Shown: piece by piece, positions 1-37,251 of the stretch | Layout of the letters: every line of letters starts with the position of its first letter | How positions within the stretch are numbered: the stretch's first letter is position 1 | Assembly (NCBI GenBank): GCA_028288775.1 | Contig: JAQGHP010000183.1 | Span: 1 to 37,251 of the forward strand | Source: Phycisphaerales bacterium | GTDB lineage: Bacteria > Planctomycetota > Phycisphaerae > Tepidisphaerales > Tepidisphaeraceae | Direction: 5' to 3' | Length of the DNA: 37,251 nt | Translations under genes and position numbers: made by a program | The notes under the pieces: model-generated | Database searches by the model: none | Told to the model about the DNA's origin: nothing | Seen by the model: the letters and a program-made list of their open reading frames with translations, nothing else

Positions 1-1146
1 TGGGGGCCGCCCTCGCCGCGGGCGGCGATGGTCGGGTTCACGGGGCTCTTCCTCGTGCCCGGGCGCTTCGCCGAGGCGCGGGCGCTGCTGCTTTCGATGG
101 CAGCGCAGGAGCAGCGCGGACTGATGCCCGCGGTGTTGCCCGAGGACGGTTCGCCGCCGGGGTATCACGGGGCGGACGTGGCGCTCTGGTTCGTGCAGGC
201 GGTGTGGGAATATTTCCGGTACACCTCCGACGTCGCCACGCTCCGCCGGCATCTTTTGGACGTCGTGCTGAAGATCATCGACCGCTACCGCGGCGGGACG
301 GCCCTGGGAATCGGCACGGACAGCGAAGGCCTGCTGCTCACCCGCGCCCCGGGCATCGCGACGACGTGGATGGACGCGAAGGTGGGCGACTGGGTCCTCA
401 CGCCCCGGCAGGGCAGGCCCGTGGAGATTAACGCGCTCTGGTACAACGCCGCGTGCTGCGCCGCCGAGCTTTCCGAGCGCTACGGCTCGCACGACCGCGC
501 CGCCGAGCTTGCAAGCTTCGCCCGCGGCGTGAAGGACGCTTTCAACCGCCGATTCTGGAACGAATCGCTGGGCTGCTGCTACGACGTGGTGGAAAACCTG
601 GGAATGGACCCAAGCGTGCGGCCCAATCAGTTGCTGGCGGTGACGCTTCCGTTCGCGGCGTTGTCGCTGGAGCGCCACGCAAGGCTGCTAAACAAGGTGC
701 GCGACGAACTGCTCACGCCCGTGGGCGTGCGAACACTTTCCCCACGGGAATCGGCATACGTGGGCCGGTACGAGGGGAACGTGGTCTCGCGCGACCGCGC
801 ACAGAACGGCGGCTCGGCGCAGCCCTGGCTGCTGGGGCCGTACGTCTCTGCCGTGCTGCGCGTCCGAGGCCGCGGCGAGCCCGCCCGTGCAGAAGCCCTC
901 GCGGCGTTGGAAGGGTGCTTCGCGTACCTCCTCGACGAAGGCCAGGGCCAGCTCTGCGAGCTGTTTGACGGTGACGCCCCGCACCGCCCCGGCGGCGCGA
1001 CCGCCTGCGCCGCCGCGGTGGGACAAATCCTCCGCGCCTACACCGAGGACGTCCTGGGCCTGGGCCCCGCCGCCCCGGCCCCCAGCGGGATCGGCATTCT
1101 TGATCTGGGAATTCTGGAATCGCCGAAGGTGAAGAACCCTGCGTGA
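1..1146 (+). CDS. Glycogen debranching enzyme (amylo-alpha-1,6-glucosidase type), C-terminal part, 5' end outside window
   Basis: The reading frame is open to base 1, so this is the 3' part of a longer gene; the ATG at 28 is internal. The visible ~380 residues match the alpha/alpha-toroid catalytic domain of bacterial/archaeal glycogen debranching enzymes: GLFLVPGRFAEARALL, then TWMDAKVGDWVLTPRQG followed by VEINALWYNA, then LLTPVGVRTLSPRE and GRYEGNVVSRD. These enzymes hydrolyse alpha-1,6 branches of glycogen in the cytoplasm. Two places depart from the family as I know it. The segment usually written YHQGTVWPWLLGP reads QNGGSAQPWLLGP here, and the first residues, WGPPSPRAAMVG, differ from the expected WGRDTM-like stretch, which could reflect divergence or a sequencing problem at the edge. 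The downstream neighbour is convergent. Family assignment is firm; activity is less certain because of the altered motif. Confidence 0.85.
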   Translation, partial: WGPPSPRAAMVGFTGLFLVPGRFAEARALLLSMAAQEQRGLMPAVLPEDGSPPGYHGADVALWFVQAVWEYFRYTSDVATLRRHLLDVVLKIIDRYRGGTALGIGTDSEGLLLTRAPGIATTWMDAKVGDWVLTPRQGRPVEINALWYNAACCAAELSERYGSHDRAAELASFARGVKDAFNRRFWNESLGCCYDVVENLGMDPSVRPNQLLAVTLPFAALSLERHARLLNKVRDELLTPVGVRTLSPRESAYVGRYEGNVVSRDRAQNGGSAQPWLLGPYVSAVLRVRGRGEPARAEALAALEGCFAYLLDEGQGQLCELFDGDAPHRPGGATACAAAVGQILRAYTEDVLGLGPAAPAPSGIGILDLGILESPKVKNPA

Positions 1147-1245
1147 GCGGCATCTGCCCGGAATACGGGATTGGCGCCGGAAGGTTAGCGTGAAACACGG
1201 CGTATTTGCCAACGCTGCAGTGGCGTCGCCGGTGCCATGAGCGTC

Positions 1246-1797
1246 TCAATTCGGTGCCGTACCACATTCGGGACATCGAACGGGGGTGGCGCGCAAGTCG
1301 TAGCCGCACACGATGCAGGCGCCCTTTGAAATGAGGCGCCGCCGTCGGGTGAATCGCGCCGCCGCGATAAGAGGGAGCGTCGCCAAGAGTGTCGCCGGCG
1401 GCCAAAAGGGGAGGATGACGCCCCAACTATTAACAACTCCGGACCGGGGATCGACAAAGAGCATGGCGCGCAGGCCTGTGACGTTGCCGCCAACGTCCCC
1501 GTATGGTGGAAAATCGAACGCGTGATCGAATCGCCATCGTGTGGGGGCGTCGTCCTTGTCAGCTGCGGTCACAGGGTCCAGCCACGGTCGAAACCGGATC
1601 CACCCAACGGACCAGTGCCCGCCGGCCGATCGAATTCGGAAGATCCGTCTGGGATCGTCGCCATTGAAAACCTTGGCAGGTTCACGTGGAACCTGCCACC
1701 ACTCGAGCTCATTCCAAACCCAGTAACTACGCGCCCATAGCGGCACGATTGCAACGCACAGCAGCAATGAGAGGGTGGTAAACGGGCGACGGATCAT
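1246..1797 (-). CDS. Membrane-anchored zinc-ribbon protein, paralogue D (last of tandem array)
   Basis: A 183-residue protein of unknown function. It starts with a hydrophobic segment ([18 protein letters not shown]), has a tryptophan-rich probable extracytoplasmic region (WNELEWW), a second membrane segment near residue 145 (FWPPATLLATLPLIAAA), and ends with a four-Cys zinc ribbon [20 protein letters not shown] chose the ATG at 1797 over the track start at 1833. It overlaps the stop of the upstream gene in ATGA and has AAGGGG a few bases upstream; the shared RRxF..LS..LCV..xWxRSY N-terminus also aligns with the paralogues from this Met. This implies two membrane passes with the ribbon on the same side as the N-terminus, probably the cytoplasm. 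Last gene of a five-gene minus-strand unit. Function cannot be named. Confidence 0.8.
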   Translation of the reverse strand: MIRRPFTTLSLLLCVAIVPLWARSYWVWNELEWWQVPREPAKVFNGDDPRRIFRIRSAGGHWSVGWIRFRPWLDPVTAADKDDAPTRWRFDHAFDFPPYGDVGGNVTGLRAMLFVDPRSGVVNSWGVILPFWPPATLLATLPLIAAARFTRRRRLISKGACIVCGYDLRATPVRCPECGTAPN

Positions 1798-2402
1798 CCA
1801 TTCCCCTTGAGCACGGCACGAGTCGTCCCACATTCAGGGCATTGGTCTGGAGTTGCTCGGAGGTCGTAGCCGCAGGCCGGGCAACGGCCCGACCTCGTGC
1901 GGCGGGCACGAGCCCGCGACTTCAGCCGTTCCCACCACAGCGGGCCGGCGGCCACCATCAAGAGCAGCCAGAACGGTATCGAGATCATACCGGCCGAACG
2001 CGATCGCCAATTATATCGATAGAGCGAAGGCCGTAGCGAACCCCATCCCCACGTCGGATCCGCCTCGAACGCGATCTGTTCCGAGACAAGTCGGCAACCC
2101 TCGGGGCATTTCCTCATCCGCTCAACAAAGGCCTCCTGGGCGGGGTTCGGGTGTGTCGTGTCATCATCCCGTGTCGCACGACCGTCCATAAGCAGGACAT
2201 CGACGAACGAATCCCTGGGGTAGCCGGGGTCGTGGAACCAGATCAGGAATGCACGGCCGCGCCAAACGTGTAGCTGCATGCCGTTGCCCTGAAGCCACGC
2301 CGGCCACCAATCGTTTGAGATATAGCTCCGCGCCCACATGGCCACTGTCACCAGACAGAGCACCGACGACAATATGGCGGCGATGGAAAAACGGCGTATC
2401 AT
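1794..2402 (-). CDS. Membrane-anchored zinc-ribbon protein, paralogue C
   Basis: A 202-residue protein with the same plan as its neighbours. It has an N-terminal hydrophobic helix ([18 protein letters not shown]), a region with NDWWPAW and a domain of about 110 residues, a second hydrophobic helix ([18 protein letters not shown]), basic residues, and the ribbon [19 protein letters not shown]. The start ATG at 2402 forms ATGA with the stop of paralogue B, suggesting translational coupling. Its last codons (LKGNG-stop) contain AAGGGG, which is the ribosome-binding site for paralogue D. The W.RSY motif just after helix 1 is shared across the array. No enzyme motif is visible, and the ribbon could bind nucleic acid or protein. 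Confidence 0.8.
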
Positions 2403-3196
2403 ACCTTTGCTTCAGTAGTGCCCACGCCCGTCCCGCATTCGGGGCAGCGGTCGGGTGTCGCTCTGACGTCATAGCCGCAGAATGAGCACAGGCCCCGGCG
2501 GCGTCTCGACGCACAGCGCACTTGGCCTGCAAGCCACGACAGGGGAAGGACAGTCGATGCCGGAACAAACCAGGAGTAAGGCAGTGAAATGACCGCCGTG
2601 TCCAATTTCGCATGCCACTGGTCTCGGATGCGCCGAAGTTGGGCCGGGTCAAAGTCCACGGGGGCCAATCCATAGTCATAATTCGGGTGGTGCAAGGCCG
2701 CGGTCAGCCCGTTGAAAGCGACCTGCGTTCCTTCCGCATTCATGATGCGGTCGCACGTCCGCGTTCCGCGTTGGGGTGTCAGCAGGATATGGGCGGCGGC
2801 GAATTTGGTCGGGTCGTCCAAGGCGTGTAATAGGGGGCGTCGGGCAGCGTCACCGAGCTTGAGGAGATTCGCCGCGGGGGTTTCGTTCGGGACCCGCAGC
2901 GTGACCGAAACGAACTTGTGGCCGTCGGATACGAAGTATTCTTCCGCCCGATCCCAGCGGATGTCCCGATTGTGAAGATGATTGACCAATTCCCACGCCT
3001 GCTTCTCTGAAGCGACCGACGAGGGCGGTGCGAGGACTCGCAGTCTCCCGGCAGACGACTGGATCGTAATCCGCGCCCGTTCGGTGCTGAACACCGTCGC
3101 GTCATTGCGATAGTAACTGCGTACCCACAGCACGCTTGTCGCCACGCACAGCAGCAATGAAAGCACGGACAGGACAGTGAAAAAGCGTCGTGTCAT
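2399..3196 (-). CDS. Membrane-anchored zinc-ribbon protein, paralogue B (largest)
   Basis: Taken from the ATG at 3196, this is a 265-residue protein. The track start at 3232 would add 12 residues that lie within the end of the upstream gene. It has an N-terminal helix ([25 protein letters not shown]), a mainly hydrophilic middle of about 170 residues, a second hydrophobic stretch near residue 215 ([18 protein letters not shown]), then basic residues and a complete ribbon [19 protein letters not shown]. Start and preceding stop overlap as ATGA, and the SD-like AAGGGG lies in the previous gene's tail. Unlike A and C, the C-terminal tail ([10 protein letters not shown]) does not carry the LKGN sequence. 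The middle domain is not recognisable; only membrane topology and the zinc ribbon can be supported. Confidence 0.8.
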
Positions 3197-3558
3197 TCGT
3201 TCCCCTTGAGCGCAGCACGAATCGTACCGCATTCAGGGCGCCGCTCCGGCGTGGCGCGGAGGTCGTAGCCGCAGGCGCGGCAGAGACCTTTACTTTGGCG
3301 CTTCGCATCCTTCTCTGCGCGGAGGGCGGTCGGAAACCAAAAGAGGATCATCAGGATCGCGGCGAAGATCAGTGCGTTGTCGAGCGTTGTATCGGGTTGG
3401 ACAAACCGCTCGGCGACGAACGCGATACAAAAGAGGATGGCCGCAGTGCCCGCAACCGGACAATTGGCGTGGGCGGCAAAAAGGCTTTTGGCCAAGCGCC
3501 GGAGCATGCCCGGCATGATACCACTTTGACCTGTGCCGACGGCAGGCTCACCGCACAT
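3193..3558 (-). CDS. Small membrane zinc-ribbon protein, paralogue A, with one ribbon Cys lost
   Basis: Up to 121 residues, with two hydrophobic segments ([20 protein letters not shown] and [19 protein letters not shown]) followed by basic residues and a ribbon reading [19 protein letters not shown]. The third ligand is Arg instead of Cys, so ordinary four-Cys zinc binding should be impaired. The ATG at 3558 overlaps the stop of the POTRA-like gene by 11 nt but lacks a convincing Shine-Dalgarno; ATGs at 3516 and 3507 are alternatives that would remove an unremarkable leader. The tail AALKGNE contains the AAGGGG used by paralogue B. It is shorter than B-D because it lacks the extracytoplasmic domain and the W.RSY segment, so it may be a different subtype. 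Function is unknown. Confidence 0.7.
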
Positions 3559-5968
3559 CGTTGGGGGGGGCCAGTTGGCGAAGAGCGGCTTCCAGGGAGT
3601 CCCTGAAAGTCGGCGTCCACAGTTGCTCCAAGGCCGACGGAAGGGCCTTTTCCATCGGCTCGTCCGGATGATCGTGGAGGGCGGCTGCCAATTGGCGCAG
3701 AGCCTTTGCGCGGTCCGGGGGCATCACATCGGCGAGCGCATCGACGTCCCCCTGCGGGAGACCCCGCAGTTTTTCGGCTGCGTTGCGGATTATCTGGGCG
3801 GCCACGCTGTCCCCTTCCACCAGCGCGGTCACGTCCTTTTTGAACTCGACGGCGTCGAGATGCCTGAGGCCCCGCTCGGCAATGCGGGGGCTCACAGCAG
3901 GGTTCACGGCGTGTGCAAACTGCCCGATCATCAGATAGCCCAGGGGACCGATTCGGCTGGAATCGAAAACTCGACTCATTTCCAAATCGAGTGTCTTCCT
4001 CTGGTTCGCTGCGACGAAAAGCGACTGGCGGACCAGCACCCCGGGCCAGGAATCCCGGTCGAACAGTCCGTCGAGGTAAGGCAGGATTAATTTCACAAAC
4101 GCGAAGGCGGTGTTCCCGGTATCGGGTCCGGCGCCGTCAACGGGGATGTAGAAGTCGGAGTCCGTCGCGACGTCCGTCGGGAACAGCCGCTGTGCGGGCG
4201 CAAAGACCTCGGGCGGAAGAAGCCTGGCGAGAACGGCGGCGGCGCGAGCTTTCTTGTCCATATCAATCGTTTGTCTAGCCCAGAAATTCTTCACCACCTG
4301 TTCGACGATAAAGGAAATCGTCGAACCGGCGGGCTGCGCGCGGTCAAAACCGTTGGCCGCCCGTTTTTCCATCGCGGCAATCTCATCGGCCATCGCGCCG
4401 CGGCGGGCGCTGATCTCGTACGAGATGCCCTCGCGCATGGACTTGCACTCCAGGAGTCGGCCCGTTGCCACTTCGCAGCGCACGTGCGTGCCGCGACCGG
4501 TGACGGTCAATATTCCGTCGTGAATTTCGTATTTGAGATCCGGCGCGTGCGCGATCGAGAGGAAGGAGGCGGGGGCAAGGGTGACGTGCGCGGGCACGCC
4601 GCCTCTCGAGGGATCGATTCCCGCGCCGACGTTGAAGCTCCACTTCACTTTCCCGTCAGGCTCGATGGCGGGTACGTAGTTCAGGTCGACATATACTCCC
4701 AACGATTTGGCGATCGTGGCACTCTGTTTATTGCCGTCCGACAACGCGTATAGTCCACCAAAGTCTTCGGTCAGGGCGGCACCGTATTCAAACGTCGGCG
4801 GGCGTGGCGGGTCGGCGCGTCCGGCGGCGGGAGCCGGGCCGACCGAAGCACTGACTCGTAGCGCCATACCTTTAGGCCCAAGCGCGCCGTGCAGGCGCAG
4901 GTCGCCGCGGGCAGGGTCCTGGATCGAGAATTCCAAATCCTCCCCCGCTGCCAGCCGTCCCAGCAGCCACTGGTTTAGCTTGAGGGCCGCCTGCTCGACC
5001 GGGCTGAACGCCTCCGTCAACAACGGCGCTTCGGGAGTTTCCTCGAGATCGATGGCGAGCGCAAACTTTGACCGATCGTCGGCCGAAGGGGTGGCCGTCA
5101 GGAGGTGCTTCTTAAAACGCGCCGAGTCCCAGAGACGCCATTGAATCTCCTGGAGTCGGTCCAGGCTGATCTCCTGTCCCTTCTCGATTCCCAGGAACTT
5201 GAGCACGTCTTCGGGCCGGTTCCTTGTCAGCCCTTTTACCGTCACTTCGTTGAGCGTTCCGGGCGGTCCCGCGTCTGCGATCGTGACATGGAGCACCGCA
5301 GCGTCTTGTTCAATTTCCACTTTTGCGTCAAAGTTGGCTATGAAGAACCCAAGTTCGCCCAGGGCCTCTCGGGCGTAATCTTCCGCCAATTGCCCGCTTA
5401 CCGGATCGAATCGCGCGACCTCGCCTTTTTCCCATGGGGCCAAAAATTTGCCGCGCTCCACCCGCATTTCCACCTGAAGCGGACCCCCCTTGGGCCCCGA
5501 GCGTGAAAAGCTCTCGGCTGGGCCGGGGCGCGTTAGTTTCGCGATGATCTTTTCGGCCAGCGCCGCTTTAACGCCCGTTACATACACGGCCCCGCGGCGA
5601 TATCTGGGGCCTTCCTTGATCGATACGACGACCGTCCCATGCTCGACGTCGGCCCCGCAGGAAATCTCGACCTTGGCGAACCCGCTGGCTTCATACCCTG
5701 TGCGGACTTTCCTTCGGACCACCGCCACATAATCGCCCAGGCGGTTGGTCGGGCTCGACGCGAGCATAACGTCCCAATCGCGAACCAAAGCAGAGCGAAG
5801 CGCCTGCGGGCTGACCAGCTTGCACCCTTCGAAGATCAGGCGATCGGGCGCGCCCATCGCGCCGACTTCCCCCGACGGGAACGGCTCGACCTCCGCCGAG
5901 GCCCGGGCCGCGCTGAGCAGGCAAACGCTTAGGATGAGTACACCGAGCCGAGATGTTGAATACCCCAT
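3548..5968 (-). CDS. Exported POTRA-domain protein without an obvious beta-barrel
   Basis: About 806 residues from the ATG at 5968, which gives a normal signal peptide (RLGVLILSVCLLSAARASA, cleavage likely before EVEPF); the track start at 6058 adds 30 unlikely residues. After the signal come segments resembling POTRA repeats of BamA/ShlB-type proteins. These include RLIFEGCKLVSPQALRSAL, then YEASGFAKVEISCG with EGPRYRRGAVYVTGV, and the clearest, LNEVTVKGLTRNRPEDVLKFLG with LQEIQWRLWDSARFKKHLL. POTRA repeats are extracytoplasmic protein- or peptide-binding modules. The second half (residues ~300-806) looks mixed alpha/beta and becomes helical at the end (QRAKALRQLAAALHDH-like), without the alternating pattern or terminal aromatic expected of an outer-membrane barrel. 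It heads the operon with four zinc-ribbon genes. Role is unknown; an envelope assembly or scaffold function is only a guess. Confidence 0.7.
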   Translation of the reverse strand: MGYSTSRLGVLILSVCLLSAARASAEVEPFPSGEVGAMGAPDRLIFEGCKLVSPQALRSALVRDWDVMLASSPTNRLGDYVAVVRRKVRTGYEASGFAKVEISCGADVEHGTVVVSIKEGPRYRRGAVYVTGVKAALAEKIIAKLTRPGPAESFSRSGPKGGPLQVEMRVERGKFLAPWEKGEVARFDPVSGQLAEDYAREALGELGFFIANFDAKVEIEQDAAVLHVTIADAGPPGTLNEVTVKGLTRNRPEDVLKFLGIEKGQEISLDRLQEIQWRLWDSARFKKHLLTATPSADDRSKFALAIDLEETPEAPLLTEAFSPVEQAALKLNQWLLGRLAAGEDLEFSIQDPARGDLRLHGALGPKGMALRVSASVGPAPAAGRADPPRPPTFEYGAALTEDFGGLYALSDGNKQSATIAKSLGVYVDLNYVPAIEPDGKVKWSFNVGAGIDPSRGGVPAHVTLAPASFLSIAHAPDLKYEIHDGILTVTGRGTHVRCEVATGRLLECKSMREGISYEISARRGAMADEIAAMEKRAANGFDRAQPAGSTISFIVEQVVKNFWARQTIDMDKKARAAAVLARLLPPEVFAPAQRLFPTDVATDSDFYIPVDGAGPDTGNTAFAFVKLILPYLDGLFDRDSWPGVLVRQSLFVAANQRKTLDLEMSRVFDSSRIGPLGYLMIGQFAHAVNPAVSPRIAERGLRHLDAVEFKKDVTALVEGDSVAAQIIRNAAEKLRGLPQGDVDALADVMPPDRAKALRQLAAALHDHPDEPMEKALPSALEQLWTPTFRDSLEAALRQLAPPNDVR

Positions 5969-6050
5969 GTTTGCCAAGCTTACCCCGCGCTCGCACGCCG
6001 GTCCATTCATGCGGCAAGAAGAGGGAACGAGTTGCCCGACATTCGCCGCG

Positions 6051-6219
6051 ATGGGCAATATATCGTAAAGTTGCTAAAAAATGAAGATTTCTAGATAAAG
6101 TATTTGACAGCATTTAAAAACAATCGGTCCAAGAGCTTACGTGCTCTTATGGGGTGGTGTTAATTGCCCATCATTGCCCATGATTGCCCATGTTTTGGGG
6201 GGTGCCGTTTATGGGCAAT
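6051..6219. promoter_or_regulatory. Cluster of five ATTGCCCAT sites between divergent genes
   Basis: The 9-mer ATTGCCCAT occurs head-to-tail at 6163, 6173 and 6183, exactly 10 bp apart, which is close to one helical turn. It also occurs inverted (ATGGGCAAT) at 6211-6219 and 6051-6059. The 6051 copy overlaps a TATATT-like stretch reading toward the POTRA gene. The region lies between the minus-strand POTRA/zinc-ribbon operon and plus-strand gnd. Five copies of a 9-mer in 170 bp strongly suggests repeated binding sites for a DNA-binding protein, though a replication-type iteron or a simple repeat expansion is possible. The rest of the 5969-6458 gap is AT-rich around 6060-6125, and I see no gene in it. 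Confidence 0.6.
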
Positions 6220-6458
6220 CGCGCATTTTCGCGAGCCCAGTTTTGGGCACTTATGCGCGGCGGGGGTTGTCGAACGGGCTGAATCAACCCTTTGAGCCGG
6301 CGGGTTGTTTCATCCCGTTGCGGCGGCGCGGAAAAACCCGACAATCGCCCGCCTCGGGTGGCGGGATGGCGTCTTGTCCTTCTACACTCTGCGATGATCC
6401 CGTTTTTGCGGGTGGATGCGTTCTTATCAACAAGCTCTCTTTTGGGAAGGTTCATACC

Positions 6459-7898
6459 ATGGCCGGTCAAGCATTTGGCGTCATCGGGCTGGAAGTGATG
6501 GGGCGGAATCTGGCGCTTAACATCGAGCGCAACGGGTTCCCCATCGCGGTCTACAACCGCACCTATGCGAAGACCGAGCACTTCATCAACGAACTGGCCA
6601 AGGGGAAAAACGCCAAGGGCGCGAAGACCGTTCAGGAATTCGTCAATCTGCTCGAGCGGCCCCGGCGAATCCTCATCATGGTGAAGGCCGGCGGACCGGT
6701 CGATGCGGTCATTGCCGAGCTGAAGCCGTTTTTGCAGCCGGGGGATATTGTCATCGATGGCGGCAATTCGCTCTTCACCGACACCGAGCGGCGGGTGAAG
6801 GAATTGCAGGGGACGGGGATCAAGTTCTTTGGCATGGGCGTTTCGGGCGGCGAAGAAGGGGCGCTGTGGGGGCCAAGCATCATGCCAGGCGGGGATTACG
6901 AATCGTACCAGCACCTGCGGCCCGTGCTCGAAAAGATTGCGGCCAAAGCGCCCAGCGACGGCGTTCCCTGCGTCACCTACTGCGGCGACGGCGGGGCGGG
7001 GCACTTCGTCAAGATGGTCCATAACGGCATCGAGTACGGCGACATGCAGCTCATCGCCGAGGCGTACGACCTGCTCAAAAACGTTGGCGGGCTCAATAAC
7101 GCCCAGCTCGCGGACGTGTTTGGCGAGTGGAACAAGACCGAGCTCCAGAGCTTCCTCATCGAGATCACACAGAAAGTCATCAACTTCCCCGACCCGAAGA
7201 ACCCGAAGGTGCCGCTGGTCGAGCAGATCCGCGACGTGGTCGGCATGAAGGGGACCGGGACGTGGACGATCAAATCCGCGCTCGACCTGATCGTGCCCGT
7301 GCCGACGATGGCGGCGGCGGTGGACGCGCGGGAAATCTCCATGCTCAAGTCCGAGCGCGAGGAGGCGAGCAAAATCCTCGGCGGCCCGTCCCCCAAGCCC
7401 GTCGGCGGGGACCTCAAGCAATTCATCAGCGACGTGAAAGATGCACTCTACTGCTCGAAGATCTGTTCTTACGCGCAGGGCATGGCGCTGCTCGCCGCGG
7501 CCAACAAGACCAAGGACAAGGGCGGGTTTGACTTCCACATGACACTCCCCGACCTGCCGATGATCTGGCGGGCGGGGTGCATCATCCGGGCGGTCTTCCT
7601 CGAAGAGATCACCAGGGCTTTCCGCGGCAACCCGACGCTGGCGAACCTGCTGACGGACGCGAAGTTCCGCGACATGATCGCCAGCCGGCAGGACGCGTGG
7701 CGGCGGGTGGTTTCGCTGGGCATTGCCAACGGCGTCGGGCTGCCGGCCTTCAGCGCGTCGCTCGCCTATTACGACAGCTACCGCCGGGCGCGGCTCCCCG
7801 GAAACCTCATCCAGGCCCAGCGCGACTTCTTCGGCGCACATACCTACGAGCGCAACGACGCCCCGGGCACGTTCGTTCATACCGAGTGGGCGGAATAG
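6459..7898 (+). CDS. gnd: 6-phosphogluconate dehydrogenase, NADP-dependent, decarboxylating
   Basis: Converts 6-phosphogluconate to ribulose 5-phosphate and CO2 while reducing NADP in the oxidative pentose phosphate pathway. The 479-residue protein begins with the Rossmann motif GVIGLEVMGRNLALN (residues 7-21), has the catalytic segment HFVKMVHNGIEYGDMQ with Lys at about 185, the KGTGTWT motif, and the C-terminal QAQRDFFGAHTYER. Length matches the long, 468-480-residue class. I chose the ATG at 6459 because GGGAAGG lies 8 nt upstream and the Rossmann fold begins there; the track's extra 106 N-terminal residues come from intergenic DNA. No zwf or pgl gene is adjacent. The divergent upstream region carries the ATTGCCCAT cluster, but the 240-bp distance leaves a regulatory link uncertain. 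Confidence 0.97.
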   Translation: MAGQAFGVIGLEVMGRNLALNIERNGFPIAVYNRTYAKTEHFINELAKGKNAKGAKTVQEFVNLLERPRRILIMVKAGGPVDAVIAELKPFLQPGDIVIDGGNSLFTDTERRVKELQGTGIKFFGMGVSGGEEGALWGPSIMPGGDYESYQHLRPVLEKIAAKAPSDGVPCVTYCGDGGAGHFVKMVHNGIEYGDMQLIAEAYDLLKNVGGLNNAQLADVFGEWNKTELQSFLIEITQKVINFPDPKNPKVPLVEQIRDVVGMKGTGTWTIKSALDLIVPVPTMAAAVDAREISMLKSEREEASKILGGPSPKPVGGDLKQFISDVKDALYCSKICSYAQGMALLAAANKTKDKGGFDFHMTLPDLPMIWRAGCIIRAVFLEEITRAFRGNPTLANLLTDAKFRDMIASRQDAWRRVVSLGIANGVGLPAFSASLAYYDSYRRARLPGNLIQAQRDFFGAHTYERNDAPGTFVHTEWAE

Positions 7899-7920
7899 GG
7901 GTTTCTAACCCCGCCGTTTT
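7898..7920 (+). terminator. Possible weak terminator after gnd
   Basis: A 6-bp stem GGGGTT/AACCCC with a 3-nt loop begins at the last base of the gnd stop codon and is followed by GCCGTTTT. The stem is short and the T-run is brief and offset, so this is only a candidate. Confidence 0.3.
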
Positions 7921-8137
7921 GCGCTTTTTCGGGCAAACCACGGAATAAACCCGCGTGAAAGGTGAACCTATTGACAGCGCCGGCACGTTCGCCGGGGCGG
8001 CGTGGCCCGATCTGATTGTGTGGTATATTAAAGCACTGGACGTGTGGCTTGTACCAAGTTCGGGTTAGCCCATTTTGCCGGATGGCGCGTTCCATGCCGT
8101 CCGCGGGTAATCGTGGGGATTGCGGGAGCCAACATTT

Positions 8138-9958
8138 ATGCGGCGTAGGATCGATAGAGGCCGGCGGATCGCCGGGGCGGCTTTTGTCACGACCGAACGG
8201 CTCGAATCGCGGATGCTGTTCTCGGTGACGTTTGACGCGTTCGCTCAATTGGAGCGCGTGGACACCGTGTCTGTGCCGGGCTCGACCACCGCGACGGTGC
8301 GCATCACCTACGAGGGGCCGACGATCGACACTTCGACATTCGACAGCAACGACATCATGGTGACCACGCTACAGGGATTTCATGCCGCGGGCAGATTCGC
8401 CGGCATCGACCCCACCGACCCAGGCGCGGGCCACGGAATGCGGGTGGCCGACTATTTCGTGCAGGCGCCCTTCAGCACCTTTGGATTGACCCCGGGACAG
8501 AACTACAACGTGATCTTGCAGGCTAACCAGGTCAGCGACACTTCGCTGGGCTTTCTCCCGACGGGCAACATTGGCAGCTTTGAAATCCCCACGCCGGTAG
8601 CGGGCGCCTTCACCGTCAGCGTGGACGGGCAGACGCTGGCCGACGGGCAGACGGTCGATTTCGGCGACGCGCTCGCACCGCTGGGGTCTGTCATTAAGGC
8701 CGTTACGCTCACCAACACCAGCACGGGCGCAATCACCCCTCAGGTCAACGCCGTGCAATTCCAAAACGGCGCAGTCACGCCTTCGCCTTTCAGCATATTG
8801 TCCGGCGATGTCATCCCGGCAAGCCTGGCGGCGGGGGCCTCGACGACGTTCCACGTCATCTTCAGTCCCGCCGGATTTTCCACACCGGGACAGGTCCAGA
8901 GCTTTTCCGCCGCGATCGCCATTGGCGGGACAGGCCTCGCGTCGGTCATTCCGCTGCAGCCGTTTACCCTCAACGCATCAGCCACATTGGCCGGTCTGAC
9001 TTCCGTCACTGTTCCGGTCAAGGGCCTCCCGTTCATCGACGCGGCGGGCAAGAAGGTGACAGTCAAGGTCACCGGGCCGGGTACTGCGGTCCTCGGGTTC
9101 ATCTCCTCCACAAGCCCGTTCCACGCAGACCCCAGCCTGCTGACTCTTACGGGCACCACCGCGAAAACGAAGGTCACCATTACCTCCACGGGCGGGATGA
9201 CCTTGGGCGGTCTCACCGCCGACGGACCGATCGGGTCGTTTACTGCCACGCGGACCACCCTCGGTGGGGATTTCACCGTGAACGGGGGGATCGGCGCCCT
9301 CAGCGTCTCCGCGGCGAGTTCGGGAATCGTTTCCGCATTTTCCATTGGCAGCCTCACCAGCTCGGGCGGGTTTCTTGCCGCCCTCGTAGTAGGGCCGGCG
9401 GGGGCGGCCCCGCCGGGGGCGGTGCTCGGTACCGTCAACGTCCGCGGGCCGCTGGCCGGCACGTGGGCGATCAACGGCGGGGTGCATTCGCTCACCGCGG
9501 CATCCATCAACCCGGCGTTCAGCGGCTCGATCGCGGGGCTGCTTGCCAAAATGGTCGTCAAAGGAAACGCGGGCGGAGACCTCGCCGCCCTCGCGATGGG
9601 TTCGATTCAGATCGGTGGAAACCTCGCCAACGCCCGCTATATCGCGGGGGCGAATTTCGGCGCCGATGCCCGCATCGGGGGGTCGAACGACACCTACGGG
9701 CCGGGCTCCATCGGCTCGTTCTCGGTAGGGGGTGCGACGACCGGATCGCTCGTCGCGGCGGGCTTCGACCCCGTGGACGGCATTTTCTTCAACGGCAATG
9801 ACGTCATCGACGGAGGCGCGGCAAGCGTCATCAAGTCGATCAGCGTCCGCAAGACCTCCGACGCAAATAGCCGGTTCTTTGCCGGGGCGTTCTCCAAGGT
9901 CAAGATCGCCGGCAAGACGGTCAACCCCGCGGCCGACATCCGCTTCATGGTTTCGTGA
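8138..9958 (+). CDS. Large surface/exported protein with LEPR-XLL-like N-terminus
   Basis: A 606-residue protein. The ATG at 8138 has GGGAG 9 nt upstream; the track's TTG at 8120 is less likely. Its N-terminus, RRRIDRGRRIAGAAFVTTERLESRMLFSVTF, carries the basic stretch plus L-E-x-R-x-[ML]-[LF]-S motif seen on many planctomycete exported proteins. Residues ~150-290 look like an Ig-like choice-of-anchor/HYDIN-type module (VTLTNTSTGAITP, ILSGDVIPASLAAGASTTFHVIFSP). Residues ~340-600 are Gly/Ser/Thr/Ala-rich with short recurring strands (IGSFTATR, IGALSVSA, IGSLTSSG, IGSFSVGG), suggesting a beta-helix or repetitive beta-solenoid. The end (FSKVKIAGKTVNPAADIRF) resembles a common closing segment of such proteins. 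It probably sits at the cell surface. The FGGY kinase starts 13 nt downstream, but no functional link is apparent. Confidence 0.75.
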   Translation: MRRRIDRGRRIAGAAFVTTERLESRMLFSVTFDAFAQLERVDTVSVPGSTTATVRITYEGPTIDTSTFDSNDIMVTTLQGFHAAGRFAGIDPTDPGAGHGMRVADYFVQAPFSTFGLTPGQNYNVILQANQVSDTSLGFLPTGNIGSFEIPTPVAGAFTVSVDGQTLADGQTVDFGDALAPLGSVIKAVTLTNTSTGAITPQVNAVQFQNGAVTPSPFSILSGDVIPASLAAGASTTFHVIFSPAGFSTPGQVQSFSAAIAIGGTGLASVIPLQPFTLNASATLAGLTSVTVPVKGLPFIDAAGKKVTVKVTGPGTAVLGFISSTSPFHADPSLLTLTGTTAKTKVTITSTGGMTLGGLTADGPIGSFTATRTTLGGDFTVNGGIGALSVSAASSGIVSAFSIGSLTSSGGFLAALVVGPAGAAPPGAVLGTVNVRGPLAGTWAINGGVHSLTAASINPAFSGSIAGLLAKMVVKGNAGGDLAALAMGSIQIGGNLANARYIAGANFGADARIGGSNDTYGPGSIGSFSVGGATTGSLVAAGFDPVDGIFFNGNDVIDGGAASVIKSISVRKTSDANSRFFAGAFSKVKIAGKTVNPAADIRFMVS

Positions 9959-9971
9959 CGCCGATTTCTCC

Positions 9972-11327
9972 ATGCGTGTTTTGGGCATCGACATCGGTTC
10001 GTCCTCCGTGAAGTGCGCGGTGCTGCGCGGGGGCAAACTGGCGGGCGCGATCGTCCACGCCCGGTTCCCATCGCATACCGATGGCGTGCGGGTCGAGGTG
10101 GACCCGGCCGCGTTGCTGAAGGCCGTTCATACAGCAGTCGGGGACGCGGGGACCGGTGCGAAAAGTGCGGACGTGCTTGCGCTGTCGGTGATGTCGCCGG
10201 CGTGGGTGGCGATGGACGCGATGGGCCAGGCGCTCACGCCATTGGTCACGCACCAGGACCGCCGGAGCGTCGGGGTGGCGCGGGAACTCGAAAGAAAAGT
10301 GGGTAAGCAGCGGTATCTGGCACTGGCCGGAAATCGCCCGTTCCCCGGGGGGATCAGTGCGACGACCTGGGCGTGGTACTTGCAAAACGAGCCGGGGCGG
10401 CTGCGCAAGGCGGACCTCGCGGGGCATCTCAATACTTTTCTGCTCAGGCAATTCACCGGCGCGCGGGTGATCGACCCGGCGAACGCCTCCTTCACCGGTC
10501 TCTACTCCACGCCCGACCAGGGCGGGTGGAATGCGGAGTTGTGTGCGGCAGTCGGCGCGAAACCGTCACAACTTCCCGATGTTTGTGAGGCGAATGAGGT
10601 GGCGGGCCGCCTTACGAGCGAGGCCGCCGGGCGGCTGGGGCTCAAGGCGGGGATGCCCGTGCTCGTCGGCATCGTGGACACCAGTTCCGCCATGCTCCTC
10701 ACGGGGGCGAAGCCCGGGCAGTTGCTCAATTCCAGCGGATCGACGGATGTGTTGGGCCTTTGCACGAGCCGGGCCGCGCCCCACGAGCGTCTACTGACAC
10801 GGGCATTGGGCGTCGGCAGGAAATGGATGTCGGTCAGCACCCTTGCCGCGGCCGGGTCGGCCATCGCGTGGACCAAAGATCAGCTCTTCGCCGACCTCGA
10901 CTGGCCAGCATATACGCGGCTCATCAAGACGCTCTCGCGCAAGGTCCCGACGACCGGAAAACGCGCGCGCGGCCGGGCGGATCAGGACGATCCCGCGGCG
11001 GGCGTGGGCTTCGAACCATTCCTCGCCGGCGACCGCACGAGCATCGAGCAGTCCAAGGCCGCGTTCACCGGCCTGACCCTCGCCACAACGCGCAACCACA
11101 TGCTGGCGGCGGTGCTCGAAGCGCTCGCCCGAGCCAGCGCCGCCCGGCTGGAACTGCTAAAGCAAGCCAACAAGATTCCGCTGCGCCACGAAGTTGTCGT
11201 AACCGGCGGCGCGGGAGAATTGACGTCGCTGTTTCACCGCGACTGGCCGGGTAAGTGGTCCTTCCGATCCGAAAAGGAAGCCACCCTGCGCGGCCTGGCG
11301 TGCCTTGAGCCGCGGGAACGAAGCTGA
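9972..11327 (+). CDS. FGGY-family carbohydrate kinase (xylulokinase-like)
   Basis: A 451-residue ATP-dependent sugar or polyol kinase of the FGGY superfamily, cytoplasmic. The N-terminal phosphate-binding motif GIDIGSSSVKCAV starts at residue 5. THQDRRS holds the expected catalytic Asp of the [LW]-x-D-x-R region. PVLVGIVDTSSAML and PGQLLNSSGSTDVLGLC form the second-domain ATP site, and EVVVTGGAGELTSLF is the C-terminal G-rich motif. I used the ATG at 9972 because the Rossmann-like start follows directly; the 80 residues before it in the track are a shadow of the upstream gene. Somewhat shorter than typical xylulokinases (about 480-500 residues). The substrate cannot be fixed from sequence and no isomerase or transporter is adjacent. 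Confidence 0.85.
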   Translation: MRVLGIDIGSSSVKCAVLRGGKLAGAIVHARFPSHTDGVRVEVDPAALLKAVHTAVGDAGTGAKSADVLALSVMSPAWVAMDAMGQALTPLVTHQDRRSVGVARELERKVGKQRYLALAGNRPFPGGISATTWAWYLQNEPGRLRKADLAGHLNTFLLRQFTGARVIDPANASFTGLYSTPDQGGWNAELCAAVGAKPSQLPDVCEANEVAGRLTSEAAGRLGLKAGMPVLVGIVDTSSAMLLTGAKPGQLLNSSGSTDVLGLCTSRAAPHERLLTRALGVGRKWMSVSTLAAAGSAIAWTKDQLFADLDWPAYTRLIKTLSRKVPTTGKRARGRADQDDPAAGVGFEPFLAGDRTSIEQSKAAFTGLTLATTRNHMLAAVLEALARASAARLELLKQANKIPLRHEVVVTGGAGELTSLFHRDWPGKWSFRSEKEATLRGLACLEPRERS

Positions 11328-11382
11328 AGCAAACCGGGCTGCCGCATCGCGGCGGCATTCGATTTGTGGGCAGCGGAATCTC

Positions 11383-12030
11383 ATGTCAGCGAGTCCGCGG
11401 CATTATTTCACGTGCCGACCCGCAAGTGCCCGGCTGAGGCCGCCATGGCACACCGTCCCGAGACATTTCGTCAGGTCGTTGCGGCTGCTGGGGCTGCTCC
11501 TGCTGGCGTCGCTGGCCGGCGGATGCGTGCATTATGAGTACGACCTGATCGATCCACACGGCCCCGTCCGTCCGATCGCGAAGGCGCTGGACGTGCAGCG
11601 CGGTCCGATCGCATACCACTTCAAGAATCTGAACACGCGCTTGCGGCTGGTGATTGAGAATGCGTCGGACCAGCCTGTTTCGCTGCTCGGGAACGGCAGC
11701 TATCTCGTTGATCCGCGGCAGGAGGCGATCGCATTTTCGGCGCGGGTAATTCCGCCGCATGCGCACGTCACATTCAGCTTCCCGCCGGTGTGGCCGGTGT
11801 ATGGGGTGTGGCGCGACCCGGGTTGGTACGGGCCGGGGTGGGGTTGGGGGCCGTATTACTATGGCGATTGGATCGGGCCGCCTTATTACTCGTACTACGA
11901 GATGCGCGGCCCGCCTCCGCCGGGCTACTTCGAATGGCCGTCGGGAAAACGAATCCGCCTCAACTTCGCCTACCAACAGGACGGCAGCTGGTTCAGCCAC
12001 GAGTTCATCATCCTGAAACGACGGCGGTGA
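11383..12030 (+). CDS. Predicted lipoprotein, aromatic/Gly-Pro rich
   Basis: A 215-residue protein with a lipobox LAGGC placing the lipidated Cys near residue 48, after the hydrophobic stretch LRLLGLLLLASLAGG. The n-region is unusually long from the ATG at 11383; a TTG at 11479 just before the hydrophobic stretch would give a standard signal, so the start is uncertain. The mature part has a domain of about 90 residues (YHFKNLNTRLRLVIENASDQPVSL, a beta-rich segment that reads like a molecular-surface/immunoglobulin-like fold), then a Trp/Tyr/Gly/Pro-rich stretch (GWYGPGWGWGPYYYG). It ends with a strand-rich KRIRLNFAYQQDG. Probably anchored in the envelope. No known family is recognised. Its 3' end overlaps the convergent CPBP gene by 23 bp. 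Confidence 0.65.
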   Translation: MSASPRHYFTCRPASARLRPPWHTVPRHFVRSLRLLGLLLLASLAGGCVHYEYDLIDPHGPVRPIAKALDVQRGPIAYHFKNLNTRLRLVIENASDQPVSLLGNGSYLVDPRQEAIAFSARVIPPHAHVTFSFPPVWPVYGVWRDPGWYGPGWGWGPYYYGDWIGPPYYSYYEMRGPPPPGYFEWPSGKRIRLNFAYQQDGSWFSHEFIILKRRR

Positions 12031-12967
12031 CGGCCTCCACCTGCTCCCGGGCGCGTCGCTGCAAATAGAGGATCACCAGGAGCACCACGAGAAGCGACAC
12101 CGCGAGAGAGCCCCAGTCCCAATTGCGTCCTCCGAAATCCACGTTCAAACCAGGCAGGACCACGGCAATGCCGTTGTTGACGATATGACAGGCGATCGTC
12201 GGCCGGATGCTGCCAACGCGGTGGGCCACGAATCCCAGGTAGAGCCCAAACAGGAATGCGAAAGAGCTGTGGACGGGATCCATGTGGAGGATTCCGAACA
12301 GCACGGACGTGATGATAATTCCCCACGCCGGCCCCCATCGCTCGACGAGCCGCGTTTGCGAATAGCCGCGGAAGTACGTTTCCTCGGCAACGCCCGCGGC
12401 CAGCGCCACGCAGAACAGCGCCAGCGCCATATCCCGGCGGGAAAGGTGCCGCATCACGTCGTCGAGAAGCTTCAGCGTGCCCGAGTTGGTGAAGCCCATG
12501 AGGTTGATGAGCGAATTGCACGCCTGGCTCACGGCGAGCGCGCCCAGCACCGCGATCGCGTAGCCGACGAACGACAGACTCGATGGCGTCAGCCGCAGGC
12601 GCGCCCGCAGGGGCACGGGCGAAAGCCGGGCGGCGACGAGCGCCGCCCCGAGGAGCGTTAGAGAAGTTGTAAGGGCGACGGGGAACAGGACGGCGGGGAT
12701 GCGCTGCGCCTCTTCAAGCGAATGTCGGAGCGCAACGGCGTCGGAGAGGATGCCGGTGCCGTTTAGGATGAGAGTCGCCAGCAACATCGCCACGCCGCCG
12801 ATGATGAGCGAGACGACTATCACGATGATGAACGCCACGAACACCGGCCAGACCCGCGGCTTGGGGGGCGCGTATCGCAAGTCCGGCGGCGCATACGGAA
12901 ATACCGGGTACGGCAGTGGAATCTCAGCGGGGTCGAAGGGCGATGGAAGGGGGAGCGGGTCGGTCAT
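12008..12967 (-). CDS. CPBP family intramembrane metalloprotease (CAAX-protease-like)
   Basis: A 319-residue polytopic membrane protein. The family signature is present: EETYFRGY (EExxxR), SVLFGILHM (FxxxH), and HIVNNGIAV (HxxxN/B), which together ligand a metal within the membrane. Eight or so hydrophobic segments are visible, preceded by a Pro-rich, soluble N-terminus (PLPLPSPFDPAEIPLPYP). The start ATG at 12967 has GAGG 8 nt upstream. It lies 97 nt downstream of the anti-sigma gene on the same strand, which would allow a role in regulated proteolysis of the anti-sigma factor, but such a role is inference; CPBP proteins have diverse functions and many lack known substrates. Confidence 0.85.
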   Translation of the reverse strand: MTDPLPLPSPFDPAEIPLPYPVFPYAPPDLRYAPPKPRVWPVFVAFIIVIVVSLIIGGVAMLLATLILNGTGILSDAVALRHSLEEAQRIPAVLFPVALTTSLTLLGAALVAARLSPVPLRARLRLTPSSLSFVGYAIAVLGALAVSQACNSLINLMGFTNSGTLKLLDDVMRHLSRRDMALALFCVALAAGVAEETYFRGYSQTRLVERWGPAWGIIITSVLFGILHMDPVHSSFAFLFGLYLGFVAHRVGSIRPTIACHIVNNGIAVVLPGLNVDFGGRNWDWGSLAVSLLVVLLVILYLQRRAREQVEAVTAVVSG

Positions 12968-13064
12968 ACGAAGCGCCTCGGATCAATCGCGGCGTGGTCT
13001 GCGCCGCGGCGCGGATTCTCGGCAAGTGCGGACGGATTTGCAATGCGATCCGCGCGCAGGAAAG

Positions 13065-13418
13065 TCAGACCTGTTCCGGAAGGAGTAGGCGCATGCCGCG
13101 GGGAATCTGGGGCAGGCCGGGAAGCTCGGGGATGGTGGGGATCGTCCACTGGAAGCGGGGCTCCTTGAGCGGGACTTCTTTGACGAGCGGAAGCGATTGC
13201 CGGGAGGGATCATGCTCCCGCTGGCGAGCGGGATGTGCCAGGACCGCCAGCAGCACCGCCGCCGCCGCGGCAAGCGCCGCGCCCAATCCGCCGAGGAGCA
13301 TCGGCAGGGGGGAAGCCGCCCGGCGGGCGGGGAGAACGTCATGGGCCAGATCGCCGGGATAGCGCGCGTGCCGGTACTCGCCTTGGGCACATTGAAGTTG
13401 TTCTCGGAGTTGGCTCAT
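13065..13418 (-). CDS. Predicted anti-sigma factor, small, single-pass
   Basis: A 117-residue protein directly downstream (28 nt) of the ECF sigma gene. The N-terminus MSQLREQLQCAQGEYRHARYPGDLAHDVLPARR is a short helical, probably cytoplasmic segment; the PGDLA motif recurs in small planctomycete proteins encoded next to ECF sigma genes. It is followed by one membrane helix (LPMLLGGLGAALAAAAAVLLAVLAH) and a Pro-rich extracytoplasmic tail (WTIPTIPELPGLPQIPRG). No zinc-binding ZAS motif (HxxxCxxC) is visible, so it would be of a non-classical type. The overlapping frame 12983-13390 is a shadow. Identification rests mainly on position and general plan. Confidence 0.6.
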   Translation of the reverse strand: MSQLREQLQCAQGEYRHARYPGDLAHDVLPARRAASPLPMLLGGLGAALAAAAAVLLAVLAHPARQREHDPSRQSLPLVKEVPLKEPRFQWTIPTIPELPGLPQIPRGMRLLLPEQV

Positions 13419-13446
13419 AGCGAAATCATTTGTCCCTGGTCCTTGT

Positions 13447-13983
13447 TTAGACCAAGGCCTTCAGTTTCATCCGCATCGTCCTCAACGCCTGGTGGACGGT
13501 GGCTTTTACGGTGCCCTCGGCACACTGCATGGCGACGGCGGTTTGCTCAACCGACATCTCTTCAAAGAAACGCAGCACCACCGCCTCCCGCTGCCGATGG
13601 GGCAGGTCGGCGAGCGAAGCGTGCAGGCAGTCGCGCCGCTCCGAAAGTTCCGCCGAGGCGTCCGGGGATGGGTCCCACATGTCCGTCGGCGCTAGAAACG
13701 ACTCGGGCTCCAGCTCGGCCGTCGGGCGCTGCGATCGGCGGATCTCCCGCACCACATTAATCGCGATGCCCAGCGCCCACGTGCGAAGCTGGCTCTCGCC
13801 GCGGAAGCCGGGCAACTGCCTGAGAAACCGGACTGCCGATTCCTGCGTGGCGTCCTGAGCCCGGTCCGGGTCACGCAGCAGGCTCAGGCTCAGCCGATAC
13901 CAGGGATCCTGCAACTCGCGCAGCAGACGCGCTTGCGCATCTCGATTGCCGCGGCGTGCTGCTACGATCGTCTGGTCATCCAC
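13447..13983 (-). CDS. ECF-type RNA polymerase sigma factor
   Basis: A 178-residue alternative sigma factor, GTG start at 13983. Region 2 spans about residues 15-85 (LLRDPDRAQDATQESAVRFLRQL and FRGESQLRTWALGIAINVVRE), and region 4 about 110-170 (LPHRQREAVVLRFFEEMSVEQTAVAMQCAEGTVKATVHQALRTM), joined by a short linker, with no regions 1 or 3. It should direct RNA polymerase to a limited regulon. The downstream partner is a small membrane protein presumed to be its anti-sigma factor. I see no confident autoregulatory promoter in the gap to typA. Confidence 0.93.
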   Translation of the reverse strand: MDDQTIVAARRGNRDAQARLLRELQDPWYRLSLSLLRDPDRAQDATQESAVRFLRQLPGFRGESQLRTWALGIAINVVREIRRSQRPTAELEPESFLAPTDMWDPSPDASAELSERRDCLHASLADLPHRQREAVVLRFFEEMSVEQTAVAMQCAEGTVKATVHQALRTMRMKLKALV

Positions 13984-14190
13984 AGGTTTTGTCCCGTCGA
14001 AAGTCAGTGCGGCGAGGCGGTCATGGGTTTAGTGGGGATCAACCGATGACTCCTCGTGGAGCCTCGCTAACGGCATCACAGATGGCCCCGGTAAACACGC
14101 GACGCTTTACATACGCGTCGGCACACAGCCAAGTTACATCTTGCCGAAAAGGGAGCTCAACTTGAAGCCCTTTTGGCGATTAGCGCAAAC

Positions 14191-14217
14191 TTTGTCCGCC
14201 GCCCGACGTTGTATAAT
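14191..14217 (+). promoter_or_regulatory. Candidate typA promoter (good -10, weak -35)
   Basis: TATAAT at 14212-14217 is a consensus -10 element, about 125 bp upstream of typA. The -35 partner is weak: TTTGTC at 14191-14196 gives a spacer of 15 bp. The remainder of the 13984-14341 gap shows no gene or strong repeat. Confidence 0.4.
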
Positions 14218-14341
14218 GAGTGAGCGGCTAGTATCTTACCGCCTCCTGTTCGGCTGTCCGTGTTGGGTGGTCTCCCTGTAACTCACGGCACACGCTGTAT
14301 TAACAAGTAACACCTGACCACAGACTACGGACTACCCTATA

Positions 14342-16204
14342 ATGAATTCCGTGAGAAACGACGTTCGTAATGTTGCCATTATTGCCCACGTTGACCATGG
14401 GAAGACGACCTTGGTTGACGCTTTACTGCGCCAATGTGGAAATTTCCGCGACAGCCAGGTCCAGCAGGATACCCTGCTCGATTCCAATCCCCTGGAGCGT
14501 GAACGCGGCATCACCATTCTGGCCAAGAACGTGGCCATCAATTATGTGGACCCGGTCACCGGCCAGACCACGAAGATCAATCTTATTGACACTCCCGGCC
14601 ACGCCGACTTCGGCGGAGAAGTCGAGCGTGTCCTAAGCATGGCCGACGGCGTGTTCCTGCTCGTGGACGCCGCCGAGGGCGCGATGCCGCAGACCCGCTT
14701 CGTGCTCAAAAAGGCTTTCCAGCACGAACTGCGTCCGATCGTGGTCATCAACAAGATCGACCGCCCCGACGCCCGCGCCAACGAGGTGCTCAACGAGGTC
14801 TTTGACCTGTTCGTTGAACTGGGCGCGGACGATGAGACGCTCGACTTCCCCGTCCTCTACGCCAGCGGACGCCAGGGCATCGCGTCGTGGAAGCTTGAGG
14901 AGAAGGGCACGAGCATCGTCCCCGTCTTCGAGGCACTGCTGCGGCACGTTCCCGCGCCGCATGGCGATCCGGACAAGTCCCTGCAGATTCAGATCAGCAA
15001 TATTCAGTACAACGATTACGTGGGCCGAATTGGCGTCGGTCGCATTTATAACGGCGTCATCAAGACCGGCCAGCAGGTCAGCGTCGTCCGCAGGGACGGC
15101 ACGGTTATCAAGAGCAAGGTCCAGCAGTTGCAGGTGTTCGAGGGCCTGGGCCGCAAGAACGCCGACAACGCCGCCGCGGGGGACATCGTCGCCCTCGTAG
15201 GCCTTGAATCGGTGGACATCGGCGACAGCATCTGCGACCCGGTGAATCCCCAGCCGTTGCAGGCGACCGAGATCGAGCCGCCCACGCTGACGATGATGTT
15301 CAGCGTGAACGATTCCCCGTTCGTCGGCAAGGAAGGCAAGTTCGTCACCAGCCGCAACCTTCGCGAGCGCCTCACCAAGGAACTCGAGAGCAACGTCGCG
15401 CTGAAGGTCGAGGAGACGGTGGACAAGGATGCTTTCAAGGTTTCCGGCCGCGGCCTGTTGCATCTGGGCATCTTGATCGAGAACATGCGCCGCGAAGGCT
15501 TCGAGCTGTCGATCAGCAAGCCGCACGTGATCATGCAGAAGGACAAGGAGACCGGCGGGATCCTCGAGCCGATCGAGTACCTCGTGGTGGACGTGCCCGA
15601 TAAGAACATGGGCGGCGTGATGGAGCTCGTCGGCAATCGCAAGGGCGAGCTGGTTCGCATGGACAACCGCGAAGGCCAGGTCCACCTTGAGTTCACCATC
15701 CCCGCCCGCGGCCTGATTGGCCTGCGGACGCGCATGCTCACCGCCACGCAGGGGCAGGCGATCATGCACCACAATTTCCACGAATACGCCCCCACCCGCG
15801 GCGACGTCCCGGGCCGCGCCAACGGCGTTATGGTCAGCATGGCCACGGGGAGCGTCAATGCCTTCGCACTGAACAACCTTCAGGAACGCGGCGTGATGTT
15901 CGTCGCCCCCGGCGAACCCGTGTACGAGGGCCAGGTCGTCGCCGAGAACGCGCGCGACAATGACATGGCCGTGAACCCCACGACCGCAAAGAAGCTGTCG
16001 AACATGCGGACGACCAGCAGCGACGAAAACATCATCCTTAAGCCCGCGCGGAAGATGACCCTCGAGCAGGCGCTAGAGTACATTGAGGAAGACGAGCTGG
16101 TCGAAGCCACCCCGCAAAACATCCGCCTCCGCAAGGCGCATCTCACCGAAAACCAGCGCAAACGCGCGGGACGCGGGAAGAGTGCGGAAGTGGTTGAGGT
16201 GTGA
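14342..16204 (+). CDS. typA: Ribosome-associated GTPase TypA/BipA
   Basis: A 620-residue translational GTPase that binds ribosomes and is needed for growth under stress or low temperature in several bacteria. Residues 15-22 form the P-loop [15 protein letters not shown] and [14 protein letters not shown] are switch regions and G3; NKIDRPDAR is G4. An EF-Tu-like beta-barrel ([18 protein letters not shown]), an EF-G domain III/V-like part ([20 protein letters not shown]) and the unique C-terminal domain ([20 protein letters not shown], then TSSDENIIL) follow in order. Length is typical (about 600-615). The ATG at 14342 has no strong Shine-Dalgarno, and the start is set by the conserved [12 protein letters not shown]. 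Monocistronic, followed by a strong terminator. Confidence 0.97.
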
Positions 16205-16240
16205 GGCAGCGAGACGAGCAGGATGAAAAATGCGAATGTA

Positions 16241-16270
16241 AAAAAGGCCCGCACCATGCGGGCCTTTTTT
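16241..16270. terminator. Strong bidirectional rho-independent terminator
   Basis: A 12-bp perfect stem (AAAAAGGCCCGC / GCGGGCCTTTTT) with loop ACCAT lies 37 nt after typA. Its A-run on one side and T-run on the other let it work on both strands, for typA and for the convergent Rpn-family gene ending at 16299. Confidence 0.9.
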
Positions 16271-16298
16271 ATTTTGTGCCTATCGCCTGCGTTCGCAG

Positions 16299-17234
16299 CT
16301 AACCGCGCGTCCCGATCCAAGCCTCGACATCAGCAAACGATTCGAAGGCGAGTAAATCGACTAAGAGGTCGTCAAGCGCCTGATCCGCAAGCCCATCGAT
16401 CCGCGCCTGCAATTCCTGCGGAACGGCGCCAAAGCGATGACCCAGGAGGCGCAGGATGTCTTTTACTCCCTTTTGATGGAAGCCCTGTGCCTTTCCTCGT
16501 TCAACTGCCTCCCGGTCCCATTCGTAAACCACGTCCATAATCGTCTCCCGTTCTTTGGGCTCGATCGCCTCCACTTCCCGATTATACCGCGTCATTTCCT
16601 CGGATGTGAGTCGCAGGTAAGTTTCCATAAATGCGCGAATTTGCGAGCTGCGGCCGACGTCCAGCCGCAAGGTCGCCATCATCCGCATGAATTCCACCTT
16701 CACCCGCGGACGATCCTCCGCCGGGATCTGCATCTTCGCCATCAGCGCCGCCGCAACAGGATTGGGCTGGCGTATGAAGTCGCGCCAGTTCAATCGATTG
16801 AGTTGAATCACGCGATATGAAAAATCGAGCACGGTTTTGTCGGGAAACGCCACGCAATAATTTTCGGGCTCGGGGCGCTGCGGCGAGTCGTATGAGAACA
16901 GCGCCACCGGATAGACCGGCAGATCGAATTTCTCGTGCAGTCGCGCAAAATAGCGGAACATGCGTTTGGGGAATTGGTCCTGCACGGATGATTGGTTCTC
17001 CACATGAATCAGAAAAAACGCGTCCTCTCCGCGGAACCTCACCTTCGCGATCAGGTCCACTTCATGACGGTCGTTTCCGAACACATCGGTGAAAATCTCC
17101 TTGTCCAGGAACTCCACGCGCTCGCGGCCGACATATTCCGCGAGTTGCGGCAGGAACAATTCCACAAACTCAAAAAAGAACGTGGTCAACAGCCGTTTGA
17201 ACAGCCCGTCGTGGTCGATGCGGTCGTCTGACAT
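16299..17234 (-). CDS. Rpn-family (PD-(D/E)XK) nuclease/transposase-like protein with C-terminal DUF4351-like tail
   Basis: A 311-residue protein. The start DHDGLFKRLLTTFFFEFVELFLP and the core HEVDLIAKVRFRGEDAFFLIHVENQSS fit the Rpn/PDDEXK_2 family, which contains recombination-promoting nucleases; the Asp of EVDLI and the Glu of HVENQ are the expected metal ligands. The rest (YCVAFPDKTVLDFSYRVIQLN) is the family's usual continuation. The end, GVKDILRLLGHRFGAVPQELQARIDGLADQALDDLL, matches the DUF4351 helical tail. These genes are common as multi-copy, stand-alone accessory genes; host roles are poorly known. No terminal repeats are visible around it. Sits convergent to typA and shares its terminator. 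Confidence 0.85.
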   Translation of the reverse strand: MSDDRIDHDGLFKRLLTTFFFEFVELFLPQLAEYVGRERVEFLDKEIFTDVFGNDRHEVDLIAKVRFRGEDAFFLIHVENQSSVQDQFPKRMFRYFARLHEKFDLPVYPVALFSYDSPQRPEPENYCVAFPDKTVLDFSYRVIQLNRLNWRDFIRQPNPVAAALMAKMQIPAEDRPRVKVEFMRMMATLRLDVGRSSQIRAFMETYLRLTSEEMTRYNREVEAIEPKERETIMDVVYEWDREAVERGKAQGFHQKGVKDILRLLGHRFGAVPQELQARIDGLADQALDDLLVDLLAFESFADVEAWIGTRG

Positions 17235-17452
17235 TGGCAGAGGTTATAGCGGCCCATCATTGTGGCGGTCCAGACACGGCGGTTATGACGGACTGAACTA
17301 CGTTGACAATGGTCCGAAATGAACCATTCGAAATCACTGCGGGAGCACCGCCAAAGGTACACCTGTTGCGGCGATATGGGCATCCGGCGACATGGTCATG
17401 CCGCAGGACGTTTACAGAAATGGGAATCAGCCTCAACGAAAGCAGGTGTCAA

Positions 17453-18034
17453 ATGGTTATCGCGCGAAACTGGTGGGCATTTGTGCTTCGCGGCGTGCTC
17501 GCCGTGCTCTTCGGCATTTTCACATTCATGAGACCGGGAATGGCGCTGATGACGCTGATTTTCGTCTTCGGCTTCTACGCGATCTTCGACGGCGTACTCA
17601 ATCTGGCCGCCGCGTTTCGCCACAGCGCCGAGCCCGGCCAGCAGCCCTGGTGGGCACTGCTCATTGAAGGCTTGCTCAGCATTATCGCTGGCCTGTTTGC
17701 GCTCTTCATCCCCGGGCTGACCGCCTTTGTGCTGCTGTACATCATCGCAGGCTGGGCGATCGCCACTGGGGTGATGGAAATCATCGCCGCCGTCCGGCTC
17801 CGTCAGCAAATTCGCGGGGAATGGATGCTCGCCCTGCTGGGCGTGGTGTCCATTGCCACCGGCGTGCTCCTGGCCCTCTTCCCCGGCCCGGGCGCGTTAG
17901 CACTGGTGCTGTGGATCGGAGCGTACGCCGTAGTGTTCGGTGGTCTGCTCATCGGGCTCGGCCTGCGGCTTCACAGGTTGGCTCGGCCCGAAGAGCACCT
18001 GCCGCCTTCATCGAGGATCGCGCCGGGACATTGA
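17453..18034 (+). CDS. HdeD-family membrane protein
   Basis: A 193-residue inner-membrane protein with six hydrophobic segments, matching the HdeD/DUF308 family (NWWAFVLRGVLAVLFGIFTF, ALMTLIFVFGFYAIFDGVLNL, WWALLIEGLLSIIAGLFALF, LLYIIAGWAIATGVMEIIAAVRLR). In E. coli HdeD is linked to acid resistance at high cell density. The ATG at 17453 has AGCAGG upstream, and from here the length is family-typical; the track's extra 50 residues are not conserved-looking. A downstream redox pair lies 42 nt away on the same strand, suggesting a stress-response unit. Confidence 0.87.
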   Translation: MVIARNWWAFVLRGVLAVLFGIFTFMRPGMALMTLIFVFGFYAIFDGVLNLAAAFRHSAEPGQQPWWALLIEGLLSIIAGLFALFIPGLTAFVLLYIIAGWAIATGVMEIIAAVRLRQQIRGEWMLALLGVVSIATGVLLALFPGPGALALVLWIGAYAVVFGGLLIGLGLRLHRLARPEEHLPPSSRIAPGH

Positions 18035-18076
18035 TTCGCCTCACGGATTCGCGCCGGACTGTTCGAGGACACAACA

Positions 18077-18805
18077 ATGAAATCCACACGTAATTCAGTT
18101 TCACGCCGTGGCGACGACGGCAACAAAGGCCGCCGGACTACAGACGGCCGCTCTTCCCGGCGACCCGCCGGCAGAGACAGAGACTCAATTGAGCGCGGTA
18201 TCGGCGACGGGCCTGCCACAAGTCGCTCCACAGCAAAGTCCATGGAACGGCGGGGCGCTTCCGAGGCAACCATGTCACGTGGCGCAGGCGCGCCGCGCCC
18301 GCTTGGCGCGGGCGCTCAAGCGCCCGGCTTCAAGCTCCACAGCACACCCGACCAAGTCGTCGACCTGAACGATTTCCGCGGCCGGCCGGTCGTCCTGGCG
18401 TTCTACCCCGCGGACTGGAGCCCCGTCTGCGGCGACGAGCTCACCTTGTTCAACGAAGTCCTCCCCGAGATCGAGCGCCACAACAACGCTCAACTCCTGG
18501 GAATTTCCGTTGACGGCGCATGGTGCCACGTCGCATATGCCAAGGACCGCAAGCTCCACTTTCCCCTGCTGGCCGATTTCGAGCCCAAGGGTGACGTGGC
18601 CCGCGAATACGGCGTCTACCGCCAGGGTGACGGCGTCGCCGAACGCGCGCTTTTCGTGATCGATGAGGACGGCGTCATCCGCTGGTCCTACGTCTCCCCG
18701 CTGGGCGTCAACCCCGGCGCCGACGGCGCACTGCGGGCTCTCGAAGAGATCACCTCGCGACAATCCCAGCAATCCTCGCAGGCAATGGAGGCCCAACATG
18801 CCTAG
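18077..18805 (+). CDS. Peroxiredoxin (AhpC/TSA family), possible 65-residue disordered N-terminal extension
   Basis: Reduces peroxides via a peroxidatic Cys in FYPADWSPVCGDELTLFNEVL (about Cys118 of the 242-residue form). The thioredoxin-like core is clear: APGFKLHSTPDQVVDLNDFRGRPVVLAFYP, then LLGISVDGAWCHVAYAKD, then FPLLADFEPKGDVAREYGVY, ending with the Trp-containing IRWSYVSPLGVNPG. A second Cys lies in GAWCH, but whether it resolves is unknown. From 18077 there is GAGGACA 7 nt upstream, but the first 65 residues are an R/S/G-rich, low-complexity stretch. The ATG at 18272 also has GAGG close by, and would put the peroxidatic Cys at residue 53 as in ordinary family members. I therefore regard the start as unsettled. 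Second gene of the HdeD/peroxiredoxin/DsbA unit; overlaps the next gene by 8 nt. Confidence 0.85.
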   Translation: MKSTRNSVSRRGDDGNKGRRTTDGRSSRRPAGRDRDSIERGIGDGPATSRSTAKSMERRGASEATMSRGAGAPRPLGAGAQAPGFKLHSTPDQVVDLNDFRGRPVVLAFYPADWSPVCGDELTLFNEVLPEIERHNNAQLLGISVDGAWCHVAYAKDRKLHFPLLADFEPKGDVAREYGVYRQGDGVAERALFVIDEDGVIRWSYVSPLGVNPGADGALRALEEITSRQSQQSSQAMEAQHA

Positions 18806-19415
18806 GCAAATAGAAGCATCGGCGACGTTGTCCGTCCCTGTATCCGAGGAGCGCGACCATATCCTCGGCCCCCCGGACGCACCCGTAACGCTTCTGGAGT
18901 ATGGCGATTTTGAATGCCCCTATTGCGGACAGGCCTACTACGTCCTCAAGGATCTCGAAGCACAAATGGGCGACCAGGTCCGGCAGGTCTTTCGCCATTT
19001 CCCGCTCACGCAGATCCACCCCCACGCCGGGCGCGCCGCCGAAGCCTCCGAGGCCGCGGCCGCACAGGGCAGGTTCTGGGAAATGCACGACATGCTGTAC
19101 GAAAACCAGGACGCGCTCAGCGACTACGACCTCGTCGCATACGCCCAGGCCCTCGGGCTCGACGTCCGGAGATTCCGCACGGAACTGCTCTCGGACGCTT
19201 ACGCGCCCCGCATCCGGGAAGACTTCCTCAGCGGCATCCGTAGCGGGGTGAACGGTACTCCAACGTTCTTCATCAATGGCCGACGCCATGACGGACCATG
19301 GGACCTCGATTCCCTCATGGCCGCCATCGAACCGGAAATCATGAACGCCGCCCCAAGAGGCCGCGGACGCGCGGGCGGCCGCAAAATACCCGTCCGCCAG
19401 ACACGAGGACGCTAG
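18798..19415 (+). CDS. DsbA-like thioredoxin-fold oxidoreductase
   Basis: A 205-residue protein of the DsbA family. The redox motif CPYC is at residues 40-43 (DFECPYCGQAYYVLKDLE), the helical insertion contains RFWEMHDMLYENQDALSDYDLVAYAQALGLD, and the cis-Pro loop is NGTPTFFINGRRHDGPW. No signal peptide is visible, so it probably works in the cytoplasm or with the upstream peroxiredoxin, and thiol reduction or isomerisation is possible. The ATG at 18798 has GGAGG 6 nt upstream, an excellent ribosome site, and overlaps the peroxiredoxin stop, implying coupling. The basic C-terminal tail (RGRGRAGGRKIPVRQTRGR) is unusual. The frame 18663-18797 is a shadow. Confidence 0.88.
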   Translation: MPRQIEASATLSVPVSEERDHILGPPDAPVTLLEYGDFECPYCGQAYYVLKDLEAQMGDQVRQVFRHFPLTQIHPHAGRAAEASEAAAAQGRFWEMHDMLYENQDALSDYDLVAYAQALGLDVRRFRTELLSDAYAPRIREDFLSGIRSGVNGTPTFFINGRRHDGPWDLDSLMAAIEPEIMNAAPRGRGRAGGRKIPVRQTRGR

Positions 19416-19453
19416 CCGGTCGAAGGCACACACCGTTTCGAACTGGCCGGTTT

Positions 19454-19580
19454 GAGCCACGAATGAACACGAATAAGGCTGAATCCATTCGTATTCATTC
19501 GTGCTATTCGTGGCTCCCTTCGGTTTCAGATTTCGTCATTCGGATTTGATTCGGATTTCGGGGATTCGGATTTCGGATTT
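19454..19580. repeat. Palindrome GAGCCACGAAT/ATTCGTGGCTC plus ATTCGGATTT tandem tract
   Basis: An 11-bp perfect inverted repeat (19454-19464 and 19506-19516) encloses degenerate ACGAAT/ATTCGT repeats, forming a long imperfect hairpin after the DsbA-like gene. It is followed at 19538-19580 by AT-rich iterations of GATTCGGATTTCG. It may act as a terminator or belong to a dispersed palindrome family; no T-run follows directly. Confidence 0.6.
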
Positions 19581-19634
19581 CCGCCCCCCGCGAGCTTCCT
19601 TTACGTCACCCCCTCCGTGTCGTATTGTCAGTGA

Positions 19635-20345
19635 ATGCCTCGACCCACCATCGGCATCACGATCGATTCGAGCGACAAGCCCAACCATTACGAGTCGCCG
19701 ATGGCCTACGCCACGGCTGTCGAGAAGGCAGGCGGCCTCCCGCTCCTGCTACCATACCGCACCGATCTCTCACTGATCCCACAGCTCGTTAACCTGCTCG
19801 ATGGCGTGCTCTTCAGCGGCGGCAACGACCTCGACCCCGTCCTCTATGGCGAAACCTATCACCCAAAAGCAGAACCAATTGACCCCGCCCGCCAGCGCTT
19901 CGAACTGGCGCTCATGGCCGAAGTCGAAGCCCGCCGCATGCCGGCCCTGGGCATCTGCCTGGGCTCACAGCTCATGAACGTCTACCGCGGCGGCAGCCTC
20001 ACGCAGTTCCTCCCCGATGTCCCCCGCGACGCCGCGATCGAACATCGCAAACTCGATGACGTGGTGCGGCGACACCCCATCCATCTCGATAGCGACACCG
20101 TCGCCGTGCAGGCGATCGGAAATACTGACATCGACGCCAACAGCAGCCACAAACAAGCCGTGAATCGCGTCGGCAAAGGCCTGCGCATCATCGGCACGTC
20201 CCCCGACGGCGTCATCGAAGGGATCGAAGATCCCTCGCTCCCGCTCTTCCTCGGCGTGCAATGGCACCCCGAGCGTCTCTCCGACGAGGCCGACCATCTC
20301 GCGCTCTTCCGGTTGCTCGTCGATAAAGCCACGGCGAATCGCTGA
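19635..20345 (+). CDS. Class-I glutamine amidotransferase-like hydrolase (gamma-glutamyl-GABA hydrolase family)
   Basis: A 236-residue protein of the PuuD/peptidase C26 family, which hydrolyses gamma-glutamyl amides such as gamma-glutamyl-GABA. The nucleophile Cys108 sits in LGICLGSQLMNVYRGG; the His/Glu pair is in GVQWHPERLSDEA at His211/Glu213. Other expected segments are IGITIDSS at the start, LLDGVLFSGGNDLDP and HKQAVNRVGKGLRIIGTSPDGVIEGIE. Length is slightly below PuuD (254). No polyamine catabolic gene is adjacent, so the physiological substrate is open. Cytoplasmic. Confidence 0.87.
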   Translation: MPRPTIGITIDSSDKPNHYESPMAYATAVEKAGGLPLLLPYRTDLSLIPQLVNLLDGVLFSGGNDLDPVLYGETYHPKAEPIDPARQRFELALMAEVEARRMPALGICLGSQLMNVYRGGSLTQFLPDVPRDAAIEHRKLDDVVRRHPIHLDSDTVAVQAIGNTDIDANSSHKQAVNRVGKGLRIIGTSPDGVIEGIEDPSLPLFLGVQWHPERLSDEADHLALFRLLVDKATANR

Positions 20346-20396
20346 GCAGCTATTTGCTGGGGTAGCCGCCGAGATCAGGTACACTCCCGCAATACC

Positions 20397-21164
20397 GTGG
20401 ACTCCCTCACTGTTGAAAAAACGGTTTACAGGCCCGTCACGTGCGAGCGATGCGGGTGCGCATACGGATATCATCTCACGGCAAAAGCAACGGGCACAAT
20501 CAGACAACCCGGTGGCATGGCCGGAAAATTGAAAAGGTTGATCGAGCGGGACGTTCACGATCAAAATCTCCGGGACGCGGCGTATGGTGCAGCTTATCGC
20601 AAACTGGCCGAACATCGATCCGTCGCATGCCCGAAATGTCGCTGGTATCAGCGGAAAATGTCGCGGGCATACGGAATGCGCCGGCTGGTTTGGATGTACT
20701 ACTGCGGCATCGGGCTCCTGGCCTTGGCGGGTGCCGCCGTTTATGTGATGTTCATGTTCCAAGATAGCAAAGCAGTGGACCGCGAGCAGGTTAAGATTTG
20801 GTGGGACTGCGCCATGGCGGCGCCCACTCTGGCAGTGGCCGGCGGCACCCTGCTTTATGTCCGCAAGGTCTGCGCCGGCCGCTACGATCTGAACACGAAC
20901 TACCCCAACCACATAGCGCCCCTTACCGGCGAGCCGGATGCGATTGTCTGTCGCCCGCCGAATCCCTACTTCAACGACGGCATTGATGACGACAAGAGCG
21001 GCTGGTTCGCGGCACGCGACGGTAAACGATCCGGCCCCTTTTCGTGGAACCAGTTGTACGACCTCGCCTTCGCCGGAAAACTCCGCCGGCAGGATCACGT
21101 CATTCCCCCAGACGCCGCGGCGTGGGTTGAGGCGTGGACTATTTCAGAATTGGGAATCAAATAA
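20397..21164 (+). CDS. Zinc-ribbon membrane protein with C-terminal GYF_2-type domain
   Basis: A 255-residue protein, GTG start at 20397, without a clear Shine-Dalgarno. The N-terminal part holds two paired cysteines, CERCGCAYGYHL and, about 50 residues later, CPKCRWYQRKM, giving a probable zinc ribbon with a long insertion. Two membrane helices follow (MYYCGIGLLALAGAAVYVMFMF and CAMAAPTLAVAGGTLLYV). The C-terminus (GWFAARDGKRSGPFSWNQLYDLAFAGKLRRQDHVIPPDAAAWVEA) matches the GYF_2 domain, a small protein-binding module. Both termini should face the cytoplasm. It is of a different type from the CGYDLRATP proteins. Role unknown. Confidence 0.75.
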   Translation: MDSLTVEKTVYRPVTCERCGCAYGYHLTAKATGTIRQPGGMAGKLKRLIERDVHDQNLRDAAYGAAYRKLAEHRSVACPKCRWYQRKMSRAYGMRRLVWMYYCGIGLLALAGAAVYVMFMFQDSKAVDREQVKIWWDCAMAAPTLAVAGGTLLYVRKVCAGRYDLNTNYPNHIAPLTGEPDAIVCRPPNPYFNDGIDDDKSGWFAARDGKRSGPFSWNQLYDLAFAGKLRRQDHVIPPDAAAWVEAWTISELGIK

Positions 21165-21302
21165 CTTCAACGGCGCCGTAAGCACCCTGGCATCAATTTC
21201 CGCCGGCATGAACCTCGCCCTCGCGCTCGCCTCCGACGGAATGACTGTAATCGCAATGGGATCGGGCACAGGCGATAAGTAACTCGGCGAGAAGCGTTCG
21301 AT

Positions 21303-21590
21303 TCACCGCCCGCGCGTGACGAAGAATCCAAGCATCGTCCCCATGGCGCACAGCGCCGCCGATGCGACCGCGGCGGGCCACGCCTCCTGATTATTCACAA
21401 CACACGCGAGGAAAATGAACACCGACGCCGCTCCCACCAGCAGCGTGATCAAGACCGTCGCGGCGGGCGCGCCAATCTTCTTATCCGCTAGCGCCGGCGT
21501 CGCGTAAGGCAGCGTTATCGGCTCGGCCGGCACACCGGACACTGTCGGGAACGGTGACTTCATCACGTCGATCGAATTCGGTTCAGCCAT
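21303..21590 (-). CDS. Small two-helix membrane protein
   Basis: A 95-residue protein from the ATG at 21590; the track's 32 upstream residues overlap the divergent glycosyltransferase start and look accidental. It has a soluble N-terminus (PFPTVSGVPAEPITLPYATP) and two hydrophobic helices (VLITLLVGAASVFIFLACVV and AAVASAALCAMGTMLGFFV). No family is recognised. A TATAAG element lies about 10 bases before the start, so the message would be nearly leaderless or the promoter is elsewhere. Confidence 0.55.
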   Translation of the reverse strand: MAEPNSIDVMKSPFPTVSGVPAEPITLPYATPALADKKIGAPAATVLITLLVGAASVFIFLACVVNNQEAWPAAVASAALCAMGTMLGFFVTRGR

Positions 21591-21650
21591 GCGCCGTCTT
21601 ATACCGCGCTCGGTTTCGCAACTCCCATTAATTCGTCTACACTCGGGATC

Positions 21651-22733
21651 GTGCGCCGAATTCTCCTGCTGATTACAGACCTGCAAATCGGCGGCACGCC
21701 CACTGTCGTGCGCGAGTTAGCCATCCGCCTGCGGGCCGCGTCCGATGCGCACGTAGAAGTCGCCTGCCTGTCGCCCTGGGGCCCGGTCGCCGACCAACTG
21801 AAAGAGGCGGGCGTCACAGTTACCCCTCTCGACGCCCGCGGCGTCTTCGACCTACCCCGTGTTGTCCGGCGTCTCGTGAAGCTCATCGCTTCGCACCGCA
21901 TCGACACCGTTTTCAGCTTCCTGCTCCACGCCAACGCGGTTGCCGCGACGGCGGGGCGGTTCTGCCACGACGTCCGCTGGCTGCAATCGATCCAAACCAC
22001 CCAGCCCAACCCCCGCTGGCATTGGCGCGTGCAGGCGATCGTGCAGCGTGCCGCCGAGCGGATCGTCGTGCCTTCCGAATCCGTCGCGCAGATTTCCCGC
22101 GACCGGGCGGGCATCCCGCCGGAGAAAATCATTGTCATCCCCAACGCCGTGGATATTCCCTCCCATCACGTTTCACGTTTCACGTTTCATTCCACCACGT
22201 TTCATCCCGTCACGTTTCAGATCGGCTTCCTCGGCCGCCTCGATCCCATCAAGCGTGTCCCTGATCTGGTAGAAGCCGCCGCGATCCTCGGCCCCCGCGT
22301 TCACCTGCACATTTTCGGCGACGGCCCCGAACGCCCGCACATTGAGCGGACAATGGCACGGCTCGGCATTGCTAACCGCGTCACGCTACACGGCGCGGTG
22401 TCCCGGCCACAGGACGCGCTGGAGAAACTCGATCTGCTCGTGCTCCCATCGGAAGCAGAGGGGTTCGGCCTCGTGCTCATCGAGGCGATGGCCGCGGGTG
22501 TGCCGGTTGTGGCGACGGATGTGCCGGGAATCCGCGACGTGGTACGAAATCGCGAGACGGGAATTCTCGTCCCGGTCGCGTCGCCGAGAGAGCTTGCCGG
22601 TGCCATCGGCGCGCTACTCGATGACTCTGCCCAACGGGAGAAAATGATCGCCCGCGCCCGGGAAGATGTCGTGGAGCTGTTCTCATGGGAGCGAGTCCTG
22701 CCGCGATATCGCGCGCTGTTGGGGATTACCTGA
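21651..22733 (+). CDS. GT4-family glycosyltransferase with a repeat-derived insertion
   Basis: A 360-residue, GTG-started glycosyltransferase of the GT-B fold. The N-domain starts RRILLLITDLQIGGTPTVVRELA, an acceptor-site motif with Gly-rich loop. The donor domain shows QIGFLGRLDPIKRVPDLVEAA, LHIFGDGPERPHIERT, and LDLLVLPSEAEGFGLVLIEAMAAGVPVVATDVPGI, the E-x7-E donor-binding region. This suggests nucleotide-sugar transfer to a lipid or glycan, probably membrane-associated. The linker between IPNAVDIP and QIGFLGRL carries HHVSRFTFHSTTFHPVTF, encoded by repeats of TTTCACG, absent in ordinary members. Donor and acceptor cannot be named, and there is no polysaccharide operon beside it. Confidence 0.88.
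   Translation: MRRILLLITDLQIGGTPTVVRELAIRLRAASDAHVEVACLSPWGPVADQLKEAGVTVTPLDARGVFDLPRVVRRLVKLIASHRIDTVFSFLLHANAVAATAGRFCHDVRWLQSIQTTQPNPRWHWRVQAIVQRAAERIVVPSESVAQISRDRAGIPPEKIIVIPNAVDIPSHHVSRFTFHSTTFHPVTFQIGFLGRLDPIKRVPDLVEAAAILGPRVHLHIFGDGPERPHIERTMARLGIANRVTLHGAVSRPQDALEKLDLLVLPSEAEGFGLVLIEAMAAGVPVVATDVPGIRDVVRNRETGILVPVASPRELAGAIGALLDDSAQREKMIARAREDVVELFSWERVLPRYRALLGIT
22166..22220 (+). repeat. Coding TTTCACG-type short repeat inside the GT4 gene
   Basis: CACGTTT units recur about five times (TCACGTTTCACGTTTCACG, then CCACGTTTCATC and GTCACGTTTCAG). The tract stays in frame and adds about 18 residues at the inter-domain linker. Confidence 0.75.
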
Positions 22734-22862
22734 TTTCGCCTGCCCCGCATGGCGCGGTCGGCACCGATTCCGTTGAAATGGCGCTCGATTATGGCTCGGG
22801 GCGGCCTAGAGGTTTTCAGAGTCGGGGCGTGCGCCCCGGCCGGGCCGGAGGCCCGCTCCGGT

Positions 22863-23090
22863 CCCCTCTCCCTCGTACTCGGGGGAGAGGGATAGGGTGA
22901 GGGGCGAAGCGCCCGAGTTGCGCCGAAATTCCGCACCACGTAGGGTGGGCGTGCTCGCCCACCGTTCGTCGGCCGCTGAGTGTCAAACGGTGGGCGAGTA
23001 CGCCCACCCTACATGGCCCTCCTGCGAATTACACAACATCACGCTCGGCCCCTCACCCCAACCGTCTCCCCCGTGTACGAGGGAGAGGGA
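22863..23090. repeat. Nested palindromic repeat element in 22734-23282 gap
   Basis: An outer inverted pair (22863-22904 and 23049-23090; 37 of 42 bases pair by my count) contains the CCCTCACCC / GGGAGAGGG-type sequence. An inner pair (22940-22966 and 22986-23012; 27 bp with one mismatch) contains GTAGGGTGGGCG..CGCCCACCGTT, and each inner arm is itself palindromic. The inner unit recurs at 34476-34557. It is noncoding and carries no transposase. The rest of the 549-bp gap holds nothing I can support as a gene. Confidence 0.8.
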
Positions 23091-23282
23091 GAAAAGCCGG
23101 AGCAAAGCTGCGACCGGGCCGGCACGGCCTGGCTCCGAAACTAACAAACAAATTGGAATGGTTGGACCACTACGAATTGCCGCCACCATCCCTCGAAGCG
23201 CTGCCGCGAATATCTTGCACCCGCGCCGCAACGAAACGTCGATCCTCCTTCCCCGCGTACGCGGCGCTGGTATGGTGCTGCC

Positions 23283-24149
23283 ATGCGTTTTCAATTCGTT
23301 GAATCGCTCGAATCCCGCCAAATGCTCTCGGCCAACGCCGGCATGAAAAGCCCAAAGGCGGTAACGACACCGCCGCACTATGACCATGTCGTCGTCGTAA
23401 TCGAAGAAAACCACTCATACGGCGAAATACTCGGCAAGTCCGCGCACGCAACATTGGCCGCGCTACGCGACCCGACGATTCGTGCGCTGGCGTCCGCCGG
23501 AGCGAGTTTCACGAACAGCCACGCGATCACGCATCCCAGTGAGCCCAACTACCTCGCGCTCTTTTCAGGCTCCGCGCAGGGCGTGGCGTCCGACGTCGTC
23601 CCTATAGAGCTTATCACCGCCCCGAGCCTGGCCGGCGAACTTCTGGCGGCGGGGCGGACGTTCGCCTCCTACTCGCAAGGCCTGCCTTCCGCCGGCTTTC
23701 AGGGCGACGGGAGCGGCAACTACGTCCGCCGACATGCGCCCTGGAGCCAGTTCGCCGATGTCCCGCCCGCAGACAATCTGCCCTTTTCCGCCTTCCCGCG
23801 CAATTTCAAACAATTGCCGACCGTATCGTTCGTCGCCCCAGACCTTCAACACGACATGCACGATGGCACCATCGCCGCCGGTGATGCCTGGCTGCGGCAA
23901 AACCTGATCCGCTATGCGCACTGGGCGCGGTCGCACAACAGCCTTCTGATCGTGACATGGGACGAGGACGACGGCTCGGCGACGAATCAAGTCCCGACAA
24001 TCTTCTTTGGTGCGCACGTCCGCGCGGGGAAGTACGCCCAGCCAATAGACCACTACAGCGTGCTGCGATCGATCGAGGACATGTACGCGCTCCCAGCCCT
24101 TGGCAACGCCGCGGGAGCCGCGCCGATTCTCAAGGTTTTTAAGCGCTAA
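23283..24149 (+). CDS. Exported PF04185-type phosphoesterase, paralogue 1
   Basis: A 288-residue member of the phosphoesterase (phospholipase C/acid phosphatase) family, an alkaline-phosphatase-like fold. Characteristic segments: HVVVVIEENHSYGEILG near residue 35, GASFTNSHAITHPSEPNYLALFSG, SYSQGLPSAGFQG, the metal-site region PDLQHDMHDG, and VTWDEDDGSATNQVPTIFFG. It hydrolyses phosphate esters or phospholipids in the family, but the substrate here is unknown. The N-terminus MRFQFVESLESRQMLSANAG has an LEPR-XLL-like motif and no normal hydrophobic signal. No strong Shine-Dalgarno is visible at 23283. A paralogue follows 226 nt downstream. Confidence 0.85.
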   Translation: MRFQFVESLESRQMLSANAGMKSPKAVTTPPHYDHVVVVIEENHSYGEILGKSAHATLAALRDPTIRALASAGASFTNSHAITHPSEPNYLALFSGSAQGVASDVVPIELITAPSLAGELLAAGRTFASYSQGLPSAGFQGDGSGNYVRRHAPWSQFADVPPADNLPFSAFPRNFKQLPTVSFVAPDLQHDMHDGTIAAGDAWLRQNLIRYAHWARSHNSLLIVTWDEDDGSATNQVPTIFFGAHVRAGKYAQPIDHYSVLRSIEDMYALPALGNAAGAAPILKVFKR

Positions 24150-24375
24150 ACTGTTTCGTGCGTTCAAACCGCGGGTGCCGGGCGTGCGGCGCGGAGTTCC
24201 TTACAATCACGCCGCGGCCAACGCAGTTTCGGTTTTGGGGATCCATGCGCTGGCTGATGAGGCCGCCAACAAACCACCTGGATTTCTCTTCTTCCGGCTG
24301 CGGCCGGCATGATCTATTTTCAACCCCCATGCAGGCTCCCGATTCGCATTCGCTAAGACTCTTGCCGGAATAATC

Positions 24376-25338
24376 ATGCGTCGCCTGATCGAGCGTTTCT
24401 TCGGTTCGCGTTCACGGAGTTCCACGTCGAAGCCTCCGCAGGTTGTGGAGTCTTTGGAAAGGCGGCGACTGCTTTCCGCCACGGCGTCCGCAACTCACCC
24501 GCGGGCGGCAGCCGCGCCGCCGCGGTATGACCATGTCGTCGTGGTCATCGAAGAGAACCACTCGTACAACCAGATCCTCGGGGCGTCGGAATGGCCGCCA
24601 TTGGCCTTTCCGACGGTCGTCTGGCCCTACCTCAATCAGCCACTGCCGATGCTGCTGGACCCGCAAATCCGCGGGCTGGCGTCGGGTGGAGCGAGTTTCA
24701 CCAACAGCCACGGAATCACACATCCCAGCGAACCCAACTATCTCGCGCTGTTTTCCGGCTCGACACAGGGCGTGACATCGGATGCCGTCCCGCGTCGGCC
24801 CTTCACCACGCCGAGCCTGGGCGGCGAGCTTCTGGCCGCCGGGGACACTTTCGCCTCCTATTCCCAAGGCCTGCCGCACGCCGGCTATCAGGGCGGCGAC
24901 ACCGGCAACTACGTCCGTCACCACGCGCCCTGGACGCAGTTCGCGGACGTGCCGCCGGCGACCAACCTGCCCTTCTCCTCGTTCCCGCGGAATTACAATA
25001 AACTCCCTACGGTGTCGTTCGTCGTCCCCGACCTCCTGCACGACATGCACAGCGGCACGGTCGCCGCGGCCGATCACTGGCTTCACCATAATTTGAGTAG
25101 CTATGCGCACTGGGCTCGATCGCACAACAGCCTGCTAATCGTGACGTGGGACGAGAATAACGGCGCGTCCGGGAACCAGATCCCGACGTTCTTCATCGGC
25201 GCGCACGTGCGCACGGGCAAGTACAATCAGTCGATCACCCATTACAACGTGCTGCGCACGATCGAAGACATGTACGGGCTGCCGCCGCTCGCCAACGCCG
25301 CGGGCGCGGCTCCGATCACGAACGTGTTTGCGGGGTGA
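24376..25338 (+). CDS. Exported PF04185-type phosphoesterase, paralogue 2
   Basis: A 320-residue close relative of the preceding gene; most motifs are near-identical, e.g. RYDHVVVVIEENHSYNQILG, ITHPSEPNYLALFSGSTQGV, PDLLHDMHSG and VTWDENNGASGNQ. It differs by an N-terminal extension (RRLIERFFGSRSRSSTSKPPQ) before the motif VESLERRRLLSA, and by an insertion EWPPLAFPTVVWPYLNQP after the ENHSY region. Local tandem duplication is the simplest history. Again no hydrophobic signal is visible before the LEPR-XLL-like motif. Its last 97 bases are overlapped by the convergent TSUP gene. The 24150-24375 gap contains nothing supported. Confidence 0.85.
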   Translation: MRRLIERFFGSRSRSSTSKPPQVVESLERRRLLSATASATHPRAAAAPPRYDHVVVVIEENHSYNQILGASEWPPLAFPTVVWPYLNQPLPMLLDPQIRGLASGGASFTNSHGITHPSEPNYLALFSGSTQGVTSDAVPRRPFTTPSLGGELLAAGDTFASYSQGLPHAGYQGGDTGNYVRHHAPWTQFADVPPATNLPFSSFPRNYNKLPTVSFVVPDLLHDMHSGTVAAADHWLHHNLSSYAHWARSHNSLLIVTWDENNGASGNQIPTFFIGAHVRTGKYNQSITHYNVLRTIEDMYGLPPLANAAGAAPITNVFAG

Positions 25339-26141
25339 GCGGCCGACGGGGCGCTTGCCGCGTGCGGCCGCTCGTGCCGCGCGTAGTTCTTCCAGAAGAA
25401 CGCCACGGTCAGCCCCACTCCGATCAGAAGGATGAGCCCCCGCAACTGGTCGGGCTTGATCTTCCGCGCCGCCGCCATGCCGAAAAATCCGCCGAAGGAT
25501 GACGCGACGGCCATGGGAATCGCATAATCCCACCGGATCGGCCCGAAGAGGAAAATGACCGCCGCGACTCCGTTGATCAACGTGGACAAAAGCACCTTCA
25601 GCGCGTTGGTCTGATTGAGGCTGTCGAGCCCCGCGAAGGAAAGGCCGGCCAGCATCAGCACGCCGATTCCCGCGCCGAAATACCCGCCGTAGACCGCGAC
25701 CACGAACTGAATGAGTCCGACGAAGATTGTCCAGCCGAGTGTGCGGTGGAGATGACCGTGGCCGCGTCCTGCCCAGCGCGCGATCGGCTTGCTGAAGGCA
25801 AAGAGTGTGGTCGCGAACGCCAGGAGCCAGGGGATCGCCAGTTCGAAGGAGCGATCGTCGGTGGTGAGTAGGATAACGGAGCCAAGCGTACCGCCAAGTA
25901 TGCTGATGAGAGAAAATGAAACCAGGATCCCGCGCGGGATAAGTTTGAACTCCCCCCACGCCGCCGCCACGGAGGCCGCCGACCCGGGCCAGAGGCCGTC
26001 GGTGCTGGTGATGTTGGCGATCCGGTCGGAAAGATGCGCGAAGCCCGTGAGCACGGGAAATGTCAAAAATGTTCCGCCCCCCGCGACGGCGTTCACCACC
26101 CCGGCGACGAACGCCGACAGCGTTACCCACAGCATGACCAT
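25242..26141 (-). CDS. TSUP (TauE/SafE-type) membrane permease
   Basis: A 299-residue polytopic protein of the 4-toluene-sulfonate uptake/sulfite export family. The N-terminal half has FVAGVVNAVAGGGTFLTFPVL and the C-terminal half the related GGYFGAGIGVLMLAGL with LSTLINGVAAVIF, the two-repeat signature. Eight to nine hydrophobic helices are visible. I chose the ATG at 26141, since AAGGAG lies 6 nt upstream; the track start at 26207 has none. The family domain ends around NYARHER; the last ~45 residues (HAASAPSAAHPANTFV...) are poor in hydrophobics and mostly antisense to the end of the phosphoesterase gene, so the 3' overlap of 97 bp probably reflects loss of an earlier stop. Transported anion unknown. 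Confidence 0.88.
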   Translation of the reverse strand: MVMLWVTLSAFVAGVVNAVAGGGTFLTFPVLTGFAHLSDRIANITSTDGLWPGSAASVAAAWGEFKLIPRGILVSFSLISILGGTLGSVILLTTDDRSFELAIPWLLAFATTLFAFSKPIARWAGRGHGHLHRTLGWTIFVGLIQFVVAVYGGYFGAGIGVLMLAGLSFAGLDSLNQTNALKVLLSTLINGVAAVIFLFGPIRWDYAIPMAVASSFGGFFGMAAARKIKPDQLRGLILLIGVGLTVAFFWKNYARHERPHAASAPSAAHPANTFVIGAAPAALASGGSPYMSSIVRSTL

Positions 26142-26353
26142 CCACGACTCCTTCAACCCCGCCGCGAAACCTCTTGAAACCGCACTCCCTTGCAAAATCG
26201 CTGCCATGGGCGAGGTGCCCGTGCCTTGGTACGCCGTTGCGGGTCGGCATCATACGATGTGACGCCCGGCGCTTGAAGATCGCCACCGCGCGGATAGATT
26301 CTCACTTAATAATCGTACACGTCCCGCCGTCCCGATCATGAGCGAGGTTCACG

Positions 26354-28084
26354 ATGCGCCGGATAATCGTCCTGCTGGTTGTAGGCTTGGTGTTGGCCGG
26401 CGCGCTCGGAGGCGCGTTCTTATTCCATCAGCATCAGATTCACAATGCGGAAGCCGACTTCAGGGCCCCGCACCCGGTCATTATACCGGTCGCCGAGCTG
26501 CCAGAGTTTTCCGGGGCAAAATGGGCCGTGAACCACGACGCCGCCCACGCCCGGCGCGTCGCCCGCCTGAGTACTCTCATTGGGCAACTGGACGATGAGA
26601 AGACGCGCAGCTCCGCTGCAGTCGCACTCGTCAATCTTCCAGGCGATGTGTTCTCCGAGTTGAAGGCGGCATCCCGTGGAGGGGCCGTGACCGGCGGCCC
26701 ACTGGCAGCCCTGGAAGGCGTGCTGCCCATGATTGAGCAACGGGCCGCTCGCGAGCGCCGCCGGCAGGATTCGCGCGAGAAACTCCTCCAAGCCGCCTCC
26801 GCCGCGTACAAGCAATACGGATCTCACGATCCCCGCTGGGAAGCCGCCGCGCTCGACGCGATGGCCGCTTACTTTCATGCGCCCCCGGCCTCCACGCGAA
26901 CAGTCGAAGAGGAAACCGCCATCAGCAAAGCTTTCGGCTGGGTATGCAATCACGTGGATTGCACCGACCCGCTCGTGCGGTCGATCCATGGAATGGTGGC
27001 GGCGGAATTCGGCGTCGACGAACCGGCGGCGGCCTTGGAAGAGTTCAAATGGGCCGCCACGAGCATGCCCCACAGCGACTACCCACGAGAGTGGAAAGCG
27101 TTCCCCGCATTTGCCTACGTCAGCTCTCTCCTGCCCGCTTCCCAAAGCAAGTCGTCGCGAGCCCTCCCCATCGATGACGCCCGGCTTGACGAATTCAGAA
27201 CGTCCTTCCCGGACCTCGCCGGCGCCCGGTTCATCGGCGCATCGGAAAAGTGCGACGCGGTCCTCACATATCTCGAACGCCGCGCCGAAACTCATGCTCA
27301 GACATTCAACCGCGAGCAGGAATTTAACCCTCTCTATTCCGCGCTCGACAAGGCCTACCACGGTGCGTTCGAACCGCTGGTGCTCAAGGGCAGATTTTAT
27401 GTCGATTTCGCCTGGGATGCCCGCGGCGGGGGCCTGGCCAATGACGTGGCCGAGGACGGCTGGAAACTGTTCTCAAAGCGCCTCGCAATCGCCGAGCAGA
27501 CGCTCACCAAAGCCTGGGAGATGAATCAGTCCGACCCCCGCGCGGCAACGATCATGATCACTGTCGCGATGGGCACAAGCGCGGAACGGCCACAAATGGA
27601 AAAGTGGTTTCACCGCGCCATGCAGGCCGACCCCGACAACCATGCAGCCTGCGAAGCCAAGCTTCTCTATCTTGATCCTCGTTGGAAAGGCAGTCTTCAG
27701 GAACTCGACGCCTTCAGCCGCGAATGTCGCGACACGCACAACTATATCGGCCGCATCGCACTCATGTACGTCCATGCGCAGCGAACCATCGCATGGGTCA
27801 CCGAGTCGCCCGCCAATTATCTGGGCGACCCGCATGTTTTTGATGACATCTGCCGCGTGTTTGAGGAATACCAAGCGACGCGAACGCCCGAGCCGGACGA
27901 TCTCGCCCTGTACGCGGGATTGACCGCTTGCGTCGGACATTGGGCTGACGCAAACCGAATCTTCCAATCCGTGCCGCCTCAGAACGGGCGAATCATTTAT
28001 TTGAGCCCAACCACAGGCCATCGGTACGAGGACTTGCGCACGGAGGCGGCGCGACTGGCCGCGGACCCCGCGAACGCTAAGTAG
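26354..28084 (+). CDS. Membrane-anchored TPR-like helical protein
   Basis: A 576-residue protein with one N-terminal helix (IIVLLVVGLVLAGALGGAFLF) and a large extracytoplasmic, mainly helical domain. The segment SDPRAATIMITVAMGTSAERPQMEKWFHRAMQADPDNHAACEAK has the spacing of TPR-like repeats (W/F...A...DP.N..A). The beginning is conserved in style with small planctomycete anchored proteins. The start ATG at 26354 has GCGAGG upstream. No enzymatic motif is visible. The next gene starts 43 nt downstream on the same strand. I cannot assign a family beyond the TPR-like region. Confidence 0.65.
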   Translation: MRRIIVLLVVGLVLAGALGGAFLFHQHQIHNAEADFRAPHPVIIPVAELPEFSGAKWAVNHDAAHARRVARLSTLIGQLDDEKTRSSAAVALVNLPGDVFSELKAASRGGAVTGGPLAALEGVLPMIEQRAARERRRQDSREKLLQAASAAYKQYGSHDPRWEAAALDAMAAYFHAPPASTRTVEEETAISKAFGWVCNHVDCTDPLVRSIHGMVAAEFGVDEPAAALEEFKWAATSMPHSDYPREWKAFPAFAYVSSLLPASQSKSSRALPIDDARLDEFRTSFPDLAGARFIGASEKCDAVLTYLERRAETHAQTFNREQEFNPLYSALDKAYHGAFEPLVLKGRFYVDFAWDARGGGLANDVAEDGWKLFSKRLAIAEQTLTKAWEMNQSDPRAATIMITVAMGTSAERPQMEKWFHRAMQADPDNHAACEAKLLYLDPRWKGSLQELDAFSRECRDTHNYIGRIALMYVHAQRTIAWVTESPANYLGDPHVFDDICRVFEEYQATRTPEPDDLALYAGLTACVGHWADANRIFQSVPPQNGRIIYLSPTTGHRYEDLRTEAARLAADPANAK

Positions 28085-28127
28085 CAGCGAGGTTGCATTG
28101 CCCGCGGCGGTGGGCTACACCACTGGC

Positions 28128-29744
28128 ATGCCCCTTCGCTACGTTCGTTGGATTGCGGCGATCCTCGCGCTCACCGCCGTATATGCCTGCTGGTGCCACG
28201 CGCCGTTGATTTGGGACGGCGCGTACCAGTTCAACACGACGCTCATCATGCAGCGTCCGTATTACTACCTCACCCGCTTCCACTCCTTCTTCCTCTGGTG
28301 GCCAACGGTCTGGGCCAGCCGCGCAACGAGCCATATGACGCTATTACAGACGATCTACGGAATGCCCTTCCTGCTCGGGCCATTTCTGGGCGTTACGCTG
28401 TCGTGGTGGGTCGTCCGACGGCATGCGCCGCACCTGCTTCTTTGGGCGGTCTTCGGCACGTGCGCGGGCGCGTTGCCGGGGCAGATCTTCGTCATTAACG
28501 ACAGCATCCTGACTTTGCACCTTTTCTGGCCTGTCTTCCTGGGGCTCTTCGTTCCGTTGACGTGGCCCAAGCGGCTCGTGCTTGCGGTGCTGGTGGTGTT
28601 CCAGTTCGTGCATCCGCTGGGGGTGCTGCTGCTGATGGGCGCCGCGGCGTCGGCGGCACTGGTGGCCGCGGTTGACCCCGCGCAGCGCCGCCGGCTGATC
28701 CAGGGCGCGGTCGTCATGGGGGCGCTGTGCCTGCTGGCCATGACGAAGATCGAAATCACCAATCACATCGAGCGCTTTCGCGACACCTACGCGCAGCAGG
28801 AAGCCACGTGGGCAAACGCCATTCAACGCTGGCACGACGCCGTCAGCGGGCTCCCGCTCCACGGTCTCGCCTGCATGTGGCTGGCGGCGGTGCTGGCATT
28901 CATACGCCCAACGCTGGGCCAGCGGCCAGCGGCAACACGTTTTGTCGGTTGGTTGGCGCTGTTGAGTGTTGTAGTCGGGGCGACGTACTGGTTGTACTGG
29001 GCGCACGATGCGCGGTACTGGTCGAGTGCCATCGACTACCGCCGATGGGTCGGCCCGCTGACCGCGCCGTTCATGGTGCTGTGTGCCCTGGACGTCTGTC
29101 GTGCCGCCTTGGAACGCCGCGAGAGGGCCATGGCGTTACGGGCGGAAGGCGCTACGGCCGCGCTTTCCGGCGCGCGGGTGGGCGTTGTGTCCTACGTTTC
29201 CAGTCCGCTTGTGGCTCCGTCACTACAAGCGCCGCCTACCGACTCTTGTGAAAGCGGCGCATCCGAGGCCGGCTCAGATTGCGATCCCGGCGCATCGCGC
29301 GGGGCGCTGGGCCTTCTGCTCGCCTGCACGTTCGCGCTGGTGCTTGGGATGCAATGTACGATCTGGGCCCGGCTCACCGCCCGGCTCATGGGGATCGTGC
29401 GGAATTATCCCTCGGCCATCGTTCCCGATTCCGATCCGCAGCTGGCGTGGGTTGACGGGACACCGCTCACGCACTGGGCCACCGGGGACTACGTGACGGC
29501 TGTCCAGGGCAAACAGCCCGCGAAGGTGATGCTGGATTGGCGAGGCGAAAAGGCGCTCCGCGGCAAAAATCCGCGGGTTCCCCATTGGGACTTCTACCCG
29601 CAATCTCCCGCCAATTCCCTGCCCGTCCCTGGCAAGGGCGGCTGGTTCGATTTTCGCCCGCTGCTCGAACAACTTGCCAAGGAACCCCCGCCCGCGCCCC
29701 GCCCGGGCGCCGATCGGCAGGATTTTCGCACCGTTCCTAATTAG
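28128..29744 (+). CDS. Polytopic membrane protein, possibly GT-C glycosyltransferase-like
   Basis: About 538 residues from the ATG at 28128 (the track start at 28098 is a TTG). Roughly nine or ten hydrophobic segments are visible, for example WIAAILALTAVYACWCHAP, YGMPFLLGPFLGVTLSWWVV, LTLHLFWPVFLGLFVPLTW, and a last one around LGLLLACTFALVLGMQCTIW. It ends in a soluble, probably extracytoplasmic tail of about 130 residues. The early WDGAYQ loop is reminiscent of Asp-containing loops in GT-C enzymes, but I cannot name a family. An odd loop of about 60 residues (ALRAEGATAALSGARVGVVSYVSS...CESGASEAGSDCDPGAS) near residues 340-400 looks low-complexity and inserted. Probably co-transcribed with the TPR-like gene. 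Confidence 0.6.
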   Translation: MPLRYVRWIAAILALTAVYACWCHAPLIWDGAYQFNTTLIMQRPYYYLTRFHSFFLWWPTVWASRATSHMTLLQTIYGMPFLLGPFLGVTLSWWVVRRHAPHLLLWAVFGTCAGALPGQIFVINDSILTLHLFWPVFLGLFVPLTWPKRLVLAVLVVFQFVHPLGVLLLMGAAASAALVAAVDPAQRRRLIQGAVVMGALCLLAMTKIEITNHIERFRDTYAQQEATWANAIQRWHDAVSGLPLHGLACMWLAAVLAFIRPTLGQRPAATRFVGWLALLSVVVGATYWLYWAHDARYWSSAIDYRRWVGPLTAPFMVLCALDVCRAALERRERAMALRAEGATAALSGARVGVVSYVSSPLVAPSLQAPPTDSCESGASEAGSDCDPGASRGALGLLLACTFALVLGMQCTIWARLTARLMGIVRNYPSAIVPDSDPQLAWVDGTPLTHWATGDYVTAVQGKQPAKVMLDWRGEKALRGKNPRVPHWDFYPQSPANSLPVPGKGGWFDFRPLLEQLAKEPPPAPRPGADRQDFRTVPN

Positions 29745-30139
29745 GGCGGCTTTGGCGATTCCATGCGTAAGTCGCTCCCATGCAAGCTCTTGCAATAGCG
29801 CGCCGCCGCGTGTTGCAATGTGTTTGTCCTATGGGCCACACTAGGAGCGACGAATCGCAAGGAATTTTTTCATATCGACAACGGTTCGATCTCGGTATGG
29901 TAGTAACGGATGGGCAGTCGGCAGTTGTAAGTCGACAAGGGACCGAGTGCATTTCGCATCTCATTTCGCGTAGACGACAGGCTCCGGCGGTCATTGCGAC
30001 CAAAGCCACGCAACGCTGAAAAGAACACGCCCGATCCCGGCAAAGAAAAGCCAGGCCGGACACGAGAATATTTGGATCCGTCGGCGGATGCCGCCGGGTC
30101 GCAGTGGGATCAGTTTGGGGAAGCGTCGAAGGGTGAGTG

Positions 30140-30173
30140 ACAGGGCCCGGGTGCGAAAGCAACCGGGCCCTGT
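30140..30173. terminator. Strong GC-rich hairpin in 29745-30222 gap
   Basis: An 11-bp perfect stem ACAGGGCCCGG/CCGGGCCCTGT with a 12-nt loop lies between two convergent genes. T-run support is weak on both strands (TTTACG on plus), so it could be a terminator for either gene or an unrelated structure. The rest of the 478-bp gap shows no gene; a GTTCGATC sequence near 29883 is not part of a tRNA fold I can build. Confidence 0.5.
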
Positions 30174-30222
30174 TTACGTACCGACTCGCCCGACCGGTAA
30201 AACTTTTAAGGTCATCGCCTCA

Positions 30223-32151
30223 TCACTCGTTGGGCCGCAAACCGAGTCGGGCGACGTTCGCCCCCCGCAAAGCTTCGACGGCAACCGCGATCGCGTCCGC
30301 GTTCGCCCCGCAAAGTTGCACGTCAGCAATCAATTCCGCGGCCGCGGCGTTGAATGCACGCACTGCCTCCCGCTGCGCCGCCGGGCTGGCGTCGGCCGCT
30401 TTGAGCATCCGAATCCGCAGCCGCTCCACCGACTGCGGCACATCCGGCCCCAGCGCATGCCACGTGCGGTAAAGCGATTCGAGTTGCTTGTCTCCGGGGT
30501 TCCGCCAACGCCCCGGCGGGGCGGGCGCCGACGGATCCGCACCCGCGCGCAGCCCTTCGTCAAAAAAGGGCGTGACTCGGTGGTAGCCGCCGCGGGCGAG
30601 GATTGTCAGCGGCATCTCCAACAGCCGCTTTCGCTGCGGCTCAGAGATCTCATACGTTTCGGTGCATTCTGGTGAGGCTACCGCCAAGAGCGGTTTCGCG
30701 CGAAGCGTCACCTTGAGTATGTCGCGCCCGATTGTAACCGTCATCCCGATCCTCCCGCGATCCGCGGCCATCTCCTTGCACACGTCGTCGGCGATTAGTT
30801 GCGTTGTTACTGGGCCGCCCATATCCGACCCGTCGATTTCCAACTGCCTGCCTTCGCGGACCAGCACCTTCAAAAACCCGGAGTCCTTTCCCGCGCCCTT
30901 CACCCCCAACCCTATCCCCGCCAGTCCCACCCCCGGCTCGTTTCGAAAATCCAGCAGCGCCCCGATCGCCGGCTCGTCGCCGCCCCGGGCGACAGGCCCC
31001 ACGGTCTCGGGCATTGGTTCCCCGGCGTAATCGAGCCGCCACGGGTCCGCGGCCGCCTTCTCCCCGGGCGGCAGCCGCACGTCCGTCTGCGAGAGTTTCC
31101 CGTGCTCGGCAAACCCGTAGGAGCAAAGCGTATCGCGGTCTTGCTCGTATCCCCACTCGACGTAATGGAACGTCGCCCGCCGGGCCTTGCACCACGCCGC
31201 GAAGTCCGCCTCCAGCGCGTCCCATCCGCCGAACAGCTCGCCCAGCAGCGCCTCCCGCGCCTCGCGCACGGCCGGCTGGTCGTGCGTGCGCTGCGGCTCG
31301 CGGAAGATGAAGTCGCGCCAAATCCGAAATCGCTGCTCACGATCGGGCGTACTGCGCAGGAAATTGGCCAATAGAAATCCCACGCCGCGGCTCACGTTTG
31401 CCGACCGGTCGATCGCGCGCACGGTCATCGGGTGCTTCGCAAGCTCCTCCAGCCCGGAGTCCAAATAGTTGTTGGGCGTCGCTTTATCCAAAACGTCCAG
31501 CGTGATGCGGCGGCGCGCTTCGTCATACACGTGGCTCGATATCCCGTCCGCGATCCCCTCAAAAAACCACGGCGGCGTGTTATCACAGGCCCCCGTCAGG
31601 CACATCTGGAACAGGTGCGTACACTCATGAATGATGATGTATCGCTGGTGGTACGTGAGCGACCCGCTCGGGTATGCGTAGCTGACCTTCCGCCGCTCGT
31701 AGGTGATGCCGCCGCCGTCGAAATCCCAGGTGATCCCGTCGGATTTCATCGCCTTGTCGAGTGCGTGTTTTTTCGACCCGTAGACGACGGCCATGCGCTT
31801 GGTTTCAATCCCCGCCGGCTCCCCCCCGAAGAGATGCACATAGTGCGGATAGACCATCTCGAGCAGTTCGAGGAGCGACCGCGCCGTCGCCTGGCCGCCA
31901 TCGGTCTTCATCGCATAGTGTCGGCTCACGTACCAGGAAAACCCCGGCGTATTGTTCGGCCGCTCCCCCGCGAGCGTATCCGGAACGACATCCCCGACGG
32001 CCGCGACATCGACGCGCACGAGCGTGGAAGTGCGGCCGCTAACCACGACCTCCGCCACCTGCTCCGCCGGCGCGGGCACCGGAGCACCGATCGCCAAATT
32101 CCCAAAGAGGGTGACGATCAAAACGACTGCCGTGATGGGAGATGTTTTCAA
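30223..32151 (-). CDS. Exported HExxH (gluzincin-like) metallopeptidase
   Basis: About 642 residues if started at the TTG at 32151, which lies just before a plausible signal peptide (KTSPITAVVLIVTLFGNLAIGA). The track start at 32292 runs through repeat DNA and I reject it, though no ATG or good Shine-Dalgarno supports 32151. Zinc-binding HECTHLFQ lies near residues 175-182 (YIIIHECTH), and WFFEGIADGISSHVYDE downstream supplies the third Glu ligand as in gluzincins of the peptidase-MA type. The following part has LLGELFGGWDALEADFAAWCKARRATFHYVEWGYEQD, a motif typical of such planctomycete enzymes. The C-terminal half carries no recognised domain. Substrate unknown. It acts outside the cytoplasm if the signal is real. 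Upstream lies a repeat-rich gap and inositol-phosphate synthase. Confidence 0.72.
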   Translation of the reverse strand: MKTSPITAVVLIVTLFGNLAIGAPVPAPAEQVAEVVVSGRTSTLVRVDVAAVGDVVPDTLAGERPNNTPGFSWYVSRHYAMKTDGGQATARSLLELLEMVYPHYVHLFGGEPAGIETKRMAVVYGSKKHALDKAMKSDGITWDFDGGGITYERRKVSYAYPSGSLTYHQRYIIIHECTHLFQMCLTGACDNTPPWFFEGIADGISSHVYDEARRRITLDVLDKATPNNYLDSGLEELAKHPMTVRAIDRSANVSRGVGFLLANFLRSTPDREQRFRIWRDFIFREPQRTHDQPAVREAREALLGELFGGWDALEADFAAWCKARRATFHYVEWGYEQDRDTLCSYGFAEHGKLSQTDVRLPPGEKAAADPWRLDYAGEPMPETVGPVARGGDEPAIGALLDFRNEPGVGLAGIGLGVKGAGKDSGFLKVLVREGRQLEIDGSDMGGPVTTQLIADDVCKEMAADRGRIGMTVTIGRDILKVTLRAKPLLAVASPECTETYEISEPQRKRLLEMPLTILARGGYHRVTPFFDEGLRAGADPSAPAPPGRWRNPGDKQLESLYRTWHALGPDVPQSVERLRIRMLKAADASPAAQREAVRAFNAAAAELIADVQLCGANADAIAVAVEALRGANVARLGLRPNE

Positions 32152-32177
32152 GGTAGCGCCAGGAAAGAATTCCGTGG

Positions 32178-32243
32178 CACGGGCGGCCCGCCCGTGTCGT
32201 GCCGCTATAGCGGCGGTGTTGTGGTGCAGCCTTTGGAGGCTGC
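32178..32243. repeat. Two short palindromes upstream of the MITE-like unit
   Basis: CACGGGCGG/CCGCCCGTG (9-bp arms, 1-nt centre, 32178-32196) and GCAGCCT/AGGCTGC (7-bp arms, 32226-32243) lie side by side. The first resembles the CACGGGCGTCCCGCCCATG-like sequence found again near 32327, suggesting a common dispersed repeat. Confidence 0.55.
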
Positions 32244-32253
32244 AAAGGCTAGC

Positions 32254-32545
32254 TACTGCTCTTCGCGCGGCCAAAGCCCGAGTGTGCTCCACCGTTCACG
32301 GGTGGTTTCAGAGGCTCCATCGTGACACGGGCGTCCCGCCCATGCTGGCGATGTGATAATTCGAATCGCGTTTTTTCCGGACATTCCGACTCCCCACGCA
32401 CCGGGCATGGGCCCGACGCCCATGTCGCGATGGAGGTCCGGAAACCCCGCTTGCGGCGCACTTGGGAGCGATCGGAGAAGCGCCCCGCAAGCGGGGCGGC
32501 TAAACGGTTGAGCTCGAACGGGCTTTGGCCGCGCGAAGAGCAGTA
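32254..32545. repeat. 292-bp unit with 27-bp perfect inverted ends (MITE-like)
   Basis: Arms at 32254-32280 and 32519-32545 are perfect reverse complements over 27 bp (one end reads TACTGCTCTTCGCGCGG). The 238-bp centre contains further palindromic sequences, such as ACGGGCGTCCCGCCCATG and CCCCGCTTGCGGCGC/GCGCCCCGCAAGCGGGG-like pieces, and no ORF I can support. It is nonautonomous if mobile. Target-site duplication is not evident: the flanks GGCTAGC and AAAGCC do not match. With 32160-32253 it fills the 32152-32601 gap. Confidence 0.6.
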
Positions 32546-32601
32546 AAAGCCCGCACCACAATCTATGCACCGCGCCGGTTCATCAACGCCCGCACGTTCA
32601 T

Positions 32602-33738
32602 TCACGCCCGCACGCCCGTCCGCCCTTGCGCGCGGATGCGCGAAACTGCGTCGTTCACGAACTCCTCGAATGCCAGCTTCGCCTCGCGGTCGTGCATTTG
32701 TCGCGGCGGATGTTTCATGCACCACGCCGCCACCGGCTCGATCGGCCCGGCGAGCCCTGCATCGCGCGCGAGCTTGCAGCAACGGATCGCGTCGGCGACC
32801 ACCGCCGCACTGTTGGGCGAGTCTTCGACGCTCAATCGCAGTTCCAGGTTCATCGGCACGCCGCCGAAGCCCGTGCCTTCGATGCGGAGGAAGCAGACCT
32901 TGTTGTCCTTCTGGAACGGCACGAAGTCGCTGGGGCCGATGTGGATTTGGTCGGGGCTCAGCGGCACGTCGAGCTGGCTTTGCACCGCTTCCGTCTTGCT
33001 GATCTTCTTGCTGGCCAGCCGATCGCGGCTGAGCATGTTGAGGAAGTCCGTGTTGCCGCCGGTGTTGAGCTGATAGGTCGAGTCGATCCGCACGCCACGA
33101 TCGGCGAACAGCCGGGCCAGCGTGCGATGGGTGATCGTCGCGCCGACCTGCGCCTTCACATCGTCGCCGATGCACGGGATGCCCGCCTGGGTAAAGCGCG
33201 CCGCCCACGCGGGGTCGGAAACGATAAACACCGGGATGCAGTTGATGAGGCTCACCCCCGCCTTCAGGCAGGCCTCGGCATAGTAGTGCGAGGCCGTCTC
33301 CGAACCGACGGGCAGATAGTTAAGCAGGATCTCCGCGCCACTCTCGGCGAGCGTCCGGGCAACATCAACCGCCGGCATGCTCGCCGGCTCGAAACGAAAC
33401 CGCGGCGGATAGCTCGCCATGTGAGGCGCGACGCCGTCAAGAATTTCCCCCATCCGCACGGTCACGCCGGTAGGGGGGATGTCGCGGCAAAACTCCTTCG
33501 TATTGTTCGGCTCGGCGAACAGCGCCTCTTCCAGCGGCCGCCCCACCTTTCGCGCGTCAATATCGAACGCGGCCACGACCTCAATGTCTTCGCACCGATA
33601 CCCGCCGATGACGGGATGCATGAGGCCGGTGGTATCCGCGCTGCCGTCGTTGCGGCGCTGCGCGTAATACGAAATCCCCTGCACGAGCGAACTGGCACAG
33701 TTTCCAACACCGGCGATTGCGATACGAATGCGAGACAT
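32602..33738 (-). CDS. Inositol-3-phosphate synthase (myo-inositol-1-phosphate synthase)
   Basis: Isomerises glucose 6-phosphate to 1D-myo-inositol 3-phosphate with NAD; first step of inositol synthesis, cytoplasmic. The 378-residue protein starts with the NAD-binding IRIAIAGVGNCASSLVQG, and has LINCIPVFIVSDPAW, GDDVKAQVGATITHRTLARLF, STYQLNTGGNTDFLNML, SKKISKTEAVQSQL and IHIGPSDFVPFQKDNKVCFLRIEG with GFGGVPMNLELRLSVEDSPNSA. These are the conserved blocks of the short bacterial/archaeal enzyme class (about 360-390 residues). The ATG at 33738 has CAGG about 10 nt upstream. Inositol derivatives may feed phosphoinositol lipids or compatible solutes; no partner gene is adjacent. Confidence 0.95.
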   Translation of the reverse strand: MSRIRIAIAGVGNCASSLVQGISYYAQRRNDGSADTTGLMHPVIGGYRCEDIEVVAAFDIDARKVGRPLEEALFAEPNNTKEFCRDIPPTGVTVRMGEILDGVAPHMASYPPRFRFEPASMPAVDVARTLAESGAEILLNYLPVGSETASHYYAEACLKAGVSLINCIPVFIVSDPAWAARFTQAGIPCIGDDVKAQVGATITHRTLARLFADRGVRIDSTYQLNTGGNTDFLNMLSRDRLASKKISKTEAVQSQLDVPLSPDQIHIGPSDFVPFQKDNKVCFLRIEGTGFGGVPMNLELRLSVEDSPNSAAVVADAIRCCKLARDAGLAGPIEPVAAWCMKHPPRQMHDREAKLAFEEFVNDAVSRIRAQGRTGVRA

Positions 33739-33822
33739 ACGGCTGATACCTGAAAAGAGGACATAAAACCGACATTTAAATTAGAGCCCGATCCGCCCGC
33801 GGCCCTTTATGTACTGAACATA

Positions 33823-34395
33823 CTACGAAACTGCCGGCCCAGTTGTTGCCGGTCGCAGTTCCGCCAGAACCTCGACATTCCCTTCCCCTCCGAGAATCGG
33901 GCTGCGGGTGGTGGCGATCACCTCAAACCCTGCCGCACGGACGTCCTCGCTTACCTGATTTACCACCGCGTCAACCGCATCCTCCGGCAAAATGCCCTTC
34001 TTCAGCAACCCCCTATCGGCTTCATAGTGGGGCTTAATAAGCGTGACGACGCGGCCACCCTCCCGGACAATCCGCCGGGCCGCGGGCAGGATATTCCGCT
34101 GGCGGGTCCAGGCAACGTCGATGGTCACCAGATCCACCACCTCGGGCAGCGTCACGTGCATCGCGTTGGTCCGTTCCATGACCACCACGCGCGGGTCTTT
34201 GCGCAACTTCCATTCCAGCACGCCGTAGCCCTTCTCGACGGCATAAACCTTCGCCGCCCCCAGTTGCAAAAGACAATCCACAAACCCACCGACGTTGGAA
34301 CCCAGATCGGCGCAGGTGCGCCCGCGCACGTCGATCCCAAACGCCCCCAACGCGTGGTGCAATTTTTGCCCGGCTCGCGAGACGAAATCAGCCAT
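33823..34395 (-). CDS. FtsJ/TlyA-like RNA 2'-O-methyltransferase lacking S4 domain
   Basis: A 190-residue protein from the ATG at 34395. The start MADFVSRAGQKLHHALGAFGIDV matches the TlyA linker (VSRGGLKLxxAL), then the SAM-binding CADLGSNVGGFVDCLLQLGA, VYAVEKGYGVLEWKL, MERTNAMHVTL, LVTIDVAWTRQRNILPAA, and the end VVTLIKPHYEADR with SPILGGEGNVEVLAEL. Family members methylate rRNA riboses (16S C1409/23S C1920 for TlyA). The N-terminal S4 RNA-binding domain is absent; the 34396-35034 extension in the track runs through repeats and the antisense of the next gene, so this protein is shorter than the usual 245-270 residues. Whether it is still an rRNA methylase is uncertain. Confidence 0.78.
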   Translation of the reverse strand: MADFVSRAGQKLHHALGAFGIDVRGRTCADLGSNVGGFVDCLLQLGAAKVYAVEKGYGVLEWKLRKDPRVVVMERTNAMHVTLPEVVDLVTIDVAWTRQRNILPAARRIVREGGRVVTLIKPHYEADRGLLKKGILPEDAVDAVVNQVSEDVRAAGFEVIATTRSPILGGEGNVEVLAELRPATTGPAVS

Positions 34396-34475
34396 CGCCC
34401 TAAATCGTATCCGACAGACGCCCCGGATTCCCGCCGCGACCGCTGCATTCCTGCGGTGCTGAGGCCACAAAATCA

Positions 34476-34557
34476 TGTAGGGTGGGTGTACTCGCCCACC
34501 GTTTCCGGTCGAGACTCGACGCGAATTCCGATGGTGGGCGAGTACACCCACCCTACA
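34476..34557. repeat. Second copy of the GTAGGGTGGG palindrome
   Basis: 25-bp perfect arms (34476-34500 and 34533-34557), with TGTAGGGTGGGTGTACTCG on the left, enclose a 32-nt loop. It is the same family as the inner pair at 22940-23012, so this is a dispersed repeat. It lies in the 34396-34876 gap between divergent genes. Confidence 0.8.
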
Positions 34558-34593
34558 AACTTTCCCGCGACGAGACGGATTAACTAAATGCCT

Positions 34594-34685
34594 AGCGCCA
34601 AGACCAAGGAGCCAAGAACGCCAAGGAAGAATTGAAGAATTTTGTTCGTATTCCTTGGCGTTCTTGGCTCCTTGGTCTTGGCGCT
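34594..34685. repeat. 35-bp perfect inverted repeat (AGCGCCAAGACCAAGGAGCC...)
   Basis: Arms 34594-34628 and 34651-34685 are perfect reverse complements over 35 bp with a 22-nt loop. The arms consist of CCAAG-based short repeats. Downstream at 34690-34742 is a CTTCGCGTCT-type tandem tract. Short reading frames here (e.g. 34632) are repeat-derived and not genes. Confidence 0.85.
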
Positions 34686-34876
34686 TATCTTTTGCCTTTC
34701 TTCGCGTCTGTCTTCGTGCCTTCGCGTCTTCGCGGTTTTGCCGTGAACATCGCGTCGCGCCCCAAGCCCCGTGCATCCGGACCGACGATACCGGCGTCCC
34801 CGCGTCGAATCCTCCCCTCTGGACTCTCCCGCATTCCCGGCCTACGCTCCGGCCGACACTTTTGGAAGGAGCACTC

Positions 34877-35878
34877 ATGCAATCGCGCCAGCTCGGCAAC
34901 TCTCCCATTCGCGTTTCCCCCATCATCTTCGGCGCATGGGCCATCGGCGGATGGATGTGGGGCGGCAACGAAGAACAGGAATCCCTCGACGCCATCCGCG
35001 CCAGCATCGCCAGCGGGGTGAATACCATCGACACCGCCGCGATCTACGGCATGGGCCACAGCGAGGAGCTTGTTGGGAAAGCGATCAAGGGAATGCGCGA
35101 CAAGGTCCTCCTCGCCACCAAGTGCGGCATGCGCTGGGACAGCGACGAAGGCTCCGAGCCGTGGAAGCAAAAAGACAACAACGGCCGCGACGTCACCATT
35201 TACAAGAACGCCCGCCCCGACAGCATCGCCTACGAATGCGAGCAAAGCCTTAAGCGCCTTGGCACGGATGTGATCGACCTCTACCAGATCCACTGGCCCG
35301 ACGTCAGTACGCCAGTCGAAGACTCCATGCGCGCGATGCTCAAGCTCCAGGAGCAGGGGAAGATCCGCGCCATCGGCGTGAGCAACTACGACGTCGAATG
35401 GCTCCGCAAGGCAAAGGCGGTCGCACCCGTCGCCAGCCTGCAGCCGCCCTATAGCCTGATTCAGCGCAAGATCGAAAGCGAAATTCTTCCATTCTGCCGG
35501 CAGAACAACATCGGCGTCATCGTTTATTCGCCGCTGGAACGCGGCCTGCTCACCGGAAAAGTCGGCGCTGATCGCCAGTTCGCCCCGGGCGATCACCGCG
35601 CGAGCCACAAATATTTCACGGTCGAAAACCGCAAGCGTGTGCTCGCCGCCCTCGAAAAAATCCGCCCCATCGCCGATCGGCACAAGGCGAGCTTCGCCCA
35701 GGTCGCGATCAACTGGACCGTCCACGAGCCGGGCATCACCGCGGCCCTCGTCGGCGCGAGGAACGCGGAGCAGGCCGAGCACAATGCCAAGGCGTTGAGT
35801 TTCACGCTCACGCCCGAAGAGCTTTCGCAAATCCGGGCCGCGTTCGACGAACCGTCGCGCGCGATGAATGCTTCGTGA
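34877..35878 (+). CDS. Aldo/keto reductase
   Basis: A 333-residue NADP(H)-dependent oxidoreductase of the AKR superfamily. Expected catalytic tetrad: Asp52 and Tyr57 (NTIDTAAIYGMGHSEELVGKAI), Lys82 (LLATKCGMRW) and the His of LYQIHWPD. LGNSPIRVSPIIFGAWAIGG opens the barrel, while IGVIVYSPLERGLLTGKVG and ALVGARNAEQAEHNAKAL form the cofactor-binding end. The ATG at 34877 has GGAAGGAG 6 nt upstream and is the only credible start; the 74 residues before it in the track are repeat-derived. Substrate unknown. Cytoplasmic. Confidence 0.92.
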   Translation: MQSRQLGNSPIRVSPIIFGAWAIGGWMWGGNEEQESLDAIRASIASGVNTIDTAAIYGMGHSEELVGKAIKGMRDKVLLATKCGMRWDSDEGSEPWKQKDNNGRDVTIYKNARPDSIAYECEQSLKRLGTDVIDLYQIHWPDVSTPVEDSMRAMLKLQEQGKIRAIGVSNYDVEWLRKAKAVAPVASLQPPYSLIQRKIESEILPFCRQNNIGVIVYSPLERGLLTGKVGADRQFAPGDHRASHKYFTVENRKRVLAALEKIRPIADRHKASFAQVAINWTVHEPGITAALVGARNAEQAEHNAKALSFTLTPEELSQIRAAFDEPSRAMNAS

Positions 35879-35899
35879 GTGGCGTGCGGGGAGGGGCCT

Positions 35900-36268
35900 T
35901 CATTGTTCCGGGCGGTCGGGGAGAACAACACATTCGTCGGAGATCATTACTCCGGAAGCGGGTGGAGCGGGTTGTCTAATCCGTAGTTTTCTGCCGCATT
36001 CCGGGCAGCGGGCGAAGGTGGCGCGGAGGTCGTACCCGCAGCGGATGCACAAACCTTTCACGCGGCGTTCGCGCTCGATTTCCCGCCGAAAAGCGCCCAT
36101 CCCCGTAAGAAACCCAACCGCAATCGATGGGAGGGCAACGAGCGGGAGAACCACCCACGCCGCCCCGGCTATCCCCAGGCAAAGCGTGATCGGCAGCGTG
36201 AGACCGAAGCCCACCGCCGTCGCGATCGTGCCCTGGTGAACCGCATTGCTCCACGCACGGAATTTCAT
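35900..36268 (-). CDS. Membrane-anchored zinc-ribbon protein, paralogue E
   Basis: A 122-residue protein from the ATG at 36268 (the track TTG at 36298 would begin on top of the divergent DUF1801 start). It has a hydrophobic region of one or two helices (TAVGFGLTLPITLCLGIAGAAWVVLPLVALPSIAVGFL), a basic patch (RREIERERRVKG), and a zinc ribbon [19 protein letters not shown], then a 35-residue tail. It is the same CGYDLRAT ribbon as in the 1246-3558 array but lacks the W.RSY region and the extracytoplasmic domain, closest in size to paralogue A. Function unknown. Confidence 0.72.
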   Translation of the reverse strand: MKFRAWSNAVHQGTIATAVGFGLTLPITLCLGIAGAAWVVLPLVALPSIAVGFLTGMGAFRREIERERRVKGLCIRCGYDLRATFARCPECGRKLRIRQPAPPASGVMISDECVVLPDRPEQ

Positions 36269-36297
36269 AAGATTGTCTTCGTGCGAAGGAGCCCTCA

Positions 36298-36780
36298 ATG
36301 CAAGCTAAACCCAAAACCCAAGCTAAACTGGAAACCGTAGCTGAATACCTCGCCGGCCTTCCTCCCGATCGTCGATCCGCCATTCAAGCCATTCGAGAAG
36401 TGGTCCTCAAGAACCTGGACAAAGGTTTCGCCGAGGGAATGCAGTACGGCATGATTGGCTACTTCGTCCCGCACAGCCTATTCCCGCCCGGCTACCACTG
36501 CGACCCCAAACAGCCGCTGCAGTTTGCCAGCCTCGGTTCGCAAAAGAACCACATGGCCCTCTACCTCATGTGCGTCTACGGCAGCCCAAAACAGGAAGCC
36601 TGGCTCCGCGCCGAGTGGGCCAAGACCGGCAAGAAACTCGACATGGGCAAGTCCTGCATCCGCTTCAAAAAGCTCGATGATCTGCCGCTGGAGTTGATCG
36701 GGCGACTCATCGCCCGCATCACGTTGAAGGATTTCGTGGCGGGGTACGAGGCGGCTTTGAATGGTCGCCGCCCGCAATAA
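36298..36780 (+). CDS. DUF1801 domain protein
   Basis: A 160-residue protein of the DUF1801 (YdhG/YdeI-like) family. The signature features are LETVAEYLAGLPPDRRSAIQAIREVVLKNLDKGFAEGMQYGMIGYFVP and FASLGSQKNHMALYLM, with LDMGKSCIRFKKLDDLPLELIGRLI at the end. The family fold is known but the function is not established. The ATG at 36298 has GAAGGAG 7 nt upstream, which is very good. Divergent from paralogue E. Confidence 0.85.
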   Translation: MQAKPKTQAKLETVAEYLAGLPPDRRSAIQAIREVVLKNLDKGFAEGMQYGMIGYFVPHSLFPPGYHCDPKQPLQFASLGSQKNHMALYLMCVYGSPKQEAWLRAEWAKTGKKLDMGKSCIRFKKLDDLPLELIGRLIARITLKDFVAGYEAALNGRRPQ

Positions 36781-36868
36781 TGGTGATGCCCAAATATTGG
36801 AGATTACCGACCACGAAAACCTTGTAGGCTACCAGCGTGGCGAACGCACAAATGACGCCCAACCCGAC

Positions 36869-37199
36869 CTAGCCGCCGACCGACCTGGGCGTCTTCCTGA
36901 TTTCCTTTACTTGATTCCAAATGCTCCAGAGTGCGACCACCGCGAAAAACGCAACAAACACCCAGCCCACCCCATGCGGTCCGACCGTTCCCAGCATAAA
37001 CCACGCCGGAAAAACGAGCACACATTTCACTATGAACCAGGCTATCTGGCGGCGCGTAAGTTTTGCCGGCGCGGCCTCCGCTTCAGGCGCTTCTTCAATC
37101 TTCACACCGCACTCGGGACAGACTCCGCTCGTGTTGCCTGTCAGGTTGTAACCGCATTGGAAGCAGAATCCCGCCTCGTGACGCATCCGCGCGATCATT
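36869..37199 (-). CDS. Zinc-ribbon membrane protein, paralogue F (5' end near window edge)
   Basis: About 109 residues if started at the ATG at 37198, or 105 from 37186; the frame stays open to the window end, so the true start could lie outside. The order is inverted: the ribbon CFQCGYNLTGNTSGVCPECG comes first, then an acidic Ala/Glu linker (EEAPEAEAAPA), and two hydrophobic segments (IAWFIVKCVLVFPAWFML and GWVFVAFFAVVALWSIW). The ribbon differs (GYNLTGNTSGV) from the GYDLRATP type. Function unknown. Confidence 0.65.
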
Positions 37200-37251
37200 C
37201 GCCGACGGGTCCGAAAACCACGTACGACGCCGACGGAGCCCCCAAGCAAAA

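Follow-up and report, generated by a model that had tools for sequence, protein, structure and literature searches.

Upstream of the gnd gene (+ strand, from 6459) in a planctomycete genome, five copies of the motif ATTGCCCAT raise the question of whether they form a switch for gnd, for the divergently transcribed gene of a POTRA-domain protein (- strand, gene-caller start ~5968), or for neither. The window analyzed, a contiguous stretch of 37,251 nucleotides, contains these five exact sites clustered in 6051-6219 as originally predicted, three on the + strand at 10-bp steps and two inverted (table 1). No other exact copy occurs in the 37-kb window, where chance would give ~0.29 for the whole and 0.001 per 169 bp. 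When up to one mismatch is allowed, the window-wide total is close to expectation (9 vs. 7.7) and thus unremarkable, so that the signal lies in the clustering of the motif and not in its count. Moreover, 6182-6191 recurs perfectly in inverted orientation at 6211-6220 (10 bp, 19-nt spacer), and 6050-6059 and 6163-6172 form a further such pair.

Table 1. Features of the window between the POTRA-domain gene and gnd
Feature	Position	Strand	Evidence and remarks
Element copy, whole (probable window member of the dispersed family)	6052-6220	+	Covariance model R1
ATTGCCCAT site 1	6051-6059	-	Remaining piece of the 5' GGGCAAT arm; exact match and alignments
Box A TGGGCAATATATCGTAAAGTTGC (family consensus GGGGCAATTTATCATAATATTGCC)	6052-6074	+	Alignments; R2 match mainly here
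Degenerate core	6075-6160	+	~22 nt shorter than in most copies; barely above shuffled sequence
ATTGCCCAT site 2	6163-6171	+	Unit 1 of the 3' array; exact match
ATTGCCCAT site 3	6173-6181	+	Unit 2 of the 3' array; exact match
ATTGCCCAT site 4	6183-6191	+	Unit 3 of the 3' array and left arm of the terminal hairpin; exact match
ATTGCCCAT site 5	6211-6219	-	Inverted copy, forming the right side of the terminal hairpin; ATGGGCAA(T/C) at this position in other copies
Separate conserved block upstream of gnd, outside the element (probable actual control region of gnd)	6307-6417	+	84% identity over 111 bp to the gnd upstream region of the sister species

The genome that contains the window (G000, a 6.29-Mb draft in 801 contigs, 89% complete) carries many such clusters. 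The pattern ATTGCCCATNATTGCCCAT, with up to three mismatches, matched 59 times, on 29 contigs; its reversed form, run as a control, had no match. The paired motif was found at 29 places including the window, that is, 28 beyond it, and a DNA search with a single copy returned largely the same places. We then rely on a covariance model, R1, whose training set comprised 23 other copies, the window copy being left out. This model recovered 30 matches with E-values below 1e-8 in the genome, the window copy among them, and aligned to the latter end to end (6052-6220 over model positions 1-191, 60.4 bits, E = 6.8e-13). A model restricted to the core, R2, matched 6052-6139 (E = 1.2e-4), mostly through box A. 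None of the 29 copies analyzed overlaps a called gene, and the flanking genes are unrelated between loci; their orientations are +/- at seven loci, +/+ at seven, -/- at six, and -/+ at six, with one neighbor missing at the remaining three (genes were called with a home-made, codon-usage based program trained on window genes, whose single calls may err). The orientation of the element relative to genes is random, and seven copies stand between convergent genes. The picture of many short, noncoding copies between genes, at ~30 places, is that of a MITE-type element.

Full copies share a common order: CCCATTGCCCATcGCGCGCC; two to four GGGGCAAT/ATGGGCAAT units; box A (GGGGCAATTTATCATAATATTGCC); the core; ATTGCCCAT units at 10-bp steps; ~20 nt; and ATGGGCAATG. 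The element measures ~200-250 bp, more with flanks. Most full copies end in terminal inverted repeats, CATTGCCCAT on the left and ATGGGCAATG on the right, one end is missing or altered in some copies, and the two arms are able to pair with each other in a long stem (foldback). The core is AT-richer than its surroundings (45% GC vs. 63% for the window). In 23 copies, box A and the array are 132-135 nt apart, a near-constant core length that has to be read in the light of copies partly picked by similarity. Divergence between copies amounts to ~5% in the array and its sites versus ~29% in the core, the former value appearing lowered because the choice of copies started from the repeat motif; in these alignments, the repeated sites come out as the best preserved part of the element. 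A coding core was considered and rejected, as its conservation lacks a 3-base periodicity. Several copies (L014, L017, L018, L021, L022, and L027) are flanked by a REP-like hairpin (TGCCACAGGTC...GACCTGTGGCA type).

Compared with this layout, the window copy is incomplete: the rest of its 5' arm is gone, together with part of the core, which spans 111 nt versus ~133 nt in the family and reaches a plain alignment score of 2, against a shuffle maximum of 1. Given the R1 and R2 matches on the one hand and this shuffle-level alignment of the core on the other, we consider that box A, the array, and the inverted copy have been kept while the core has worn away; the five sites are perfect although the core is near-random. 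Judging from the sequence, the five sites upstream of gnd are probably one worn copy of a dispersed, probably mobile repeat, and this copy is probably a relic, or is retained only for its array of binding sites, with no particular function at gnd.

An indication of mobility comes from locus L023, where the same convergent genes are 389 bp apart in the window genome and ~47 bp apart in the sister species (G001, C40). In the junction alignment, the element and its immediate flanks appear as extra sequence, inside a terminator-like inverted repeat. Insertion in the window genome is a simpler reading than deletion in the sister, a direction that we infer from this one locus at which an empty orthologous site was obtained, loss in the sister being the alternative. 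In a second comparison, synteny was broken at the locus. The L023 alignment offers no clean junction, and no target-site duplication could be defined in it. Among IS200-like transposase loci, the sole type searched, no mobilizing gene linked to the element was found: the fetched flanks of four PF01797 loci contain neither ATTGCCC nor GGGCAAT, and an IS200-like transposase was rejected as the driver for want of this linkage.

The sister species has ATTGCCC arrays at several loci and also a second set of similarly laid-out loci, one of them upstream of its gnd, whose arrays are of TTTTCYCAC. On the TTTTCYCAC loci, R1 gave two weak matches (C557, E = 0.015; C246, E = 3.2), and R2 detected a single motif-switched copy, at a borderline value (L145, E = 0.09). 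The element upstream of the sister's gnd has no R1 match at E <= 10, and its core does not align with that of the gnd-upstream element in the window. Sequence similarities suggest common descent of the TTTTCYCAC and ATTGCCCAT sets with a concerted change of motif, and the gnd-upstream elements of the two species may be independent. A broader proposal, which we advance only tentatively, is that these planctomycetes harbor a class of mobile foldback elements in which several helically phased recognition sites make up each inverted arm, the site sequence having been switched in concert, in every repeat and both arms, between sisters (ATTGCCCAT vs. TTTTCYCAC) with box A and the layout held constant. 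Such a switch would imply coevolution with a binding protein or a transposase and, if it holds, the family would offer a naturally occurring trace of how a DNA-binding protein and its sites have changed jointly. A long inverted repeat, GTAGGGTCCGCTTTAGCGGAC..., lies just upstream of the sister's gnd (L117, reverse strand) and is absent from the window.

Outside these two species, R1 had no match at E <= 0.01 among the 24 further genomes of the order that were searched, R2 had none in 400 kb sampled from a related complete genome (G013), and plasmid and phage records gave no match to the element. The exact triple pattern, searched in 84,980 species genomes, matched only the sister MAG, the Phycisphaerales genome RYN_428, to which G001 corresponds by a contig match shared at identical coordinates. 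By these matches, the family is confined to a single genus in the genomes covered. Searches of the literature, on both the motif and planctomycete repeats of this kind, yielded nothing about the family; small mobile elements of planctomycetes seem little described.

On the basis of some 30 intergenic copies with a common layout, the low divergence of the sites, one filled/empty pair, and the range of a single genus, we give somewhat better than an even chance to the cluster being a worn copy of a new, genus-restricted, dispersed, noncoding, MITE-like foldback element whose phased sites are bound by a putative protein. This trans-acting protein would bind the helically phased sites in both inverted arms and mobilize or maintain the element, and such binding would keep the sites while the core drifts. 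Counting against this reading, a near-constant core length at ~29% divergence exceeds the needs of a purely selfish relic, the four IS200-like loci lack the motif, no target-site duplication is definable, and the empty site is a single one.

Bacterial MITEs such as Correia/NEMIS, ERIC, and RUP are small, noncoding, and mainly intergenic, with inverted terminal repeats, filled and empty sites, and strong foldback (Delihas review, PMC2229807). The present element resembles them in size, intergenic placement, inverted ends, foldback, an empty site, and an AT content above that of the host genome, but its arms consist of several 9-bp sites at 10-bp steps, it is somewhat longer (~200-250 bp), and neither TA ends nor a target-site duplication were seen. 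REPINs, which are linked to RAYT transposases, are likewise inverted sites scattered between genes and capable of forming hairpins, and presumably coevolve with a protein that acts in trans (PMC3116915). Our element shares with them its dispersed, intergenic, inverted, and hairpin-capable sites; in contrast, it is longer, has a separate core, and shows no IS200-like transposase near its motif (four loci).

Among the alternatives, we regard as unlikely, though still deserving attention, that the repeat is a small RNA gene present in multiple copies, in which box A would be the promoter (an extended -10-like TRTCATAAT), two or three hairpins would form in the core, and the 3' end would consist of ATTGCCC-rich single strands and the terminal hairpin. 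The fixed spacing between box A and the array (132-135 nt in 23 copies) agrees with such a gene, as do a weak sigma-70-like match at box A of L020 and the hairpin TTGCG/TGCAA, which is 97% paired and has 36 G-U versus 0 A-C cells, pairing thus being favored on the + strand. However, this strand asymmetry is absent from two other helices, and the proposed helices together are 93.7% paired versus 93.2% in shuffles (33 of 500 shuffles being as high), with little compensation and almost no covariation added by RNAalifold. In the window copy, from which most of the core is gone, neither a promoter nor a terminator was called. Rfam had no match in the window at gathering scores; in five copies, with hits admitted up to E = 1, every match fell well short of its gathering score. 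The RNA reading retains some probability because, with pairing of the whole structure close to that of shuffles, the hairpin TTGCG/TGCAA is nonetheless strand-specific.

It is improbable that the arrays are sites for a host nucleoid or chromosome-organizing protein, or for a global regulator, multiplied by duplication and retained for the benefit of binding. Five exact, helically phased sites in 169 bp, their perfection in a copy with a decayed core, and sister loci with the same layout and a different motif, as if the recognition sequence had changed in concert, would suit such a protein, but such a role would require neither box A nor foldback arms nor a core of fixed length, and one orthologous site is empty.

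A specific operator of gnd and/or the divergent POTRA gene is the least credible reading, a very slim chance even though the cluster lies in a divergent intergenic gap and the sister likewise has a phased array, of a different motif, upstream of gnd: ~30 copies with unrelated neighbors exist elsewhere, seven of them between convergent genes, the block conserved upstream of gnd is 6307-6417 and not the cluster, and the neighborhood of the sister's gnd showed no POTRA gene. The original prediction had suggested that the cluster may control gnd, the POTRA operon, or both. This suggestion is unsupported because the same element occupies ~30 unrelated gaps, in all four orientations, because the conserved block is located elsewhere, the element ending ~90 bp short of it, and because the L023 copy is absent from the orthologous site of the sister. 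The pattern, the placement of copies, and the R1 matches all lack specificity for the gnd/POTRA promoter region. An occurrence of ATTGCCCAT clusters unrelated to particular genes was to speak against the prediction, and the genome scan largely gave this result; the cluster is probably not a switch for gnd. The notion of a multi-site protein-binding array, in turn, is still plausible, in view of the ~5% versus ~29% divergence of array and core and of perfect sites beside a decayed core. A tempting regulatory reading of gnd is thereby removed and replaced by a repeat family, which could pass for operators at some 30 places of the genome.

Lambda CII sites (TTGC-N6-TTGC) and P2 cox boxes are helically phased direct-repeat operators, with which the array shares TTGC at 10-bp steps; in contrast to them, it belongs to a repeat family at ~30 loci and not to one regulatory region. 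A very similar array is present on a viral contig (L109:2428-2452, - strand), where ATTGCCCATTATTGCCCATTATTGCCC lies in an apparent regulatory gap of a phage-like region. It was rejected as a family member and judged an analog, probably an unrelated operator.

Other phased or dispersed repeats were encountered in these genomes. CGGTCA, repeated three times at ~10-bp steps, is another dispersed intergenic repeat of the window genome and the sister (L006:2178-2203, L179:908-933, L098:1371-1395, and L100), and TGCACGA, three times at 10-bp steps, is a further phased motif (L002:1196-1222). In G013, two opposed arrays of three CACGAAT units at 10-bp steps make up a compact foldback (L164:3549-3626). 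Finally, a stretch of ~90 bp in the sister (L141:1255-1346) matches five places in the window genome at 78-84% identity and represents a different dispersed repeat.
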